Assembly (NCBI RefSeq): GCF_900149705.1
Contig: NZ_LT703001.1
Coordinates: 1,364,001 to 1,428,000 of the forward strand
Origin: Sphingorhabdus sp. Alg231-15
Lineage (GTDB): Bacteria; Pseudomonadota; Alphaproteobacteria; Sphingomonadales; Sphingomonadaceae
Direction: 5' to 3'
DNA: 64,000 nucleotides
Below are positions 1-64,000 of the stretch, one piece after another. Position numbers and translations under genes: made by a program. The first letter of the stretch is position 1. Each line of letters starts with the position of its first letter. Under the pieces are notes generated by a model, which saw nothing but the letters and a program-made list of their open reading frames with translations, did no database searches and was not told the DNA's origin.

Positions 1-1956
1 AATTCTGACTTTGATCTTGCTGATATCGATGCTGGTGCAGGCATGCTCGCGGTCGGCGGCCCCGATTCTGAAGAAGAAGCCGCGGTCAACCCCGCCGAAC
101 CTCCGGTAGCCGATCCGGCAGTCGTGGAGCCAGTAGCGGCTGAACCGCAACAGCTAGAAATGGATTTTGATGGCCTGGAAGCTGACGAGGCGTTGATCGA
201 TGGCCGCCGCCGTCCAGGTGTGCCCAAAGAGCTGCCAGATCGTGTCATTCAGAATAATCCCGGAGCGATTAGTGCACCGCCTCCCGAGGCTTTTCCGACA
301 GACGAATTTCCTGTCCCGGATCGCTGGCGGATATTACAGACCTTATGCCCGCAAAAAGGCGGTGATCAGTCGATCTATAAAGTATTTGGTGCACTGAAAA
401 ATAACTGCAGCAATACGTCCAATCCCTATGCGCAAAATGTGCTGAAAGGCGACAAGCCCATTCCGGCCGACAAAAAACCGTCCTTCCTGAAAGGCGATGA
501 TTGGTTCTTTGTCGTCAACGCGATTTCCGACACAGTCATCGAACCGCGAAGCTTCCCCATTCCGGTGGGCGTGCAAACCACGGAGCGTACAAACAGCCTT
601 GACGTATTTGGACGTTCGGGATCCGAAGTCTACGCTCAAACCTTCATCACCGGTGTGGCCCTGATCAAAGGTTCAACCGCTTACAAACCACCTGATGTCG
701 AATATCGGCTTACGCTTGCGACACAGATCAACCACGTCAATGTACCCGAACGCCGGGTATTGTTTGTCGAACCTTCGAAAACGTCCAACCGCACCGACTA
801 TTTTGTCGGCGTGCAAGAAGCATTTTTCGATTATCATATCCGCAATACCTCTGCGCGCTATGACTTTGACAGCTTCCGTATTGGTATCCAGCCGATGCAG
901 GCTGATTTTCGTGGTTTCCTGTTTCAGGATAACCAACTCGGCTTCCGCTTGTTCGGGACACGGGATAATAACCGCGTGCAATATAATCTCGGCGCCTTTG
1001 TGCAACTGGAAAAAGATACCAATAGCGGTCTCAACGACATTCTGCAGACGCCGCGCGAAAGCTATATCTTTTTTGCCAATCTCTATCGTCAGGATTTGCC
1101 CTTTGTCGGCCTGACCAGCCAATTCAGCGTCACCTATAATATGAACCGTGAAAAGAGTGATATCGAGATTGACGATAACGGCTTTCCGGTGCGCCCTGCC
1201 CTGATTGGTGATCTACGCGGTCGGGCCTATGACGTTGTGTATCCCGGCTATGCAGTTGATGGTCGGATCGGACGGATTAACGTGACGGGCCAGATTTATG
1301 GCGCTTTCGGTGAAGATCGCAACAGCATCTTTACCAGCGAACCGGCCAAGATCGCCGCTTATTTTGCCGCGGCGGAGGCGAGCTATGACGTCGACTTCCT
1401 GCGCTTTCGCGCATCTGGTCTGTTCGCTAGCGGAGATGGTAATCCCTACAATAACACCGAAGCTGGATTTGACTCGATTTTCGAGAATCCGATCTTTGCT
1501 GGAGCAGACACTAGTTACTGGATCCGACAGACCATCCCATTTGCCGGCGGTGGACGCGCTATAAGTATCAATGGCAGAAACGGTATCCTCAATTCCTTGC
1601 GATCTTCGAAGGAACAGGGCCAGAGCAATTTTAACAACCCCGGCACGATATTGGCCGGCGTTGGTGTCGATGCAGATTTGACGCCGGATTTCCGACTGTC
1701 AGTCAATGCCAATCATTTGTGGTTCCACAAGACCGAGAGTCTGGAGGCATTGCGCGTCGAAGGCTCCATACCCAAGGATATCGGCTGGGATCTTTCCGCC
1801 GCCGCGATTTACCGTCCCAAAGCCACACAGAATATCGTTTTCCGCTTGTCGGGGGCGGCACTCCTGCCCGGCAAAGGTTTCGAGGATTTGTTCGATCAAA
1901 CCGACAAGCGTGATTTCCACTATTCCATTCTTTTCAACGCAATATTGGCTTTCTGA
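1..1956 (+). CDS. Outer-membrane beta-barrel protein, 5' partial
   Basis: The reading frame is open from base 1, so the true start lies upstream; the first internal Met is at 43. The visible 651 residues begin with an acidic, Pro/Glu-rich stretch (to about residue 75). A long region of alternating hydrophobic and aromatic strands follows, and the protein ends in ...ILFNAILAF; a terminal Phe is the usual signal for BAM-assembled outer-membrane barrels. No haem motif is present. The next gene, a multihaem cytochrome, starts only 1 nt after the stop, which suggests translational coupling. By analogy with porin-cytochrome pairs (MtrB, PioB) it could be the sheath that lets the cytochrome cross or reach the outer membrane. 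I see no clear sequence match to those families, so the role is inferred from context. Confidence 0.75.
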   Translation, partial: NSDFDLADIDAGAGMLAVGGPDSEEEAAVNPAEPPVADPAVVEPVAAEPQQLEMDFDGLEADEALIDGRRRPGVPKELPDRVIQNNPGAISAPPPEAFPTDEFPVPDRWRILQTLCPQKGGDQSIYKVFGALKNNCSNTSNPYAQNVLKGDKPIPADKKPSFLKGDDWFFVVNAISDTVIEPRSFPIPVGVQTTERTNSLDVFGRSGSEVYAQTFITGVALIKGSTAYKPPDVEYRLTLATQINHVNVPERRVLFVEPSKTSNRTDYFVGVQEAFFDYHIRNTSARYDFDSFRIGIQPMQADFRGFLFQDNQLGFRLFGTRDNNRVQYNLGAFVQLEKDTNSGLNDILQTPRESYIFFANLYRQDLPFVGLTSQFSVTYNMNREKSDIEIDDNGFPVRPALIGDLRGRAYDVVYPGYAVDGRIGRINVTGQIYGAFGEDRNSIFTSEPAKIAAYFAAAEASYDVDFLRFRASGLFASGDGNPYNNTEAGFDSIFENPIFAGADTSYWIRQTIPFAGGGRAISINGRNGILNSLRSSKEQGQSNFNNPGTILAGVGVDADLTPDFRLSVNANHLWFHKTESLEALRVEGSIPKDIGWDLSAAAIYRPKATQNIVFRLSGAALLPGKGFEDLFDQTDKRDFHYSILFNAILAF

Positions 1957-1957
1957 T

Positions 1958-4900
1958 ATGCAGATTTCCCCTCTCTCCAGATCATCAGTATCGCGTGTTT
2001 CGAGTTTTATGCAGAGCACAGTGGCACTTGTCTTCGCCACGTTATTGCTGGTGTTTGGTTCGTCTCAAGCCTTCGCAGCAGGCAAAGAGAAACCGCAGAA
2101 AATTGACTATACATTCACACCGCCAGCCCCGCAGAACCAGACGTGGGATGCAGCCAATACGAAAAGCACCGGCTGCGTTTCCTGTCATACCGACAGCGAT
2201 CAGAAAACAATGCACGAGACACCGGCCGTTGTGCTTGGCTGTGTCGACTGTCATGGCGGCGATGCCAGCGTTACGGGCGATAACTCCTGGGGCAAGCAAA
2301 GCCCGCAATACATGTTTGCGCTGAAAAAAGCGCATGTCCTCCCCAAATATCCCGAAAGCTGGCATTGGCCTTCATCCGCGAATCCGAAACGCAGCTACAC
2401 GCTGCTCAATAAGGAATCGCCAGAATTTGTCCGCTTCGTCAATCCGTCCGACTATCGTGTTGCGCGCGAGGCCTGTGGCGCTTGTCATATGGAGATTATC
2501 GAGGCTTCCGAACGGTCGTTGATGGCAACCGGCGCCATGCTGTGGGGCGGTGCGGCCTATAATAATGGTATTGTGCCGTTCAAAAATTACGTGTTCGGCG
2601 AGGCCTATACACGCAAAGGCTTGCCCGCGACGATCAAATCACCTGGCAATCCGCATGGCACCGTAACGGAAGAGCAAAAGAAGCGCGGTGCCTTGCCTAT
2701 TCTCTATCCCCTGCCCACTTGGCATACGATTCCGCCGGGCGATGTGTTCCGGGTGTTTGAGCGCGGTGGTCGCAATATCAATACCCAGTTCCCGGAAATC
2801 GGCCTGCCCAATATCGGCGGCATCATCCAGCGACTGGAGGAGCCGGGCCGCCCGGACCTGAAACAATCCAACCGCGGGCCCGGCACCGGATTGCGTGTCG
2901 CTATTCCGGCCCTGAACATCCACAAGACGCGGCTCAACGATCCGTTTACCTGGTTCATGGGTACCAATGATCAGCCTGGCGATTATCGGCAGTCCGGCTG
3001 TGCCAGTTGCCACGTCGTCTATGCCAATGACCGCGAACCGCGCCACAGCCTTATCTGGGCCAAATATGGTCGCGACGGACAGACGCAAACCAAAGATCCA
3101 ACAATCCGCAACCTGAAAGAGGGCGAGCATCGCGTTGGCAAATTTGGAACTTATGACGCTTCCTATAGCAAAAAGGGCAGCCATGATAAGAAAGCTGACT
3201 ATCATGGGGACGGGCATGATGACGGACATGGCGATGATTACAGCGGTGATATAGATCCGGCGAAACGCGAAAAAGGGCATCCGATCCAACATGCTTTCAC
3301 GCGTGCGATCCCGACCGCGCAATGCATGAATTGCCACATGCACCAGCCCAATATCTTCTTGAACAGCTTCCTCGGCTACACGATGTGGGACTATGAGTCC
3401 GATGCGCCGCTAATGTGGCCCGGACCGGATAATACGACGCCGCGCCCCGAGGGCATGAGCGACGAAGAATATCAAAAAACCTACAAACAGCAGAAATATC
3501 CCGATGCCGAAGAGGTCCGCAAGATACTGGACCGTAACCCTGAGGCTGCTTCTCCCAAAGGCCTTTGGGGCGACCTGGACTTCCTGCGCAATGTATATGA
3601 CCTCAACAGCGAGGCCAAGGACACACAATTTGCCGACTATCATGGCCATGGCTGGAACTTCCGCGCGATTCTAAAACGTGACCGTGATGGCAATCTGCTC
3701 GATGAAGACGGCGATATTGTCGACAATGACGATCCGGAGAAATTCCGCCGCGAAGACGAAGAGAAATTTGTTGAACCCGGGATCAACCCGGGCAAGTCCG
3801 TCCACATGATGAGTATCCATGCCGAAGTCGGCATGCAGTGCGCAGATTGTCATTTCGCACAAGACAGTCATGGCAATGGCTTGATCTATGGCGAGGTGGC
3901 CAATGCGGTGGAGATAAACTGTAAGGACTGTCACGGTACAGCCGATGAATATCCGACATTGATGACGTCTAACCTGGCGGCGCGGCCAAAAGGCAAGAAC
4001 CTTAACCTGCTGCGCAATGCGGATGGCCAACGCCGCTTTGAATGGATGCAAGACGCCAATGGCAAGCGCGTGTTGATCCAGCGTTCTATTGTGGATCCCG
4101 AGCTCAGTTGGCGGGTCAGCCTGGTCAAAGACAGTGTCGATCGATCCCATCCTGATTTCAACCTGAAGTCAGCGCGTGCCAAGCTAATGTCTAAAACCGG
4201 TGCTGAAACCGGCAAGTTCACCTTCGGTAGCGGTGTTCCTGCCGCGGATCGCGCCCACAAAGACGAGAATATGGTATGCTTTACCTGCCACCTCAGCTGG
4301 ACCACCAGTTGTGGTGGCTGCCATCTACCGATTGAGGCCAACTGGCAAACGGAAAGCCATAAATATGAGGGCGGTACCACACGGAACTACGCCACCTACA
4401 ACCCGCAGGTAGCACGCGACCAGATGTTCCAGCTTGGCCGTCACCAGACCACCAAAGGCAGCATCATCGCACCGGTTCGTTCTACCTCGGCACTGGTATT
4501 GTCCTCGACCAATATCAACCGCGAACGCATCTATGTGCAGCAACCACCTATCTCGGCTATTGGTTTCTCCAGCCAGGCCTTTGCGCCCCACTTCCCGCAC
4601 ACGGTGCGCAAGACGGAAACTAAACAATGCTCCGATTGTCACTTGAGCGAAGCCAACGACAATAATGCCATCATGTCACAGCTGCTGCTACAAGGTACGA
4701 ATTTCGTGAACTTTGTTGGTCTGCATGCATGGGTCGGTATGGATAAAGGCTTCGAAGCCGTGCGCGTCACCGAGTGGGACGAGCCACAAGCAGTCATCGG
4801 TTCTTACCTGCAAAAATATGCTTATCCTGATTATTGGCGGATGCATGTTGAGGACAATGGACGCGAACTCATCAACTGGGTGCGCGGAGAACGGCTGGAT

Positions 4901-6148
4901 GATGATCTGTCCGGCGAGACCAAAGCGCTTGAGGAATTTGCCAATGTCGTACAGGGCACTGGCGACAGTGTCCGTTGTCTGCAGCTGCGCGGCGAATATA
5001 TGTTTGTCGCAGAAGGCAAAGGCGGGTTCCGCGCTTATGATGTTGCTTCGATCGGCAACAAGGGCTTTTCCGAACGGATCGTCAAGGCGCCCTTCTCTTC
5101 TCTGGGCCACGACACCCATGTCGATACGAAGAACGCGACCTGCATGGCGCTGTCGACCAATCAGCCTGTTGCTCCGGAACGCAATACCGCCGAGCTGCGC
5201 GAGATTAATGAAGAACAGGCGTTTCACCCGATTTATAACTATGCCGTGATTACCGATAGCGAAGAGGGTCTAATTCTCGTTGATATCAACACGCTGGCCG
5301 ATGGCGAGTTCCGAAACAACTTCTTCAAACGGGCCGTGACCTGGAATGCAGAAGAGGTTTTGAACGGGGCCAAGCACATCACACTGGCTGGTCATTATGC
5401 CTATATCACCGCAGCGAGTGGATTGGTTGTTATTGACCTCGACGATCCGCTGAAACCGCGCCATGTAATCACGATGCCGATGACGGATGCGCGGGCGTCT
5501 GCGTTGCAGTTCCGCTATCTGTGGGTCACCGATACCGACGGTGTGAAACTGTTCAATGTCACGGATATGGAGAACCCGATTCCGGTAGAATCAGGAACAA
5601 TCCCGCTAACAAATGCGCGCAGGCTCTATCTTGCAAGAACCTATGCGTATATCGCTGCAAAGAACGAAGGGTTGGTTATCGCCAATATCACCAAACCGGA
5701 GGATCCCGTGATCTACCGCAAGGAGACATTTGGCGGCCAGATGAATGATGCAGAAGATGTTATCGTCGGCTCGACCAATGCAACGCTGTTTGCGTATGTT
5801 GCAGACGGTCGCAATGGTCTGAAAGTGATTCAGTTGACATCTCCGGATAGCCAACCGAATTATTATGGTTTCTCGCCACCACCGATGCCGGAACTCATTG
5901 CCTTTGCCCGCACTCCGAAACCAGCTCTCGCCCTTTCCAAGGGTCTGGATCGTGATCGGGCCGTGGATGAAACGGGCGGTCAGATGGCGGTGTTCGGGCG
6001 GCTAGGTTCCCGGCCATTTAATCGCAACGAGATGCAGCGCTTCTATCTCAACAGTCAAGGCAATCCCTATTTCGTCAAAGACGAGGCCAGTCTCTCTGAC
6101 TGGATTGGTCCTGTACCGCCCATGCTGGCGCGGAGCACGACGAAGTGA
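1958..6148 (+). CDS. Giant decahaem c-type cytochrome with C-terminal LVIVD-like beta-propeller
   Basis: 1396 residues. I chose ATG 1958, just after the upstream stop, because it gives a Sec signal peptide ending near SSQAFAAG; ATG 2009 is a later alternative. Ten CXXCH haem sites are visible: CVSCH (~72), CVDCH (~94), CGACH (~172), CASCH (~347), CMNCH (~455), CADCH (~627), CKDCH (~654), CFTCH (~773), CGGCH (~784) and CSDCH (~890). A His/Asp-rich insert lies at about 405-430 and an acidic Ca-loop-like stretch at about 575-590. From about 1000 to 1330 there are five or so repeats of the form YAYIxxxxGLxVIDxxxPxxP, typical of LVIVD propellers of surface proteins. It probably transfers electrons at or outside the outer membrane with the barrel protein upstream. 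Electron donor and acceptor cannot be told from sequence. Confidence 0.9.
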   Translation: MQISPLSRSSVSRVSSFMQSTVALVFATLLLVFGSSQAFAAGKEKPQKIDYTFTPPAPQNQTWDAANTKSTGCVSCHTDSDQKTMHETPAVVLGCVDCHGGDASVTGDNSWGKQSPQYMFALKKAHVLPKYPESWHWPSSANPKRSYTLLNKESPEFVRFVNPSDYRVAREACGACHMEIIEASERSLMATGAMLWGGAAYNNGIVPFKNYVFGEAYTRKGLPATIKSPGNPHGTVTEEQKKRGALPILYPLPTWHTIPPGDVFRVFERGGRNINTQFPEIGLPNIGGIIQRLEEPGRPDLKQSNRGPGTGLRVAIPALNIHKTRLNDPFTWFMGTNDQPGDYRQSGCASCHVVYANDREPRHSLIWAKYGRDGQTQTKDPTIRNLKEGEHRVGKFGTYDASYSKKGSHDKKADYHGDGHDDGHGDDYSGDIDPAKREKGHPIQHAFTRAIPTAQCMNCHMHQPNIFLNSFLGYTMWDYESDAPLMWPGPDNTTPRPEGMSDEEYQKTYKQQKYPDAEEVRKILDRNPEAASPKGLWGDLDFLRNVYDLNSEAKDTQFADYHGHGWNFRAILKRDRDGNLLDEDGDIVDNDDPEKFRREDEEKFVEPGINPGKSVHMMSIHAEVGMQCADCHFAQDSHGNGLIYGEVANAVEINCKDCHGTADEYPTLMTSNLAARPKGKNLNLLRNADGQRRFEWMQDANGKRVLIQRSIVDPELSWRVSLVKDSVDRSHPDFNLKSARAKLMSKTGAETGKFTFGSGVPAADRAHKDENMVCFTCHLSWTTSCGGCHLPIEANWQTESHKYEGGTTRNYATYNPQVARDQMFQLGRHQTTKGSIIAPVRSTSALVLSSTNINRERIYVQQPPISAIGFSSQAFAPHFPHTVRKTETKQCSDCHLSEANDNNAIMSQLLLQGTNFVNFVGLHAWVGMDKGFEAVRVTEWDEPQAVIGSYLQKYAYPDYWRMHVEDNGRELINWVRGERLDDDLSGETKALEEFANVVQGTGDSVRCLQLRGEYMFVAEGKGGFRAYDVASIGNKGFSERIVKAPFSSLGHDTHVDTKNATCMALSTNQPVAPERNTAELREINEEQAFHPIYNYAVITDSEEGLILVDINTLADGEFRNNFFKRAVTWNAEEVLNGAKHITLAGHYAYITAASGLVVIDLDDPLKPRHVITMPMTDARASALQFRYLWVTDTDGVKLFNVTDMENPIPVESGTIPLTNARRLYLARTYAYIAAKNEGLVIANITKPEDPVIYRKETFGGQMNDAEDVIVGSTNATLFAYVADGRNGLKVIQLTSPDSQPNYYGFSPPPMPELIAFARTPKPALALSKGLDRDRAVDETGGQMAVFGRLGSRPFNRNEMQRFYLNSQGNPYFVKDEASLSDWIGPVPPMLARSTTK

Positions 6149-6167
6149 TAGAACTTAAATAAAAGGC

Positions 6168-6199
6168 GGGGACCGGAGCTTGCGACCACGGTCCCCTTT
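6168..6199 (+). terminator. Rho-independent terminator after the cytochrome gene
   Basis: Perfect 8-bp stem GGGGACCG / CGGTCCCC with a 13-nt loop, followed by TTT. It lies 20 nt after the cytochrome stop and closes the barrel-cytochrome unit. Confidence 0.7.
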
Positions 6200-6226
6200 C
6201 CTCGATACGCGACGCGAGGAATATAG

Positions 6227-6259
6227 GCCCTCTGTATTCGTACAACGGATACAGAGGGC
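6227..6259 (-). terminator. Hairpin between convergent genes
   Basis: Perfect 11-bp inverted repeat GCCCTCTGTAT / ATACAGAGGGC with an 11-nt loop. It lies 20 nt beyond the stop of the minus-strand glycine-zipper gene. The T-tract is poor on both strands, so it may act as a bidirectional terminator or an mRNA 3' end stabiliser. Confidence 0.5.
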
Positions 6260-6278
6260 TTAACTTTAATCTCTATGC

Positions 6279-6704
6279 TTAGCAGTTGCGGTCAATTGCG
6301 CGGCCCGCCAGCGCTCCAACAGCACCGCCAATGATAGTGCCTTCGGTCTTGTCACCGCGGCGTGCAACCTCGTTGCCTAACAGACCACCAGCAATCGCGC
6401 CGATGATGGTACCGCCGGTGCCGCGATCACATCCACGATAGCGACGACGATCATTGCGATAGCGACGCTTGTCGCGATAATAACGGCGCTTTTCACGATA
6501 AGCGCGACGATCCCGGCGGTCATAATAACGGTCATCCCGATAATAATCGCCGCGACGATAATCGCGCCGATCACCAATGCGCTCGTAATAGCCGTCATTA
6601 TAACCTTGATAATAACCGCCCCGCGCCTCAGCCGGCGTTGCGAAGGCCATCGCTGATATTGCAGCTGTGGTGATGGCGAGTGTTCCTAGAACCTTGTTGA
6701 TCAT
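6279..6704 (-). CDS. Glycine-zipper 2TM envelope protein with Arg/Tyr/Asp-rich middle
   Basis: 141 residues from ATG 6704, which has a good GGAG site 8 nt upstream; a longer frame to 6755 lacks one. A signal peptide (ITTAAISAMAFATPAEA) is followed by a low-complexity stretch of Arg, Tyr and Asp (about 30-90) and then a glycine-zipper pair, GGTIIGAIAGGLLGNEVA and GTIIGGAVGALAGRAID. This architecture is that of the Rickettsia 17 kDa antigen-like (glycine zipper 2TM) proteins, which sit in the outer envelope. There is no lipobox Cys at the cleavage site. A second protein of the same design lies at 8889-9281. Confidence 0.8.
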   Translation of the reverse strand: MINKVLGTLAITTAAISAMAFATPAEARGGYYQGYNDGYYERIGDRRDYRRGDYYRDDRYYDRRDRRAYREKRRYYRDKRRYRNDRRRYRGCDRGTGGTIIGAIAGGLLGNEVARRGDKTEGTIIGGAVGALAGRAIDRNC

Positions 6705-6966
6705 TTTATACTCCAAAAGGATCTTTCGCGATCCGATTCGTTTGATGCCCGACAAATATGGTTTTAGGCTTCACCGATTGACCACTTGCTGAATGTCGAT
6801 TTTATCTTAGGTTCATGTTGGAGGTCTCTTTTATGAACAAGTCACGTTTTCCGTTTATCTTTCAATGTTTTGAGACGCTGCACTAAGCAGTCCCTAGTCT
6901 TTTAAGTCATTGCCGCTGGTTCGCTCTAACGATAGCTCTAGGAAAAAATATCAATGGGAGAAGATC

Positions 6967-7743
6967 ATGCAACTTAAAGGCAAAACCGCGGCCATCACCG
7001 GCGGCACCGCAGGCATAGGGCGCGCTATTGCCGAAGCTTATCTGGCAGAAGGTGCCAACGTTGCCCTGATGGCGCGTAACCCCGAAAAAGGGAGGAAGGT
7101 GATTGAGGAACTGGATGTTGGTGATCGGGCCTTGTTTGTTGCCGGCGATGTTATGCAACAGGAAGCGGTAGAAGGCTTTATCGATCAAACCATCGAGACA
7201 TTCGGGACCGTCGATATTCTCGTTAACAATGCCGGCGGCGCCGGTGCTCTGGCTCCGCTCGCGGACTTGACGGACGAAGCCTTTGATGAAGCGATGAAGT
7301 GGAATATATATGCGACATTCTGGGCGACACGCCGCGCGCTCAAGCCAATGATCGCACAGCAGTCCGGCCGCGTGATCAACATAAGCTCAACCGAGGGCAA
7401 GATGGGTAAGCCAACATTCGCACCCTATACGATCGCAAAGCATGGTATTAATGGCATGACCAAAGCCGTAGCCCAGGAAGTCGGCACAATGGGTATCACG
7501 GTGAACTCTATCTGTCCCGGCCTGGTGCTGACCGACCTGATCCTCGATAATGGCCCCACCACCGCCAAGGGGCTAGGCATGACGTTTGAAGAAATGATCG
7601 ATATGTTCGCTCAGGAAAGTGCGCTCAAGCGGCCCAACACAGTTGAAGAAATAGCGGCTATGGCTCTGTTGCTGGCGTCCGATGCGGGTGCCGGCATCAC
7701 AGGGGCCATGCTCAGCGTTGACGGGGGAACTGCGCAATATTGA
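6967..7743 (+). CDS. SDR-family oxidoreductase (FabG-like)
   Basis: 258 residues. ATG 6967 is preceded by GGGAG at 6-10 nt; the frame extends upstream to 6910 without a ribosome site. It shows the classical short-chain dehydrogenase features: cofactor motif TGGTAGIGRA near the N-terminus, NNAG at about 89, catalytic Ser in INISSTEG, YTIAK (YxxxK) at about 152, and the C-terminal LSVDGGTAQY. An NAD(P)-dependent alcohol/ketone reductase in the cytoplasm. The substrate cannot be assigned; 3-oxoacyl or hydroxy-acid reductases are the nearest type. It appears monocistronic. Confidence 0.88.
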   Translation: MQLKGKTAAITGGTAGIGRAIAEAYLAEGANVALMARNPEKGRKVIEELDVGDRALFVAGDVMQQEAVEGFIDQTIETFGTVDILVNNAGGAGALAPLADLTDEAFDEAMKWNIYATFWATRRALKPMIAQQSGRVINISSTEGKMGKPTFAPYTIAKHGINGMTKAVAQEVGTMGITVNSICPGLVLTDLILDNGPTTAKGLGMTFEEMIDMFAQESALKRPNTVEEIAAMALLLASDAGAGITGAMLSVDGGTAQY

Positions 7744-7870
7744 TGCGGGCTCCTCGCTCCTGAATTCACCGACTCACCTGCCGGCTGCATTGCCACTTTC
7801 TTATCCAGAGCTCCCAATCTGGAGTTGGTTCATGCAAAATGATGATAGGGGGCCTATAGAAACAGGCCCA

Positions 7871-8098
7871 TCAACGTAGCGGCTTGCTTGTCGTTCCAGC
7901 AGAAAAGGTTTCGTCAGCCCAAGGATCGACTGGCTTCTTTTCCTCGACCTCTTTGATGACGTTGCTCGCTCCCTTCCCCTCAGGCGAAGTAACCGGCGGC
8001 TCCGCAGCGACGCAGTAAGCGGTAACCAATACCATGGCTGACCACCACAATGCATTAGCGCGGCTGGCAAAGACACGAGTGAGGCGTGGTCCAAACAT
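7871..8098 (-). CDS. Small single-pass membrane protein, unknown
   Basis: 75 residues. A basic N-terminus (FGPRLTRVFASRAN) precedes one hydrophobic helix (ALWWSAMVLVTAYCVA) and a Pro/Glu/Lys-rich tail. The positive-inside charge pattern and the tail look like a real small membrane protein and not chance. No family recognised. It stands alone between a plus-strand SDR and the peptide cluster. Coding status is moderately likely only. Confidence 0.5.
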   Translation of the reverse strand: MFGPRLTRVFASRANALWWSAMVLVTAYCVAAEPPVTSPEGKGASNVIKEVEEKKPVDPWADETFSAGTTSKPLR

Positions 8099-8273
8099 GA
8101 AGACCGCTTAGCAGGTCATTCTTAATAATATCTGCGCCAATTGTCGTAAGCATATAGAGATCGCCCAATTCAATAACTATATGTTAGTGTATTTTCCCAT
8201 TTTTTGGTTTTCAGCAAAATTTCCACTATGCCAAAATTTCATTAAAGCACTGATTTATATAGATTTATCAAAA

Positions 8274-8290
8274 CTGGCACGCCCTATGCA
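8274..8290 (+). promoter_or_regulatory. Sigma-54-type -24/-12 promoter candidate
   Basis: CTGGCACGCCCTATGCA matches the RpoN consensus YTGGCACGNNNNTTGCW with one mismatch (ATGC for TTGC). The GG and GC elements are 12 nt apart as required. It ends 64 nt before the first of three tandem small-peptide genes. A direct repeat CAAAATTTC occurs twice just upstream (8215-8223 and 8232-8240). Confidence 0.55.
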
Positions 8291-8354
8291 ATGCTAGGAA
8301 CATCTTCGCAAACACAACCGCGAGGGACCAAATTAAACCCAGAAGGAATTAAAA

Positions 8355-8477
8355 ATGTCGAACGTAAATATCCAAAACCAAGTTGTTGCCGCTTTTGCCG
8401 CTCTGTTCTCCGCCGCTGTTCTGATCAGCGCCAGCGTAGGCCCTGCTGTTCAAAACACCGCTTCTTTCATCGCTTAA
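8355..8477 (+). CDS. Tandem small hydrophobic peptide, copy 1
   Basis: 40 residues: a polar start with QNQV, then one Ala-rich hydrophobic segment (VVAAFAALFSAAVLISASV) and a GPAVQNTASFIA end. The start is supported by AAGGAATT about 6 nt upstream. It is clearly paralogous to the two genes that follow (QNQV-AAFAALFSAAV-ISASVGPA-QN-AS pattern), and conservation at the protein level across copies argues that all three are translated. Function unknown. The shape suggests a small membrane peptide, or an uncleaved or short secreted signal-like peptide. Confidence 0.75.
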   Translation: MSNVNIQNQVVAAFAALFSAAVLISASVGPAVQNTASFIA

Positions 8478-8508
8478 TCACCAACCGAATTTCAAAAGGA
8501 ACTCCATC

Positions 8509-8628
8509 ATGACCACCAACGTTCAAAACCAAGTACTCGCCGCCTTCGCCGCTCTGTTCTCTGCAGCCGTAATGATCAGCGCCAGCGTTGGCCCAGCCGC
8601 CCAGAATGCCGCGTCCCTGATGATCTAA
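8509..8628 (+). CDS. Tandem small hydrophobic peptide, copy 2
   Basis: 39 residues, very close to copy 1 (AAFAALFSAAV and ISASVGPA identical). The ATG follows AAAGGAACTCCATC, so an AGGA site is in place. It begins 31 nt after copy 1 ends, within one apparent transcript. One predicted helix, no cysteine, and an almost uncharged mature part. Confidence 0.75.
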   Translation: MTTNVQNQVLAAFAALFSAAVMISASVGPAAQNAASLMI

Positions 8629-8664
8629 TCAGGCGACCGGCTCCAAACCCCAAAGGACTTCATC

Positions 8665-8784
8665 ATGCCCCGTAACTTCACCGCCCAAATCACCGCCGCT
8701 ATTGCAGCCCTCATCTCTTCCGCCCTTTTTGTTGGCGCCAGCATAGTACCCGCCACACAGAACGCCGCATCCCTGATTATCTGA
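8665..8784 (+). CDS. Tandem small hydrophobic peptide, copy 3
   Basis: 39 residues, the most divergent copy: it begins MPRNFTAQ but keeps the AAIAALISSALFVGASIVPATQ helix pattern (split here as AAIAALISSALF and VGASIVPATQ) and the NAASLII end. AAAGGAC lies 8 nt before the ATG. It is the last gene before a strong terminator, so the three peptides form one short operon. Confidence 0.72.
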   Translation: MPRNFTAQITAAIAALISSALFVGASIVPATQNAASLII

Positions 8785-8813
8785 CAACCCTTCCCCTCTC
8801 CCCCAAACGAACG

Positions 8814-8846
8814 CCCGGCCCTGAAGACCATCAGGACCGGGTTTTT
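8814..8846 (+). terminator. Rho-independent terminator of the peptide operon
   Basis: Stem CCCGGCCCTGA / TCAGGACCGGG (one mismatch), loop of 6 nt, followed by TTTTT. It lies 29 nt after the third peptide gene. Confidence 0.85.
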
Positions 8847-8888
8847 CATTTGTTGAGTGAATTCAATCACAGGCTACAACCTGATCGT

Positions 8889-9281
8889 TTATCGGCAGCG
8901 CAATTCTCCGCGATCAATTTCCCGTCCCAATAGCGCACCGCCAGCAGCACCCAATACAGTTCCAACGGTACGGTCGCGGCCACCATCAATTTCTCTGCCA
9001 AGCAAAGCTCCGACCGCACCGCCGATAATTAATCCCACCGTGCCATCATCACGCTTACAGCGATAGCGACCATCGCGACCTCGCCAGTAGCGATCTCCTC
9101 GCTTCATACGACGCGGTTTATAGTAGCGATCATCATCATCGTCATCCCAGTCATCGTCACTGACCCGGTAGAATCCAGCTACCGGGCCACCATGACCATT
9201 GTAGCCATCCGCGTCGGCCAGCGCCGGCGTGGCTGGCAGAAATAAAGTCGCGGCGGCAATACCCATAAATATCTTCTGCAT
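8889..9281 (-). CDS. Glycine-zipper 2TM envelope protein with Asp-rich segment
   Basis: 130 residues, with GGGAG 6 nt before the ATG. A signal peptide (MGIAAATLFLPATPALA) is followed by an acidic run of ten Asp around DDDWDDDDDDRYY, then Arg/Tyr-rich sequence, and finally two glycine-zipper hairpins (GLIIGGAVGALLGREID and GTVLGAAGGALLGREID). Same domain family as the protein at 6279-6704, but here the low-complexity part is acidic first and basic later. Predicted to be exported and inserted in the envelope. The precise role of this family is unknown. Confidence 0.8.
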   Translation of the reverse strand: MQKIFMGIAAATLFLPATPALADADGYNGHGGPVAGFYRVSDDDWDDDDDDRYYKPRRMKRGDRYWRGRDGRYRCKRDDGTVGLIIGGAVGALLGREIDGGRDRTVGTVLGAAGGALLGREIDRGELRCR

Positions 9282-9417
9282 GTCAAACTCCCTTGGTTGC
9301 GTCTGATTGTCAGGAATATGGCCTCCAATATGAACGGAACACGACAGAACCGTTCAGACAGGCAGGCTAGCGATCAACAGAAAGAAGGGTGCGACGAAAC
9401 GTCGGCAATCATACCGC

Positions 9418-9990
9418 TTACTGACAAGCTTTCAGAAATTTGGCCAATGCATCCCCCGAACCATTGAGGTGAATACTGAACTTGCTGCCATTGAGATTTA
9501 CATAAGCCCGGCTACCATCCGCCAAGGCAGAAAAAAGGATATGTGAATTGATCAAACTAAATTGCGGCATGTGATAAGTCTCTCCCTCTAGACTGGTCGG
9601 CAACATGCGCGCCAATATTCCGATCGAACGCCGATCATCAATGCGGATGGAAAAGCCAAATTGATCGCCCGCCTCCATTTCTTCAGGTGCTGCGATGATC
9701 ATATTTGCGATCCGGGAACTGCCATCAGACTGTTTTTGACAGGTCATCCTCCAAAGCTCGTTGTCCGTTTGCGGAACTTGAAAGGCCAAATGCGGTTTCT
9801 CATCACCATGGATATAATGCCAAACCATCCCAGCGGCCTGCCCTGCATCAGGATAGTCCTCCAGCGATGGCGTATCGACTTTGACGACCTCCGCCTCCGC
9901 TGCGCGTCCCACTTCTGTGAAAAATGGCGCTGCGATTAGCGCCAATATGGGAGTAGCTAGTCGTAAGATGGCTGGTAGTTTTTCTGTCAT
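9418..9990 (-). CDS. Exported protein of unknown function
   Basis: 190 residues with an N-terminal hydrophobic segment (ILRLATPILALIAAPFF) and a likely cleavage after GRAAEA. The mature part is soluble, with one Cys in the middle (MTCQ) and one near the end (KACQ), which could form a disulfide in the periplasm. No family recognised. It lies alone between minus-strand envelope genes. Confidence 0.65.
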   Translation of the reverse strand: MTEKLPAILRLATPILALIAAPFFTEVGRAAEAEVVKVDTPSLEDYPDAGQAAGMVWHYIHGDEKPHLAFQVPQTDNELWRMTCQKQSDGSSRIANMIIAAPEEMEAGDQFGFSIRIDDRRSIGILARMLPTSLEGETYHMPQFSLINSHILFSALADGSRAYVNLNGSKFSIHLNGSGDALAKFLKACQ

Positions 9991-10178
9991 GCTATGCGAC
10001 CTAACATCGAGATTAGTTCCCTGTTCAGCAGAGATAGATTCATAATGGGTGGAATGTCAGCAACATCAAGGCCTTGGCTTTACCAAATGCGGCCAATCAT
10101 CACATTATGCCCTGCGAACCCCGGTCCTGACCACCAGAAGCCCGCATAACTGCTAACAAGGTCGCATCTGGATTGATA

Positions 10179-10844
10179 TTAGCTTCGATTGAGCCGCAAT
10201 GCCGCGGTCACAAACAGGGCTGCACCGAATAGCTCCAAGGTTTCCTCGGCAAAGCGCAAAGCCTCCATCACATCCAGTATCACGGCCAAACCAATCACCA
10301 GCAGTGCCACTGCGAGAGTAGGCCTTCCGCGATCCGCCATGAACCACAACGCAATCCGGGACAGATGACCACTGCGATAAGCCAACAATCCTGTCACCAC
10401 CGGCAAAATGATCACCAAACCGATTACCAGCGGCAGGAAGCCCTTGGCGGCGGCGGTGCGATAGGCGATCATCACCAGATCCTGCACGCCGTCCAGCTCT
10501 CCACCGCCCTGCATTGCTGGCATTGAAAAGCCGATATGCCGGGCGCCAAAGCTGATCTCGCTAAGGCAAGCCAACAGCGCCAGACTGCAAAACAGAAATC
10601 CGATCCAGGTGCGGAACAACTGTCTGTGTAAACCGACCAGCAAAGCGGCCAGAAACAGCAATGCCGCGGTCATTTCCACGATGCCATCCTCGCGAAAAAA
10701 TGGACCATGGCGGAAATCTACCGACACTATTGCCAGCATCAGCACCGCCAGTCCGGCCACGGTATAGACCGCCAATTCATGTCTCAACCTGATCACCGGA
10801 ACAGTTTCATGACAGTTTTGTGAAATGTAAACCAGCGGTGGCAC
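10179..10844 (-). CDS. Multi-pass membrane protein, unknown
   Basis: Up to 221 residues with five or six hydrophobic helices (for example VYTVAGLAVLMLAIVSV, MTAALLFLAALLVGL, FLPLVIGLVIILPVVTGLL). The motif FFREDGIVEMTAA after the first helix looks like a conserved functional loop seen in some proteobacterial integral membrane proteins. The start is uncertain: the GTG at 10844 has no ribosome site, and a GTG at 10796 would also keep all helices. Function not assignable. Confidence 0.65.
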   Translation of the reverse strand: MPPLVYISQNCHETVPVIRLRHELAVYTVAGLAVLMLAIVSVDFRHGPFFREDGIVEMTAALLFLAALLVGLHRQLFRTWIGFLFCSLALLACLSEISFGARHIGFSMPAMQGGGELDGVQDLVMIAYRTAAAKGFLPLVIGLVIILPVVTGLLAYRSGHLSRIALWFMADRGRPTLAVALLVIGLAVILDVMEALRFAEETLELFGAALFVTAALRLNRS

Positions 10845-11010
10845 AAATTACCGGGGATCACCGCGAACCAGCCCCACCCTGCCCGATTTGATTTTGCAGA
10901 AGGAGGCAGAGCCAGGCGGTGCATAATCTAAGCGACGAAGCGATGCGTAGGAAAGGCTCTTTCTGCTGGCGAAGCGCATAAATATGCTAGTCCGCCATCA
11001 TATACGCGGC

Positions 11011-11511
11011 TTACATGCCTTCGTGATCATAGCTGATGACGCGGGCGATCTGCCATCCTGCGGCGCTGGTGCTTGTGCGTTTCCACAGATGCATGAACAC
11101 GCCTTTCTCGCGGGCGATGCTGGACCCGTCGGGCATGACTTGATGAAATTCATGCCGGCCCTGCTGCATCGCGCCATAGTCACCGATCATATGTGTCGAC
11201 AGGCTTTCTGCAACGAGTACCCGCTTGCCGCCACCGCAATCTTTCTTCACATCCGCGATAAAGGCCTCACTGGTAGTATAGGACAGGCCATCGCGGTCAT
11301 GATAGAATTCCATGTCATCGGCCAGCAGCTCTTCCAGGACCGTCATGTCACAATCCTCAAACGCCGCCTTGAACAATCGCGCGTCCAACGCTGCAAGATC
11401 AGCGGCAACAGATTCCTGCGTTTCCGCCGGCTCAGTCTGGGCATTGGCTCCGGTAGAAAGCGCGCCGGTGGCAAGAGCGGCGGTCGAAAGAATCTTTTGT
11501 GTGCGTGTCAT
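11011..11511 (-). CDS. Exported SnoaL/DUF4440-like (NTF2 fold) protein
   Basis: 166 residues from ATG 11511, which has an AGGGG site 8-12 nt upstream; the frame runs back to 11550 without one. A signal peptide (LSTAALATGALSTGANA) leads into an NTF2-like domain: an Ala-rich helix with LDARLFKAAFEDCD, then LEELLADDMEFYHDRDGL, and the end WQIARVISYDHEGM. This is the shape of the DUF4440/SnoaL-like family of small cone-shaped pockets, here exported to the periplasm. Ligand unknown. Confidence 0.75.
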   Translation of the reverse strand: MTRTQKILSTAALATGALSTGANAQTEPAETQESVAADLAALDARLFKAAFEDCDMTVLEELLADDMEFYHDRDGLSYTTSEAFIADVKKDCGGGKRVLVAESLSTHMIGDYGAMQQGRHEFHQVMPDGSSIAREKGVFMHLWKRTSTSAAGWQIARVISYDHEGM

Positions 11512-11623
11512 ATTTTGGTCCCCTTGGAGATGCAGGACCAGGACGGCCATGCTGTATTATTGTTGCATAACACCAATACAGCATGGGTCAAATGATTTTC
11601 GAAATGCTCTTTGCCTTTCCCGA

Positions 11624-12658
11624 CTATTCCACCTGTTCCACTTGCTCTTCCTGTTCCACCTGCTCTTCCGGGGCTTTCCCGCGCAGGGCGTCAATTTCGG
11701 CCTGGCGTTGTTTCAGGTAAAGCTCCCGCGTGGCGGCGTAGGGGTCATTGCTATCACGCAGCTTTTTAATCTGCTCATCCAGCTCGGCGCGAGTATCGAG
11801 CGAAGTGATAATCCCGGCCGGCAGGGTGTAGACAAGCTGGTTAAACGGCTTTCCGACTGCAACCGGCAAAACCGAAAGATCGACAACCCGACCGAATAAA
11901 TCACGAACGGTGGTTGGTCCGATCAACGGCAGGAACAGAAACGGCCCCGGCTCGACACCATAATAGCCCAGCGTATTGGCAAAACCGTTTTGACGCTTGG
12001 GCAAATTGAACGGCGGCTTCTTGGCGACATCCACCAGCCCGCCAATACCGATGGTCGAGTTGATGGTGAAGCGGCCCAGTGTTTCCATCGCCTTACCGGG
12101 CTTGAGTTGCAGCAGATAGTTCAGGAAAACGATCGGCTCACCAAGATTGCTAAGAAAATTCGAAAGACCGCTCCGAACCGGACCCGGTACCGTATCTTCA
12201 TAGGCTAACGCGACCGGACCGACCACGGCCTCGTCGACATTCTGGATGGTTGCGAAAGTATCTGCGTTTAACTCTTGCAGGGGATCGCTCTTGGGCGGAG
12301 CCGGGCGGGCGGTTACGACAATCTCATTGCCATCGACCTGATCGTCCATCGGGCCGGTGTCTGCGGCGGATGGATCAGCAGGCAAGAGCGGATCATCGAG
12401 CGCAGGCGGACTTGCCGCTGGCTCCAGAGGCACGGGCCAAGGAACGGGAGCTGGCGGCTCTGCTTCGCCGGGTGCAATTGCAAGAGCACCAAATAGCTGC
12501 GCCTGCGCCGACAGCGCCACCGGTGAGGCGGGCGCGCGCAAATCCTGCATCTCGGCGGGTGCTACATCAAAGGGATGAGCCGCAAGGGCTGGTGGGGGTG
12601 TGGCGGTTACCGGCGCTTGAGCCAGCGCCACGGCAATCGCAAATTCCGAAAAACTCAA
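11624..12658 (-). CDS. MlaA/VacJ-family phospholipid transport protein
   Basis: 344 residues. The C-terminal half (about 140-310) has the MlaA signature: FLNYLLQLKPGKAMETLGRF, NSTIGIGGLVDVA, TLGYYGVEPGPFLFLPLIGP and TVRDLFGR. MlaA sits in the outer membrane and removes mislocalised phospholipid from the outer leaflet, passing it to MlaC. The first 130 residues are unusual: Pro/Ala-rich low complexity with an EIVVTAR motif. There is no obvious lipobox. The tail ends in EQV/EEQ repeats (EEQVEQEEQVEQVE). The start is a TTG at 12658 and is uncertain. No other mla gene is nearby. Confidence 0.85.
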   Translation of the reverse strand: MSFSEFAIAVALAQAPVTATPPPALAAHPFDVAPAEMQDLRAPASPVALSAQAQLFGALAIAPGEAEPPAPVPWPVPLEPAASPPALDDPLLPADPSAADTGPMDDQVDGNEIVVTARPAPPKSDPLQELNADTFATIQNVDEAVVGPVALAYEDTVPGPVRSGLSNFLSNLGEPIVFLNYLLQLKPGKAMETLGRFTINSTIGIGGLVDVAKKPPFNLPKRQNGFANTLGYYGVEPGPFLFLPLIGPTTVRDLFGRVVDLSVLPVAVGKPFNQLVYTLPAGIITSLDTRAELDEQIKKLRDSNDPYAATRELYLKQRQAEIDALRGKAPEEQVEQEEQVEQVE

Positions 12659-12823
12659 TCCTATAACCTATCTTCTGTTCGTATCGTTTCCGGAATTGGA
12701 AACCCGTCGACTAGTCTTTCTCCCTCCAAAACAAGCGTATAGAACGAGCGGCGCTGGCGCAAGATGCCAAATTCGGCCAGCGGCAGAACGACCCCGTGCA
12801 GCGATAAGATTGCCGCGGTCAGT

Positions 12824-13231
12824 TTATTGGCCGGCATCCCTTTCCCGCTCCGACCGCGTCAGCATCCAGGCCAGCAGAAAGAGCACGGCCCAGACACCGT
12901 CGATCATCGCACCGAAAAACGGCCCACCCTCCGCGAGACGGCCACTGCTAAACAGCCACAGCGCTGGCACGAAAAAGGCCAGCTTCTCGAGCACCGCCAC
13001 CAGCATCAACGGGCGATAGCGTACCGGGTCGATGGCAATCAGAATGAAGATGATCTGGAACACCAGGGCAACCCCATGAAAACCATAGTAAAATTCAGGA
13101 TGCGTGATGGCTGGCGGCATTGCGGTGTTGAACTGCGCTTCGCCGAACAGGCCGAGCAACAATACCAGAATGCCATAAAGCGCGGCGAGCGCGAAGAGGA
13201 TGCGGGCGATTGATTTGCTATTCAAGTTCAC
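12824..13231 (-). CDS. Four-helix membrane protein, unknown
   Basis: 135 residues with four hydrophobic helices (ILFALAALYGILVLLLGLF, FHGVALVFQIIFILIAI, LMLVAVLEKLAFFVPALWL, MIDGVWAVLFLLAWML). The GTG start overlaps the upstream stop by 4 nt (GTGA), so it is translationally coupled to the HTH gene before it. No family assigned with confidence. Confidence 0.72.
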   Translation of the reverse strand: MNLNSKSIARILFALAALYGILVLLLGLFGEAQFNTAMPPAITHPEFYYGFHGVALVFQIIFILIAIDPVRYRPLMLVAVLEKLAFFVPALWLFSSGRLAEGGPFFGAMIDGVWAVLFLLAWMLTRSERERDAGQ

Positions 13232-13755
13232 AGTGAAGACCCCTTTTTGCTGCTATGGTCCGCCGCGAAATCATCCCAATGGTCCTCCGGTGACGCCACC
13301 ATGTCAAGACGCGATATGGCGGCCAAAAGCGCCTGAATATAAGGCTGTTGCAGCGTCCCGACATAGCGACCGGCGTGCAACATCGGGCGATAACGACCGA
13401 CCCGGATGCGCTGAAACAGTTTTTCTAGTGTGACCTTTGCCTTTTGCTTGCCCGCTCCGTCCGAAGAGGCCGGGCCCTGCAATATGAAATCCCACGCCGC
13501 GACAAATTCCTCCGCTCCCGGCTTGCTACGCAGGCGATAGGCACTCTCGCGGCTCATCCCCACCCGCGCTGCTGCCTGTTGGACGCAGCGCGTTTCGGCA
13601 AGATAGCCGATAAACTCCGCCTGCCGGACCGGCGTCCACCCATCCAGCCGCACCCGCAGCTCGGCCGGGGTAAAGGCAGGAATGCGCGATATCCGCCGGT
13701 TCTGCACAGTGGCGCTGCGCGGATCGGGTTTGGTATGGAGGCTTTGGTCTTGCAT
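13228..13755 (-). CDS. Helix-turn-helix domain protein
   Basis: 175 residues. The central part RQAEFIGYLAETRCVQQAAA followed by RVGMSRESAYRLRSKPGA reads as a helix-turn-helix of the kind found in phage terminase small subunits and related sphingomonad proteins (about residues 43-80). The remainder is basic, with no second recognised domain. It is the first gene of a two-gene operon with the four-helix membrane protein. A DNA-binding role is inferred from the motif only. Confidence 0.65.
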   Translation of the reverse strand: MQDQSLHTKPDPRSATVQNRRISRIPAFTPAELRVRLDGWTPVRQAEFIGYLAETRCVQQAAARVGMSRESAYRLRSKPGAEEFVAAWDFILQGPASSDGAGKQKAKVTLEKLFQRIRVGRYRPMLHAGRYVGTLQQPYIQALLAAISRLDMVASPEDHWDDFAADHSSKKGSSL

Positions 13756-13981
13756 GCGCCCGATTAAGGCACAAATCGGTGCGTGTAGGAAAGCGGTTTT
13801 ATGAAACGCGAATGACGGATGGCCGTGAACCCATGTCCCAAATCGGGACCCTCAGCTTTATCGCCCCGAATCAGTTGTTCGCATCTGCGGAAAATGTTAA
13901 CAGTTTGTTAGGGTTCGCAAAAACTTCGCGCCAATCGGCGTTATAACTTGGCCTTCTGGTCAAGATCTATGGGGATTTTTA

Positions 13982-14572
13982 ATGAAGAAATTGATATTTG
14001 GCTCTGCTGCTGTTGCAGCTATGGCTTTGGCTGCACCAGCACAGGCTGCGGTTATTTCGTTTGATGATCTAGGCGGTTCTAATGGCGATGTCTTTACCGG
14101 TCCTTATATGGAAGATGGTTTCACCGTCGACACCGCTGGCGGCGATGTCTTTGAAGGACATATCTTTGGTAACCCTGCCCCTAGCCTGGTTGTTGGCTCG
14201 GTCTTTGGCGGCGGCAGTTTCGGTGTGGTCCGGGTAGTCGGTGGCATCTTCAACTTCAATTCTTTCGACTTTGTGTCGCAGGGCGCAGCGGGCGATTATC
14301 AGGTTAACGGATTTCTCGGCGGAAACTCCGTCTTTTCCTTGAATGGCAGCCTGTCTCCTAGCGGTTTTACAACCATTGCTGGCGTTGGCGGCAATATCGA
14401 TGAACTCGATTTTATCCTGACCGCCAATGGCACGTCGGTGAATCTTGACAATATCGATGTTTCGACCGCAGTGCCGGAGCCAGCGACTTGGGCATTCATG
14501 ATCCTCGGCTTCGGTGCAATCGGCGGTGCGCTGCGTCGTCGCAAGGCCAACGTGAAAGTCAGCTACGCTTAA
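13982..14572 (+). CDS. PEP-CTERM sorting-domain secreted protein
   Basis: 196 residues. A signal peptide (FGSAAVAAMALAAPAQAA) is followed by a Gly/Phe/Asn-rich beta-type body and the tripartite C-terminal signal: VPEPATWAFMILGFG, a short helix, and the basic RRRKA. This is the substrate signature of the exosortase (EpsH/Xrt) pathway, which cuts at PEP and delivers proteins to the cell surface or EPS. No exosortase gene lies in the window. Monocistronic, with a strong terminator. The surface function is unknown. Confidence 0.9.
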   Translation: MKKLIFGSAAVAAMALAAPAQAAVISFDDLGGSNGDVFTGPYMEDGFTVDTAGGDVFEGHIFGNPAPSLVVGSVFGGGSFGVVRVVGGIFNFNSFDFVSQGAAGDYQVNGFLGGNSVFSLNGSLSPSGFTTIAGVGGNIDELDFILTANGTSVNLDNIDVSTAVPEPATWAFMILGFGAIGGALRRRKANVKVSYA

Positions 14573-14596
14573 TCCGCGCTGACAGATGAAACATAC

Positions 14597-14629
14597 AAAC
14601 CCTGCCGGAGCGATCCGGCGGGGTTTTTT
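14597..14629 (+). terminator. Rho-independent terminator after the PEP-CTERM gene
   Basis: Stem CCTGCCGG / CCGGCGGG with one G-U pair, extended by AAAC/GTTT at the base, 6-nt loop, then TTTTTT. It lies 25 nt after the stop. Confidence 0.88.
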
Positions 14630-14776
14630 GTGGGTGGTGGCTTATAGGAAGCCCCTTCCCACTAGATTGCACCTAAACTGTTAGAACCATTCATTATTTA
14701 CATTCCGTGACATTGTTCCACTTGCTCGCTCAATGTAAAAATGCTGCATTTTGAGTCAGTATAAAGGGGAAAGTAA

Positions 14777-15613
14777 ATGACCAAGAATTCAACGCTGACC
14801 GCAATCGCCGCGGCCACCTGTTTCGTATCCACACCGGCCATGGCCCAAGAGGCCGCGGACACTAACGAAGGCACAGAGGCCGCGGCCATCGAAATTGTGG
14901 TAGACGACAGCGTTCCAGGGGACGAAATATTGGACGTTTCCCCCATGCCGGAGCCGCCCGCGCCAACCTATAAACTGGCCGCCGATGGATCGGTCTGCGA
15001 GCTGCATGTCTGGCCGACCGAAAATTATATCGGCATCAATACCGGGCTACTATCCGGCTTCGGCATTGTCGGTGCGCTTGCGGATCAGGCCGCGCACAAG
15101 AACCGGGTCGCCACGGTCAAGGATCTGATGAAGGACTATCTGGGCCCTGAAGTCCAGATGGAGGAATTGAACAAGCTGGGCATTAACGAGACGCTGAAAC
15201 TGGATGGCTATAAAATCATCGTGCAGGAACCAACGCCGTTTAACGAGGATGCCAAGGAAGACCCGGAGCTGAAAGCCAAGATCAAGGCAATGAACAAGAC
15301 GATCAAGGCCAAGAAGCGCCTCACCGACTCCACCGCGCCCTGCTATGCCGAACTGACCACCACGCATATTTTCTATCACAAGGCGATGATGTACGGCAGC
15401 AACCTGTTCACCGGTTGGATCTACCGCGAATTTGACGGCGACACGCAAACCAAGGTCGGCAAAGGCCAGGTGAAAAACCCGCTGGAATATTTTCCGCCGA
15501 AAACCGAGGAAGATATCGAAAAAGCCCAGATCGAATTGCGCGACGCCTATGCCAAGGATTTCGCGGAATATGTCGAGAAAAAAGTGTTCAAGAAGAAACG
15601 CAAGAAGCGCTGA
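14777..15613 (+). CDS. Exported protein of unknown function, Lys-rich C-terminus
   Basis: 278 residues. A signal peptide ends near STPAMAQEA, followed by an acidic linker to about residue 60. The folded part contains SVCELHVWPTENYIGINTGL and later TAPCYAELTTTHIFYHKAM; two cysteines could pair. The end is extremely basic (FKKKRKKR). AAAGGGGAAAG just before the ATG is a strong ribosome site. No family recognised. Probably periplasmic or envelope-bound. Confidence 0.7.
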   Translation: MTKNSTLTAIAAATCFVSTPAMAQEAADTNEGTEAAAIEIVVDDSVPGDEILDVSPMPEPPAPTYKLAADGSVCELHVWPTENYIGINTGLLSGFGIVGALADQAAHKNRVATVKDLMKDYLGPEVQMEELNKLGINETLKLDGYKIIVQEPTPFNEDAKEDPELKAKIKAMNKTIKAKKRLTDSTAPCYAELTTTHIFYHKAMMYGSNLFTGWIYREFDGDTQTKVGKGQVKNPLEYFPPKTEEDIEKAQIELRDAYAKDFAEYVEKKVFKKKRKKR

Positions 15614-15738
15614 GGCGAAGGAATGATGGGGCGGTGTCTTTGATGCCCCCTATCACGTCTCAACAGGAAACCAGCAGAAGAACGGTTCGCCGGAATTGGC
15701 GGACCGCCGCCGTAATCCATATTTAACCGGCATCCTTT

Positions 15739-16197
15739 ATGATCGGCGATATGGACTGGTTTATCACCATCTTGCTGGCGACCGCCATTTTTGCGACGCT
15801 GATTTCCGTGGGGATCGGCTTCGACACCATGCACCGCTTTAGCCCTGCGCTGGCGCAGCTGGTGCGCAGTGATTACTCGGCGATGGAACGCCATTATGAC
15901 CATCTTGGCCAACAGGCCGATGACGGCGGTATCCGGTTCAAACGGGTCAGCATGCGGATAGAATTTGATACGCCCGGCCAACAGAAAGTCCGCGCCCATC
16001 ACAAAAGATGGGAAGTCTCCGGAGAGCGCCAGAAAAGCTGTTACTTCATCTGGTTTGATAAAGAGGACCCGCAAAAAACAACCGCATACGGCCCCGGCTT
16101 CTGGCTGGTCATCGCGACGGCCAGCGCGAGTATCGCGGTGACGATCATGCTTGATCCTGTGGGGTGGGAGGAGATGGTTAGGGGGTTTTGGGTTTAG
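15739..16197 (+). CDS. Small two-TM membrane protein, unknown
   Basis: 152 residues with an N-terminal helix (WFITILLATAIFATLISVGIG) and a C-terminal helix (FWLVIATASASIAVTIML) flanking a basic, soluble middle of about 95 residues. The complementary strand carries a longer open frame, but that frame has Arg/His-rich nonsense composition. No family recognised. Confidence 0.65.
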   Translation: MIGDMDWFITILLATAIFATLISVGIGFDTMHRFSPALAQLVRSDYSAMERHYDHLGQQADDGGIRFKRVSMRIEFDTPGQQKVRAHHKRWEVSGERQKSCYFIWFDKEDPQKTTAYGPGFWLVIATASASIAVTIMLDPVGWEEMVRGFWV

Positions 16198-16325
16198 TTT
16201 ATCCCGCTGCGCCAATGGCAGAGAGCGGGATGATAAATGGCGGTGATGGATAGCGTACATAATAGTCAATATTGGCCAACCCGATAGACTATTGAACACG
16301 AGCTAAAGCACTCTATTGAGTTATA

Positions 16326-17021
16326 ATGCAAATCATCGAATCTACGGTCTTTGGGGTCCGGAGCGCCATCTTTCGCTTTGAGAATGCTGAGCGATCATCA
16401 AGCTTTACACTGTTTCCGATGGTTCATGTTGCAGACCGATCATTCTATGATGAAGTCTTGAAACGGCTTGCGAGCTGCGATGTAATCTTGACGGAAGGTG
16501 TCCGGACTAAGACGGGAACGCTTCTTACAGCATCCTACCGCTATTTTACAAAAAATCAAAAGCTCGGCTTGGTGCTCCAATCAACAATGTCATTGGATAA
16601 TCTAACCGCAGATATCAGACATGCAGATGTTGCTTCGGGTGACTTCTCGAAAAAGTGGGCAGAATTGCCGTTTCTCCCGCGCTTTCTTATTCCTATAATC
16701 GCTCCTGTTTACGGCCTGTATTTACGGTATTTTGGGACAAGGGAATCCATTGGCAAAAGCATGGGTCTTGACCTCCATGACCATAATGACGCAATTCTGG
16801 ATGACAATGAGATCGTCGAAAAAATGGAAGAAGTAATTCTGGACTGGAGAGACAAACATCTCATTGGAATCATAAACGGTCACATTCAGCAGACTGAAGA
16901 TGACAAAAAATCTGTCGGCATTGTTTTTGGGGCACGGCATATGAGAGCCGTCATCCATCACCTGCACAAACAAAACTACAAAGTGACTCGTTCTGATTGG
17001 GCTAGCGTAATTAGATATTAA
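16326..17021 (+). CDS. TraB/PrgY-like (TIKI superfamily) protein, AT-rich
   Basis: 231 residues. The start TLFPMVHVADRSFYDEVLKR with DVILTEGV matches the pattern of TraB/TIKI/ChaN-type putative metal-dependent peptidases (first His after a strand, then a Glu in ILTEG). The late GIVFGARHMRAVIHHL corresponds to their second GxxH motif. A hydrophobic piece (LPRFLIPIIAPVYGLYL, about 125) may touch the membrane. Base composition is visibly more AT-rich than the flanking genes, with more AAA and AAT codons, so recent transfer is possible. The assignment rests on motif order only. Confidence 0.55.
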   Translation: MQIIESTVFGVRSAIFRFENAERSSSFTLFPMVHVADRSFYDEVLKRLASCDVILTEGVRTKTGTLLTASYRYFTKNQKLGLVLQSTMSLDNLTADIRHADVASGDFSKKWAELPFLPRFLIPIIAPVYGLYLRYFGTRESIGKSMGLDLHDHNDAILDDNEIVEKMEEVILDWRDKHLIGIINGHIQQTEDDKKSVGIVFGARHMRAVIHHLHKQNYKVTRSDWASVIRY

Positions 17022-17027
17022 GCACCC

Positions 17028-18086
17028 CTACTCCGCAGCAACCCCCGCTTGCTCAAACATATCTTCGCCGTCGTCATCATTATCGGTTTCTTCGATACCG
17101 ATAATCTTGCCGCCTTTGCGTTGGTCGAAGCTATCCCATACTTCGTTCCAATTGCCGCGGGTTGCGCCTTTGGAATATTCGGTGGCGCGAGTCTCAAAGA
17201 AATTGGCGTGCTCGACACCGTTGAGCAAGGGCGCGAGCCATGGCAGCGGGTGGTCTTCGATCATGTAAATCGGGTCAAAGCCCAGCTGGCCCAGACGCCA
17301 GTCGGCAATGTAGCGGATGTAGCGCTTGATTTCTTTCGCGGTCATGCCGGTCACCGGACCGTCGCTGAACGCCAGATCGATAAACGCGTCCTCCAGGCGG
17401 ACGGTTTTCTGGCAGCAGTCGATAATATCTTCCTTGACCGCTTTGGTCAGGCAGTCGCGCTCGTTGACGAACGTGTGGAACATTTTGACAATGCCTTCGC
17501 AGTGCAAAGATTCATCGCGCACCGACCAGGACACGATCTGTCCCATGCCCTTCATCTTGTTGAAGCGCGGGAAGTTCATCAGCATCGCGAAGCTGGCGAA
17601 CAGCTGCAGGCCTTCGGTAAAGCCGCCGAACATTGCCAGCGTCTTGGCAATATCTTCGTCGGTATCGACGCCGAACGTGCCGAGATAGTCATGCTTGTCC
17701 TTCATCTCCTCATATTCGAGGAACATGGAGTACTCGCTTTCCGGCATGCCGATCGTGTCGAGCAGGTGCGAATAAGCGGCGATGTGGACGGTTTCCATGT
17801 TGGAGAAAGCCGTGAGCATCATCTTGACTTCGGTCGGCTTGAACACGCGTCCGTACTTATCGTGATAGCAATCCTGCACCTCGACATCGGCCTGCGTGAA
17901 GAAGCGGAAAATCTGCGTGAGCAGGTTGCGCTCATGGTCGGTCAGCTTCTGTGCCCAGTCGCGGCAATCCTCGCCCAACGGCACTTCTTCCGGCATCCAG
18001 TGAATCTGCTGCTGCCGCTTCCAAAAGTCATAGGCCCATGGATATTCAAAAGGCTTGTATGTTTTGCGTGCTTCCAAAAGTGACAT
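17028..18086 (-). CDS. nrdB: Class Ia ribonucleotide reductase, beta (radical) subunit
   Basis: 352 residues. It carries the diiron site and the radical tyrosine: METVHIAAY (Glu98, His101, Tyr105, spaced as E. coli E115-H118-Y122) and RDESLHCEG with the later Glu and His ligands. It makes the tyrosyl radical used by NrdA to reduce ribonucleoside diphosphates. The C-terminus (about 30 residues) is acidic, as needed for docking to NrdA. It lies 170 nt downstream of nrdA on the same strand, with a hairpin and a palindrome between the two, so it may have its own promoter. Confidence 0.96.
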   Translation of the reverse strand: MSLLEARKTYKPFEYPWAYDFWKRQQQIHWMPEEVPLGEDCRDWAQKLTDHERNLLTQIFRFFTQADVEVQDCYHDKYGRVFKPTEVKMMLTAFSNMETVHIAAYSHLLDTIGMPESEYSMFLEYEEMKDKHDYLGTFGVDTDEDIAKTLAMFGGFTEGLQLFASFAMLMNFPRFNKMKGMGQIVSWSVRDESLHCEGIVKMFHTFVNERDCLTKAVKEDIIDCCQKTVRLEDAFIDLAFSDGPVTGMTAKEIKRYIRYIADWRLGQLGFDPIYMIEDHPLPWLAPLLNGVEHANFFETRATEYSKGATRGNWNEVWDSFDQRKGGKIIGIEETDNDDDGEDMFEQAGVAAE

Positions 18087-18119
18087 TTCTTACCTTACTC
18101 CGCTTTCGTACTTTTCATC

Positions 18120-18142
18120 ATATACATCATATGGGTGTATAT
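18120..18142 (-). promoter_or_regulatory. Inverted repeat upstream of nrdB
   Basis: ATATACA / TGTATAT, 7-bp perfect arms with a 9-nt spacer, 33 nt before the nrdB start. Read on the minus strand the core ACACCCATATGATGTA is partly like a NrdR box (ACAC...ATAT...GTGT). A regulator site or promoter element is possible; evidence is weak. Confidence 0.35.
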
Positions 18143-18183
18143 CATCTGGCCACCATAGGCCGCGCGTCCTTTATAGTCTTAGA

Positions 18184-18224
18184 GAAAACAGCCCCCTCCC
18201 TTAAAGGAGCAAATAGGAGGGGGC
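18184..18224 (-). terminator. Terminator hairpin between nrdA and nrdB
   Basis: On the minus strand: GCCCCCTCC, 16-nt loop, GGAGGGGGC, then TGTTTTCTC. It is 32 nt beyond the nrdA stop. It would limit read-through from nrdA into nrdB or set their ratio. Confidence 0.6.
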
Positions 18225-18256
18225 AGTGGGCAAACTGCCTAATTACTGTCGCCTAA

Positions 18257-20320
18257 TCATTGGCAGGCGAGACACTCGTCATAGTCGGTGCTGCCTTGCG
18301 TCGTCATCAGCTCGACCTTTTTCGGGTCCAGAGTGTTGTCCGCTTCAACGCCGCCCGCGCTGTCGGCCGATTCTTCCTGACCGGCAAAGCCAGCGCGCTG
18401 GATCGATTTCGAACGCAGATAATAGAGCGACTTGATGCCCAGCTCCCATGCGCGGAAGTGCAGCATCAGCAGGTCCCATTTATCAACGTCCGCCGGAATG
18501 AACAGGTTCAGCGACTGCGCCTGATCAATATAGGGCGTGCGATCCGCCGCAAGTTCGAGCAACCAGCGCTGGTCAATCTCGAAGCTGGTCTTGTACGCGT
18601 CTTTCTCTTCCTGGCTGAGGAAGTCGAGATGCTGAACACTGCCGCCCTGCTCGAGGATCGAGTTCCAGACATTGGTGCTGTCCTTCGATTTCTCTGCGAG
18701 CAGTTTTTCCAGATGCGGGTTCTTCACCACGAAGCTGCCGGACAACGTCTTGTGCGTGTAGATATTCGCCGGGATCGGCTCGATACAAGCCGACGCCCCG
18801 CCGCAGATGATCGAGATTGACGCGGTTGGTGCGATCGCCATTTTGCAGGAGAAGCGCTCCATCACGCCTTGGTCCGCCGCATCGGGACAAGGTCCGCGTT
18901 CCTTCGCGAGCATCATGCTGGCTTCGGACGCTTTCGCCGAAACATGCTTGAAGATCTTCATATTCCACGATTTTGCCAGCGCGCTTTCAAAGCCGAGGCC
19001 GCGTGCTTGCAAGAAGCTGTGGAAGCCCATGACGCCCAGACCAACACTGCGTTCGCGGCTGGCGCTATATTTGGCGCGCGCCATTTCATCCGGTGCGCGG
19101 TCAATATAATCCTGAAGGACATTGTCGAGGAAACGCATGATATCCTCGATAAACTCCTTGTCACCGCTCCACTGATCCCAGGTTTCGAGGTTGAGTGAGG
19201 ACAGGCAACACACTGCCGTTCTGTCCTCACCCAAATGATCACGACCCGTCGGCAGTGTAATCTCGGAACATAGGTTGGATGTTGAAACTTTCAGACCCAG
19301 ATCGCGGTGATGCTTGGGCATCATCCGGTTCACCGTGTCGTTGAAGATGATATATGGCTCACCGGTGGCCAGACGTGTCTCGACCAGCTTCTGGAACAGC
19401 GAGCGCGCATCAACCGTGCCGCGCACTTCACCGGTCTTGGGTGATTTCAGATCCATCTCTGAACCATCGCGGACCGCTTCCATAAATTCGTCGGTCAACA
19501 ATACACCATGGTGCAGGTTGAGAGCTTTTCGGTTAAAGTCACCGGAAGGCTTTCTAATTTCAAGAAATTCTTCAATTTCCGGATGGTCGATATCAAGATA
19601 GCAAGCCGCCGAACCGCGCCGCAGCGATCCTTGCGAAATCGCCAGGGTCAGACTGTCCATCACCCGCACGAACGGAATGATGCCGGATGTTTTACCGTTG
19701 AGGCCAACGGGCTCGCCGATACCACGAACGCTGCCCCAATAGGTGCCAATGCCGCCGCCTTTGGAAGCAAGCCAGACATTCTCGTTCCAAGTGTTGACGA
19801 TGCCGCCCAGACTGTCATCCACGCTGTTCAGATAACAAGAGATAGGCAGACCGCGACCGGTGCCGCCATTGGACAGCACAGGTGTCGCTGGCATGAACCA
19901 GAGCTTGGAAATATAGTCATAGAGCCGCTGTGCATGCTCTTGATCATCCGCATAGGCATCAGCCACACGCGAGAACAGGTCCTGAAAACTCTCATCCGGG
20001 AGCAGATAACGGTCTTTCAGCGTTTCCTTGCCAAAATCAGTCAGCAGGTCATCGCGTGCATCATCCTGAACGATTTTAAACCGGCGCTTCTCGACGCTAT
20101 GGCTGTCGCGCTCCGCCTTCAGTTCTTTCTCGTCATTTTTCTTGGTCGCAGCCGCTTCTGATTCAGCTTTTTTGCTGACTTCTGGTTCCTTGACCGGTGC
20201 TTCTTTTGCAGTGCTTGCGGATTTGTCTTTTGGCGTATCCAAAACTTCAGCGCCCATATCACTCTCACTCATATCTCTACCACTATTCCCGGCATCATCC
20301 CGGCTATCTCTAAAATCCAT
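18257..20320 (-). CDS. nrdA: Class Ia ribonucleotide reductase, alpha (catalytic) subunit
   Basis: 687 residues from ATG 20320, with GGGGGC 5 nt upstream; a TTG one codon earlier is less likely. The first 75 residues are charged low complexity (Lys/Glu/Ala/Asp), and no N-terminal ATP-cone is seen. The barrel contains MPATPVLSNGGTGRGLPISC (first redox Cys), NLCSEITLP (catalytic Cys), TASISIICGGASACIEPIPA, and the C-terminal swinging ECLACQ (CxxC), which accepts electrons from thioredoxin or glutaredoxin. It converts NDPs to dNDPs with NrdB. The missing ATP-cone would remove the usual dATP activity switch. Confidence 0.95.
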   Translation of the reverse strand: MDFRDSRDDAGNSGRDMSESDMGAEVLDTPKDKSASTAKEAPVKEPEVSKKAESEAAATKKNDEKELKAERDSHSVEKRRFKIVQDDARDDLLTDFGKETLKDRYLLPDESFQDLFSRVADAYADDQEHAQRLYDYISKLWFMPATPVLSNGGTGRGLPISCYLNSVDDSLGGIVNTWNENVWLASKGGGIGTYWGSVRGIGEPVGLNGKTSGIIPFVRVMDSLTLAISQGSLRRGSAACYLDIDHPEIEEFLEIRKPSGDFNRKALNLHHGVLLTDEFMEAVRDGSEMDLKSPKTGEVRGTVDARSLFQKLVETRLATGEPYIIFNDTVNRMMPKHHRDLGLKVSTSNLCSEITLPTGRDHLGEDRTAVCCLSSLNLETWDQWSGDKEFIEDIMRFLDNVLQDYIDRAPDEMARAKYSASRERSVGLGVMGFHSFLQARGLGFESALAKSWNMKIFKHVSAKASEASMMLAKERGPCPDAADQGVMERFSCKMAIAPTASISIICGGASACIEPIPANIYTHKTLSGSFVVKNPHLEKLLAEKSKDSTNVWNSILEQGGSVQHLDFLSQEEKDAYKTSFEIDQRWLLELAADRTPYIDQAQSLNLFIPADVDKWDLLMLHFRAWELGIKSLYYLRSKSIQRAGFAGQEESADSAGGVEADNTLDPKKVELMTTQGSTDYDECLACQ

Positions 20321-20900
20321 CAAAGCCCCCTAATCAAACTACCAAACCAATATATTTGCCAGCCATAGAGCCAGCTTTCTGGTGGGTTTAATACCGGGCC
20401 ATTTGTTCTTGTAATGTTCGACTCGGACAATCTCTTGCGGCCGAGCCGTTTAACATAACATTTTTACGGCCTGGGTGGGCATTTTATTTTGCCCAAAAAC
20501 CCGAAAAATTCTCTTGCGAATTAGGCCAAAGGGAGCCGTCCACCGAGTCGGTGTTACTGGCGAGTAATACTATACGTTGGTATGCCCCCTTGGCTTAACC
20601 ACAACCTATAGTGGCTGAATCAGAATTATATGCAAGAGGGTAAATGACATTTTAACGACTCTGTTCGTCGTATAAATGAATCGCTTCGTCGACAGCCGAT
20701 TCATGCTGCAGCGCAGCGACGCGTGGACCTTCTAAGTCTTCACTAGAACGCAATAGGGTGGGTCAAATTTTACAAAAAAAATATCCACAGTTCATGCACA
20801 GGTGTGAATGACTCATTTGTGACACCATATATGGTGTTTGATTGATTCAATACTGAGAAATATTATTTCAACGGGCCAGATGCGGATCAGACAATTCAGG
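20321..20900 (-). other. 580-nt non-coding leader/intergenic region before nrdA
   Basis: No convincing open frame on either strand. It holds a NrdR-like palindrome at its far end (20822-20837) and several stem-loops that an nrdA leader RNA could form: CACCGACTCGGTG (near 20540), GGGC...GCCC (near 20478-20494) and GAATCG...CGATTC (near 20679-20702). The word CTCTTGC occurs twice on the plus strand (about 20432 and 20512) and once inverted (about 20632). If the promoter is at the palindrome, the nrdA mRNA has an untranslated leader of nearly 500 nt. Confidence 0.4.
20822..20837. promoter_or_regulatory. NrdR-box-like palindrome
   Basis: ACACCATATATGGTGT is a perfect 16-bp palindrome and matches the known NrdR box form ACAC-NATATATN-GTGT. 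NrdR boxes normally come in pairs about 31-32 bp apart. Toward nrdA at that distance only the left half (ACACC) recurs, so a second site would be degenerate. A TTGAAT element precedes it on the minus strand, compatible with a promoter that the regulator would cover. Confidence 0.6.
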
Positions 20901-21857
20901 TTACAAAGTCGCAAATCCCTCGGCTCTGGTCACAACCGATTTATACCCCAGATCAGAGGCCGCCTTATCGCCGTTCAGCGTGCAGTCTCTCGACATGACC
21001 ATCGCGGCGTGCGCGGTCAGCGGTGGATCATTTTTTAAATGCAATATCCGCCATATTTTTTCTGAAGCACGACCAACAAAATCGGCAAGTCCGGAAGATA
21101 TCGATTTATCGGACAATGTGAGTCCCCTTGCTTGGGCCATGCTGCCAATCATGTCCTTCACGCTGATCGTACCCTCGTCCAGGATGAAATAGGCTTCTCC
21201 TCCACCGCCCTTGGTTAGCGCCAGATCTATTGCATGGACCAGATTGGCAATATGGGTGGTCGATGTCATCGCTTTGCCATCATTAATCCACATCCACTTA
21301 CCGCTCTTTGCCATTTCCTCGATCAATGGCAGCAATGTTGTATCGCCAGGGCCCCAGATAAAGCGTGGCCGCAAAATGATTGTTTCAAAGGTTCCGTCGC
21401 TATTGGCGTCCCGGACAAGCTGCTCTGCCTGCGCCTTGGTCGCGCAATAAGGATAAGGTGAATCAGGTGCGAGCGGAACTGTCTCGTCCGCATCCCGCAC
21501 ATGTTGGCCATGACAGATAGCGGCCTCGGTACCGATATGAATGAAGCGCCGCGCGCCAGCTTCCCGGCCCGCGGTCAGCATCGCCTGCGTCCCGAGAACA
21601 TTGTAACGATGCCAGGCGTCCTTTGGCCCCCAGGCTTCCACAAAGGCGGCGCTATGCAGAACAATCTCGGCATCACCAACATGCTCCGCCGTCACTGTTT
21701 CAAGATCGCAGCGTATCGGTTCTGCACCAAGGTCACGGATCAAGGTATCGGACGACTCGCTGCGCGACATGGCAGATACCTGATGCCCGGCCTCGATCAG
21801 TGAGCGGGTTGCTGCACCGCCAACAAATCCCGAGGCTCCGGTTATAAATATCCGCAT
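20901..21857 (-). CDS. NAD-dependent epimerase/3-beta-HSD-type dehydrogenase
   Basis: 318 residues from ATG 21857, preceded by GGAGAG at a normal distance; the GTG two codons earlier is too close to it. Extended SDR features: N-terminal FITGASGFVGGAATRSL (GxxGxxG), LHSAAFVEAWG, and YPYCATKAQAEQL (YxxxK), then RPRFIWGPGD. It belongs with NAD-dependent epimerase/dehydratases and steroid-dehydrogenase-like enzymes. The substrate is unknown. It is upstream of nrdA but separated by 580 nt. Confidence 0.88.
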   Translation of the reverse strand: MRIFITGASGFVGGAATRSLIEAGHQVSAMSRSESSDTLIRDLGAEPIRCDLETVTAEHVGDAEIVLHSAAFVEAWGPKDAWHRYNVLGTQAMLTAGREAGARRFIHIGTEAAICHGQHVRDADETVPLAPDSPYPYCATKAQAEQLVRDANSDGTFETIILRPRFIWGPGDTTLLPLIEEMAKSGKWMWINDGKAMTSTTHIANLVHAIDLALTKGGGGEAYFILDEGTISVKDMIGSMAQARGLTLSDKSISSGLADFVGRASEKIWRILHLKNDPPLTAHAAMVMSRDCTLNGDKAASDLGYKSVVTRAEGFATL

Positions 21858-22004
21858 TGACACTCTCCCTGATGACCAATTTGCGCACTATGCATGCTGG
21901 AGCAAATTTATTCAGTCCGCAATCCATCAAAACCAGACCTATTTTTGGCACATCCTGACTAGACAGTATAGGTTCATTTGCACAAAGCCATTATCGCTTC
22001 TTAA

Positions 22005-23090
<1,086 letters not shown>

Positions 23091-23193
23091 TGCGGCTCGA
23101 CAAGCGCCGGTAATGCATACAAAACTTGCCGACTTTCATCATATCCGCCAAAAGGCAACCGGATCGCATCCTTAGACTATTTCCGGAGCCATA

Positions 23194-24717
23194 ATGACCG
23201 TCACGATAAAAACCGCCGACCTCATTGAAAGTGTCGCCGACGCACTGCAATTTATCTCTTACTATCATCCGATGGATTATATCCGGGCGCTCGGCGAAGC
23301 CTATGAGGCAGAAAAATCACCCGCCGCGAAGGACGCGATTGCACAGATTCTTACAAATTCGCGGATGTGCGCCGAGGGTCACCGGCCGATTTGCCAGGAT
23401 ACCGGTATCGTAAACGTGTTTGTGAAATGGGGCATGGATTGCCGGCTCGACGAGACATCGCAATCGATGCAGGAAATTGTCGATGAAGGTGTACGCCGGG
23501 CCTATCTCCATCCAGAAAACAAGCTGCGCGCCTCAATCCTCACCGATCCCGCATTCACGCGGCGCAATACCAAGGACAACACGCCCTCGGTGCTCCATGT
23601 CGAAATGGTGCCGGGCGACAAGGTGAGCGTCGATGTTGCAGCTAAAGGCGGCGGATCAGAGAATAAATCAAAATTCAAGATGATGAATCCGAGTGACAAT
23701 ATCGTCGACTGGGTGCTCGATATGGTGCCACAAATGGGTGCGGGCTGGTGCCCACCAGGTATGCTGGGTATCGGTATTGGCGGCACGGCAGAACGCGCTG
23801 TGCTGCTCGCCAAACAGTCGCTGATGGATCCGATTGATATGGGGCAGCTCAAGGAACGTGGGCCCCGCAATGATATCGAAGAGTTGCGCATCACGATTTT
23901 TGACAAGGTCAACGCGCTGGGCATCGGTGCGCAGGGACTGGGCGGTCTATCAACCATCCTCGACGTTAAAATCAATGACTGGCCCTGTCACGCGGCTGGT
24001 AAGCCGGTGGCAATGATCCCCAATTGCGCTGCCACACGCCATGCGCATTTCACATTGGACGGTAGCGGCCCTGCCTATCTCGAAGCCCCCAAGCTGGATG
24101 AATGGCCAGACGTCAACTGGGCGCCGTCTTCGGAAGCGCGGCGGGTACATCTGGACCAACTCGACGAAGCCGAGGTTGCGAGCTGGAAACATGGCGACCG
24201 CTTGCTGCTTAACGGCAAGATGCTAACCGGCCGTGACGCCGCGCATAAACGGATCAAGGATATGCTCGACAAGGGCGAAGAACTTCCGGTCGAATTCAAA
24301 GGGCGCGTTATTTATTATGTCGGTCCGGTTGATCCGGTCGGTGAGGAAGTGGTCGGCCCGGCTGGCCCCACCACCGCTACACGGATGGACAAGTTTACCG
24401 ACATGATGCTGGAACAAGGCCTGCTCGCGATGGTCGGCAAGGCCGAACGCGGCCTCGATACAGTTGGCTCGATCAAGAAACATAAAAGCGCCTATCTGAT
24501 GGCGGTAGGCGGTAGCGCCTATCTCGTCAGCCGCGCGATCAAGGGATCGAAAGTCGTCGGCTTTGAAGACCTCGGCATGGAAGCGATTTATGAGTTTGAA
24601 GTGCAGGACATGCCCGTAACTGTCGCGGTCGATGCCGAAGGACAGAGCGTCCACCATCTCGCGCCTTTGGTCTGGCAGGAGAAGATCAAGAAAGAGGGTT
24701 TGCTGGAAGGGGTTTGA
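23194..24717 (+). CDS. fumA: Class I (4Fe-4S) fumarate hydratase
   Basis: 507 residues. It interconverts fumarate and malate in the TCA cycle. The three cluster Cys are in RMCAEGHRPICQDTG, GAGWCPPGMLGIGIGG and MIPNCAATRHAHF, and the C-terminal domain has YYVGPVDPVGEEVVGPAGPT. Length fits the class I single-chain form. CCGGAGCC upstream is the ribosome site. It is oxygen-sensitive by family. Symbol fumA is used for the family; fumB cannot be separated by sequence. Confidence 0.94.
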   Translation: MTVTIKTADLIESVADALQFISYYHPMDYIRALGEAYEAEKSPAAKDAIAQILTNSRMCAEGHRPICQDTGIVNVFVKWGMDCRLDETSQSMQEIVDEGVRRAYLHPENKLRASILTDPAFTRRNTKDNTPSVLHVEMVPGDKVSVDVAAKGGGSENKSKFKMMNPSDNIVDWVLDMVPQMGAGWCPPGMLGIGIGGTAERAVLLAKQSLMDPIDMGQLKERGPRNDIEELRITIFDKVNALGIGAQGLGGLSTILDVKINDWPCHAAGKPVAMIPNCAATRHAHFTLDGSGPAYLEAPKLDEWPDVNWAPSSEARRVHLDQLDEAEVASWKHGDRLLLNGKMLTGRDAAHKRIKDMLDKGEELPVEFKGRVIYYVGPVDPVGEEVVGPAGPTTATRMDKFTDMMLEQGLLAMVGKAERGLDTVGSIKKHKSAYLMAVGGSAYLVSRAIKGSKVVGFEDLGMEAIYEFEVQDMPVTVAVDAEGQSVHHLAPLVWQEKIKKEGLLEGV

Positions 24718-24730
24718 TCGGCCTCTCTAT

Positions 24731-25222
24731 ATGAAAGAAGACATTAAACTCTTTTCCCCGATGGACCCAATCCCGCTGGCTAAAAAGCTGAAAGCGGAGA
24801 TGAAGCGGCGCAAAAAGCGCAAGGGCTATCATGTCTTTGGCAATGGAACAGAACGCAAAATGTTTCTCACTTACAGGCGCCGCGGCCTGAAAGTTGGCGC
24901 AGAGCCGATCCTAAAGGCCAAGATGCGTGAGCATGACGGGGGCACGTTGATCGAAGGCACGATGCGCCAGGGTAAGGCCATGCCGTTCTTCCTGTTCTGG
25001 AATGGATTTGTTGGTTTGTTCTTTCTGTTTTCACTGGTTTTCTGGTTTATTGATGATGCGCCGATGATGTTCAATCTTATCTTCTCAGGGATACCAGCGG
25101 TGATGCTCGCCATCGGCCTGTTCGCCGCCTACAAGACCCGCAATGATCCGCCGGAAGATCCGGGAACGCCGCAAAACATATTGGATTTTCTCGCCGAAAC
25201 CGTGGACGCGCGGCCTCTTTGA
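24731..25222 (+). CDS. Two-TM membrane protein with basic N-terminus
   Basis: 163 residues. A strongly basic start (KKLKAEMKRRKKRKGYHVF) and a soluble part of about 75 residues precede two helices (PFFLFWNGFVGLFFLFSLVFW and FNLIFSGIPAVMLAIGLFAAY), then an acidic tail. It begins 14 nt after the fumarase stop and overlaps the next gene by 4 nt (TTGA), so the three form an operon. Unknown family. Confidence 0.68.
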   Translation: MKEDIKLFSPMDPIPLAKKLKAEMKRRKKRKGYHVFGNGTERKMFLTYRRRGLKVGAEPILKAKMREHDGGTLIEGTMRQGKAMPFFLFWNGFVGLFFLFSLVFWFIDDAPMMFNLIFSGIPAVMLAIGLFAAYKTRNDPPEDPGTPQNILDFLAETVDARPL

Positions 25223-26136
25223 CCTTCCCGATCTGGATACCCGCCGCGTTAATGGCCGCGCTTTTTCTCGCCTGGCGGATGGCGGTTCAGCAGCGCATTC
25301 GTGCCGAAATGTCGGTCAATGCCGCTGCACTGTCGCGGTTCTTTTTTGGCTGGCCCATCGCCTGCGCCATGCTCGCGAGCTATATGGCAGCAACAGGACG
25401 GGTTGCCTTACCCTCGCTTGACGCATCTTTCTGGTGGTTTGCCTGGGCTGCGGGATTCGCTCAGATGGTGGCAACAAATCTCATCATCATGTCCTTTGGC
25501 TTTCGCAATCTGGTCAGCGGGACTGCCTATATGAAAGTCGAAACACTGATTGTGGCCTTTCTCGGATGGCTGATCCTTGGCGAAACGCTAGCTCCATTGG
25601 CATGGCTGGGCATCGGTATCGCCTTCGCCGGCATCCTGTCGGTTTCGGTTGAAGGCGGAGCGAAAGGATTGTTGCAATGGCTCCGCGGCCTCAAACAACC
25701 AGCGGCACTCACCGGACTCAGCGCCGGTTTCCTGTTCGCGCTGACCGCCATCTTCATCAAGCAATCGGCCAATGCGATCCCCGATATCGAGCGCACCTAT
25801 GCCGGCCTGATCGTGCTGACCGCGGTCCTCGGCTTTCAAGCGTTGATGCAGGGGCTTTACGTCATCATCCGCGAACCGGATCAGTTTCGCGCGATGCTGA
25901 AACGCTGGCGTGTCACGGCGCAAGTGGGCGTGCTCGCGGCCACTGCTTCAGCGGGCTGGTTCATTGCTTATGCCCACGCACCGGTTGCTCTGGTCGGGAT
26001 CGTGGGCCAGACACAGATATTATATACGCTCGGATTTGGCCGCTTCTATTTGAAGGAACCGCTGAGCCGCAGCGAACTGACGGGCATATTGCTGGTCGGC
26101 ATCGGCGTGATCATGGCACTGGCTTCGACGCTTTAA
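25219..26136 (+). CDS. EamA/DMT-superfamily transporter
   Basis: 305 residues with ten hydrophobic helices in two five-helix halves. Each half ends in the EamA pattern: VETLIVAFLGWLILGETL followed by AWLGIGIAFAGILS, and QTQILYTLGFGRFYLKEPLS followed by LTGILLVGIGVIMALAS. Members export or import small metabolites across the inner membrane; the substrate is unknown. The start is TTG, overlapping the upstream stop by 4 nt. Confidence 0.85.
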   Translation: MTFPIWIPAALMAALFLAWRMAVQQRIRAEMSVNAAALSRFFFGWPIACAMLASYMAATGRVALPSLDASFWWFAWAAGFAQMVATNLIIMSFGFRNLVSGTAYMKVETLIVAFLGWLILGETLAPLAWLGIGIAFAGILSVSVEGGAKGLLQWLRGLKQPAALTGLSAGFLFALTAIFIKQSANAIPDIERTYAGLIVLTAVLGFQALMQGLYVIIREPDQFRAMLKRWRVTAQVGVLAATASAGWFIAYAHAPVALVGIVGQTQILYTLGFGRFYLKEPLSRSELTGILLVGIGVIMALASTL

Positions 26137-26169
26137 CTATGTTCCGACCTGTTACGACCGATTTTCCGC

Positions 26170-26769
26170 TTATCTTGGTTCGCGCCACATAGCTTCAAGC
26201 GGTGGACCGCCCTCACCACAGGCAAAAATCTCTCGCCGCTCAAATCCATGATGGGCGTAAAAGCCATGATTGTCCGGGTTGCTGTTTTCCAGATAGCAGG
26301 GAATGTCTTTGGCATCGCATGCTTTGAGAACCGGAGCCAACAGCGCTTTGCCGAGCCCGGTGCCGCGCGCGCTTTTCCGTGTTCCGATGGTGAACAGATA
26401 GCAATGAGGCTCGCGGGGGTGATGCTTCTCCATGATGTCGCCAGCCGCCATGGCTCGCTTGAGACCACCGGCACTGCCGTGGATTAACTGCCCAACCGCA
26501 AAACGGATCATTGCGAGCAAGCCCATATTGCCCGCTTGATCGGGACCGAGCCACATGGTTGCCCCCTCGTCGCCCGCAAGGTGGCAAAATCCATCTCGCG
26601 CATATATCTCGCGCGCGAGCACACGAAAGGAAGCGCGGATAGCCTTTTGATTGTCGAACATCCAAGTGTTCACGGGATCCTCGGCAAAAGCCTCTGCAGT
26701 GATGTCGGCCAACCGGCGCCAGTCGGCCGGAGCGGCGCGGACGATGCCGTCCGGCAGGTTTATGTCCAT
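26170..26769 (-). CDS. GNAT-family N-acetyltransferase
   Basis: 199 residues. The acetyl-CoA motif A reads YLFTIGTRKSARGTGLGKAL (R-x-x-G-x-G/A), followed by CYLENSNPDNHGFYAHHGFE, the usual motif B. The ATG shares its A with the stop of the upstream SDR gene (TGATG), so the two are translationally coupled. The acyl acceptor is unknown. Confidence 0.85.
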   Translation of the reverse strand: MDINLPDGIVRAAPADWRRLADITAEAFAEDPVNTWMFDNQKAIRASFRVLAREIYARDGFCHLAGDEGATMWLGPDQAGNMGLLAMIRFAVGQLIHGSAGGLKRAMAAGDIMEKHHPREPHCYLFTIGTRKSARGTGLGKALLAPVLKACDAKDIPCYLENSNPDNHGFYAHHGFERREIFACGEGGPPLEAMWREPR

Positions 26770-27581
26770 CAGCTCTGCATCTCCGCAAAAAATCTCTGCA
26801 CATCATAAACCTCGTCGCCCTCGGTCCGAGGGGCATATTTGTCGAAAGCTTCTTTCATTTCGCCATAACGCTCGTCGAACCGGACAACATTATAGCCGTG
26901 GCTGACCACATAATATTCACCTGCCGCGATCTGCGGTGCGATGATCTTCGCATAAGCTGCAGCGTCCATCGCAGCCGATATCGTCAGATTGGCTTCGGAC
27001 AGTTCGGACTTCACCCAACCGGGAATGATGACCCCGGTGGTCAGCCAATCGGGCGCTTCCCGGCGCAGTACGTCCATCAGGCCGAATATCGCATGCTTGC
27101 TTGACACATAGGCGCCGCCCCCGAATGGGAAGGCGTTGAACAGCGAGTTTTCCGACGCGACGGAGTAGATCGCGGAAGGTTTCTCCTCGGCCAGGAAGCG
27201 TCGACCAAATTCGGAAATACCAGCCCACATACCCCAGAAATTGACTTCGAATATTCGCCGCGCCTCGGCTGGGTCGGTCTTGATTACTGATTTCATCGAG
27301 CCGCCAATACCGGCATTGTTGATCAACATATCCGCTCGGCCGTTTTCCGCCCATGCAAAGTCGGCCAGTGCTTCGATATCTTCCGGTTTGGTGACATCGC
27401 CCACTTGATATTTCGCGTCGATGCCCTCTTCGACCAAATTACTGACCGCTTCCTGTAGCCGGTTTTCGCGTGGTTCGAACAAGATGATCCGGCCACCTGC
27501 CCTTCCGATCTCGCGTGCCAGGGCGAAACCGATTCCGGTCGCGCCGCCAGTAATGACAGCTGTCTTGCCTGCAAATTCCAT
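26769..27581 (-). CDS. SDR-family oxidoreductase
   Basis: 270 residues from ATG 27581, with GGGAGG 5 nt upstream. TGGATGIGFA at the N-terminus, NNAGIGG at about 90, YSVASENS with a catalytic Ser, and YVSSK (YxxxK) are all present. It resembles SDRs of the classical type acting on aliphatic or cyclic alcohols. Co-transcribed with the GNAT gene behind it. Confidence 0.88.
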   Translation of the reverse strand: MEFAGKTAVITGGATGIGFALAREIGRAGGRIILFEPRENRLQEAVSNLVEEGIDAKYQVGDVTKPEDIEALADFAWAENGRADMLINNAGIGGSMKSVIKTDPAEARRIFEVNFWGMWAGISEFGRRFLAEEKPSAIYSVASENSLFNAFPFGGGAYVSSKHAIFGLMDVLRREAPDWLTTGVIIPGWVKSELSEANLTISAAMDAAAYAKIIAPQIAAGEYYVVSHGYNVVRFDERYGEMKEAFDKYAPRTEGDEVYDVQRFFAEMQS

Positions 27582-27643
27582 TTCATCCTCCCAAAACCCG
27601 GCGACTGTCACATGAAAACCACCATGACAAATTATCGCCGGAG

Positions 27644-27952
27644 ATGACTGACAATAGCACCAACACTTCCTATATAAAGGCTATGTATGTTTTCATCATC
27701 TTTATCTGCGGGATCGGGAATTTCGCCATGCACAAGGCGATGATGGAGAGCAATCATCCGATGATCACCGAAGCGCGAGGGAGTTTTTCGAAGTTTCTTG
27801 GCCCCTATGGCAGTTATATTATAGAATTCGGGATGCTGGCGGCAGCTCTGATCTTCGCCAATATGGGAATGCTTAGCGCTGTTATTTTTTATGGCGTCTA
27901 TACCCTGGCCAATGGCGCGGGGGCCTATGTCCTCTTTTCAAACAAACATTAA
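27644..27952 (+). CDS. Small multi-pass membrane protein, unknown
   Basis: 102 residues with three hydrophobic helices (YVFIIFICGIGNFAM, YIIEFGMLAAALIFANMGML, AVIFYGVYTLANGAGAYVL). Met-rich between the helices (MHKAMMESNHPM). It lies between an SDR gene on the other strand and a TonB receptor. No family recognised. Confidence 0.68.
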   Translation: MTDNSTNTSYIKAMYVFIIFICGIGNFAMHKAMMESNHPMITEARGSFSKFLGPYGSYIIEFGMLAAALIFANMGMLSAVIFYGVYTLANGAGAYVLFSNKH

Positions 27953-27985
27953 GATAGAGTAGTTTATAGACCTGAATCGACAATT

Positions 27986-28022
27986 TTGACATTGCGGTCG
28001 TTGATCCGACTACAGATGTAGT
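27986..28022 (+). promoter_or_regulatory. Promoter with BlaI/CopY-type operator for the TonB receptor
   Basis: A perfect -35 TTGACA (27986-27991) is followed after 17-19 bp by the inverted repeat ACTACAGATGTAGT (28009-28022), which lies where the -10 should be. The core TACANNTGTA is the known CopY/BlaI/MecI operator. Binding there would block the promoter. No BlaI-family gene is in the window. Confidence 0.6.
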
Positions 28023-28122
28023 TTGTCGAAAGACAGTATCCCATGCAACCAACCGACCATAGCAGGCGGGCAAGAACGAAGCGAAAAACATATCGGTTTA
28101 ATTCCGTTAAGGGGGGATTATC

Positions 28123-30219
28123 TTGAACAAAACCAGTTGGTTATCATTCAGTGTTGCTGTCTGCGCCATTTCCATCACTTGCGCATTTCCATCTTCAGCA
28201 TCGGCGCAATCTGAATCCCCCGCCACCAGCAACCTGCAGCCGCGGACCGAAAATGGCCGACAGATTTATGATGCCGTGCAGTTTTCACGATTCAACCCCC
28301 GAACGGCACTCGATATTGTCAGACAGGTGCCAGGGTTTATCATCGATACTGGCGACGACGAAGCGCGCGGGCTTGGTCAGGCGGACGAAAATGTTCTGAT
28401 CAACGGCGCGCGAATTGCCGGCAAGAACAACGATGCCTTCACGGTTCTGGGGCGTATCACGGCCACCAATGTTGTCCGCGTGGAAATTGTCGATGGCGCT
28501 ACGCTCAGTATATCTGGTCTGTCCGGTCAAGTTCTCAATCTGGTCACCAGCAGCGATGATGCCGCCGGTATCACGGGCAACTTCAAATGGCGTCCTCAAT
28601 GGCGAAGATCAGGTGAAAACTGGTTTGCCGGAGAAGCATCGATCAGCGGCAAGCTCGGCAAGGGCGACTTTACCATCGCCATCGAAAATGATGCCTTTCG
28701 TAACGGTGCCCAAGGACCCGAACGGATTACCGACGGGATGGGCAATCTACTGTTTGAGCGAGACGAAGTTGGTCGCGTGCGGGGTGACCGGCCGTCGATC
28801 AACGCCTCCTACAGCCGCACCAGTGAGGCTGGATCAGTGTTCAATATCACCGGTGAATATGGACTCAACCATTTCCGCCAACGGGTCGACACGTTGCGCA
28901 CCCAGGCCGGAGAGCCTGACATATTTGAGTTGTTTACCGGCCGCGAAAGAGAGTGGAATGCCGAATTCAGTGCAGACTATGAGTTCGCTTTGGGCGGTGG
29001 CCGGCTAAAACTGATCGGGTTGCAGCGACTGGAACACAGCCCAACCGAAGACTTTTTCAGTCGCACCTTTACCGATGGAGTTACACCTCCCTTGATCAGC
29101 GCCTTCAACCGCACAGTCGACGAAGGTGAATCCGTGCTGCGCGCAGAATATGGCTGGAAGACAGCGGGTGGTACGGATTGGGGCCTGAGTCTGGAAGGCG
29201 CCTATAATTTTCTGGAAAGCGAAGCCGAGCTGTCCGGCGGTAATCTGGACAATAGCAATACCAAGGTTGAAGAAAAAAGAGCAGAATTCATAACAACATA
29301 TGGGCGGCCACTATCAAGCAATCTAACCTTACAGGCAGCGCTTGGGGGTGAGTATAGCGAGATCAGCCAAGGCGATCAGCGGCGATCCTTCGTCCGGCCA
29401 AAAGGCTCCGTAGCCCTTGCGTGGAAACCGGCGGCGGATTTCGATCTCAGCTTCAAATTATCCCGCGAAGTCGATCAGCTCGACTTTTTCGATTTTATTG
29501 CCTCGGTCGAAGTTTCCAATGACGTCATCGATGCCGGCAATCCTGACCTGGTCCCGCCGCAAAAGTGGCGCGCGGAGCTTGAGGCGACCAAACAGCTCGG
29601 TTCCTTTGGATCGGCAACGGTGACGCTATTTGGTGAAAAGATAAGCGATATCGTCGATACCGTCCCGATTACGGATACAACAGAAGCGCGCGGCAATCTG
29701 GACAGCGCTGACCGCTATGGCCTGGAAGTGGTTTCAACCTTGTTGCTAGACCCCCTCGGCTGGCGCGGTGCCAAAATTGATATCGAGGCCGAAGCCGTAA
29801 AGAGCAGCGTGCGCGATCCGCTCACCGGCCGCAAACGGCGGATCGGACAGGATGACCGCTACAGCTATGAGATCACCCTTCGTCACGATATTCCGGGATC
29901 GGATTTGGCTTGGGGCGCGGGTATCGAGAATTTTGATGACGTCGGCAATATTCGCCTCGATCAGATAGCCGATTTTGATGTACTCGACCCCTATTCCTGG
30001 ATTTTTATCGAGCATAAGAATGTGTTCGGACTGACCGTAAACGCTAATCTTGGCAATCTGTTTAACCGCCGGGAACGCTTTGTTCGGACTGCCTTCGGCC
30101 AGCTTGACGGCACCGGTGCCTTTACGCGAGGACGACGTGACGGTCCGATTGGTTTCGTGGAAGACCGCACCCGCAAGTTCGGTCTCATTTATCGACTTAC
30201 GGTTAGCGGTAGTTTCTAG
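28123..30219 (+). CDS. TonB-dependent receptor-like outer-membrane protein
   Basis: 698 residues. The start is TTG with GGGGGG 10 nt upstream. A signal peptide ends near SSASAQ. A plug-like domain follows (NPRTALDIVRQVPGFIIDTGD, ENVLINGARIAGK, VVRVEIVDGATLSISG), then a long beta-barrel with repeated antiparallel strands and a C-terminal ...IYRLTVSGSF ending in Phe. It would import a ligand across the outer membrane using TonB energy. No clear N-terminal TonB box is seen, and the plug is compact. The ligand is unknown. The CopY/BlaI-like site upstream suggests control by cell-envelope or metal stress. Confidence 0.88.
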   Translation: MNKTSWLSFSVAVCAISITCAFPSSASAQSESPATSNLQPRTENGRQIYDAVQFSRFNPRTALDIVRQVPGFIIDTGDDEARGLGQADENVLINGARIAGKNNDAFTVLGRITATNVVRVEIVDGATLSISGLSGQVLNLVTSSDDAAGITGNFKWRPQWRRSGENWFAGEASISGKLGKGDFTIAIENDAFRNGAQGPERITDGMGNLLFERDEVGRVRGDRPSINASYSRTSEAGSVFNITGEYGLNHFRQRVDTLRTQAGEPDIFELFTGREREWNAEFSADYEFALGGGRLKLIGLQRLEHSPTEDFFSRTFTDGVTPPLISAFNRTVDEGESVLRAEYGWKTAGGTDWGLSLEGAYNFLESEAELSGGNLDNSNTKVEEKRAEFITTYGRPLSSNLTLQAALGGEYSEISQGDQRRSFVRPKGSVALAWKPAADFDLSFKLSREVDQLDFFDFIASVEVSNDVIDAGNPDLVPPQKWRAELEATKQLGSFGSATVTLFGEKISDIVDTVPITDTTEARGNLDSADRYGLEVVSTLLLDPLGWRGAKIDIEAEAVKSSVRDPLTGRKRRIGQDDRYSYEITLRHDIPGSDLAWGAGIENFDDVGNIRLDQIADFDVLDPYSWIFIEHKNVFGLTVNANLGNLFNRRERFVRTAFGQLDGTGAFTRGRRDGPIGFVEDRTRKFGLIYRLTVSGSF

Positions 30220-30272
30220 AACACACAGCACTGCTCATAGACAATTGCTAGCGGCATCCTTACATCCAAGGC

Positions 30273-32081
30273 ATGCCACCCGATTTCAGTACCAAGGGTC
30301 AGATCGACCCGCCGATGATCCCTACGCTTAAGCGCTTTCTGCCCTATTTGTGGCCAAAGGATGCGCCAGGTCTGCGGCTACGCATCATTATCGCGGGTGT
30401 GCTTGTACTCTGTGCCAAGGCAGCGGTGCTTTCCATGCCCTTTGCCTATAAGGCCGTGGTTGACGGGATGACGGCCGGAACCGAAGCCACCCTGACGGTG
30501 CTATTGGCTTTGGTTGCCGCCTATGGTCTGGCCCGATTTGGTCAGGTTATGTTCGATAATATGCGTAATATCGCCTTCGAAAAAGTCGGACAGGAAGCAG
30601 CACGGCGACTGGCAACTAATGTTTTCACGCATCTGCATCAATTGTCACTACGCTTTCATCTGGGGCGGCGCACCGGCGAGATTACAAAGGTCATCGAACG
30701 CGGGACGAAGAGCATTGATATCATGCTCTATTTCCTCCTGTTCAATATCGCACCGACGCTAATCGAGCTGATTGCAGTACTGGTTATTTTTCAGGTCAAG
30801 TTCGGCTTTGGTCTGGTCGCGGCTACGATCGCGATGGTGGTTATATACATCACTTTTACGCGCAAAGTGACGGATTGGCGCAATGCGCTGCGCGCCGAAA
30901 TGAATGATATGGATACCCGAGCGATAGGCCGATCGGTCGATGCGCTGCTCAACTATGAGACCGTGAAATATTTCACGGCCGAAGCCCGCGAAGGCGCACG
31001 TTATAATCAGGCGATGCAGGACTGGGCCAATGCTGCGGTCAAGTCAGAAAACTCATTAGGCTTACTCAATATCGGCCAGTCGCTGATCACCAATCTGACG
31101 ATGATCGGTGCCATGGCCTATAGCGTCTACGGCTGGAGCCAGGGTCAATTGACGGTCGGCGATCTGGTTCTGGTCAACACACTCCTGATGCAATTGTTCC
31201 GGCCGCTGGACCTGTTGGGCATGGTTTACCGCACCATCCGTCAGGGTCTGGTGGATATGGATGCGATGTTCCGGTTGATCGATACAGATCCGGAAATCCA
31301 GGACAAGCCCAATGCCGCAATACTGAATGTCAGTGCCGGTCAGGTAGCGTTTCAGGATGTCGCATTTTCCTATGACGAGGATCGTGCGATCCTGCATAGC
31401 CTGAGCTTTGAAGTGCCGCCCGATGGCACATTGGCCATTGTCGGTCCCTCAGGCGCCGGCAAATCGACGCTGGCCCGAATGCTGTTCCGTTTCTATGATC
31501 CGCAGGCCGGCCGCATATTAATCGACGATCAAAATATTTCCGATGTCACACAGCACAGCCTGCGCGGTGCCATTGGCATCGTGCCGCAGGACAGTGTGCT
31601 GTTCAATGACACAATCGGTTATAATATCGGCTACGGCCGCGATGGCGCAACTCAGGCCGAGATAGAGGAAGCAGCACGTGGCGCGGCGCTGGATGACTTT
31701 ATCGCCAAGCTACCCGATGGCTATGATACGCAAGTGGGCGAGCGCGGTCTCAAACTGTCCGGCGGTGAGAAACAGCGCGTGGCTATCGCCCGGACCTTGC
31801 TCAAAAATCCACCTATATTGATCCTCGACGAGGCCACCTCCGCGCTCGACAGCCGCACCGAAGATGAAATTCAGGCAACACTTGCGAAGATTTCGGAACG
31901 GCGTACCACATTGATCATCGCCCACCGTTTATCGACCATCACCCATGCGGACGAAATTATAGTCCTCAACGAAGGCCGGATCGCCGAGCGTGGAAATCAT
32001 CGCACATTGCTGGCGAACAAGGGCCTCTATGCCGATATGTGGAAACGTCAGGCTGAGGATCGACAATTGGAGTCAGTTTGA
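30273..32081 (+). CDS. Atm1/HMT-type ABC exporter
   Basis: 602 residues: an N-terminal six-helix membrane domain, with the Atm1-like block LNYETVKYFTAEAREGARYN and SLGLLNIGQSLI (about 225-270), fused to a nucleotide-binding domain. That domain has Walker A GPSGAGKST, signature LSGGEKQR and Walker B ILILDEATSALD. Homologues of the Atm1/ABCB7 group export glutathione-linked persulfide or metal conjugates. It probably works as a homodimer in the inner membrane. Located 53 nt after the TonB receptor. Confidence 0.92.
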   Translation: MPPDFSTKGQIDPPMIPTLKRFLPYLWPKDAPGLRLRIIIAGVLVLCAKAAVLSMPFAYKAVVDGMTAGTEATLTVLLALVAAYGLARFGQVMFDNMRNIAFEKVGQEAARRLATNVFTHLHQLSLRFHLGRRTGEITKVIERGTKSIDIMLYFLLFNIAPTLIELIAVLVIFQVKFGFGLVAATIAMVVIYITFTRKVTDWRNALRAEMNDMDTRAIGRSVDALLNYETVKYFTAEAREGARYNQAMQDWANAAVKSENSLGLLNIGQSLITNLTMIGAMAYSVYGWSQGQLTVGDLVLVNTLLMQLFRPLDLLGMVYRTIRQGLVDMDAMFRLIDTDPEIQDKPNAAILNVSAGQVAFQDVAFSYDEDRAILHSLSFEVPPDGTLAIVGPSGAGKSTLARMLFRFYDPQAGRILIDDQNISDVTQHSLRGAIGIVPQDSVLFNDTIGYNIGYGRDGATQAEIEEAARGAALDDFIAKLPDGYDTQVGERGLKLSGGEKQRVAIARTLLKNPPILILDEATSALDSRTEDEIQATLAKISERRTTLIIAHRLSTITHADEIIVLNEGRIAERGNHRTLLANKGLYADMWKRQAEDRQLESV

Positions 32082-32090
32082 CCCACAATA

Positions 32091-33614
32091 TTATTCGGCC
32101 TCCAGTTTCCGCCAAGCCAGATCGGCAAATTCACAAAGCAGCGGCCTGGTCTCTCGCGGATCGATAATATCCTCCACGCTGAACTGTTCTGCTGTGCGGA
32201 AAGGTGACGTCACTTGATTAAGCTTCGCCTTGATCTCCTCCAGCCGAGCCGCCGGATCTTCGGATGCCTCGATGTCCGCTTTGTAGGCGACCTCTAGCCC
32301 GCCAGCGATCGGGAGCGAGCCCCAGTCACCACTCGGCCAGGCGAAGCGATATTGGAAATTTTCGGCATTGGACATAGCGCTTCCCGCAATCCCATAGGCC
32401 CGCCGCACGATGATACTCGCCCACGGCACCGTGGCCTTATAAACCGCGTTCATCGCCTGCACGCCGTAACGGATCGTACCGGTGCGCTCGGCATCTTCGC
32501 CGATCATGAAACCGGGATTGTCAACCAGATGGACGACCGGCAGACGGAACTGATCAGCGAGTTTTGCGAAGCGCTCAACCTTTTCCGATGACTTGGCCTC
32601 CCAGCTGCCACCCAGAAAACTGGGGTCGTTGGCTAGCACCGCTACCGGATAACCATCCAGCCGGGCAAAGGCAGTAATCGCAGCCCTGCCCCAGCGTTTG
32701 CCCATCTCAAAGACACTGCCTTTATCAAAAACCGAGTCCATGATCTTGCGCATGGAATAAACCTGTTTGTCGCCACGCGGGACAGTGGAAAGCAGAGCTT
32801 CATCGCGGCGACTGGTCGGGTCGCCAGTGACCACACGCTCGGCTCGCTGGTTGATATTGCTGGGCAGGTAAGAAAGAAACTTGCGTGCCGTCGCAAAAGC
32901 TTCGGCCTCGCTGCCTACCTCTTCATCAACCACGCCATTGCGCGTATGAATCTCGCTGCCGCCCAATTCCTCCTTGGTCAGATTGTCGCCAATCGCCGCG
33001 GCGACAGCCGGACCGGCGGCAAATAGCTGCGATAGGCCGCGCACCATGATCGAATAGTGGCTCGCAACCGTTCGCGCGGCTCCCATGCCCGCTGTTGGCC
33101 CGAGCGCCAGCGCGACCACAGGTACCGTCTCCTGATTTTTGATAATATCTTCCCAGCCAGGCACTGCGGGCACATAGGTGAAGCCCATGTCCTCCAGCGA
33201 TTTCACCGACCCACCACCACCGGTGCCATCGATCATGCGGATCATCGGGATGCCCATCGTGTGGGCCATTTTTTCGCATTGCGTAAATTTGCGGTGGAGC
33301 GCTGCATCAGCCGCGCCCCCTCTGACGGTAAAGTCATCGGCGCTGGCAACGACCGGTCGCCCTTCGATATTCGCCCGACCAAAGATCAGATTGCTGGGTG
33401 CAAAATCCTCAAATTCACCTTTGTCATCATATGACCCGCGCCCGGCAATCTTGCCAATCTCGCGAAAGCTGCCCTCATCGACAATACCGGCGATCCGGGC
33501 TCGCGCGTCGAGTTTACCCCGCCCATGTTGGCGAGAAACTTTCGCTTCCCCGCCCATTTTTTCTGCAAGGCGCTGCCGCTCGTGCAGCTCTTCAATTTCC
33601 GGTTTCCATGTCAT
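32091..33614 (-). CDS. Acyl-CoA carboxylase carboxyltransferase (PccB/MccB-like) subunit
   Basis: 507 residues from ATG 33614; the open frame continues to 33818 but in non-coding-like sequence. It contains both carboxyltransferase halves: GRAAITAFARLDGYPVAVLA, LADQFRLPVVHLVDNPGFMIG and SIIVRRAYGIAGSAMSN in the C-terminal one, and KVSRQHGRGKLDARARI near the start. It transfers carboxyl from biotin to propionyl-, acetyl- or methylcrotonyl-CoA. The biotin-carrying alpha subunit is not in this window. The exact acyl substrate cannot be told. Confidence 0.9.
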   Translation of the reverse strand: MTWKPEIEELHERQRLAEKMGGEAKVSRQHGRGKLDARARIAGIVDEGSFREIGKIAGRGSYDDKGEFEDFAPSNLIFGRANIEGRPVVASADDFTVRGGAADAALHRKFTQCEKMAHTMGIPMIRMIDGTGGGGSVKSLEDMGFTYVPAVPGWEDIIKNQETVPVVALALGPTAGMGAARTVASHYSIMVRGLSQLFAAGPAVAAAIGDNLTKEELGGSEIHTRNGVVDEEVGSEAEAFATARKFLSYLPSNINQRAERVVTGDPTSRRDEALLSTVPRGDKQVYSMRKIMDSVFDKGSVFEMGKRWGRAAITAFARLDGYPVAVLANDPSFLGGSWEAKSSEKVERFAKLADQFRLPVVHLVDNPGFMIGEDAERTGTIRYGVQAMNAVYKATVPWASIIVRRAYGIAGSAMSNAENFQYRFAWPSGDWGSLPIAGGLEVAYKADIEASEDPAARLEEIKAKLNQVTSPFRTAEQFSVEDIIDPRETRPLLCEFADLAWRKLEAE

Positions 33615-33738
33615 GCTCCGGGTTTTAACCGAGTGATTAAGCGAGGGGAAGCGGGAATTTGCGAACGCTATTAAAGATGGATTTACATTGACTGTATTAG
33701 TGTTATAGATCACCAAAGCGATGTGCAGGAGAGAGAAT

Positions 33739-34974
33739 ATGCGGAGATTTTTTGCGGCACTATCCGGAATAGCTGCTCTGGCACTCACCACCCCCGCGGT
33801 GGCCGAGGAAGCTGCCACGCCAGCACCGGAAATTCCAATCTGGGAAGTTTCCTTCGGACCAGATGGGCTCTCTGGTCCAGGCGGCGAGATATTGCGCGCT
33901 GAGATTGAAAGGTCGCAATTTGTTGCGTTGGGCGAGGATCATGGCTTTGCGGATTCGCCCGAACTGGGTCGCGGTCTGGCCGCCGAGATGAAAAAGCACG
34001 GCCGCACCTATCATGCTGTCGAAATCGGCGCCTGGTCTAACAAAGCCGTGCAGCACGCGCTGCGGACCGACGGCGTGACCGGTGTCGCGACGTTGGTCGC
34101 GGGCAAACCGATCGCCCTGCCCTTTGTCAGCAACCGCGAAGATGCTCTGCTCGCCAATGATTTTGCTGAACCCGAAGGTACCGTCGACTTATGGGGTATT
34201 GATCAGGAATTTATCGGCGCTCCAGCGATCCTGTTGGAAGAGCTGAAGGCGATGGCACCCAATGCTGGCGCCCGCAAAGCTGCGGATACCCTGCTGCGGA
34301 AAGATCTCGCAGCCGTCGCCGCCGCTGATCAGAGAAACCTGTTGATGTTGTCAGCACCGCCGGCAACCTTTGCCGAGCTGCGTGCCAAGTTTGCCGGTTC
34401 CCCGGAAGCGCAAGCGATCATTGATTCACTGGCAAGAAGCGCGGTCATCTATCAGCATAATAACGCAGGCCGCTATTTCGCCAATAATGCAGACCGTATC
34501 ACCCTGATGCACCGCTTGTTTTTGCAGCAATATCATGAGGCAGAAGAACCTGCCCCGCGCGTCCTGCTGAAGATGGGTGCTTATCATCTGGGACGCGGAA
34601 CAACGCCGACCAAGATGTTCGACATCGGATCACTGCTGCCCGGACTGGCAGCCGCCAACCGGATGCAATCACTCCATATTGCGTTCAGCGGCCTCGCTGG
34701 AGAGCAATTGACAATGCGCCCCTCAGCCGAAGGCTATACGCAAGTGAAGATGGTGGATGACAAGATTATCACACCGATCCTTGAGGCGGCACAGATTGAC
34801 ATTACCCAGATCGGGGACACCGGTCACTATCTGATTCCGCTCGATCCGATCCGGCATAAGCTGGAAAGCAAAGGCATTAATAGTCTGTCGGCCTTCGGCA
34901 AATTCGTGGTGCTGGGCTTTGATTATATTGTCACGACGAAGGCTGCAAAGGCCGCAACGCCGATGCGGGAGTAG
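33739..34974 (+). CDS. Exported EreA/ChaN-like domain protein
   Basis: 411 residues from ATG 33739, with AGGAGAG upstream; a second ATG at 33721 is less suited. A signal peptide (FFAALSGIAALALTTPAVA) precedes a domain with SQFVALGEDHGFADSPELG and YHAVEIGAWSN. The first Glu-Asp-His and the second Glu mimic the active-site order of the erythromycin-esterase/ChaN/TraB clan, and KMGAYHLGRG may be the late His motif. Exported, probably periplasmic. Not a proven esterase; it could act on lipid or haem-like ligands. Confidence 0.62.
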   Translation: MRRFFAALSGIAALALTTPAVAEEAATPAPEIPIWEVSFGPDGLSGPGGEILRAEIERSQFVALGEDHGFADSPELGRGLAAEMKKHGRTYHAVEIGAWSNKAVQHALRTDGVTGVATLVAGKPIALPFVSNREDALLANDFAEPEGTVDLWGIDQEFIGAPAILLEELKAMAPNAGARKAADTLLRKDLAAVAAADQRNLLMLSAPPATFAELRAKFAGSPEAQAIIDSLARSAVIYQHNNAGRYFANNADRITLMHRLFLQQYHEAEEPAPRVLLKMGAYHLGRGTTPTKMFDIGSLLPGLAAANRMQSLHIAFSGLAGEQLTMRPSAEGYTQVKMVDDKIITPILEAAQIDITQIGDTGHYLIPLDPIRHKLESKGINSLSAFGKFVVLGFDYIVTTKAAKAATPMRE

Positions 34975-34989
34975 CTAACGCCTACTCCT

Positions 34990-36093
34990 CTACTCCTCAT
35001 CCCCGTAAATCGACACGCTCATATCACCATCGCTCGTCGCGCGACCACGGTACATGCCGGGGGTGTTAAAACTGTAGCCGGCCTGCCCCCAGGGTGTCGC
35101 AAATATGATGCCGCCAGTGCCGCCGATTTCCCCCAGTTCAGAGATTACATCATCCGCAATTTTCTGCACCTCCGCAGGAGGGAGCGCAAACTCGCTGGCA
35201 TGGATATAATATTCAGGAACACCGTCTTTGTCTTTGGGCACCGTTGCCTGCACATCGTCCCGCACCGCCAGAAAGCGTGTCCAGATACGTGTGCAGATTT
35301 CATGCGCAACGCCGAGCCGGATGAAATATTCGCCAGCTCCGGTTGCCGAGATCGCACAGCTGCGGTTGCGGGCATAGGTACCCGCACCGATAACAGGACT
35401 GTCGCCGATGCGCCCCCATCTTTTGCCAGTCATGCCGCCGGTGGAAGTGCCAGCGGCCATATTGCCGTTCCTATCCATAGCGACAGCGCCGACGGTCCCG
35501 AATTTATAATCCACATCTGCGGCGCTGACCTGCTTGGTCAGCACATCTTCTATCTGTTTGAGACGGCGCGGGGTGGCGTAATAGTCAGGTGCCACCTGTT
35601 CCAGCCCCTGTTCGCGGCTAAACTGGTCGGCGCCTTTGCCAGACAACATGACATGCGGGCTGTTGTCCTTGACCGCACGAGCCAGCAAAATCGGGTTTTT
35701 TGTTGTGGTGACTCCAGCCACCGCGCCCGCAGACAAGTCGCTGCCATCCATTATGCTGCTATCCAACTCATTGGTTTTATCCCACGTGAAAACCGCGCCT
35801 TTTCCAGCGTTGAAATTGGGATCATTCTCCAGAAGCGTGATCGTCGCTGTAATGGCGTCCATCGCGCTTCCCCCGGCTTTCAGGATTTTGGAACCTTGGG
35901 CCAATGCCTTGTTTAGCGCCGCGCGGATTTCCGCATCTTTCTCTGGCGTGATCCTTTCCCGCTCAATCGTACCGGCACCGCCGTGAATAGCGATCGACCA
36001 GCTTGTATCGTCATCCGTTTGAGCGATCGCCGTACTGCTGAGGGCCAGCGCGGCCATGGCTAAGACCGGTGCGGCAATTGCGAACTTGAACAT
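34990..36093 (-). CDS. iaaA: Isoaspartyl peptidase/L-asparaginase (Ntn hydrolase), exported
   Basis: 367 residues with a signal peptide (APVLAMAALALSSTAIAQ) and AGGAG before the start. The plant-type asparaginase signatures are complete: IAIHGGAGTIERERITPE, FNAGKGAVFTWD and the autocleavage site KFGTVGAVAMDRNGNMAAGT, where Thr is the nucleophile after Gly. It cleaves isoaspartyl dipeptides or asparagine in the periplasm. IaaA enzymes self-process into alpha and beta chains. Confidence 0.92.
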   Translation of the reverse strand: MFKFAIAAPVLAMAALALSSTAIAQTDDDTSWSIAIHGGAGTIERERITPEKDAEIRAALNKALAQGSKILKAGGSAMDAITATITLLENDPNFNAGKGAVFTWDKTNELDSSIMDGSDLSAGAVAGVTTTKNPILLARAVKDNSPHVMLSGKGADQFSREQGLEQVAPDYYATPRRLKQIEDVLTKQVSAADVDYKFGTVGAVAMDRNGNMAAGTSTGGMTGKRWGRIGDSPVIGAGTYARNRSCAISATGAGEYFIRLGVAHEICTRIWTRFLAVRDDVQATVPKDKDGVPEYYIHASEFALPPAEVQKIADDVISELGEIGGTGGIIFATPWGQAGYSFNTPGMYRGRATSDGDMSVSIYGDEE

Positions 36094-36173
36094 GATATGG
36101 CTCCTTTGAGCACAGGTTTAGCACCAATTATCAGAGCCGCAACCATTGAGCCGTGTTCAAGCATCATGAAGAA

Positions 36174-36839
36174 TTACCAAGGAATTTCGCGCCCGCTATA
36201 GTCATGAAAAGCGCCGGTCTGTGCGTGATCAATATTATCTATAACCTGCCGCATGCCGCTGACACTCTCCCCCGCCGTCAAGTCCGCATGGGGACCACCC
36301 ATATCGGTCTGGACCCAGCCGGGATGCATCATGGTCAGCGTCAGCCCTTCATCTTTCCACTGGTTGGCCAGCGATTTCCACGCCTGGTTCACCGCTGCTT
36401 TGCTCGAGCGATAATACATCATATCACCGCTTTCATTTTCGGCGATGCTGCCGACCTGGCTCGAAATCACCACCATTTTCTTGTCATTTGACTGGGCGAC
36501 ATTGTTTTTCAAAGCGTTGGCCAGTTTCACCGGTGCGACGACATTGACGTTCATCAGCTCCAGCCAGCCGTCACGATCAAATTCCAGCGGACCATATATG
36601 CCTGCGTTGTGGATATAGAGATCAATAGGCCGGTCGCCCAGTTCGCTGGTAAAGCGCTCAACACTGGTATCATCCGCCGCGTCCAGTTGCATTGTCTTTG
36701 CATTGGCAATGGCGCTCAATTCTTCGGCTTTTTCCGGTTCCCGCGCGGTGCCGATGACATCCCAGCCATTGTCTGCATATTGTTTGGCCATTTCCAGCCC
36801 GATGCCGCGATTGGCGCCGGTTATCAATACAGTTCCCAT
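36174..36839 (-). CDS. SDR-family (carbonyl reductase-like) protein
   Basis: 221 residues from ATG 36839; the upstream frame to 36935 is unlikely. VLITGANRGIGLEMAKQYA binds the cofactor; IHNAG, VVISSQVGS and YYRSSK (YxxxK) complete the active site. C-terminal to it, MHPGWVQTDMGGPHA is typical of the C-factor/carbonyl-reductase SDR group. Cytoplasmic, substrate unknown. Confidence 0.87.
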   Translation of the reverse strand: MGTVLITGANRGIGLEMAKQYADNGWDVIGTAREPEKAEELSAIANAKTMQLDAADDTSVERFTSELGDRPIDLYIHNAGIYGPLEFDRDGWLELMNVNVVAPVKLANALKNNVAQSNDKKMVVISSQVGSIAENESGDMMYYRSSKAAVNQAWKSLANQWKDEGLTLTMMHPGWVQTDMGGPHADLTAGESVSGMRQVIDNIDHAQTGAFHDYSGREIPW

Positions 36840-36955
36840 GATGTTTTCCCTTCCAATACCGTGTTTTTTCGGATGCAGACGCAATCGCCCCTCGCACCCG
36901 CGCGATGAAATCGCTATATAGCATGCAACGAGCAATATTGTGACAGGTTCCCATC

Positions 36956-38092
36956 ATGACAGCCGATAACCCCTCCTTGCGTCCGTGGCGCGATATAGAG
37001 CGCCGCAAAAGCCGCCAGATCATGGTTGGCGACGTGCCGGTCGGTGGTGATGCACCCATTACGGTGCAGACGATGACCAATACGCTGACGAGCGATCCCA
37101 AGGCGACTATTGACCAAATCCGCCGTTGCGAAGATGCCGGGGTCGATATCATCCGGGTCTCCTGTCCTGATGTCGAAAGTACGACAGCGCTGAAACAGAT
37201 TGTCCGTGCCAGCCGCGTACCGATCGTGGCGGATATCCACTTTCATTATAAGCGGGGCATCGAAGCTGCTGAAGCGGGGGCCGCTTGTCTGCGGATCAAT
37301 CCCGGCAATATTGGCAGTGCAGATCGGGTCAAGGAAGTCATCGATGCAGCCAAGGCCAATGGCTGTGCCATCCGTATCGGGGTGAATGCCGGTAGCCTGG
37401 AGAAAGATCTGCTCGAAAAATATGGTGAGCCTTGTCCAGAGGCGCTGGTCGAAAGCGCGCTCGACCATATCAAGCTTTTGCAGGACCATGATTTTCACGA
37501 ATATAAGGTCGCGGTGAAGGCCTCCGATGTGTTTCTCGCTGTTGCCGCTTATTCACAGCTGGCCGATGCGGTCGATTGTCCGCTGCACCTTGGCATTACC
37601 GAAGCAGGCGGCCTGATCGGCGGCACGGTGAAAAGCTCTATCGGTATGGGCAATCTGCTCTGGGCCGGCATTGGCGACACGATCCGGGTCAGCCTTTCGG
37701 CCGAGCCGGAAGAGGAAGTTCGCGTCGGCTATGAGATGCTGAAAGCACTCGGCCTACGCACCCGCGGGGTTCGGGTTGTGAGCTGCCCAAGCTGTGCACG
37801 GCAGGGGTTTGATGTGATCCGAACGGTACAAACGCTGGAAGAACGGCTCCAACATATCCGCACGCCCTTGTCACTCTCCGTCCTCGGCTGTGTCGTCAAC
37901 GGGCCCGGCGAAGCCCGCGAAACCGATATTGGCATAACTGGCGGCGGCGCTGGCAAGCATATGGTGTACCTGTCAGGTGTCACCGATCATCATGTTGCTG
38001 ATGGCGATATGGTCGACCATATCGTGAAGCTCGTCGAAGACAAGGCAGCTGAGATTGAGGCGGCGACGGAGCAAGTCGAAGCGGCGGAGTGA
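36956..38092 (+). CDS. ispG: 4-hydroxy-3-methylbut-2-enyl diphosphate synthase
   Basis: 378 residues. It catalyses the penultimate reductive step of the MEP isoprenoid pathway with a 4Fe-4S cluster. Key blocks: [58 protein letters not shown], and the cluster Cys in [12 protein letters not shown] and [20 protein letters not shown]. Length suits the bacterial single-domain form. It is divergent from the SDR gene. Confidence 0.96.
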
Positions 38093-38117
38093 TTTGTTCG
38101 TTCTCAATGCCCAAGCG

Positions 38118-38870
38118 TCAACTCCGCTTGGTCCCGCAAATTAGATAAGCCATATCCCACGCAATCGGACTGGCTTTCTGACGCTCTGCGACAAGACGCT
38201 CGGTCAAACTACCGGGCCGGATCGATTCTCGGTCGGCCACCCCGGCGTCTATCACCCTCTCCACCATATAATTGGCGACATCTTCAATCCCTTGATCACT
38301 CGCGGAACCCAGCATGATCACCTCTGCTCTATAGTGAGCAATATCCAATGCTGCCTTTTCAAGGAGCTTTGGAAGTTCGAGACCCATCGTGATTGTTCCA
38401 TCCTCTGCGGCAATCATGCGCCACAGCCAGTCATGGGCCTGTCGATGCTGGGGAATCGGCCCCGCCGCAAAGGGCATGCCGGTCGCGCTATGCTCCTGAA
38501 AAATCATCAAACCATCCGGCTTGAGGAAGGCCGACAATCGCCGCACTGTCTCAGCAGCATCCGGCAGATACATCAAAACCCTTCTTCCAACAATGGCGTC
38601 GAATGGCTCCCAGTCCGGCAGATTTCCGGCCAGGTCGACATTTTCATAGTCGATGGTGGCGTGGTTCGAACCAATGGTCTGATCTCTTGCTTCTGCAAGC
38701 CGATCATCATTGCTATCAACCCCCAGGACATGGCCATTCTTCCCAACCAACGCGGCCAACTCACGCGTTAACAGGCCAGTCGCACAGCCGATATCCAGAA
38801 TCCGCATAGCTGGCTCTATACCGGCATCGCGTAAGAATCGTGATGTCGGAGTATTGCTTGGATTGATCAT
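38118..38870 (-). CDS. Class I SAM-dependent methyltransferase
   Basis: 250 residues. Motif I is MRILDIGCATGLLTRELA, acidic motif II is VLGVDSND, and motif IV follows in FDAIVGRRVLMYLPD. It is a small cytoplasmic SAM methyltransferase of the ubiE/menG-like shape, without a recognised substrate domain. A perfect 8-5-8 inverted repeat sits 15 nt before its start and overlaps the likely promoter. Confidence 0.85.
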   Translation of the reverse strand: MINPSNTPTSRFLRDAGIEPAMRILDIGCATGLLTRELAALVGKNGHVLGVDSNDDRLAEARDQTIGSNHATIDYENVDLAGNLPDWEPFDAIVGRRVLMYLPDAAETVRRLSAFLKPDGLMIFQEHSATGMPFAAGPIPQHRQAHDWLWRMIAAEDGTITMGLELPKLLEKAALDIAHYRAEVIMLGSASDQGIEDVANYMVERVIDAGVADRESIRPGSLTERLVAERQKASPIAWDMAYLICGTKRS

Positions 38871-38884
38871 AGATCGTTATTCCT

Positions 38885-38905
38885 ATATGATATGTTGTAT
38901 CATAT
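38885..38905 (-). promoter_or_regulatory. Inverted-repeat operator on the methyltransferase promoter
   Basis: ATATGATA-TGTTG-TATCATAT, perfect 8-bp arms. On the minus strand a TTGAAC then 16 bp then TATGAT promoter can be drawn, whose -10 falls inside or next to the repeat. That position suits a repressor. The regulator is unknown and no gene for it is adjacent. Confidence 0.5.
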
Positions 38906-39011
38906 CATTATCTGTTTCTGGTTCAAGTGATTTTTGACTTGCAAGCGTAAGGGAATAGGTTGAGATATTAGCCAAAGCGGGGGGACCAATCAAACATCAA
39001 GTCTGGATCCT

Positions 39012-39305
39012 ATGACCAACACCCTTTTCGGCTTTGCCAAAATCACACCCAAATCCGAATATTTTACCGACGCACAGGACGCGATCCTGGACATTGTTGA
39101 AGAAACCCGCGCAGAGCCCGGCTGCATTCAGTTCACTGTCTTGGCTGATCCCGATCAGGGGCATGTCTTCCTGTTTGAAGAATGGCAGGATGAAGCCGCT
39201 CTGAAAGAGCATCACGGCAAGCCATATACAAAAGCGGTCATGGATAATTACGACAATTGGTTGGCCGAACCATTGCGTTTCGAAACCATGACCAAGCTTA
39301 TATGA
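39012..39305 (+). CDS. Antibiotic biosynthesis monooxygenase (ABM) domain protein
   Basis: 97 residues. ETRAEPGCIQFTVLADPD and VFLFEEWQDEAALKEHHGKP are the usual ABM ferredoxin-like fold elements of small dimeric oxygenases or quinol-handling proteins (YgiN/HmoB type). Complete single domain. Faces the Rrf2 gene convergently. Confidence 0.85.
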   Translation: MTNTLFGFAKITPKSEYFTDAQDAILDIVEETRAEPGCIQFTVLADPDQGHVFLFEEWQDEAALKEHHGKPYTKAVMDNYDNWLAEPLRFETMTKLI

Positions 39306-39309
39306 TGAA

Positions 39310-39819
39310 CTAAGCGTTTTTCTCGCTAAGCGGTTCCGCCGCGTCATTGATCCAGTTCATCATCGCGAGCAGGTGATCCGGCTGGGAGTCATTGACGACT
39401 TGGCCTGCCAAATCGGCCAAAGACACGGCTGCCAGACTGTCTCGAAAAGCCCGCTCAGCAGACGCGAAGGCAGCCGCAATCTGGCAGGGTGCTTTGCAGT
39501 CTTCGGGTTTCAGCCCGCACGGGCCGTTTTGGCGAATTTCAGTGCACCGGAATGCCGGACCTTCACCATCGACTGCTGCGGTAATATCCCATAGTGATAT
39601 CTCGTCCGCCGGCTTGGCGAGACGATAACCGCCATGTGCCCCACGTGATGTTTTGGTGATCCCGGCCTTGCTTAGCGCCTGTAGCTGCTTCGCCATATAG
39701 GGTGCCGGAACGCCATGATAGCGGGCCAAAGCTTCCGCTTTCAGGCCGCGGCCCGCGGGAAGGCCGTTTAGCAAAGCGGCCGCGTGCGCCGCCCATTCAA
39801 CACCTTTGGAAATCTGCAT
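39310..39819 (-). CDS. Rrf2-family transcriptional regulator
   Basis: 169 residues. A winged helix at the N-terminus (KGVEWAAHAAALLNGLPAGR, YMAKQLQALSKAGITKTSRG, HGGYRLAKPADEISLWDI) is followed by a four-Cys segment, FRCTEIRQNGPCGLKPEDC and KAPC, which could bind an Fe-S cluster as in IscR, NsrR and RsrR. It would sense iron-sulfur state, NO or redox. It is divergent from the DoxX-AhpD fusion gene, and two similar palindromes lie between them. Confidence 0.9.
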   Translation of the reverse strand: MQISKGVEWAAHAAALLNGLPAGRGLKAEALARYHGVPAPYMAKQLQALSKAGITKTSRGAHGGYRLAKPADEISLWDITAAVDGEGPAFRCTEIRQNGPCGLKPEDCKAPCQIAAAFASAERAFRDSLAAVSLADLAGQVVNDSQPDHLLAMMNWINDAAEPLSEKNA

Positions 39820-39839
39820 ATGCTACCTACTTCATGAAT

Positions 39840-39862
39840 ATTCCGATATTTCATATCCGAAT
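39840..39862. promoter_or_regulatory. Rrf2 operator candidate 1
   Basis: ATTCCGATA-TTTCA-TATCCGAAT, 9-bp arms with one mismatch, 21 nt upstream of the Rrf2 start codon. Its half-sites share ATTCnGATA with the second site. Confidence 0.65.
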
Positions 39863-39908
39863 AGCGCGGCGACGGCAATTTGCCGAATCCACATTGACAA
39901 AATTTTTA

Positions 39909-39931
39909 ATTCGGATATTTATTATCTGAAT
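39909..39931. promoter_or_regulatory. Rrf2 operator candidate 2
   Basis: ATTCGGATA-TTTAT-TATCTGAAT, same 9-5-9 architecture and half-site as site 1, 24 nt before the divergent fusion gene. The two centres are 69 bp apart. One protein could therefore regulate itself and the divergent operon. Confidence 0.65.
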
Positions 39932-39954
39932 TAAAAAAGACAAAGGAGACGCTC

Positions 39955-40881
39955 GTGCAAACCGGTAAACCCGACTTTCTCGATAGGCTAGCGCAAATGC
40001 TGGTCATCGCCGTTGGAATATTCGCACTGCTTTTTGGCCTCTTTATGATCATCAGTCCACTCGACTGGTATACCGCGATCCCCACCGTCATCACTACCGG
40101 CCCGCCGAACAAGCATTTCATACGCGATATCGGGATTGCTTATGCGGCCTGCGGGATCATATTGCTCTACGCCGGTGCAAGTCTCCACATACGCTGGCTG
40201 GGCGCACTGGCCGGAGCATTGTGGCTTTCCCTACATGGCGTTTTGCATATCTACGAGGTTGCGGTTGGAATCTGTTCACCAGATATCTTCTGGGCCGACG
40301 CACCCGGCGTACTCGGTCCGCCGCTGCTGGTGCTGGCTGCGCTGGCCATACTGTTTTTCCGACAGCGGATAGTACCAGCGGGCGTACCAGATCGCCTGTT
40401 CCTGGCCATGGTTGACCGAATGTCGCCGGGCGAAAGCGCCTATATGCATGAGATTGCAAGCGCACCCGGGCAAATGCTGGAGAAATTAAAGCATTTCATG
40501 CCCGCCAGCAATCATCGTTATGAAGCAAGCGCAGGCCTGCTGTCCGCCGCGCGAATTGGTGCGACGCTGGTCGAGGATTGTGGTCCCTGCGCCATCACCG
40601 CTGCGCAAGGCGCGCTGGCGGAAGGTTTGCCAAGAGACGAGGTCAACGCCATGCTGGCGGGCAAGCTGTCCGGCGACCATAAACTGGCCTTTGATTTCGC
40701 TCAGGCCATTGCCCGGCAATCTGCGGAGGCGGATGATCTGGGGCTGCGCATTGAGCAACAGTTCGGGCGCCCAGTCCGGCGGGAACTGGCCATGGTCGCG
40801 GCGATGGTCAGGGTTTATCCGGCCATGAAACGGGGACTTGGTCTTACGACTGCTTGTTCTCTGACACGCCTAGAAGTTTGA
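39955..40881 (+). CDS. DoxX-like membrane domain fused to an AhpD-like domain
   Basis: 308 residues from a GTG start with AAGGAG 7 nt upstream. The first about 140 residues contain four hydrophobic helices (MLVIAVGIFALLFGLFMII, AYAACGIILLYAGASL, ALAGALWLSLHGVLHIYEV, PPLLVLAALAILFF). The C-terminal part (about 165-300) is AhpD/carboxymuconolactone-decarboxylase-like, with the redox pair EDCGPC followed by an Ala/Glu-rich helix. In classic AhpD a His follows the CxxC by three residues; here it is absent. It could be a membrane-anchored thiol peroxidase-like protein. It is the first gene of an apparent Rrf2-regulated operon. Confidence 0.78.
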   Translation: MQTGKPDFLDRLAQMLVIAVGIFALLFGLFMIISPLDWYTAIPTVITTGPPNKHFIRDIGIAYAACGIILLYAGASLHIRWLGALAGALWLSLHGVLHIYEVAVGICSPDIFWADAPGVLGPPLLVLAALAILFFRQRIVPAGVPDRLFLAMVDRMSPGESAYMHEIASAPGQMLEKLKHFMPASNHRYEASAGLLSAARIGATLVEDCGPCAITAAQGALAEGLPRDEVNAMLAGKLSGDHKLAFDFAQAIARQSAEADDLGLRIEQQFGRPVRRELAMVAAMVRVYPAMKRGLGLTTACSLTRLEV

Positions 40882-40939
40882 TTGCCCTTCGCGTCCGAAA
40901 TCATTAGGGATTTTAAGAAGGACCTGAAGGAAAGACACC

Positions 40940-42349
40940 ATGGCGACTGCCGAAACGGATTATCTAATTATCGGCAGCGGTGCCGTGGGCATGGCTTTTG
41001 CCGATACATTGCTGGATGAAAGCGATGCGCATATCACGATTGTCGACCGGCATGGCAAACCGGGCGGTCACTGGAACGACGCCTATCCCTTTGTGTCGCT
41101 GCATCAACCATCCGCCTTTTATGGCGTGAACTCGACCGAGTTGGGCAGCGGTGCGATTGACAAAACCGGGTTGAACAAAGGCTATTATGAGCTCGCTACC
41201 GGTACAGAGGTGAACAGCTATTTTGAGAAGGTAATGCACCAGCGCTTTATACCGAGCGGCCGGGTCAACTATCATCCGATGTGTGACTATGTCGGGGACG
41301 GCAAATTTGTGTCGCTGCTGTCAGGTCAGGAAAGCGAGATTAAAATCCGCAAAAAAACGGTGGATGCCACTTATTATGGCACCACGGTGCCATCCACCCA
41401 CACGCCGAAATTTGAGGTGAAGGACGGCGCAAAGATGATCCCGCCCAACGGCCTGCCACAACTTTGGCAAGGTGCAGGACCGCGACCCAAGAAATTCGTG
41501 ATCCTCGGCGCGGGTAAAACGGCAATGGATGTTGGGGTCTGGCTGCTGCGCTCAGGCGCTGATGCGGATGATATCGTGTGGGTCTGCCCGCGTGATAGCT
41601 GGCTGCTCAATCGTAACAATACCCAGCCGGGTCAGGAATTTTTTCACGAAACCATTGGCGGCCAAAGGGATTTGATGGCGGCACTGGCAGCGGCGGAATC
41701 CGCCGATGATCTGTTTCTACGCCTCGAAGCCTGCGGTGTGATGCTACGCATTGATCCCGAAGCGACACCCAGCATGTTCCACTATGCAACGATCTCTCAA
41801 GGTGAAGTCGATATTCTGCGGAAGATTAAGAATGTCGTCCGCATGGGCCATGTCGAGACTATCGATCAGGGCGGCATGCATCTGAAAGAAGGCAACTATC
41901 CAATGCCAGCCGAAACGCTGTACATTGACTGCACCGCCACCGCGGTTGAACGTCGCCCGGTGGTTCCGCAATTTCAGGATGGCTTGATCACACTGCAGAT
42001 GATCCGCGTACCGCAACCGGCTTTCAGCGCCGCTCTTAGCGCATTCCTCGAAGTCACCTATGATGATGACGAGACAAAAAACCGCTTGGGGCAACCCATT
42101 CCCCTGCCCGATGGCATTGATACATATCCAGCCGCGACGATGGTCAACATGATGAACCAGTTTCAATGGTCGCAAGACAAGGTCGTCAATGGATGGATCA
42201 CGCAGAGCAGGCTCGATGGTTTCGGCAAGATGATTTTCGGCGTCGGTACGGATGATAAAGAGAAAATTGCCGTGCTCGAAGCATTTCGTGCCAATGCCAT
42301 GGCAGCGATGGGCAATCTTCCGAAACTGATCGCGCAGGCAGGTGGCTAA
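40940..42349 (+). CDS. FAD-dependent, NAD(P)-binding monooxygenase-like flavoprotein
   Basis: 469 residues with an N-terminal FAD site (YLIIGSGAVGMAFADTLL, GxGxxG), HGKPGGHWNDAYPFVSLHQP near 35-55 and a second nucleotide site (KKFVILGAGKTAMDVGVWLL) at about 190. It resembles flavin-containing monooxygenases and FAD-NAD(P) oxidoreductases. AGGAAAG precedes the start. The next gene starts 1 nt after its stop, so it is co-translated with the thioredoxin-like protein. Confidence 0.82.
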   Translation: MATAETDYLIIGSGAVGMAFADTLLDESDAHITIVDRHGKPGGHWNDAYPFVSLHQPSAFYGVNSTELGSGAIDKTGLNKGYYELATGTEVNSYFEKVMHQRFIPSGRVNYHPMCDYVGDGKFVSLLSGQESEIKIRKKTVDATYYGTTVPSTHTPKFEVKDGAKMIPPNGLPQLWQGAGPRPKKFVILGAGKTAMDVGVWLLRSGADADDIVWVCPRDSWLLNRNNTQPGQEFFHETIGGQRDLMAALAAAESADDLFLRLEACGVMLRIDPEATPSMFHYATISQGEVDILRKIKNVVRMGHVETIDQGGMHLKEGNYPMPAETLYIDCTATAVERRPVVPQFQDGLITLQMIRVPQPAFSAALSAFLEVTYDDDETKNRLGQPIPLPDGIDTYPAATMVNMMNQFQWSQDKVVNGWITQSRLDGFGKMIFGVGTDDKEKIAVLEAFRANAMAAMGNLPKLIAQAGG

Positions 42350-42350
42350 T

Positions 42351-42842
42351 ATGTTGAAACAGATTTTCCTTGCTGCAGGTCTAGCATATGCGGCGCCTGC
42401 TCTCGCCGCCCCAGAGGCAGATGAAGCTGCTGCAGAACATCCCGAGGCCAAGCCCTATAAAAAGAACGCCAAGGCATCCGAGAATGTCGATGCTGCCCTG
42501 GCCCGCGCTGTGGTGGAGGACAAACGCGTGATACTGGTTATGGGCGCTAACTGGTGTCACGATAGCCGCGGGCTCGCCGGCTGGTTTGAACAGCCCCGCT
42601 TTGCGACCATGTTGAAAGCGAAATATGAAGTCGTCTATGTCGATGTTGGATATCGGGATCGCAATATCGATATCGCCCAGCGGTTCGGCATTGACGCGAT
42701 CAAGGGCACCCCGACCGTGCTGATTCTCTCTCCGCGCGGCGCCTTGCTCAATCCGGAATCAGCACCGACATGGCGTAACGCTGCAAGCCGTGATGAAGCA
42801 GACATTTATACCTATTTTGATCAGTTTATGCCTGAGCTATAA
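42351..42842 (+). CDS. Exported thioredoxin-like protein with single-Cys motif
   Basis: 163 residues, signal peptide (FLAAGLAYAAPALA). The thioredoxin fold is seen in KRVILVMGANWCHDSRGLAG and YVDVGYRDRNI, then the cis-Pro KGTPTVLIL. The active site is WCHDS, so the second Cys of CxxC is Ser-like (CxxS); it may act as a monothiol isomerase or be non-redox. Exported. Coupled to the flavoprotein upstream. Confidence 0.8.
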   Translation: MLKQIFLAAGLAYAAPALAAPEADEAAAEHPEAKPYKKNAKASENVDAALARAVVEDKRVILVMGANWCHDSRGLAGWFEQPRFATMLKAKYEVVYVDVGYRDRNIDIAQRFGIDAIKGTPTVLILSPRGALLNPESAPTWRNAASRDEADIYTYFDQFMPEL

Positions 42843-42859
42843 TAGTGGAACTGGATTGA

Positions 42860-43597
42860 ATGGGAAAGCAGGTGCCGCGCGCTTTGATCTACATATTGAT
42901 TGTCCTCGGGCTGATATTAATGGCGTTTGTCTTCATGCCGCTCAAGCTGGCGGTCAGCATGGCGGGACTGGAAAATACCAAATTTTCTGCACGGGAGATT
43001 AGCGGCAGCATCTGGAACGGGCGTATCGAACAGGCCCAGTTGGGACCTTTTGCACTGGGCGACCTGGATGCAGGTGTGCAATTTTTTCCTCTTCTGACCG
43101 GGAAGGTGAAATTGGATCTGGAACGCCCGGCCAATTCTGGAGATCCCGGGCTCTCAGCCACGATTGGGAAACAGGGGTCTGCCCTATTGGTTGAAAATGC
43201 CACGACGATTTTGAGCGTAGGCCAAACCCTTGCCCCTCTGCCAGCATCCAGTATCGCGCTCGATAATGTCAGCGTTGCTTTTGCCGGTGGCCGTTGTCAG
43301 TCAGCCAGCGGGAAGGTTCGGCTTTCTCTGGATGCCAATATCCCGGGACTGGATTTGAAACGAGGCCTGCTCGGCAATGCTGTCTGCGAGGATGGCGTGC
43401 TCGTGCTGCCGCTCTCCAGCGGTTCAGGCATGGAAGATTTGACGATGAAACTGGAAGGCAATGGTTTTTACACCGCGCGGCTATTCCTGAATGGGAATGA
43501 CCGTGCGTGGACGCTGTTGTTACCAACATTGGGTTTTCGAAAAGTGCCCAGCGGCTATGCCATTAAAGTGGCAGGCCAGCTTGGGCAAAAGAGGTAA
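42860..43597 (+). CDS. gspN: GspN-like type II secretion protein
   Basis: 245 residues. An N-terminal anchor (LIYILIVLGLILMAFVFMPL) is followed by a beta-rich periplasmic domain beginning LAVSMAGLENTKFSAREISG, with SGSIWNGRIEQAQLGPFALG, the GspN signature. GspN is an optional inner-membrane component of T2SS. No other gsp gene is in the window. Confidence 0.75.
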   Translation: MGKQVPRALIYILIVLGLILMAFVFMPLKLAVSMAGLENTKFSAREISGSIWNGRIEQAQLGPFALGDLDAGVQFFPLLTGKVKLDLERPANSGDPGLSATIGKQGSALLVENATTILSVGQTLAPLPASSIALDNVSVAFAGGRCQSASGKVRLSLDANIPGLDLKRGLLGNAVCEDGVLVLPLSSGSGMEDLTMKLEGNGFYTARLFLNGNDRAWTLLLPTLGFRKVPSGYAIKVAGQLGQKR

Positions 43598-43600
43598 ATC

Positions 43601-44602
43601 ATGAACAAAGCCGTGAACTTCTCTATTCTTGACCTTTCACCGGTACCGCAAGGGGCCGATGTCAAGACAGCGCTGGACCGCTCGCTCGCGCTCGCACAGC
43701 ATGGCGAAGCCTTGGGCTTTGAACGCTTCTGGATGGCAGAGCATCACGGTATGGCCGGGATTGCAAGCGCCGCGACATCAGTGGCGCTTAGTCATATCGG
43801 CGCGGGCACGAAAACCATTCGCATCGGCGCGGGCGGAATCATGCTGCCCAATCATGCACCGATAGTGATCGCCGAGCAATTCGGGACATTGGAGGCATTA
43901 TTCCCCGAACGCATTGATCTCGGTCTGGGGCGTGCGCCGGGCTCCGACCAGCGGGTCGCTCAGGCGCTGCGGCGTAACTTGAATACCGATCCCAACCAGT
44001 TTCCGCGCGATGTCGTTGAGCTTCAAGCCCTGCTCGAAGGTGATGAAGCGCTCGGCATTCAGGCAACGCCTGGTGCTGGCGCCAAAATACCGCTCTATAT
44101 ATTGGGCAGCAGCCTATTTGGCGCACAGCTCGCGGCCGCCCTTGGCCTGCCCTATGCCTTTGCTTCCCATTTCGCGCCACAAGCGCTGGACGAAGCTCTG
44201 GCTATTTACCGCCGGGATTTCAAACCATCGGCGCAATTGGCGGAGCCTTATGCGATGTGCGGGTTTAACATTTTCGCGGCTGACACGGATGACGAAGCAG
44301 AGCATCTGGCTACCTCGATGATGCAAAGTTTCGTCGCATTGCGCACCGGCAATCCGGGTAAATTGCCGCCGCCAATCGAGGGCTATCGCGAAAGCCTGCC
44401 GCCTCAAGCCCAGTCTATGCTCGCACAAATTATGCAGGGCAGCGCCGTTGGTGCGCCAGATGCGGTCCTCAATGGTGTCCGAGCCTTTCTAAACCGCACA
44501 CAAGCAGATGAACTGATCGTCTGCGGCTCGATCTTCGACCAAGCCGCACGCGAAAAGTCCTATGGTCTGGCCGCCGAAGTCCGCGACCTGATCGCTGCCT
44601 AA
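43601..44602 (+). CDS. Luciferase-like (LLM) flavin-dependent oxidoreductase
   Basis: 333 residues. Bacterial-luciferase-fold elements: SILDLSPVPQGADVKTALDR at the N-terminus, FERFWMAEHHGMAGIASAAT, GAGGIMLPNHAPIVIAEQFG and RIDLGLGRAPGSD. It uses reduced FMN (or F420) on an unknown substrate; related to the YtnJ/limB group. 3 nt after the GspN-like gene. Its stop overlaps the converging acyl-CoA dehydrogenase stop. Confidence 0.88.
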   Translation: MNKAVNFSILDLSPVPQGADVKTALDRSLALAQHGEALGFERFWMAEHHGMAGIASAATSVALSHIGAGTKTIRIGAGGIMLPNHAPIVIAEQFGTLEALFPERIDLGLGRAPGSDQRVAQALRRNLNTDPNQFPRDVVELQALLEGDEALGIQATPGAGAKIPLYILGSSLFGAQLAAALGLPYAFASHFAPQALDEALAIYRRDFKPSAQLAEPYAMCGFNIFAADTDDEAEHLATSMMQSFVALRTGNPGKLPPPIEGYRESLPPQAQSMLAQIMQGSAVGAPDAVLNGVRAFLNRTQADELIVCGSIFDQAAREKSYGLAAEVRDLIAA

Positions 44603-45792
44603 AAAGCCGAGAAAGGCTTGTCCTTATCGACCCGCACATCCTGCGGCAGACCCAGGACGCGTTCGGCGATGATATTTTTCAGGATCTCATCTGTGCCGCC
44701 AGCAATCCGCAGGCCCGGTGCCCACATGAAGCTTTCCTGAAAAATCGCATCCGCTGGTGCATGGTCCTTGTCAGAGATAATCCCGTAATGGTCCTGCATC
44801 TCGATCGCGCTGTTGCAGATGTCCTGCAAATGGTTCGCGGTGATTACCTTGCCGATGGAATTTTCCGGCCCCGGAGTTTCGCCCTTTGACAAGGCGGTCT
44901 GGGTTCGGAACTTGGTCAGCTTGTAGCCCTGCGCCGCGACATACCAGTCAGCCAGCTTCGCACGAAAGGCCTGATCACTCATGGAACCGGATGACCGGGC
45001 ATAGTCCATAATCTCCGCCCAATCCGGTCCGGGAGAACCGCCTACGGCCAGCCGTTCATTCATCAACGTGACCAAAGCGACTTTCCAGCCCATGCCGGGT
45101 TCGCCTAGCCGGTCAGCATCTGGAATGCGGACATCGGTGAAATAGACCTCGTTAAACTCGCTGCCGCCTGATGCCTGATGGATCGGGCGTACATCGACGC
45201 CTTCCTGTTTCATGTCGACAATGAACATGGTCAGGCCCTTATGCTTGGGCACATCGGGATCGGTGCGAACCAGCAAAATGCCATAGTCGGAATAATGGGC
45301 ACCGGAGGTCCAGACCTTCTGGCCATTGATCACCCAATCATCGCCGTCCTTGACTGCTTTGGTTTTCAGCCCGGCAACATCCGAACCAGCCGCTGGTTCA
45401 GAGAAAAGCTGACACCAGATTTCTTCACCGAACAGTGCCTTTTGGACATAGCGTTTTTTATGTTCGTCAGAACCGAAAGCGATAACTGTTGGCACGCACA
45501 TGCCAAGACCGATCGCGAATGGCCCGGTTGGAGCATCAAATTTGGACTCTTCCTGATTCCAAATGACCTGCTGCATCGGCGTGCCGCCGCGCCCGCCAAT
45601 TTCCTTGGGCCAAGTAATCTGTGCAAACTGGCCTTCGGCTTTGACCTTCTGCCAGTCCTTTGCCCGCTGCAAATAATCGTCGCGCCGTCCAGAGCGGATC
45701 GCCGCTGCTTTTTTGGGCTCAAGATGTTGACCCAGAAACGCATTGGCCTCGGCCCGGAATGCTGCTTCTTCTGTTGTATCTGTAAAATCCAT
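44599..45792 (-). CDS. Acyl-CoA dehydrogenase (pair member 1)
   Basis: 397 residues with the flavin fold features CQLFSEPAAGSDVAGLKTKA, WVINGQKVWTSGAH, and the C-terminal AGGTDEILKNIIAERVLGLP. It oxidises acyl-CoA to enoyl-CoA and passes electrons to ETF. It lies 28 nt after a second ACAD, and such adjacent pairs often form hetero-oligomers in side-chain, phenyl or sterol catabolism. The acyl substrate is unknown. Confidence 0.92.
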   Translation of the reverse strand: MDFTDTTEEAAFRAEANAFLGQHLEPKKAAAIRSGRRDDYLQRAKDWQKVKAEGQFAQITWPKEIGGRGGTPMQQVIWNQEESKFDAPTGPFAIGLGMCVPTVIAFGSDEHKKRYVQKALFGEEIWCQLFSEPAAGSDVAGLKTKAVKDGDDWVINGQKVWTSGAHYSDYGILLVRTDPDVPKHKGLTMFIVDMKQEGVDVRPIHQASGGSEFNEVYFTDVRIPDADRLGEPGMGWKVALVTLMNERLAVGGSPGPDWAEIMDYARSSGSMSDQAFRAKLADWYVAAQGYKLTKFRTQTALSKGETPGPENSIGKVITANHLQDICNSAIEMQDHYGIISDKDHAPADAIFQESFMWAPGLRIAGGTDEILKNIIAERVLGLPQDVRVDKDKPFSAF

Positions 45793-45820
45793 TTTCTCGT
45801 CCTTCTCAGGGAATTATCGA

Positions 45821-46939
45821 CTAAGCCGCGTTTTTGGCTTCAAGTGCGGAAACCAGCTTTTCTTTCCAGACTGCCGGGCTGCCGGCCTGCACGGACAGCA
45901 ATTTTGCGCGGCGATAGTAGAGGTGGCAATCCACCTCCCAGGTAAAGCCCATGCCGCCATGCGTCTGGATATTTTCCTTGCTGGCAAACCAGAATGCTTC
46001 CGACGCAGCAACCCGCGCCGCTGCCGCCGCTTCCGGCAATTCGGCCGCATCGGTTGAGAGCGCCCAGGCGCCATAATAGGCATTGGAGCGCGCCACTTCG
46101 TTTTTCACATAGATATCGGCCAGCTTGTGTTTGATCGCCTGATTGCCGCCAATGGGTCTGCCAAAGGCCTGACGCTCCTTGGCATATTCGGTGGCCATTT
46201 CCAGACAGCGCGACGCGCCGCCCAATTGTTCGAAAGCTAGTAAAACAGCTGCGCGGTTCATCACCTGATCGAGCACTGTCATTCCATTGCCGGTCTCTTT
46301 CCCCAAGCGTGTCGCCGATACGCCATCAAATTTAATCTCAGCATGACTGCGGGTCGGCTCGATGGTTTTGAGCGATTTTCGCGATACCCCGGTTTGATCC
46401 AGCGCCACTACGTAAAGGCCAGTCCCACTGCCCTCTTTGGCCAGCACCGCGGCATGAGTTGCAACATCACCATCGGTCACTGGCAACTTGATCCCGGTCA
46501 GCTTGCCATCCTTGGCAGTCGTCTGAACCGATGATGCCGATAATGCACCGGGACCTTCGGTGGTTGCAAGGCAACCTACGATACTGCCGTCTGCCACTTT
46601 GGGTAGCCATTCCGCTTTCTGTTCCTCGGTCCCTGCCAGCTTCACCGCCTCGGCAAAGAAATAGGCAGACGACCCGAACGGCACCGGCGCCAACACGCGG
46701 CCCAGCTCCTCTGCAATCACGCAAAGTTCCAGCATGCCTAGACCAAGCCCGCCAAATTCTTCCGGTATGGCGGCCCCAAGCCAGCCCATTTCGATGATTT
46801 TTTGCCAAACTTCGTCATTGTGGCTCATCGCATCATTATCAAGCACGGCGCGTACGTGAGCGCTGGTGCACTGGGCTTCCAAAAATTTGCGCGCTTCATC
46901 GCGCAGGAATTTCTGATCATCAGAGAAATCAAAGTTCAA
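45821..46939 (-). CDS. Acyl-CoA dehydrogenase (pair member 2)
   Basis: 372 residues. LAAIPEEFGGLGLGMLELCV-like N-terminal helix region, seen as AAIPEEFGGLGLGMLELCV, then GCLATTEGPGA and IQTHGGMGFTWEVDCHLYYR near the C-terminus. It is shorter than its partner and has weaker flavin motifs, as is usual for the second chain of heteromeric ACADs. First gene of the two-gene operon. Confidence 0.9.
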   Translation of the reverse strand: MNFDFSDDQKFLRDEARKFLEAQCTSAHVRAVLDNDAMSHNDEVWQKIIEMGWLGAAIPEEFGGLGLGMLELCVIAEELGRVLAPVPFGSSAYFFAEAVKLAGTEEQKAEWLPKVADGSIVGCLATTEGPGALSASSVQTTAKDGKLTGIKLPVTDGDVATHAAVLAKEGSGTGLYVVALDQTGVSRKSLKTIEPTRSHAEIKFDGVSATRLGKETGNGMTVLDQVMNRAAVLLAFEQLGGASRCLEMATEYAKERQAFGRPIGGNQAIKHKLADIYVKNEVARSNAYYGAWALSTDAAELPEAAAAARVAASEAFWFASKENIQTHGGMGFTWEVDCHLYYRRAKLLSVQAGSPAVWKEKLVSALEAKNAA

Positions 46940-47142
46940 ACTACCAGCTCCTAAATATTATTATTTTGGCGTTGATCAGACGCCGCAACACATCTGGCGA
47001 ATCATCGTGCCAACCATCGTTCCGAATAGGCCCGAACAGAGTTAATCAGTCAATTAAATTCCATCGCAGAAAAATGTTCTTTCCTACATATAACCAAATA
47101 GGTTATTTCATGCTCTTAACCCCTGACGAGAAAGAACCTGAC

Positions 47143-47682
47143 ATGAATATCGACAAACTCATCGACAACGCCATCACCATAGAAGGTGATTACTCCAACC
47201 ATCCGGCCGATCGGGGTGGCCCAACGCGCTGGGGCGTGACTGAAACTGTAGCGCGCCGTCACGGCTATGCTGGTGACATGCGCCACTTTCCCTATGATCA
47301 AGCTGTTGCCATATATAAGCGCAACTACTGGTTACGTCCGGCCTTTGATAAAATCGCAGCGCTTGCCCCACGGCTGGCCGAGGAATTGTTCGACACTGGC
47401 ATTAATATGGGGCCCGCCACTGCAGCGGGTTTCTTGCAAAGGGCGCTGAACGCCCTGAATCGCAATGGCCTGGATTACGTTGATATTACAACCGACCGCA
47501 AAATAGGCCCCCAGACCCTCGATGCCTTGAAGCAGTTTTTGGACAAACGCGGAGCCGATGGCGAGATCATTTTGCGCAAGGCTGTCGAGGCCTTGCAAGG
47601 TGCACGCTATATAAAACTGGCTGAACAGCGACCGGCCAATGAGGCTTTTCTTTACGGCTGGTTGGCCAATCGAATCGGGTAA
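47143..47682 (+). CDS. GH108 N-acetylmuramidase (endolysin-type)
   Basis: 179 residues from ATG 47143; an in-frame ATG at 47110 is also possible. The catalytic region EGDYSNHPADRGGPTRWGVT contains the Glu of GH108 (Zliv/ORF78-like), followed by YKRNYWLRPAFDKIA and LFDTGINMGPATAAGFLQRA. The C-terminus carries a peptidoglycan-binding-like KIGPQTLDALKQFL. It cuts murein and has no signal peptide, so it needs a holin, encoded next. Confidence 0.9.
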   Translation: MNIDKLIDNAITIEGDYSNHPADRGGPTRWGVTETVARRHGYAGDMRHFPYDQAVAIYKRNYWLRPAFDKIAALAPRLAEELFDTGINMGPATAAGFLQRALNALNRNGLDYVDITTDRKIGPQTLDALKQFLDKRGADGEIILRKAVEALQGARYIKLAEQRPANEAFLYGWLANRIG

Positions 47683-47825
47683 GGCGTCTTCTCGAAAAAA
47701 CGCTTTAAGATTGGCCCTAGTTGGTGGGATCCTTTTGCCCCGACCTTCCCAACAAAAAACACAGCCCGCCTCTTTTTCACATTCTGTCCTCTTAATCCGT
47801 GATCTAATCAGAAAGGATAAATCCC

Positions 47826-48239
47826 GTGACTTTACTTTCCACGCTCATCGGACCTGTTTCCAAAATCATCGACAAGATCATTCCCGATAAGCAAGGGCGT
47901 GATCGCGCCAAGCTGGAGCTGCTCAAACTCGAAGGCAGTCAGGAATTGGAGCATATCCGTGCCCAGATGTCTGCGATACTGGCTGAGGCCGAATCTCGCG
48001 ACCCGTGGACCAGTCGCGCTCGGCCAAGTTTTCTGTACGTTATGTACCTGTTGCTGCTCTGGTCCATTCCGATGGGCCTGATCGCTGCCATCAACCCTGA
48101 AGCGGCACATAATATTGCGCGTGGGATGAACGCCTATTTGGTCGGCATTCCTGAGCCTCTTTATGCTTTGTTTGGCACTGGTTATCTCGGCTACACCGTT
48201 GCCCGGCAATGGGGGAAAATCCGTGGCGTAGAGAAATAG
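47826..48239 (+). CDS. Holin-like protein (3TM holin family)
   Basis: 137 residues. Starts STLIGPVSKIIDKIIPDKQG, then RDRAKLELLKLEGSQELEH, AESRDPWTSRARPSF, and two or three hydrophobic helices (YVMYLLLLWSIPMGLIAAI, YALFGTGYLGYTVA). This is the layout of the 3TM phage holin group. It is adjacent to the GH108 lysin and would provide its membrane pore. Confidence 0.85.
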   Translation: MTLLSTLIGPVSKIIDKIIPDKQGRDRAKLELLKLEGSQELEHIRAQMSAILAEAESRDPWTSRARPSFLYVMYLLLLWSIPMGLIAAINPEAAHNIARGMNAYLVGIPEPLYALFGTGYLGYTVARQWGKIRGVEK

Positions 48240-48244
48240 CGAGA

Positions 48245-48273
48245 GAATCGGCCCGATTCATCGCCCCTTTTTT
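48245..48273 (+). terminator. Weak terminator after the holin gene
   Basis: GAATCGG / CCGATTC separated by 1 nt (effective loop 3-5 nt), then TTTTTT eight nt further. It separates the lysis pair from the Cys-rich lipoprotein. Confidence 0.4.
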
Positions 48274-48409
48274 GAGCAATTAACCAATTTACTGCCCAAT
48301 AAAGCGACATTTTCTGCCATTTTCCATCATAACTTAGAAATAGACTTGCCATGCCTATATCTTTGCAGATAGAGGGGAAAGTCTAGTTCATTCCAAAGGG
48401 GATATTTTA

Positions 48410-48718
48410 ATGTCTAACGAAACAAGTTTCCGCAAAATGCTGGCAGTAGCCGGTGGTCTTGCTCTTGCAGTTCCTGCTCTTTCAGCATGTGCTGAGCAAG
48501 CTGAAGATGCTGCTGCAGCTGCAGAATGTGCCGCTGAATGTGCTGCATGTGCCGCTGGTTGTGCTGCATGTGCCGCTGGTGATGCTGCATGTGCCGCTGG
48601 TTGTGCTGCTGCATGCGCCGCTGGTTGTGCTGCTGAAGCCGCTGGTTGTGCTGCTTGTGCTGCTGCATGTGCCGCTGGCGATGCTGCATGTGCCGCTGCA
48701 TGTGCCGCTACTGAGTAA
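48410..48718 (+). CDS. Ala/Cys/Gly-repeat lipoprotein with Cys heptad stripe
   Basis: 102 residues. AAGGGG upstream of the ATG. A lipoprotein signal peptide (MLAVAGGLALAVPALSAC, lipobox Cys27) precedes a region of almost only Ala, Cys, Gly and a few Glu/Asp. Cys are at 27, 40, 44, 47, 51, 54, 61, 65, 69, 73, 80, 83, 87, 94 and 98. From 40 on, the steps are 4-3-4-3-7-4-4-4-7-3-4-7-4, so in an alpha helix they lie on one face (heptad a/d type) with one stutter. This fits metal (Cu, Zn) coordination or Cys-mediated assembly better than a random low-complexity sequence. No known family identified. Confidence 0.82.
   Translation: MSNETSFRKMLAVAGGLALAVPALSACAEQAEDAAAAAECAAECAACAAGCAACAAGDAACAAGCAAACAAGCAAEAAGCAACAAACAAGDAACAAACAATE
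48527..48703 (+). repeat. Tandem coding repeat (Ala-Cys-Ala-Ala-Gly units)
   Basis: DNA-level repeat of words such as GCTGCATGTGCCGCTGGT, with variable unit length (18-21 nt), all in one frame. It corresponds to the Cys-rich part of the lipoprotein and creates false open frames on the other strand and in another frame. Repeats of this type can change length by slippage. Confidence 0.8.
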
Positions 48719-48733
48719 TATCAGTACAGCGCA

Positions 48734-49360
48734 TTGACAAATGCATTAGAAAGGCTGTTTGAGCTTACGGGCCAAATAGCTAAAGAGGGCGTCTCGCTAG
48801 TACCCAGAGTGGTACCGGCAGACGCCCCTTTCGTTCAGTACCAACATTATCCGAAGGGCGACTGTGTTGCACCCGGCAACAAGTCTCGCTGGTTCTACCA
48901 TGCGCACAAGCCCGAGGAGCGTGAAGAAGGCGAGCATGGCCATTTTCACATGTTTCTACCGCTGGACATGTTCAAGGGCGTAGACGCACTCTACGAACCA
49001 CCCAAGAAACTACCCAATGGCAAACCGACCCAAGGCGTCGTGCATTTCGGCGCACTCAGCTTTGGCCTTGATGGCATGCCGCTGAGCTGGTTCACCACCA
49101 ACTATTGGGTGACCTACGAATATTTCATGCCCGCAGATGCCATCGCATCGCGGCTCAAGCTTTTCTCCATGAAAAAAGCCCCCGGTGATCCACTGGTCAA
49201 TGACTGGCTCACCGCCGCTGTCGAAGTCTTTCGTGACCCAATCATCGATATACTGCAAGAGCGCGACAAGCTGCTGGCTGAAAAGAAAGCTGAACTCGGC
49301 GACGCGGTGTTTGAAAATAAGAGCGTCGAAATCATGTCGCGAACAGCGTTCGATCTCTAA
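48734..49360 (+). CDS. His-rich protein of unknown function, linked to the Cys-rich lipoprotein
   Basis: 208 residues from a TTG start 15 nt after the lipoprotein stop. RWFYHAHKPEEREEGEHGHF followed by HMFL carries five His (HAH, HGHFH) in a short stretch, which suggests a metal or substrate site near residues 53-73. YHYPKGD-like start (QHYPKGDC) and WFTTNYWVTYEYFMPADAIA follow. The pattern reminds me of a DUF6969-type family, but I cannot confirm that. No signal peptide. The tight spacing suggests it handles the lipoprotein, for instance its metal loading or modification. Confidence 0.65.
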   Translation: MTNALERLFELTGQIAKEGVSLVPRVVPADAPFVQYQHYPKGDCVAPGNKSRWFYHAHKPEEREEGEHGHFHMFLPLDMFKGVDALYEPPKKLPNGKPTQGVVHFGALSFGLDGMPLSWFTTNYWVTYEYFMPADAIASRLKLFSMKKAPGDPLVNDWLTAAVEVFRDPIIDILQERDKLLAEKKAELGDAVFENKSVEIMSRTAFDL

Positions 49361-49380
49361 CAGCAGATAATTGAATAAAA

Positions 49381-49457
49381 TGGTGCGCCCGACAGGATTC
49401 GAACCTGTGGCCCCCAGATTAGGAATCTGATGCTCTATCCACCTGAGCTACGGGCGC
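49381..49457 (-). tRNA. tRNA-Arg (anticodon CCT)
   Basis: The reverse complement folds to a full cloverleaf: acceptor GCGCCCG/CGGGCGC, D-stem GCTC/GAGC, anticodon stem with loop TTCCTAA (CCT reads AGG, Arg), and T-arm ACAGG-TTCGAAT-CCTGT. The 3' ACCA is encoded. Confidence 0.95.
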
Positions 49458-49495
49458 CTACGCGTTATCTAGCCTCTGACTAAGCCATAGACCAG

Positions 49496-50002
49496 TCAAT
49501 TTTGTTCCTCAGGTGGTGTCACCGGAAGGGGAAGCTGTGTAAGCTCAATACCCTCATCCTCAAGCTCAGCCGCATCTTCTGCCGACGCTGTGCCATGGAT
49601 CGGTACGATGTCTTTTTCCCCATAATGAATAGCCCGTGCCTGTTCGGGAAAATCACTGCCTACCCATTCCGACTGTTCAAGCATCTTAGCTTGCGCCTGC
49701 GCCAATTTGCCGATCAACTCCTGATATTCCGCAGATACAGCAACCTGATTGCTCACCGATTGGCCGACCTCATCCGCCGATGCGGGTTCTTGCGCATTGG
49801 TTGTGACTGGCTGCGAACCGGCACGCTGGTTACCTTTTATGCCGACATTCGGGGCCATCACCGCCTTGTCGACGGAAGTGCATCCACAACTTGGACAATC
49901 GATCAAACCCGCTTGGAGCTGTTTTTCATAGTCAGTTGACGAACCAAACCAACCCTCGAACTGATGGCCGCCATCTCGGCAGACTAGGTCAAATACTATC
50001 AT
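49496..50002 (-). CDS. DUF1178 zinc-ribbon-like protein
   Basis: 168 residues from ATG 50002. MIVFDLVCRDGGHQFEGWFG and the paired Cys in CPSCGCTSVDKAVMAPNVG give the DUF1178 signature; a Cys pair with early Cys and His could hold a metal. The remaining part is a coiled, acidic region ending in PPEEQN. Function unknown. It lies 16 nt behind the nitrilase gene and follows its strand. Confidence 0.88.
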   Translation of the reverse strand: MIVFDLVCRDGGHQFEGWFGSSTDYEKQLQAGLIDCPSCGCTSVDKAVMAPNVGIKGNQRAGSQPVTTNAQEPASADEVGQSVSNQVAVSAEYQELIGKLAQAQAKMLEQSEWVGSDFPEQARAIHYGEKDIVPIHGTASAEDAAELEDEGIELTQLPLPVTPPEEQN

Positions 50003-50018
50003 TGCATAACTCTTGGCA

Positions 50019-50855
50019 TTACAGGTCCTTCGGTGCCGCAAATGACCGACGATTGGCAATCGCCGGAATGCGGCTCCGCACGGCACTGACGGCGCTCATA
50101 TCAATATCACAAATACCCACTCCGGTTTCTGTGCCCATATCCAGCAATATCTCACCCCACGGGTCGATCACCATAGAGTGACCGTAGGTAACTCTACCAT
50201 CTTCATGTTCTCCGGACTGCGCAGCAGCAACGACAAAAACACCGGCCTCAATAGCGCGCGCGCGCAATAATATCTCCCAATGAGCCTTCCCGGTCGGAAC
50301 TGTAAACGCTGCTGGTATCGATAGAATATCAGCGCCAGCATTGGTCAGCGCGGCATAGAGCGCCGGAAAACGCAGATCATAACAAACAGAAAGACCGAGT
50401 GACGCACCCATTACAGATGCCGTTACGGCTTGAGTTCCGCTTTCATAGGCCACGGATTCCCGCCAAGTTTCACCGGTATCCAGATCCACGTCAAACAGAT
50501 GGATCTTGTCATAGCGCGCAATAACTGAACCTGCAGGATTGATCAGAAAAGACCGGTTTACCCATTTGCCTGTATCGCCCTGCTTCGGACTAATCGCCAA
50601 AGAACCAAGGGCAACCCATATAGCGTTACGGGAAGCCGCATCGCGGGCGGCACCAAGGACCAGATCGCTCTGCTCTTCACAAATACTGGACTTTGCGCGA
50701 TTGCGATTGCGATCGACGAGCCCCGTCATTTCCGGCGTAAAAATTATCTCTGCGCCCGCAGATGCCGCCTCATCGATATGAGAACACAATATTCGGGCGT
50801 TGGCAACCGGTTCAATGCCGCTGCACATCTGAGCCAAGGCGATACGGCTTGGCAA
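50019..50855 (-). CDS. Nitrilase-family carbon-nitrogen hydrolase
   Basis: 278 residues. The Glu-Lys-Cys triad is visible: EIIFTPEMTGLV (Glu), RYDKIHLFDVDL (Lys) and SVCYDLRFPALY (Cys). The length and LFDVD/GxxTE motifs fit the Nit1/Nit2 (omega-amidase, deaminated glutathione amidase) branch. It acts on C-N bonds in the cytoplasm. It begins directly after grxC ends, in an operon with grxC and comF. Confidence 0.9.
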   Translation of the reverse strand: MPSRIALAQMCSGIEPVANARILCSHIDEAASAGAEIIFTPEMTGLVDRNRNRAKSSICEEQSDLVLGAARDAASRNAIWVALGSLAISPKQGDTGKWVNRSFLINPAGSVIARYDKIHLFDVDLDTGETWRESVAYESGTQAVTASVMGASLGLSVCYDLRFPALYAALTNAGADILSIPAAFTVPTGKAHWEILLRARAIEAGVFVVAAAQSGEHEDGRVTYGHSMVIDPWGEILLDMGTETGVGICDIDMSAVSAVRSRIPAIANRRSFAAPKDL

Positions 50856-51113
50856 TTAGACCGCCAACAACTCTTCCAGCTTACCAGCTGCTTCCAAAGC
50901 AGCGAGATCATCGGAGCCCCCGATATGCTGGTCATTGATAAATATCTGCGGCACCGTGGTACTACCCCCGGCGCGCTGGATCATTTCTTGGCGCTTTGCA
51001 CCGCCCATGGTGATGTCTGTTTCTTCAAAAACAACCTCCTTGCTGTTCAGCAAGGCCTTTGCACGAAAGCAGTATCCACATGTGAACTTGGTATAAATTT
51101 CGACTTTCGCCAT
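50856..51113 (-). CDS. grxC: Glutaredoxin 3
   Basis: 85 residues from ATG 51113. Active site FTCGYCFRAK (dithiol CGYC, not the common CPYC), followed by cis-Pro TTVPQIFIND and the GGSDDL end. It reduces disulfides with glutathione. Upstream of the nitrilase that may repair deaminated glutathione, so the pair may have a linked role. Confidence 0.94.
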   Translation of the reverse strand: MAKVEIYTKFTCGYCFRAKALLNSKEVVFEETDITMGGAKRQEMIQRAGGSTTVPQIFINDQHIGGSDDLAALEAAGKLEELLAV

Positions 51114-51169
51114 AAGAGTCTTCCAATCTAGTTGCTTATCTACGCAGATGGTCCTGATCAGCAAAAAAT

Positions 51170-51910
51170 TCAACTCTGTTCATCATCCTTCAACACCCTT
51201 GCCCAACAGAAAACCATTACGCTGCTCACTCCTGATTTCTTCAATGTTTCAGCACAGGCATTAGCGGTCGAGCCAGTAGTATAAACATCATCAACCAGAA
51301 CGACCGCTTTTTCTTTCAGTCCGCATTCCCCATCGCGTGACAGTGAAAAAGCATTTCTGACAATATTGCTCCTCTGTTTCGCGGACATCGAACGCAGCGG
51401 CGGAGTTGCTTTTTTACGGATCAAGATATCGGTTCGCATGACAAGTCCGCTATGTGCTGACAAAGCGCGACCGATCAGCACAGCCTGATTGAAACCGCGC
51501 GACCATAGACGCAACCTATGGAGTGGCACTGGGATTATAAGCGCGTCCGATGGAACATCATCCAAGAATCGAACCAGTTGCTGCGCGATGAGCTCCGCCA
51601 ATCCAAGACGTGCACCATATTTCAATCGCATGGGTAACAGGCTGCTTTTGTCATCATAGGCAACCACAGCCCGAACACCATCATGCTTCGGCCGTTTTCT
51701 TAAGCAGGAAACGCATTGCGCCCCTTCACCTTGTTCAAAAGCAAAAGGCCTGCCGCAAGACGAGCACCAGGGTTCATTCAAGAAATCCAGGCTTTGCCAA
51801 CATGACAGACAAAAGCGATTGTCCGATTCCACGGTAGCACCGCAAATTGGACATCGCGGCGGAAGCGCAAAATCGAGCATCGTTTTGAGCAACCGGGATA
51901 AAATTTCCAT
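51170..51910 (-). CDS. comF: ComF-family phosphoribosyltransferase-like protein
   Basis: 246 residues from ATG 51910. An N-terminal double zinc ribbon (PPRCPICGA, CLSCWQ, CSSCGRPF, CVSCLRKRP) precedes a type I PRTase domain ending VVLVDDVYTTGSTANACAE. ComF proteins support DNA uptake or other nucleotide-linked functions. Divergent from the methyltransferase gene, 40 nt apart. Confidence 0.92.
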   Translation of the reverse strand: MEILSRLLKTMLDFALPPRCPICGATVESDNRFCLSCWQSLDFLNEPWCSSCGRPFAFEQGEGAQCVSCLRKRPKHDGVRAVVAYDDKSSLLPMRLKYGARLGLAELIAQQLVRFLDDVPSDALIIPVPLHRLRLWSRGFNQAVLIGRALSAHSGLVMRTDILIRKKATPPLRSMSAKQRSNIVRNAFSLSRDGECGLKEKAVVLVDDVYTTGSTANACAETLKKSGVSSVMVFCWARVLKDDEQS

Positions 51911-51950
51911 TTGTTCTTGTCGCCCGTTCTCACCAGAGGCACAAGGCCGT

Positions 51951-52817
51951 ATGCATGACACAAGCGGCCCCGAAGAATTATTTGATCGCGCCAGAAGGCG
52001 TCATTTTCGTGATCGGGCATTTAGTCGATCTCAAGGCCGGGATTTCATCAGTGAAATCATGGCCAAGGAAATATTGGATCGACTTTCTCTGGTGAAGCGG
52101 GAATTCAAAAAATGCCTGTTAATTGGACAAGCGGGACCAAATCTCCGATTGGCGCTAACAAAGCTTAATATCAATATCGTGACCGCCGACGCGAGCCTGA
52201 TGTTTGCCGATTCGCTTGGAGGGGTACAGTGTGATGAAGATCGTCTGCCATTTGCAGATCACAGCTTTGATCTGATTATTAACATTGCCACGCTGGACAG
52301 CGTCAATGATTTGCCAGGCGCGTTGGCACTGGCACGACGAGTATTGAGTCCTGACGGACTTTTTCTGGCTTCTCTTATTGGCGCTGAGAGCCTGACCACA
52401 TTGAAGATGGTAATGATGGAGGCCGAAGGCGACCGGATATCTGCCCATGTTCATCCACAAATAGATATCCGTACCGCTGGTGACCTAATGGCGCGGGTTG
52501 GTTTTGCATTACCTGTAGTAGATAGCGACCGCCTGTATCTGCGCTATGCCAATATTGATAAATTGGTGAGCGACATCAGGGATCTGGGTTCCGCAAACAT
52601 TCTAAAAGATAAAGTCCGGTCGCTGCCTCACAATGTCTATCTGAAGATGAAACAAGGTTTTCAGGATCGAGCGGACAGCGAAGGCAAAACAACCGAGCAA
52701 ATCGAACTTGTTTATCTATGCGGCTGGGCTCCGCACCCTGATCAACCGACACCCGCTCGTCGCGGTAGCGGTCAGATGTCTCTGAAAACCGTGCTTAACA
52801 AACCTTCGGAAGACTGA
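51951..52817 (+). CDS. BioC/NDUFAF5-like SAM methyltransferase
   Basis: 288 residues from ATG 51951. ELFDRARRRHFRDRA, then KCLLIGQAGPNLRLAL (a degenerate motif I) and ADHSFDLIINIATLDSVNDL (motif IV) resemble NDUFAF5/BioC-like alphaproteobacterial proteins. The C-terminus is basic. In the mitochondrial homologue it hydroxylates an Arg of complex I; here the substrate is inferred. Convergent with the MutT gene. Confidence 0.8.
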   Translation: MHDTSGPEELFDRARRRHFRDRAFSRSQGRDFISEIMAKEILDRLSLVKREFKKCLLIGQAGPNLRLALTKLNINIVTADASLMFADSLGGVQCDEDRLPFADHSFDLIINIATLDSVNDLPGALALARRVLSPDGLFLASLIGAESLTTLKMVMMEAEGDRISAHVHPQIDIRTAGDLMARVGFALPVVDSDRLYLRYANIDKLVSDIRDLGSANILKDKVRSLPHNVYLKMKQGFQDRADSEGKTTEQIELVYLCGWAPHPDQPTPARRGSGQMSLKTVLNKPSED

Positions 52818-52823
52818 CCACGG

Positions 52824-53294
52824 TCACAATATAGCACGCAACTGTGCGACCAGAGGTATATCGGCAGGAGGCATTTCAAGCTCTTCTAACGCACTCACCG
52901 GAAGCCATTTCATATCATGTGCTTCAAGATTCTGTACTTCACCTGTCCATTCATGACACGTATATAGAAGCAGGAGCAGATGTTTGCCATCAAGCGGTTC
53001 GCTGGCGAAGGCGGCGGGAACCAATGTCCCGGTTTCTATCACCACACCGAGTTCTTCCTGAAGCTCCCTTACCAAGGCCTGCTCCGGCGATTCGCCGTCC
53101 TCGACCTTACCTCCGGGAAATTCCCACAGTCCGGCCATTGGCTTGCCCTGAGGGCGCTGCTGCACCAGAATATTGCGGTTTTGGTCAACCAGAGCGGCAG
53201 CCACTACGAACAGATATGTCGGATTATTTTCCACTTTTTTTTGCGATGTAAGGATTTTGTTAATCCCTTTCTGTGAAAAACGGCTCGTTCGCAA
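52824..53294 (-). CDS. mutT: Nudix hydrolase, MutT type (8-oxo-dGTP pyrophosphohydrolase)
   Basis: 156 residues from TTG 53294 or 136 from GTG 53234; the GTG better fits family length, and neither has a good ribosome site. The Nudix box is complete: GGKVEDGESPEQALVREL continuing QEELGV, with the preceding AGLWEFPGG. It would clean 8-oxo-dGTP from the pool to lower mutation. Confidence 0.9.
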   Translation of the reverse strand: MRTSRFSQKGINKILTSQKKVENNPTYLFVVAAALVDQNRNILVQQRPQGKPMAGLWEFPGGKVEDGESPEQALVRELQEELGVVIETGTLVPAAFASEPLDGKHLLLLLYTCHEWTGEVQNLEAHDMKWLPVSALEELEMPPADIPLVAQLRAIL

Positions 53295-53329
53295 CTTAGC
53301 AGAACTTTAGAAGTGAAGAGAGGGATATA

Positions 53330-53500
53330 ATGGGACTATTTAAAAAATTATATCGTTCGGAACAGGGGGCGACGGCCGTTGAATATGGTTTGATTTTGGC
53401 ACTCATCGCGATCACCGCAATTGTGGCGATTAGTGGCGTGGCAAATTCAACCGGAAACATGTGGAACACAGTTGCTGATGAAGTAGTCGCAAGTTCCTAA
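53330..53500 (+). CDS. Flp/Fap-type pilin, copy 1
   Basis: 56 residues, start with GAGAGGG upstream. EQGATAVEYGLILALIAITA carries the processing motif (G/A-TAVEYGL) with conserved Glu-Tyr after the cleavage site, then a hydrophobic helix. This is the Flp pilin of Tad systems. No tad/cpa gene is near. Confidence 0.9.
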   Translation: MGLFKKLYRSEQGATAVEYGLILALIAITAIVAISGVANSTGNMWNTVADEVVASS

Positions 53501-53614
53501 ATGGCCGTATGTCATTAAACATTTATAAAGTTTTCTGAATTAGTGTGATCATTATCGACCCGGAATTCGGGTTTGATTGGGTAAGTGAAGTTTGTCAAAT
53601 ATAGGAGACCAGAC

Positions 53615-53779
53615 ATGAAACTCGTACGTAAAATGTTTAAGAACGAAGAAGGCGCAACGGCTATTGAATATGGCCTGATCGCTGCTCTGATCGCTGTTGC
53701 AGCTATCGTTGCAATGGGTCAGCTGGGTAACACCCTCAGCAACACCTTCAACGAAGTTGAAAGTGAAATGGCTGGATAA
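53615..53779 (+). CDS. Flp/Fap-type pilin, copy 2
   Basis: 54 residues from ATG 53615 with AGGAGACC upstream. EEGATAIEYGLIAALIAVAA is the cleavage site and helix, close to copy 1. It ends in a strong terminator. The two pilins are 114 nt apart and could be alternative or minor subunits. Confidence 0.92.
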   Translation: MKLVRKMFKNEEGATAIEYGLIAALIAVAAIVAMGQLGNTLSNTFNEVESEMAG

Positions 53780-53804
53780 TCTTCGGATTAATTTAGAAAT
53801 TTGG

Positions 53805-53837
53805 GACGGCAGCCTGCAAAGGCTGCCGTCTTTTTTT
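53805..53837 (+). terminator. Rho-independent terminator after the pilins
   Basis: Perfect 10-bp stem GACGGCAGCC / GGCTGCCGTC, loop TGCAAA, then TTTTTTT. Confidence 0.95.
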
Positions 53838-53859
53838 GTGCGCGGTATTCAGCCGCAAA

Positions 53860-55371
53860 TCAATAAATGACCAACTTGACCTTCTGACCAGCACGCAGGC
53901 TTTCATTGGACCGCATCCGGTTTAGAACCAAAAACCGATCCTTCTGGTAACTGGTATAAGCCATTTTTCGTGAGAGACTGTCGATTGTGTCTCCTCTTCT
54001 GACCGTCACCACATCAATCTTCCGCGGCTTGATGGCCGCCGCCTCTGCCGAGGTTAGTCTTTTTACGCTGTCATACATGGGCGAAAATACCGCTCCTTTA
54101 CCGGCCGGTGCCAGGGTTGCGAAGTGGAATGCGCTGTTTTTCGAAAACTCATAAGCAAAAACAGTAACGTCGACCTGTCCATTTCTGCTCTTCACCCGCC
54201 CAATTGCATAAGACACTGGTAGCCCGTTGACGGTTGTGCGCTGAATATCGCCATATTCAATGGCTTGTCCTTTCCCGGACACAGCCTTGAAAGCGGACGC
54301 AATATAAGTGGTCATATTGCCGTTATAGGGGCCTGTCGAGAACTGCCCTTGCCCTGCTGATCCCCTAATCGTAACGGCTCTCGTCCCATTTTGCATGGAG
54401 AAGCCATTCGGCACCGTGAACTTCAATTTCAGATCAGGGTGGAGAAAATCATTTCCTTCAATAACGCCCTGTTTTGGATCATCACCATAGAGAATACCGT
54501 CGACATTTCTCAGAAAAGCATCCCTATTCCGTTTGCCGCCGCTAATACCCAATTTACTTGCGTTTTTTGCTGCTCTCGAAACGCGCTGCACCGGATTCGG
54601 ATGGGTACTGGCCCATGTCGGAACGCCTCGTGCATCTCGGCCCGCCGCACGAGCATCAATTGCCGATTGCGCTGCCAACGACTCCAACATTGTCGAAAGC
54701 GCCTGTGGCGCATATCCGGCGGAGGCCAGATACGCGATGCCAAGATCATCGGCCTCATGCTCCTGTTTTCTGGAATATTTTAATGTAAGCAACTGGCTGC
54801 CGGTGCCGAAAACCTCTTGCCCTAGTTTGCCCAACGCAGAATCGCCCAACAAAACGGCTGCTCCGATTTGCCCCAAAGCCCCCAAAATACTATTTCTCCG
54901 GGCCGCTTTCTGCCTCTTTCGGCCATGCTCGGCCGCGACATGACCCACTTCATGCCCCAAAACGCCTGCCATTTCGGCTTCGTCGTTCATAAGCGCCATG
55001 AGTTGCCGGGTTAAATAAACATATCCGCCAGGTATCGCGAAAGCATTATTTACCGGGCTATTGAGCAGAGTAACCGTGAAGTCACTACGTGCATCTCCCA
55101 GGCCAGACTGAACTGCGATATCTTGTCCGATCCGAACGACATATGCGGTTTGCGGACCGTCATAGCTTCCGCCAAATTCCTGCAGCAACTGCGGATGAGC
55201 CTCAGCGCCCTTCTTTTTGTCTGCAGCTGAAATCGATCGCACTTCACCTTGCCGTGCCGACTGACCGGCGCTGGCAGATTCAACCGCACCTGCGTCAGCA
55301 TTTGAGCCACCGCAGGCCATTAACGAAAACAATGCCGCTGTGGACAGAAACTTAACTGAAATTCTGGTCAT
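53860..55371 (-). CDS. M48 metalloprotease lipoprotein with LysM domain
   Basis: 503 residues from ATG 55371 with GGAGAG 4 nt upstream. Lipobox LMAC in the signal peptide. Catalytic HEVGH plus third ligand in KQEHEADDLGIAYL (about 210), and a C-terminal LysM-like domain VTVRRGDTIDSLSRKM ending LRAGQKVKLVIY. This is the YcaL/BepA-like design: an outer-membrane-linked zinc protease for protein quality control, here with a murein-binding tail. Confidence 0.93.
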   Translation of the reverse strand: MTRISVKFLSTAALFSLMACGGSNADAGAVESASAGQSARQGEVRSISAADKKKGAEAHPQLLQEFGGSYDGPQTAYVVRIGQDIAVQSGLGDARSDFTVTLLNSPVNNAFAIPGGYVYLTRQLMALMNDEAEMAGVLGHEVGHVAAEHGRKRQKAARRNSILGALGQIGAAVLLGDSALGKLGQEVFGTGSQLLTLKYSRKQEHEADDLGIAYLASAGYAPQALSTMLESLAAQSAIDARAAGRDARGVPTWASTHPNPVQRVSRAAKNASKLGISGGKRNRDAFLRNVDGILYGDDPKQGVIEGNDFLHPDLKLKFTVPNGFSMQNGTRAVTIRGSAGQGQFSTGPYNGNMTTYIASAFKAVSGKGQAIEYGDIQRTTVNGLPVSYAIGRVKSRNGQVDVTVFAYEFSKNSAFHFATLAPAGKGAVFSPMYDSVKRLTSAEAAAIKPRKIDVVTVRRGDTIDSLSRKMAYTSYQKDRFLVLNRMRSNESLRAGQKVKLVIY

Positions 55372-55495
55372 CACACTCTCCTTGCTGGACAAGATATATC
55401 ACAGAAGGATCGAGCGGAAGGGTCACCCATGTAAAATAGCGTTACTATCACCCGAATGGTGCCAAAAGACAGGCAGATTCTGCTTTGCTGAAGCG

Positions 55496-56443
55496 CTATA
55501 TTGTCCCCATCTGGAGAAACTTCTCGCGGCGCATGGTGCGTAATTCTTTCCGATCCTTATCACGCAAAGCCGCGATTTCATCGACAATCGCCTTACCCAA
55601 TGTCGCGATTGCAAGCGATTGGTCGCGATGAGCTCCGCCAACTGGCTCTTTCACAATACGATCAACAACGCCCAGTTTCTTGAGGTTCTGCGCGGTAATT
55701 TTCATTGCGTCCGCAGCGACATCAGCTTTGTCCCCGGTACGCCACAATATCGATGCGCAGCCTTCGGGCGAAATCACAGAATAGACCGCATGTTCCAACA
55801 TCAACACACGTTCGGCAGCAGCCAGAGCAACCGCGCCTCCAGAACCACCCTCGCCCACAATCACCGCCACCATGGGCACTCCGAGCGACAGGCATTTCTC
55901 AGTGGAACGCGCAATCGCTTCAGCCTGCCCGCGTTCTTCCGCAGAAACACCTGGGAACGCGCCTGACGTATCAACCAATGTCAGAACCGGCAGAGAGAAC
56001 CTGTCGGCGATATCCATTAACCGAATCGCTTTGCGGTATCCCTCCGGTTTCCCCATACCAAAATTATGACGCAAACGGCTTTCGGTATCGTCACCCTTCT
56101 CGTGACCAATAACCACCATACGGATACCGTCTAACTTGGCAAAGCCGCCGATAATCGCCTGATCATCACCAAAGTTGCGATCACCCCCGAGCGGAATAAA
56201 TTCATCGAATAGTCCTGCTACGAAATCCTTGAAATGTGGTCGTTCAGGGTGTCGCGCGACTTGAGTTTTTTGCCAAGGGGTCAAATTAGCATAGGTATCA
56301 CGGAGCATTTTCGCAGACTTCGCCTGCAATTTCGCAATTTCAGATTCGATATCCAGCGAACCTTCATCCGCCGTCTCTCTGAGTTCAATGATCCGCGATT
56401 CCAGAGCTGCAATCGGTTTTTCAAAATCAAGGAAAGATGTCAT
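55496..56443 (-). CDS. accA: Acetyl-CoA carboxylase carboxyltransferase subunit alpha
   Basis: 315 residues. [20 protein letters not shown] at about 60, [37 protein letters not shown] and [20 protein letters not shown] are the AccA blocks. It transfers the carboxyl from biotin to acetyl-CoA with AccD to start fatty acid synthesis. Located 31 nt after xerD on the same strand. Confidence 0.97.
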
Positions 56444-56474
56444 CTTATTCGGTTAGAACCGCCAGACAGAAACG

Positions 56475-57371
56475 TCAACGCGTCAGATCATGTCGGCTAA
56501 GCGGATGGCGGTTATTTACCAGTTCTACCAGGCGCGCACTGTCCACATGGGTATAGATTTGTGTCGTGCTAATATCACTATGACCAAGCAGTGTCTGCAA
56601 CGCGCGGAGATCTGCTCCGCCCTCAAGCAAATGGGTGGCAAATGCGTGCCTAAGAACATGCGGACTTATTTTGGTTGGGTTGATGTCGGATTTCGTCGCC
56701 AGATCCTTGATAATCTGGAACAATCGGATGCGGCTCAGATGGCCTGTCCGAGAGGGAAACAGATATTTTTCGTCTCCATCGACAAAGCCAGTCCATCTTT
56801 TGACCGCATGACGCGCCCGGTCAGAAATCGGCACTAGTCGTTCCTTTCCGCCTTTCCCGCTGATGATTAGAAAGGGACGATCCATCATCACTGATTTGCG
56901 AGGCAGCGAGACCAGCTCACTGGCCCGGAGCCCGGAACCATAAAGCAGCTCTATCAAAGCTGATAATCGCGCGTCTTTGGGTTTTGGGTTTTTTGTATTT
57001 AGTCGGACCTCGATCGTTTCAAAAAGTTTCGCGACCTCTTCATGTGACAAGATCTTCGGCAGCGAACGCTGCCCTCCGGGTCGCGGAAGTGAATCTGATG
57101 GATCATCCGCCCGAAATCCTTCCTCAACCAGAAAACCGAAAAAGCGGCGAAGAGAAGAAGATTTGCGCGATACACTGCTATTCTTCAATTCACTCCATGC
57201 GCTCGCAATTTTCTCCAAACCCGCGCGATCAGCCTCTGACAGCAAACCCTTCGCAAAGCTCGATGCCTGCTCGAGATCCGATCGATAAGCGGACAGCGTA
57301 TTTGGCGAAGCACCGCTTTCAGCCGCCATCATCTCAAGAAACCGGTCAATGTAAACAGAGTCGTTGCTCAT
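56475..57371 (-). CDS. xerD: Tyrosine recombinase XerD
   Basis: 298 residues. Full catalytic set: LYGSGLRASELVSLP (Arg), GKGGKERLVPIS (Lys), HVLRHAFATHLLEGGAD (His-x-x-Arg), LLGHSDISTTQIYTHV (His and Tyr nucleophile). It resolves chromosome dimers at dif. XerC is the other possibility; the short length and the LLGHSDISTTQIYTH end fit XerD. Confidence 0.92.
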   Translation of the reverse strand: MSNDSVYIDRFLEMMAAESGASPNTLSAYRSDLEQASSFAKGLLSEADRAGLEKIASAWSELKNSSVSRKSSSLRRFFGFLVEEGFRADDPSDSLPRPGGQRSLPKILSHEEVAKLFETIEVRLNTKNPKPKDARLSALIELLYGSGLRASELVSLPRKSVMMDRPFLIISGKGGKERLVPISDRARHAVKRWTGFVDGDEKYLFPSRTGHLSRIRLFQIIKDLATKSDINPTKISPHVLRHAFATHLLEGGADLRALQTLLGHSDISTTQIYTHVDSARLVELVNNRHPLSRHDLTR

Positions 57372-57430
57372 AATATGTCAGAGATAGCGATAGTTGATGC
57401 CGTTGGGAAGCAACGCACGGCAAGGCAAAG

Positions 57431-59293
57431 CTATGTTCTCGTCAGCGCTTCGGCAGCTATCATACGGGCCTCGGCTTCCATCCCGACACGGCTTAACGAA
57501 CGCGTGATATAGAAAAGGTGCAGTGGCGACATCGCATTCCAGTCCCGACCTTGCATACCAACAGCGGTCAACAGGGCCACGGTGCCGCTCTGCCCGCGTT
57601 GTGCAGCGGATCTAATGGCGCCAGTCCATCTGCTTGTTTCACCTAGATCAAGATCCACATCGTTCGAGAATTCCTGAAGGGCCTCAGCATCCACGCGCCC
57701 TAGACCAGCCAAGGCCGCAAGCAGAAACTTGCTCCTCAGCTTACCCGGGCTCGCATCATTGTCACCAAACTCATCAAGCCCGCTATAGCTGACGACCACC
57801 GATTCATTTGGTGTGCCCACGGCTAGCAAAGCCCAGCCATTACTACCCGGTGCAACCTCGTTGGCCCATTCCGCCGCATTGTTGTCTAGCCCTGCTGACA
57901 ACATCGATCCGATCAATTCCGCGTTGCTATCGGCCAAATCTTGGGAAGCAGGAATGCGCGCCGCCGCGCGAGCCGTGAGGATCTTTGCAGAGTAGGATGT
58001 CAAAACTCCGTTGGATCGGTTCCAGAGCGACCGCATGGCTTCAATTCTACCCGTCGCCGTTGGGCTGGTATAAGCCTGTCTCAGGGTAGATGCCCGCGCT
58101 TTGAAATCATCACTGGCATCCGGGTCATCATAGGCGGCGGCGTAGAGATCAACCATCGCCTTGTTTGACAATACACCAATAGCAGCCGCCGTATCAGCGG
58201 CCTTGATCCGTGAGTTTCTGGACAACATCGGTGCCCGGGCGCGCCAACCTTGAACATGCCTTCCGGCCTGCTCATACAGGCGATCTGGCGGTTCAACCCC
58301 GGTTGCAGATCCCAGTCCGAAGCGCCAGTTGTTGAAAAATTCTATATCGTCCCATTTGATTGTAACAGCTCGCCGTCCCTCGAAACCTGCTCCGACGGTT
58401 TTTTCAGCAAGCAGATAGTCAATTCCAGTCGCGGCCTTTTCGCGGCGGGCTGCCCGTAACAGTGAGGTTGCCCGACTTTGCTCACCGGAAAGAGAAGCGC
58501 AAATGGGGCCAAACATTGTCCAGGTCGGGGCATCACTGACTCTAGAGCCACTTTGAACATAAGGGCAAATGCCCGCGGGATCTGCGGTTGCGAGATGCGC
58601 CTGCATGGCAACAGTATAGAGCCGGGGTGAGAAATTGCCGCCATCGACCTTCAAGACCAACGCACGCGCGGCATCAGCTTCACCCATCAACAGCAAGCGC
58701 CATGCTCGCTCTGCAGTCCAATCGGCAGGATTGACGTTTGCTGGACTGTCGACTTTGCTTAGCAGGGCGCGGCGCAACAGAATCGAGGCCCAGCGCGAGA
58801 TTATTGGCCCATTAAGATTCTTGATAAGATTGGTGAGATGTTGACCACCTTCTTCGCCAAATGCATCCGGGCCAAGGCCACCGGATTGCTCGGTCAGAAC
58901 GCCTATTTGCACCATCGAGCGCCGGGCGCCGGGGGCCAAGTAATATTGCGGTTGCAACGCGTCATCCAACTCGGCCAGATCACTGTCTTCATTCAAGTCC
59001 AATATCGAAGAAGGCGGAGTGAGTGGAACTCCGGGCACCGAACCTGATGCGTTGGTTGTGGATTCACCAGACGGTGATGATGGCGGTCGACTTGTAGTTG
59101 GGGCGGGAGTTGGCCCCGGAGCGGGAGTAGCTTGTGGTGCGGGAGTTGGTGTCGGTGTTGGCGCAGGTGCTGGATCACCGAAGCCCGGTGGCAAAAGCGA
59201 TTCTGGTGAGCTCTGCCCCAAGACCGGCAATGACAAAGCAAGGCCGGCAATACCAGCTGTCGCGAGTGAAATATGTTTTAGGCGAAACCGCAT
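57431..59293 (-). CDS. Exported, helical-repeat-like protein of unknown function
   Basis: 620 residues. A signal peptide (ATAGIAGLALSLPVLGQ) is followed by a Pro/Thr/Ala-rich linker (about 35-95) and a long Ala/Leu/Arg-rich helical part (about 110-620), which looks like repeated helical hairpins. No enzyme motif. The linker may span murein. It lies 3 nt after a 44-residue membrane protein gene, so the two are an operon divergent from aroK. Not assigned to a family. Confidence 0.72.
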   Translation of the reverse strand: MRFRLKHISLATAGIAGLALSLPVLGQSSPESLLPPGFGDPAPAPTPTPTPAPQATPAPGPTPAPTTSRPPSSPSGESTTNASGSVPGVPLTPPSSILDLNEDSDLAELDDALQPQYYLAPGARRSMVQIGVLTEQSGGLGPDAFGEEGGQHLTNLIKNLNGPIISRWASILLRRALLSKVDSPANVNPADWTAERAWRLLLMGEADAARALVLKVDGGNFSPRLYTVAMQAHLATADPAGICPYVQSGSRVSDAPTWTMFGPICASLSGEQSRATSLLRAARREKAATGIDYLLAEKTVGAGFEGRRAVTIKWDDIEFFNNWRFGLGSATGVEPPDRLYEQAGRHVQGWRARAPMLSRNSRIKAADTAAAIGVLSNKAMVDLYAAAYDDPDASDDFKARASTLRQAYTSPTATGRIEAMRSLWNRSNGVLTSYSAKILTARAAARIPASQDLADSNAELIGSMLSAGLDNNAAEWANEVAPGSNGWALLAVGTPNESVVVSYSGLDEFGDNDASPGKLRSKFLLAALAGLGRVDAEALQEFSNDVDLDLGETSRWTGAIRSAAQRGQSGTVALLTAVGMQGRDWNAMSPLHLFYITRSLSRVGMEAEARMIAAEALTRT

Positions 59294-59296
59294 CGC

Positions 59297-59431
59297 TTAG
59301 TTCGATTCCTCGGCAACGACTGGCTTTTCAACCGGTTTCAATTCCTGTTCCACATCCAAGGACGCCAAAAGAAACATAGCGCCGATGACAGCAGCCAGAA
59401 AGACAATCAGAAAAACCAAGCTCCGCGACAT
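59297..59431 (-). CDS. 44-residue single-TM membrane protein
   Basis: From ATG 59431: SRSLVFLIVFLAAVIGAMFL is the helix and an acidic EQELKPVEKPVVAEESN tail follows. The positive-inside start and the tight link (3 nt) to the long exported protein support it as real. Probably a partner of that protein. Confidence 0.68.
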   Translation of the reverse strand: MSRSLVFLIVFLAAVIGAMFLLASLDVEQELKPVEKPVVAEESN

Positions 59432-59524
59432 CTTTGTTCTACCAACTCTCTTCTTACCAAATTTACAAATGCAAGCGCATTGCATTTTGCACTCGATGAC
59501 ATCCTCTGTATAGCCTTTGCCCCA

Positions 59525-60100
59525 ATGGACAAAAACATGAAAGACCCTTTTGACCGATCCACCGAAGAATCCGGTGAAGAGATTGGTATATTGATCGAAA
59601 AACCGTTGGTTTTGATCGGTTTAATGGGTGTTGGCAAAACAACCGTTGGGCGAAGACTGGCAAAAAAACTGAATTTGCCCTTTGTTGATGCCGATGAAGA
59701 GATCGAAAAGGCTGCCGATCTAAAAATTGCCGAGATTTTTGAGCGTTTCGGCGAGGATTATTTCCGAGATGGCGAAAGACGGGTCATCGCGAGACTCATG
59801 GAAGAGGATCGTCAAGTCATTGCCACTGGCGGCGGCGCGTTTATGAATGATGAAACAAGAGAGCTGATATTGTCAGAAGCAACAGCCATATGGCTGGATG
59901 CCGACATTGATATATTGGTCAATCGTGTTTCTCGCCGTGATACCAGACCCCTGCTTAGAAATGGGGATCCGGAGACAATATTGCGTGATCTGGCCGCCAA
60001 GCGAAATCCGGTTTATGCGCTGGCACATCACCATGTCACCGGTAATGATGCGCCTCATGACCTGACTGTTGAAAATATTATCAAGGCACTCCGTAAATGA
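59525..60100 (+). CDS. aroK: Shikimate kinase
   Basis: 191 residues from ATG 59525; ATG 59537 is also possible and neither has a clear ribosome site. P-loop LIGLMGVGKTTVGRRLA, shikimate-binding FVDADEEIEKAADLKIAEIF with DYFRDGERRV, ATGGGAFM, and lid RRDTRPLL. It phosphorylates shikimate at position 3 in the aromatic pathway. It overlaps aroB by 4 nt (ATGA). Confidence 0.96.
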   Translation: MDKNMKDPFDRSTEESGEEIGILIEKPLVLIGLMGVGKTTVGRRLAKKLNLPFVDADEEIEKAADLKIAEIFERFGEDYFRDGERRVIARLMEEDRQVIATGGGAFMNDETRELILSEATAIWLDADIDILVNRVSRRDTRPLLRNGDPETILRDLAAKRNPVYALAHHHVTGNDAPHDLTVENIIKALRK

Positions 60101-61197
60101 ACCGAATTTCCGTCGATCTTGCCAGCTACGGATATGAAATCCTGATTGAAGCCGGGGCTTTGGATGCCGCAGCAGCAAAGCTCAAACCCCATATCCGGAA
60201 CGATAGAGTTTTCCTGATAACCGACACCAATGTCGCCGCCAAATGGCTCGATCCACTGGAAACGGGCTTGCAGAAATCCGGGATCAAAGTGGTCAGCAAG
60301 ATCCTCCCCCCGGGCGAACAGACCAAGAGTTGGACCGTTCTCGAGCAACTAACCGACTGGCTTCTGGACGAGGGCGCGGAGCGGTCGGATACGCTGATCG
60401 CATTGGGTGGCGGTGTTATTGGTGACCTTACCGGTTTCGCGGCCTCCATCCTGAAACGGGGTTGCCATTTTATCCAGATTCCGACCAGCCTACTGGCTCA
60501 GGTAGACAGCAGTGTCGGTGGCAAGACGGCCATAAACAGCCGTGCCGGCAAAAATCTTATCGGTCGATTCAATCAGCCGGAATATGTTCTCATCGACCCA
60601 TTGGTGCTGGGGACATTGCCCGATCGCGAATTGCGGGCGGGATATGCCGAAGTCGTTAAATATGGCCTGATCAATAACGCATCTTTTTTTGACTGGTGCG
60701 AGAATAATGGCGCTGAGCTACTCAATCGTGACCCAGCTGCTCTAACCTATGCCATTACCGAGAGTGTCCGGGCGAAGGCAGGCATTGTCGTAGAGGATGA
60801 AAAGGAGCTCAGTGGTCGCCGGGCGTTGTTAAACCTTGGCCATACTTTTGGGCACGCGCTCGAAGCTGAAACCGGATATTCCAGTGCACTGGTGCATGGT
60901 GAGGCGGTTGCTGCTGGCATGGCGTTGGCCTTTCACTATTCCGCTAGACGTGGTCATTGTGATGGTGCCGATGCGCTTCGTGTCGAAAGCCATCTGGAAC
61001 GCTCCGGTCTGCCGCACGGCCTGAAAAGCGCTTCAGTCAATGCTCCGGGCGAGCGGCTAGTGCAACATATGTTGCATGACAAGAAAATGACGGCCGGTAA
61101 CCTTCCCTTCCTGCTCGCCAACGGTATTGGCCAGACATTTCTTGCAGATGATGTAGCTTTGGAAGATGTAGCTTCGTTTCTTGATCAGGCTAGATAG
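60097..61197 (+). CDS. aroB: 3-dehydroquinate synthase
   Basis: 366 residues. NAD and metal sites: ALGGGVIGDLTGFAASILKR, FIQIPTSLLAQVDSSVGGKT (Lys), AEVVKYGLI, NLGHTFGHALEA and LVHGEAVAAGM (Zn His). It turns DAHP into dehydroquinate. Overlaps aroK by 4 nt, so the two are co-translated. Confidence 0.97.
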   Translation: MNRISVDLASYGYEILIEAGALDAAAAKLKPHIRNDRVFLITDTNVAAKWLDPLETGLQKSGIKVVSKILPPGEQTKSWTVLEQLTDWLLDEGAERSDTLIALGGGVIGDLTGFAASILKRGCHFIQIPTSLLAQVDSSVGGKTAINSRAGKNLIGRFNQPEYVLIDPLVLGTLPDRELRAGYAEVVKYGLINNASFFDWCENNGAELLNRDPAALTYAITESVRAKAGIVVEDEKELSGRRALLNLGHTFGHALEAETGYSSALVHGEAVAAGMALAFHYSARRGHCDGADALRVESHLERSGLPHGLKSASVNAPGERLVQHMLHDKKMTAGNLPFLLANGIGQTFLADDVALEDVASFLDQAR

Positions 61198-61206
61198 CGC
61201 GCGAAC

Positions 61207-62979
61207 CTAATCCCCTCCCCTCTTGGTACTTGTAATTCCGAAGCCAAGATGCTTGCCCGCAAGCATATCCCCTGCCGCGCGCTGCGCTTCAAGGCGATCG
61301 CAATCCAGCTGCCGGAATTCGCGGTCAACTTCATCAATCAATGATTCATCGATATCAATAGCAGTCATTGTTTGACGAGCGAGATGGATGGCTGATTCAA
61401 ACACCTCCCGTTTCACCCCGTCAAGACCTGCCTTTTTCACCTCAAGCAAATGCACGCGGTCATAAGCGCGAACGAACAGTTTTGCGCCGGGGAAAGACAT
61501 TTTTATCATGTCCAGAGACTCAGCGTTCAACTCCTTGCCATCCATACAAAAAACAATCGCAGCACATTCATCGGCCCCGGCTCCGCGCAAAAGATCCACG
61601 CGGGTTCCATCACCATAGAAAACCTTGCGGCCAAATTTCTGACTGACGCCGATTTGCTGCGGCTTGATGTCGATAATTGTCACAGGTATGTTCGCGCCGG
61701 TAAGCATCTGAGCGACGGTCTGTCCGAACCGCCCATGACCAACAACAATCGCCGACGCCTTACCCGCCAGTGACGGATCATCAAGATCAACATCACCTTC
61801 TGTTCGAGCAACATTAAAGCGCTCAACAATCAGTATGAGCAGAGGCGTTGTCGCCATCGAAATCGTAATGACCGCGCCAAAAAGGCTGCTAGCCTCCGGT
61901 TGGATCAATAATGCCCGCTCCGCCTCGGCGAACAGAACGAATCCAAATTCACCGCCCTGGCTGAGCAGCATGCCCATGCCCAAAGCAGGCAATGTATCCA
62001 TCCCAAAAAGCTTACCCAAAGAGAATATGATGACGATTTTGGTCACCACCAGAGCCATTGCGGCACCGAACACAAATGCCGTGTTCTCGGCAATGACGCC
62101 GATGTCCAGCATCATGCCGACAGCAAGGAAGAACAGACCCAGAAGCAGAGATCGAAACGGATCAATATCCGCTTCCAGCTCGTGGCGATAAGGGGAATTG
62201 GCGAGCATTACACCAGCGATAAAGGCGCCCAAAGCCGGAGATAGTCCGATCAATTCCATCAAGGCTGCGCTGCCGAATACAGCGACCAATCCAGCCACGA
62301 TGAACAACTCCCGTTCGGCGATCCTGCCAATCAGTTCCAGGACAGGCTGCAGGATATATCGTCCGGCAAGGATCAATCCGCCAATAGCCAGAACACCAAG
62401 AACAGCGGTCAACCAGCCGGGCAGTGCCCCGGCCTCTGCCGGTGCACGGGACAGAACCGCTACGATCGTCAGCAATGGAATGATCGACAAATCCTGAAAC
62501 AACAGAATCGAAAATGCTTTTTCACCCGTTGGAGTGTTGAGCCGGCCCGAGGACTGCAACATCGGTAGAACCTGAGCAGTTGACGACAGGGCGAGCGGCA
62601 AACCCAACGCAATAGCGGCTCCGAATGTAAAATTTGTCGTCGCCATGATCAGCAGAAACAGCGCCAATCCACAGAAGGCAACCTGACTTAATCCCAGCCC
62701 GAATATGGCATTGCGCAGCCGCATGAGGCGCGCCGGCGCCAATTCCAGCCCCACCAGAAACAGCAGCAGGATGATTCCGATCTCCGAAAATTCAAGAATC
62801 GTTTCGCCTTCGCTGATCAGACCAAAGCCTTGCGGACCGATCATTATGCCAGCGATCAGATATCCCAGAACCGCACCTATCCCGAACTTGCGGAACAAAA
62901 GCACCAGTATCAATGCTGCGCCCAACATGATGAATCCGCCAAAGAGCAGATCGCTCATATGTGTTTCTGCACCTTCCAT
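61207..62979 (-). CDS. CPA2-type K+/H+ antiporter with RCK domain (KefB-like)
   Basis: 590 residues from ATG 62979 (or 62958). Twelve or so helices from LLFGGFIMLGAALILVLLF to TLPALGMGMLLSQGGEFGFV carry the CPA2 exchanger, including the LGLPLALSSTAQVLPML segment. A TrkA-N/RCK domain (AIVVGHGRFGQTVAQML, IDIKPQQIG, FYGDGTRVDLL) follows. It moves K+ (or Na+) against H+ and is gated by nucleotide or glutathione adducts in KefB/C. Starts 3 nt after the IscU-like gene. Confidence 0.9.
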   Translation of the reverse strand: MEGAETHMSDLLFGGFIMLGAALILVLLFRKFGIGAVLGYLIAGIMIGPQGFGLISEGETILEFSEIGIILLLFLVGLELAPARLMRLRNAIFGLGLSQVAFCGLALFLLIMATTNFTFGAAIALGLPLALSSTAQVLPMLQSSGRLNTPTGEKAFSILLFQDLSIIPLLTIVAVLSRAPAEAGALPGWLTAVLGVLAIGGLILAGRYILQPVLELIGRIAERELFIVAGLVAVFGSAALMELIGLSPALGAFIAGVMLANSPYRHELEADIDPFRSLLLGLFFLAVGMMLDIGVIAENTAFVFGAAMALVVTKIVIIFSLGKLFGMDTLPALGMGMLLSQGGEFGFVLFAEAERALLIQPEASSLFGAVITISMATTPLLILIVERFNVARTEGDVDLDDPSLAGKASAIVVGHGRFGQTVAQMLTGANIPVTIIDIKPQQIGVSQKFGRKVFYGDGTRVDLLRGAGADECAAIVFCMDGKELNAESLDMIKMSFPGAKLFVRAYDRVHLLEVKKAGLDGVKREVFESAIHLARQTMTAIDIDESLIDEVDREFRQLDCDRLEAQRAAGDMLAGKHLGFGITSTKRGGD

Positions 62980-62982
62980 TTT

Positions 62983-63423
62983 CTAAGCAGCCTCATTCTT
63001 GGTTGCAGCCGATTCAAATGCCGCAAGTATCGCGTCATAGGGTAACAGGATTGCGGGATGCCGACCCTTATGTTCCTTGGCTGCCATCAAATGATCCATA
63101 TTCGGCCAATCTCCAGGTCTGTCTTCCGCGCCATCCAAAAAACCAGCAAGCTGATGTCTGATCATAACAACTTGATCTGCTGATTTGCCAATTGCTTCTG
63201 CGGCCAAAATCGCGGCAGATGCCTGTCCCAAGGCACAAGCATTCACCTCTATTCCCAATTGTCCAATGGTCCCATCATCAGACAGCATAATATCGGCAGC
63301 TACGCGACTGCCACAGGTGCGTGATCGCACTTCCGCCGTACCATCAGGCTTCTCAAGTCTGGACTGATGCGGAATGGAAACAGCCAGTCGCAAGATATCA
63401 CGTGTGTAAAGCGCCTCGCTCAT
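62983..63423 (-). CDS. IscU/SufU-like Fe-S scaffold, third Cys missing
   Basis: 146 residues. NifU-N fold: Cys in RSRTCGSRV and NACALGQASAAILA. The third ligand position, normally R..CA.LP., reads GRHPAILLPYDA here, with no Cys. Such two-Cys forms are common in some alphaproteobacteria and may bind a cluster with another ligand or serve a different partner. Overlaps the CvpA gene by 4 nt. Confidence 0.82.
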   Translation of the reverse strand: MSEALYTRDILRLAVSIPHQSRLEKPDGTAEVRSRTCGSRVAADIMLSDDGTIGQLGIEVNACALGQASAAILAAEAIGKSADQVVMIRHQLAGFLDGAEDRPGDWPNMDHLMAAKEHKGRHPAILLPYDAILAAFESAATKNEAA

Positions 63424-63932
63424 TCAGCGATCTCCGCCATTTCGCGCCGCTCCTCAACGAACTGGACCAGAGCGTCTCCGCTGGCGTTGAGCAGCGGATA
63501 GGTACGGGAGTCTGCAATCCATTCGGGACGCGGTTCTGCAGCGCCATAGATGCTGTCATAAACTAGCACGACCAACAGATATGCAAGCGTGGCACCAATC
63601 AAGCCTTTGACCATCCCGAAACCAAAACCCAGGACACGGTCAATCGGGCCCAGAAGAGATTTGCGCGATTTACGGCCGATGGATTTGGCGATCCAGCGCC
63701 CTAAAGCATAGGTTACAATCACGATCGAACCGAAGGCCAGCACCGATGCACCGCCCTCGTTACCAACAGGCGAAATCAAGAAATCGGTCGCGGGCGTGTG
63801 GAAAAAACGCACCGCGAAGATGATCATCACCCAAGCGATTAATGAGAGCGTTTCCTGCACAAATCCGCGCAGGAAACCAAAAATGGCTGCGCCACCCATT
63901 AGCAATAAAACGAAAATATCGAGACCAGTCAT
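63420..63932 (-). CDS. cvpA: CvpA-family membrane protein
   Basis: 170 residues. Four helices, the first ones being DIFVLLLMGGAAIFGFLRGF and VQETLSLIAWVMIIFAVRFF, and the RVLGFGFGMVKGLIGA motif typical of CvpA/colicin V production proteins. Now viewed as an envelope stress and redox-linked protein. Coupled by 4 nt overlap to the IscU-like gene. Confidence 0.92.
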   Translation of the reverse strand: MTGLDIFVLLLMGGAAIFGFLRGFVQETLSLIAWVMIIFAVRFFHTPATDFLISPVGNEGGASVLAFGSIVIVTYALGRWIAKSIGRKSRKSLLGPIDRVLGFGFGMVKGLIGATLAYLLVVLVYDSIYGAAEPRPEWIADSRTYPLLNASGDALVQFVEERREMAEIAE

Positions 63933-63941
63933 AAAGACTAG

Positions 63942-64000
63942 CTAATCGCGGCCAAGCATATGGTCAACGAGATTGGCAAGCTTCGCAAAGTTCACACAAT
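63942..64000 (-). CDS. C-terminal end of an unidentified gene (possibly radA), partial
   Basis: The minus strand gives CVNFAKLANLVDHMLGRD followed by a TAG stop; the rest lies beyond the window. Ten nt before cvpA on the same strand. The radA-cvpA order is common in alphaproteobacteria and such short LVDHMLGRD-like ends occur in RadA, so radA is the guess. Eighteen residues cannot settle it. Confidence 0.5.
   Translation of the reverse strand, partial: CVNFAKLANLVDHMLGRD

What the first reader, a model, noticed from the sequence alone, without database searches (positions are those of the whole stretch)
1..6148. Outer-membrane barrel coupled to a giant decahaem cytochrome with a beta-propeller
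Seen: ten CXXCH motifs in a 1396-residue exported protein, an LVIVD-like propeller at its end, and a barrel protein ending in Phe whose stop is 1 nt away from the cytochrome start. Known: porin-cytochrome pairs such as MtrAB or PioAB move electrons across the outer membrane, but their cytochromes are not fused to LVIVD propellers. Inference: this is a variant conduit in a sphingomonad, where such systems are hardly described.
Basis: partly seen in the sequence, partly recalled or inferred. Interest (0 to 1): 0.8.

Follow-up and report, generated by a model that had tools for sequence, protein, structure and literature searches.

The report
Undescribed trans-envelope electron chain in sphingomonads
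The two genes are half of a widespread, undescribed set of bacterial proteins that looks built to carry electrons from NAD(P)H inside the cell through both membranes to a very large ten-haem protein at or beyond the outer membrane, in bacteria thought of as plain aerobes.

Summary
In detail: a barrel gene (start lies upstream of base 1) ends 1 nt before a 1396-aa exported protein with ten CXXCH motifs and LVIVD repeats. The suggested MtrAB/PioAB type does not. The barrel is predicted 18-stranded with AlgE fold and does not match MtrB_PioB; neither cytochrome resembles MtrA/MtrC beyond haem motifs.
Upstream lie two more operon genes: a pentahaem C554-like cytochrome (4 CXXCH plus an invariant CX4CH) and an HbpS-like lipoprotein. 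The four-gene order recurs in 73 of 74 complete loci. A second operon 2 Mb away encodes a flavoprotein/cNMP/4Fe-4S reductase, a five-helix protein with two WX3HX13H motifs, and an FHA-anchored decahaem cytochrome. In 298 genomes of the order, reductase and giant cytochrome occur in the same 82 and no others, often side by side.
The inner-membrane half and the C554-like cytochrome are related to 'PCC4' (He 2017); barrel, HbpS protein and giant cytochrome have no detected counterpart in PCC4-like loci. Best reading: a new PCC variant, probably an NAD(P)H-driven, signal-gated route to an outer-membrane or surface reductase. Direction, surface exposure and substrate are inferred, not shown.

The parts
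1..1956 (+). Outer-membrane barrel, C-terminal 651 of about 700 residues. The GTG start lies about 150 nt upstream of the window, 5 nt after the stop of the HbpS-like gene. Residues ~229-711 of the 712-aa frame form 18 predicted strands; C-terminal Phe.
   Evidence: AlphaFold2, strand blocks mostly pLDDT 80-94; Foldseek: AlgE E 1e-14
1958..6148 (+). Giant exported decahaem cytochrome with C-terminal LVIVD repeats, 1396 aa
1958..2083 (+). Signal peptide (residues 1 to ~42), no lipobox
   Evidence: hydropathy; cleavage site by eye, inferred
2174..4642 (+). Haem region, residues 73-895: ten CXXCH. 26 His are invariant or nearly so; besides the ten motif His, 15 lie in or near this region, enough for bis-His ligation of all ten haems
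3179..3250 (+). His/Asp/Gly-rich loop (residues 408-431, SHDKKADYHGDGHDDGHGDDYSGD) between haems 4 and 5; absent from some homologues (L027, L029)
   Evidence: metal binding is only a guess
4955..5917 (+). LVIVD-type propeller region, about residues 1000-1320, two invariant Cys (1007, 1062); boundaries approximate
   Evidence: retained in distant homologues

Best explanation
The barrel and giant cytochrome are the outer-membrane end of a seven-protein electron-transfer chain crossing both membranes. Inner end (second operon, C1:3416579-3421791): a cytosolic NAD(P)H flavoprotein with two CRP-like cNMP domains and 4Fe-4S clusters passes electrons to a five-helix inner-membrane protein whose two WX3HX13H motifs fit two b haems, the layout of NOX/ferric reductases. 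From there they pass to a membrane-anchored decahaem cytochrome with a cytosolic FHA domain and ten periplasmic bis-His haems. Outer end (operon at the window start): a C554-like pentahaem cytochrome carries electrons across the periplasm to an 18-stranded barrel, an HbpS-like outer-membrane lipoprotein and the giant decahaem-LVIVD cytochrome, which delivers them to a terminal acceptor at or outside the outer membrane. cNMP and FHA domains probably gate the flow. Shown by sequence: parts, motifs, conserved order, co-occurrence, predicted barrel fold. Inferred: that the parts form one chain, b-haem binding, outward direction, surface exposure, gating, acceptor.
For: Four-gene operon, gaps of 5 nt or less, same order in 73 of 74 complete loci and hbps-bar-cyt-c554 in the other. 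Giant cytochrome and reductase in exactly the same 82 of 298 genomes of the order. Operons within 15 kb in 46 genomes, usually convergent, and one continuous run red-imb-fha-hbps-bar-cyt in other lineages. Pfam: Pyr_redox, two cNMP_binding, Fer4; C554; HbpS; FHA plus cytochrome c7/c3. Invariant HX13H in both helices. FHA cytochrome: ten CXXCH and exactly ten further conserved His in 82 homologues. Pentahaem: 4 CXXCH + 1 CX4CH in 97 of 97. No NapC/CymA match in this genome, so the second operon is the evident inner-membrane donor.
Against: An 18-strand barrel is much narrower than MtrB's 26 and is not known to house a multihaem wire. The giant cytochrome has 140 aa per haem (about 82 in its haem region), so it is no compact wire. 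The haem-domain model failed (mean pLDDT 41), so no haem path is known. No localisation signal places the giant cytochrome outside. Co-occurrence within one order is partly shared ancestry. The flavoprotein half of the reductase is missing from the L140 gene as read, so NAD(P)H may not be the universal donor. No conserved FNR, CRP or Fur site was found.
Confidence: 0.6

Rival explanations
1. Same chain, run inwards: the surface cytochrome oxidises an extracellular donor such as Fe(II), Mn(II) or reduced humics, and electrons enter the quinone pool or are pushed to NAD(P)+. This is the direction He et al. 2017 drew for PCC3 and PCC4.
For: The closest described clusters were proposed in Fe(II) oxidisers with this direction (PMC5566968). 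The hosts respire oxygen, so electrons taken in have a sink. PCC4-like loci and L140 as read have the Fe-S/cNMP gene without the flavoprotein half.
Against: In this genome and in most loci the Fe-S/cNMP part is fused to a Pyr_redox flavoprotein, which fits NAD(P)H oxidation better. Hosts include many ordinary heterotrophs not known for metal oxidation.
Confidence: 0.17
2. The outer-membrane operon is a periplasmic or outer-membrane redox enzyme for a soluble substrate. The barrel is a substrate channel and the giant cytochrome the catalytic unit, with no extracellular electron transfer.
For: Barrel fold closest to AlgE and OprD-type solute channels; low haem density; HbpS-like and propeller domains suggest ligand binding; weak similarity to reductase-type multihaem proteins.
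Against: No known catalytic-haem motif was seen (all ten CXXCH invariant, His enough for bis-His ligation). Chains for soluble periplasmic acceptors do not usually need a dedicated barrel adjacent to the cytochrome gene.
Confidence: 0.17
3. The barrel is an ordinary porin or exporter that merely shares an operon with the cytochromes.
For: AlgE/OprD-like fold; 3 of 48 homologues weakly match Alginate_exp, best E 0.0015.
Against: Always found with HbpS-like and giant cytochrome genes in the same order where contigs allow; in the phylum sample the barrel profile matched only genomes with the giant cytochrome plus one whose contig ends right after the barrel.
Confidence: 0.06

Closest known systems
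PCC4 porin-cytochrome clusters (He et al. 2017, PMC5566968)
   Same: Five-helix inner-membrane protein with two WX3HX13H motifs and SGXXG; Fe-S (pfam13247) protein with cNMP domains beside it; decahaem cytochrome; C554-like cytochrome (hhalign probability 98%); a barrel in the cluster.
   Different: Judged on PCC4-like loci L214 and L215: no giant decahaem-LVIVD cytochrome, no HbpS gene, no FHA match on the decahaem, Fe-S/cNMP gene without flavoprotein; the L214 porin shows no similarity to this barrel (hhalign probability 0.3%). He et al. report no extracellular cytochrome in PCC4.
MtrAB / MtoAB / PioAB
   Same: Barrel gene next to a decahaem cytochrome gene; general logic of an outer-membrane conduit.
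   Different: No MtrB_PioB match; 18 rather than 24-32 strands; giant cytochrome 1396 aa with propeller; no CymA/NapC match in the genome.
PCC3 (He et al. 2017)
   Same: Inner-membrane protein signature; barrel, large exported cytochrome, periplasmic cytochrome.
   Different: PCC3 cytochromes carry tens of haems at 22-39 aa per haem and are repetitive; here ten haems at 140 aa per haem and no such repeats.
AlgE alginate exporter (PDB 3RBH)
   Same: 18-stranded barrel fold, Foldseek E 1e-14, TM 0.70 by target length.
   Different: 11% identity; no alginate genes among the operon members; AlgE has no cytochrome partners.
NOX / ferric reductase transmembrane family
   Same: Cytosolic flavoprotein feeding a membrane protein with two HX13H pairs.
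   Different: Flavin and Fe-S parts are a separate TrxR/YpdA-like polypeptide; no Pfam ferric-reductase match.

Membership tests
MtrAB/PioAB-type porin-cytochrome conduit | Barrel belongs to MtrB_PioB (PF11854) | tested here: not met
   none of 48 barrel homologues matched at E 0.5; best hit in the genome is 13.9 bits, cut-off 23, elsewhere
MtrAB/PioAB-type porin-cytochrome conduit | Barrel of 24 or more strands | tested here: not met
   18 strands in the AlphaFold2 model
MtrAB/PioAB-type porin-cytochrome conduit | Compact decahaem MtrA homologue inserted in the barrel | tested here: not met
   the ten-haem neighbour is 1396 aa with 140 aa per haem and hits no solved structure by sequence
PCC4 | Inner-membrane protein with five helices, two WX3HX13H, SGXXG | tested here: met
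   motifs; five helices judged by eye from the sequence
PCC4 | Fe-S protein with pfam13247 next to the inner-membrane protein gene | tested here: met
   Fer4_11 in the reductase
PCC4 | Three periplasmic cytochromes with 4, 5 and 10 haem sites and no extracellular cytochrome | tested here: not met
   here 5 (4 CXXCH + CX4CH), 10 (FHA) and a giant 10
PCC4 | Porin homologous to the PCC4 porin | tested here: not met
   hhalign probability 0.3% against the porin of PCC4-like locus L214; L214 was assigned to PCC4 by gene content only
LVIVD repeat proteins (PF08309) | Score above Pfam gathering cut-off | tested here: met
   45 bits against 20.2; 57-61 bits in distant homologues
AlgE / Alginate_exp (PF13372) | Family match above cut-off | tested here: not met
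   no match in the window protein; 3 of 48 homologues weakly, best E 0.0015; only the fold agrees
ExtM (NF040943) | Curated score 800 bits | tested here: not met
   67 bits, haem-motif stretches only
Extracellular electron conduit (function) | Cytochrome exposed at the cell surface, transfer across the outer membrane | not testable with these tools
   needs localisation and activity assays

The most novel reading that the evidence does not exclude
Aerobic sphingomonads carry an NAD(P)H-driven extracellular reductase system, switched by cyclic nucleotides and by phosphopeptide binding to an FHA domain, with a non-MtrB barrel and a propeller-bearing decahaem surface cytochrome: a NOX/ferric-reductase-like chain extended through both membranes.
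Probability: 0.35. Interest if true: 0.85.

Novelty: new variant of a known kind. Interest (0 to 1): 0.62.

Why it matters
Porin-cytochrome conduits are known mainly from metal-reducing and metal-oxidising specialists. Here a complete, conserved set (with cytosolic donor and possible signal inputs) sits in a quarter of the sampled genomes of an order of common aerobes, mostly annotated as hypothetical or 'multiheme c-type cytochrome'. If it works as proposed, extracellular electron transfer would be an ordinary trait of environmental sphingomonads, and the split gene sets give clean deletion targets to test it.

Tried and rejected
Haem-domain structure (residues 41-1000): pLDDT 41, unusable, not searched further. 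PDB by sequence for giant cytochrome and barrel: nothing. Barrel identities came from a wrong reading frame (stops in the query) and are discarded; one search has the right ones (about 50-95%, 60-95% within the order). Upstream regulator sites (FNR, CRP, LexA, Fur): none in 96 and 61 regions. Papers on LVIVD with multihaem cytochromes, porin-cytochrome with HbpS, or FHA with multihaem: none on this system among open PMC papers. The neighbouring acetolactate-synthase-like and aldehyde-dehydrogenase genes were considered as partners and set aside: found in only 24-26 of 87 loci. Plasmid search: 13 large Sphingobium or Sphingopyxis replicons, only two predicted conjugative, so spread by small mobile elements is not suggested.
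Full report
Observation. Window bases 1-1956 (+) are the 3' part of a barrel gene ending in Phe, and 1958-6148 (+) encode a 1396-aa exported protein; the gap is 1 nt. The latter has ten CXXCH motifs against 0.01 expected from shuffles and LVIVD repeats at E 6.6e-12.

Outside the window. The window is G000:C1:1364001-1428000. Fetching upstream DNA shows that the barrel starts about 150 nt before base 1 and is preceded by two genes with gaps of 5 nt or less. One is a 664-aa lipoprotein (lipobox LTSC) with HbpS-like domains (E 3e-23). The other is a 468-aa C554-type cytochrome (E 3e-10) with four CXXCH and one CX4CH. The first haem's CX4CH is invariant: 97 of 97 sequences aligned have exactly 4 + 1.

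Distribution. The giant cytochrome is in nearly every genome of the genus, 42 of 98 close relatives, 82 of 298 complete genomes of the order (24 of 77 genera), 25 of 337 of the class and 11 of 398 of the phylum, including another class. A named near relative at 95% identity is Sphingorhabdus sp. EL138. Where all four genes are on the contig, they are on one strand in the order c554-hbps-barrel-cytochrome in 73 loci and hbps-barrel-cytochrome-c554 in one. All 37 aligned giant cytochromes keep ten CXXCH and the rest of a common set of His. An early table understated barrel conservation because the query was in a wrong frame; correct values are.

Barrel. From 48 homologues AlphaFold2 gives 18 long strands, mostly at pLDDT 80-94, with a disordered N-terminal extension. 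Foldseek against the PDB puts AlgE first (E 1e-14, TM 0.70 by target length), then OprD/Occ channels; MtrB is not in the 50 rows shown. No homologue matches MtrB_PioB in Pfam, and nothing in the genome reaches that model's cut-off. Relation to MtrB is therefore rejected. Whether an 18-stranded barrel can hold a haem path is open.

Giant cytochrome. No relative by sequence in the PDB. NCBIfam hits are below cut-off. It has 140 aa per haem overall and about 82 in the haem region, much looser than MtrA and the wire-like PCC3 cytochromes (33 and 22-39, values from PMC5566968). From general knowledge this is nearer to terminal surface cytochromes such as MtrC and OmcA. The structure prediction of the haem region failed.

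The inner-membrane half. In other lineages the cluster continues into more genes: a cNMP/4Fe-4S protein, a small membrane protein, and a cytochrome with an N-terminal FHA domain and ten haems. The window genome has them at C1:3416579-3421791, 2 Mb away: a Pyr_redox (TrxR/YpdA-like) + two cNMP + Fer4 reductase with 16 invariant Cys, a 292-aa membrane protein, and an FHA-TM-decahaem protein. The membrane protein has W-X3-H-X13-H in two helices and SGXXG between them; the four His are invariant in 83 sequences. The FHA cytochrome has ten CXXCH and exactly ten further conserved His, as expected for ten bis-His haems. A cyclic-nucleotide phosphodiesterase-like gene follows it in most loci.

Linkage of the halves. 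In one and the same sample of 298 genomes, giant cytochrome and reductase mark identical sets of 82 genomes and are both absent from the other 216. They lie within 15 kb in 46 genomes and 15-50 kb in four. In most named loci they are convergent neighbours. Shared ancestry inflates any significance value, but the varying distance with constant co-occurrence argues for functional dependence. No NapC/CymA family member was found in the genome.

Comparison with the known. He et al. 2017 (PMC5566968) described PCC3 and PCC4 with an inner-membrane protein bearing two WX3HX13H motifs and SGXXG, and noted its likeness to ferric reductases and NADPH oxidases. PCC4 also has a pfam13247 Fe-S protein, cytochromes with 4, 5 and 10 haems, and a porin. 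I found loci fitting that description by gene content (L214, L215). Their Fe-S/cNMP protein, inner-membrane protein and C554-like cytochrome are related to those here (hhalign probability 98% for C554), and the L214 decahaem weakly so. Their porin is not, and they have no giant cytochrome, HbpS gene, FHA match or flavoprotein fusion. Some genomes carry the inner-membrane half with no sign of the outer half beside it (L212, L213). The finding is thus a PCC-type system with a PCC4-related inner half and an undescribed outer half: a new variant of a known kind.

Mechanism and its limits. Proposed flow: NAD(P)H - flavin - 4Fe-4S - two b haems - FHA decahaem - C554 pentahaem - outer-membrane complex - acceptor. 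Parts and linkage are shown by sequence; the steps, direction, gating and surface position are inferred. The strongest doubts are the narrow barrel, the lack of any localisation data, and the possibility of inward flow.

Noticed in passing
G000:C1:3421822-3422667 (L183:13822-14667): A SpdA/CpdA-like cyclic-nucleotide phosphodiesterase gene follows the FHA-decahaem gene in most loci, next to a reductase with two CRP-like cNMP domains; suggests cyclic-nucleotide control.
   Followed up: partly
L213:6850-10203 and L212:7977-13028: Inner-membrane module without barrel or giant cytochrome nearby; in L213 reductase and membrane protein are one 1118-aa frame.
   Followed up: partly
L001:28-8466: 2812-aa repeat-rich ORF resembling filamentous-haemagglutinin-type surface proteins by eye, open upstream of the stretch fetched.
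   Followed up: no
L001:11093-14187: Acetolactate-synthase-like (PRK08322, over cut-off) and aldehyde dehydrogenase gene pair directly upstream of the operon, kept there in 24-26 of 87 loci.
   Followed up: partly
L030 (G022:C1:289543-293759): In one genome of the genus the giant cytochrome gene is broken into three matching stretches in different frames, a frameshifted gene or an assembly error.
   Followed up: no
L183:7306-8304: CcmH/CycH-type cytochrome c maturation TPR gene lies divergently beside the reductase gene.
   Followed up: no
window 6279-6755 and 8889-9281: Two small exported Arg/Tyr/Asp-rich proteins with a glycine-zipper-like C-terminus (GGxxGxxxG) on the minus strand just after the operon.
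   Followed up: no
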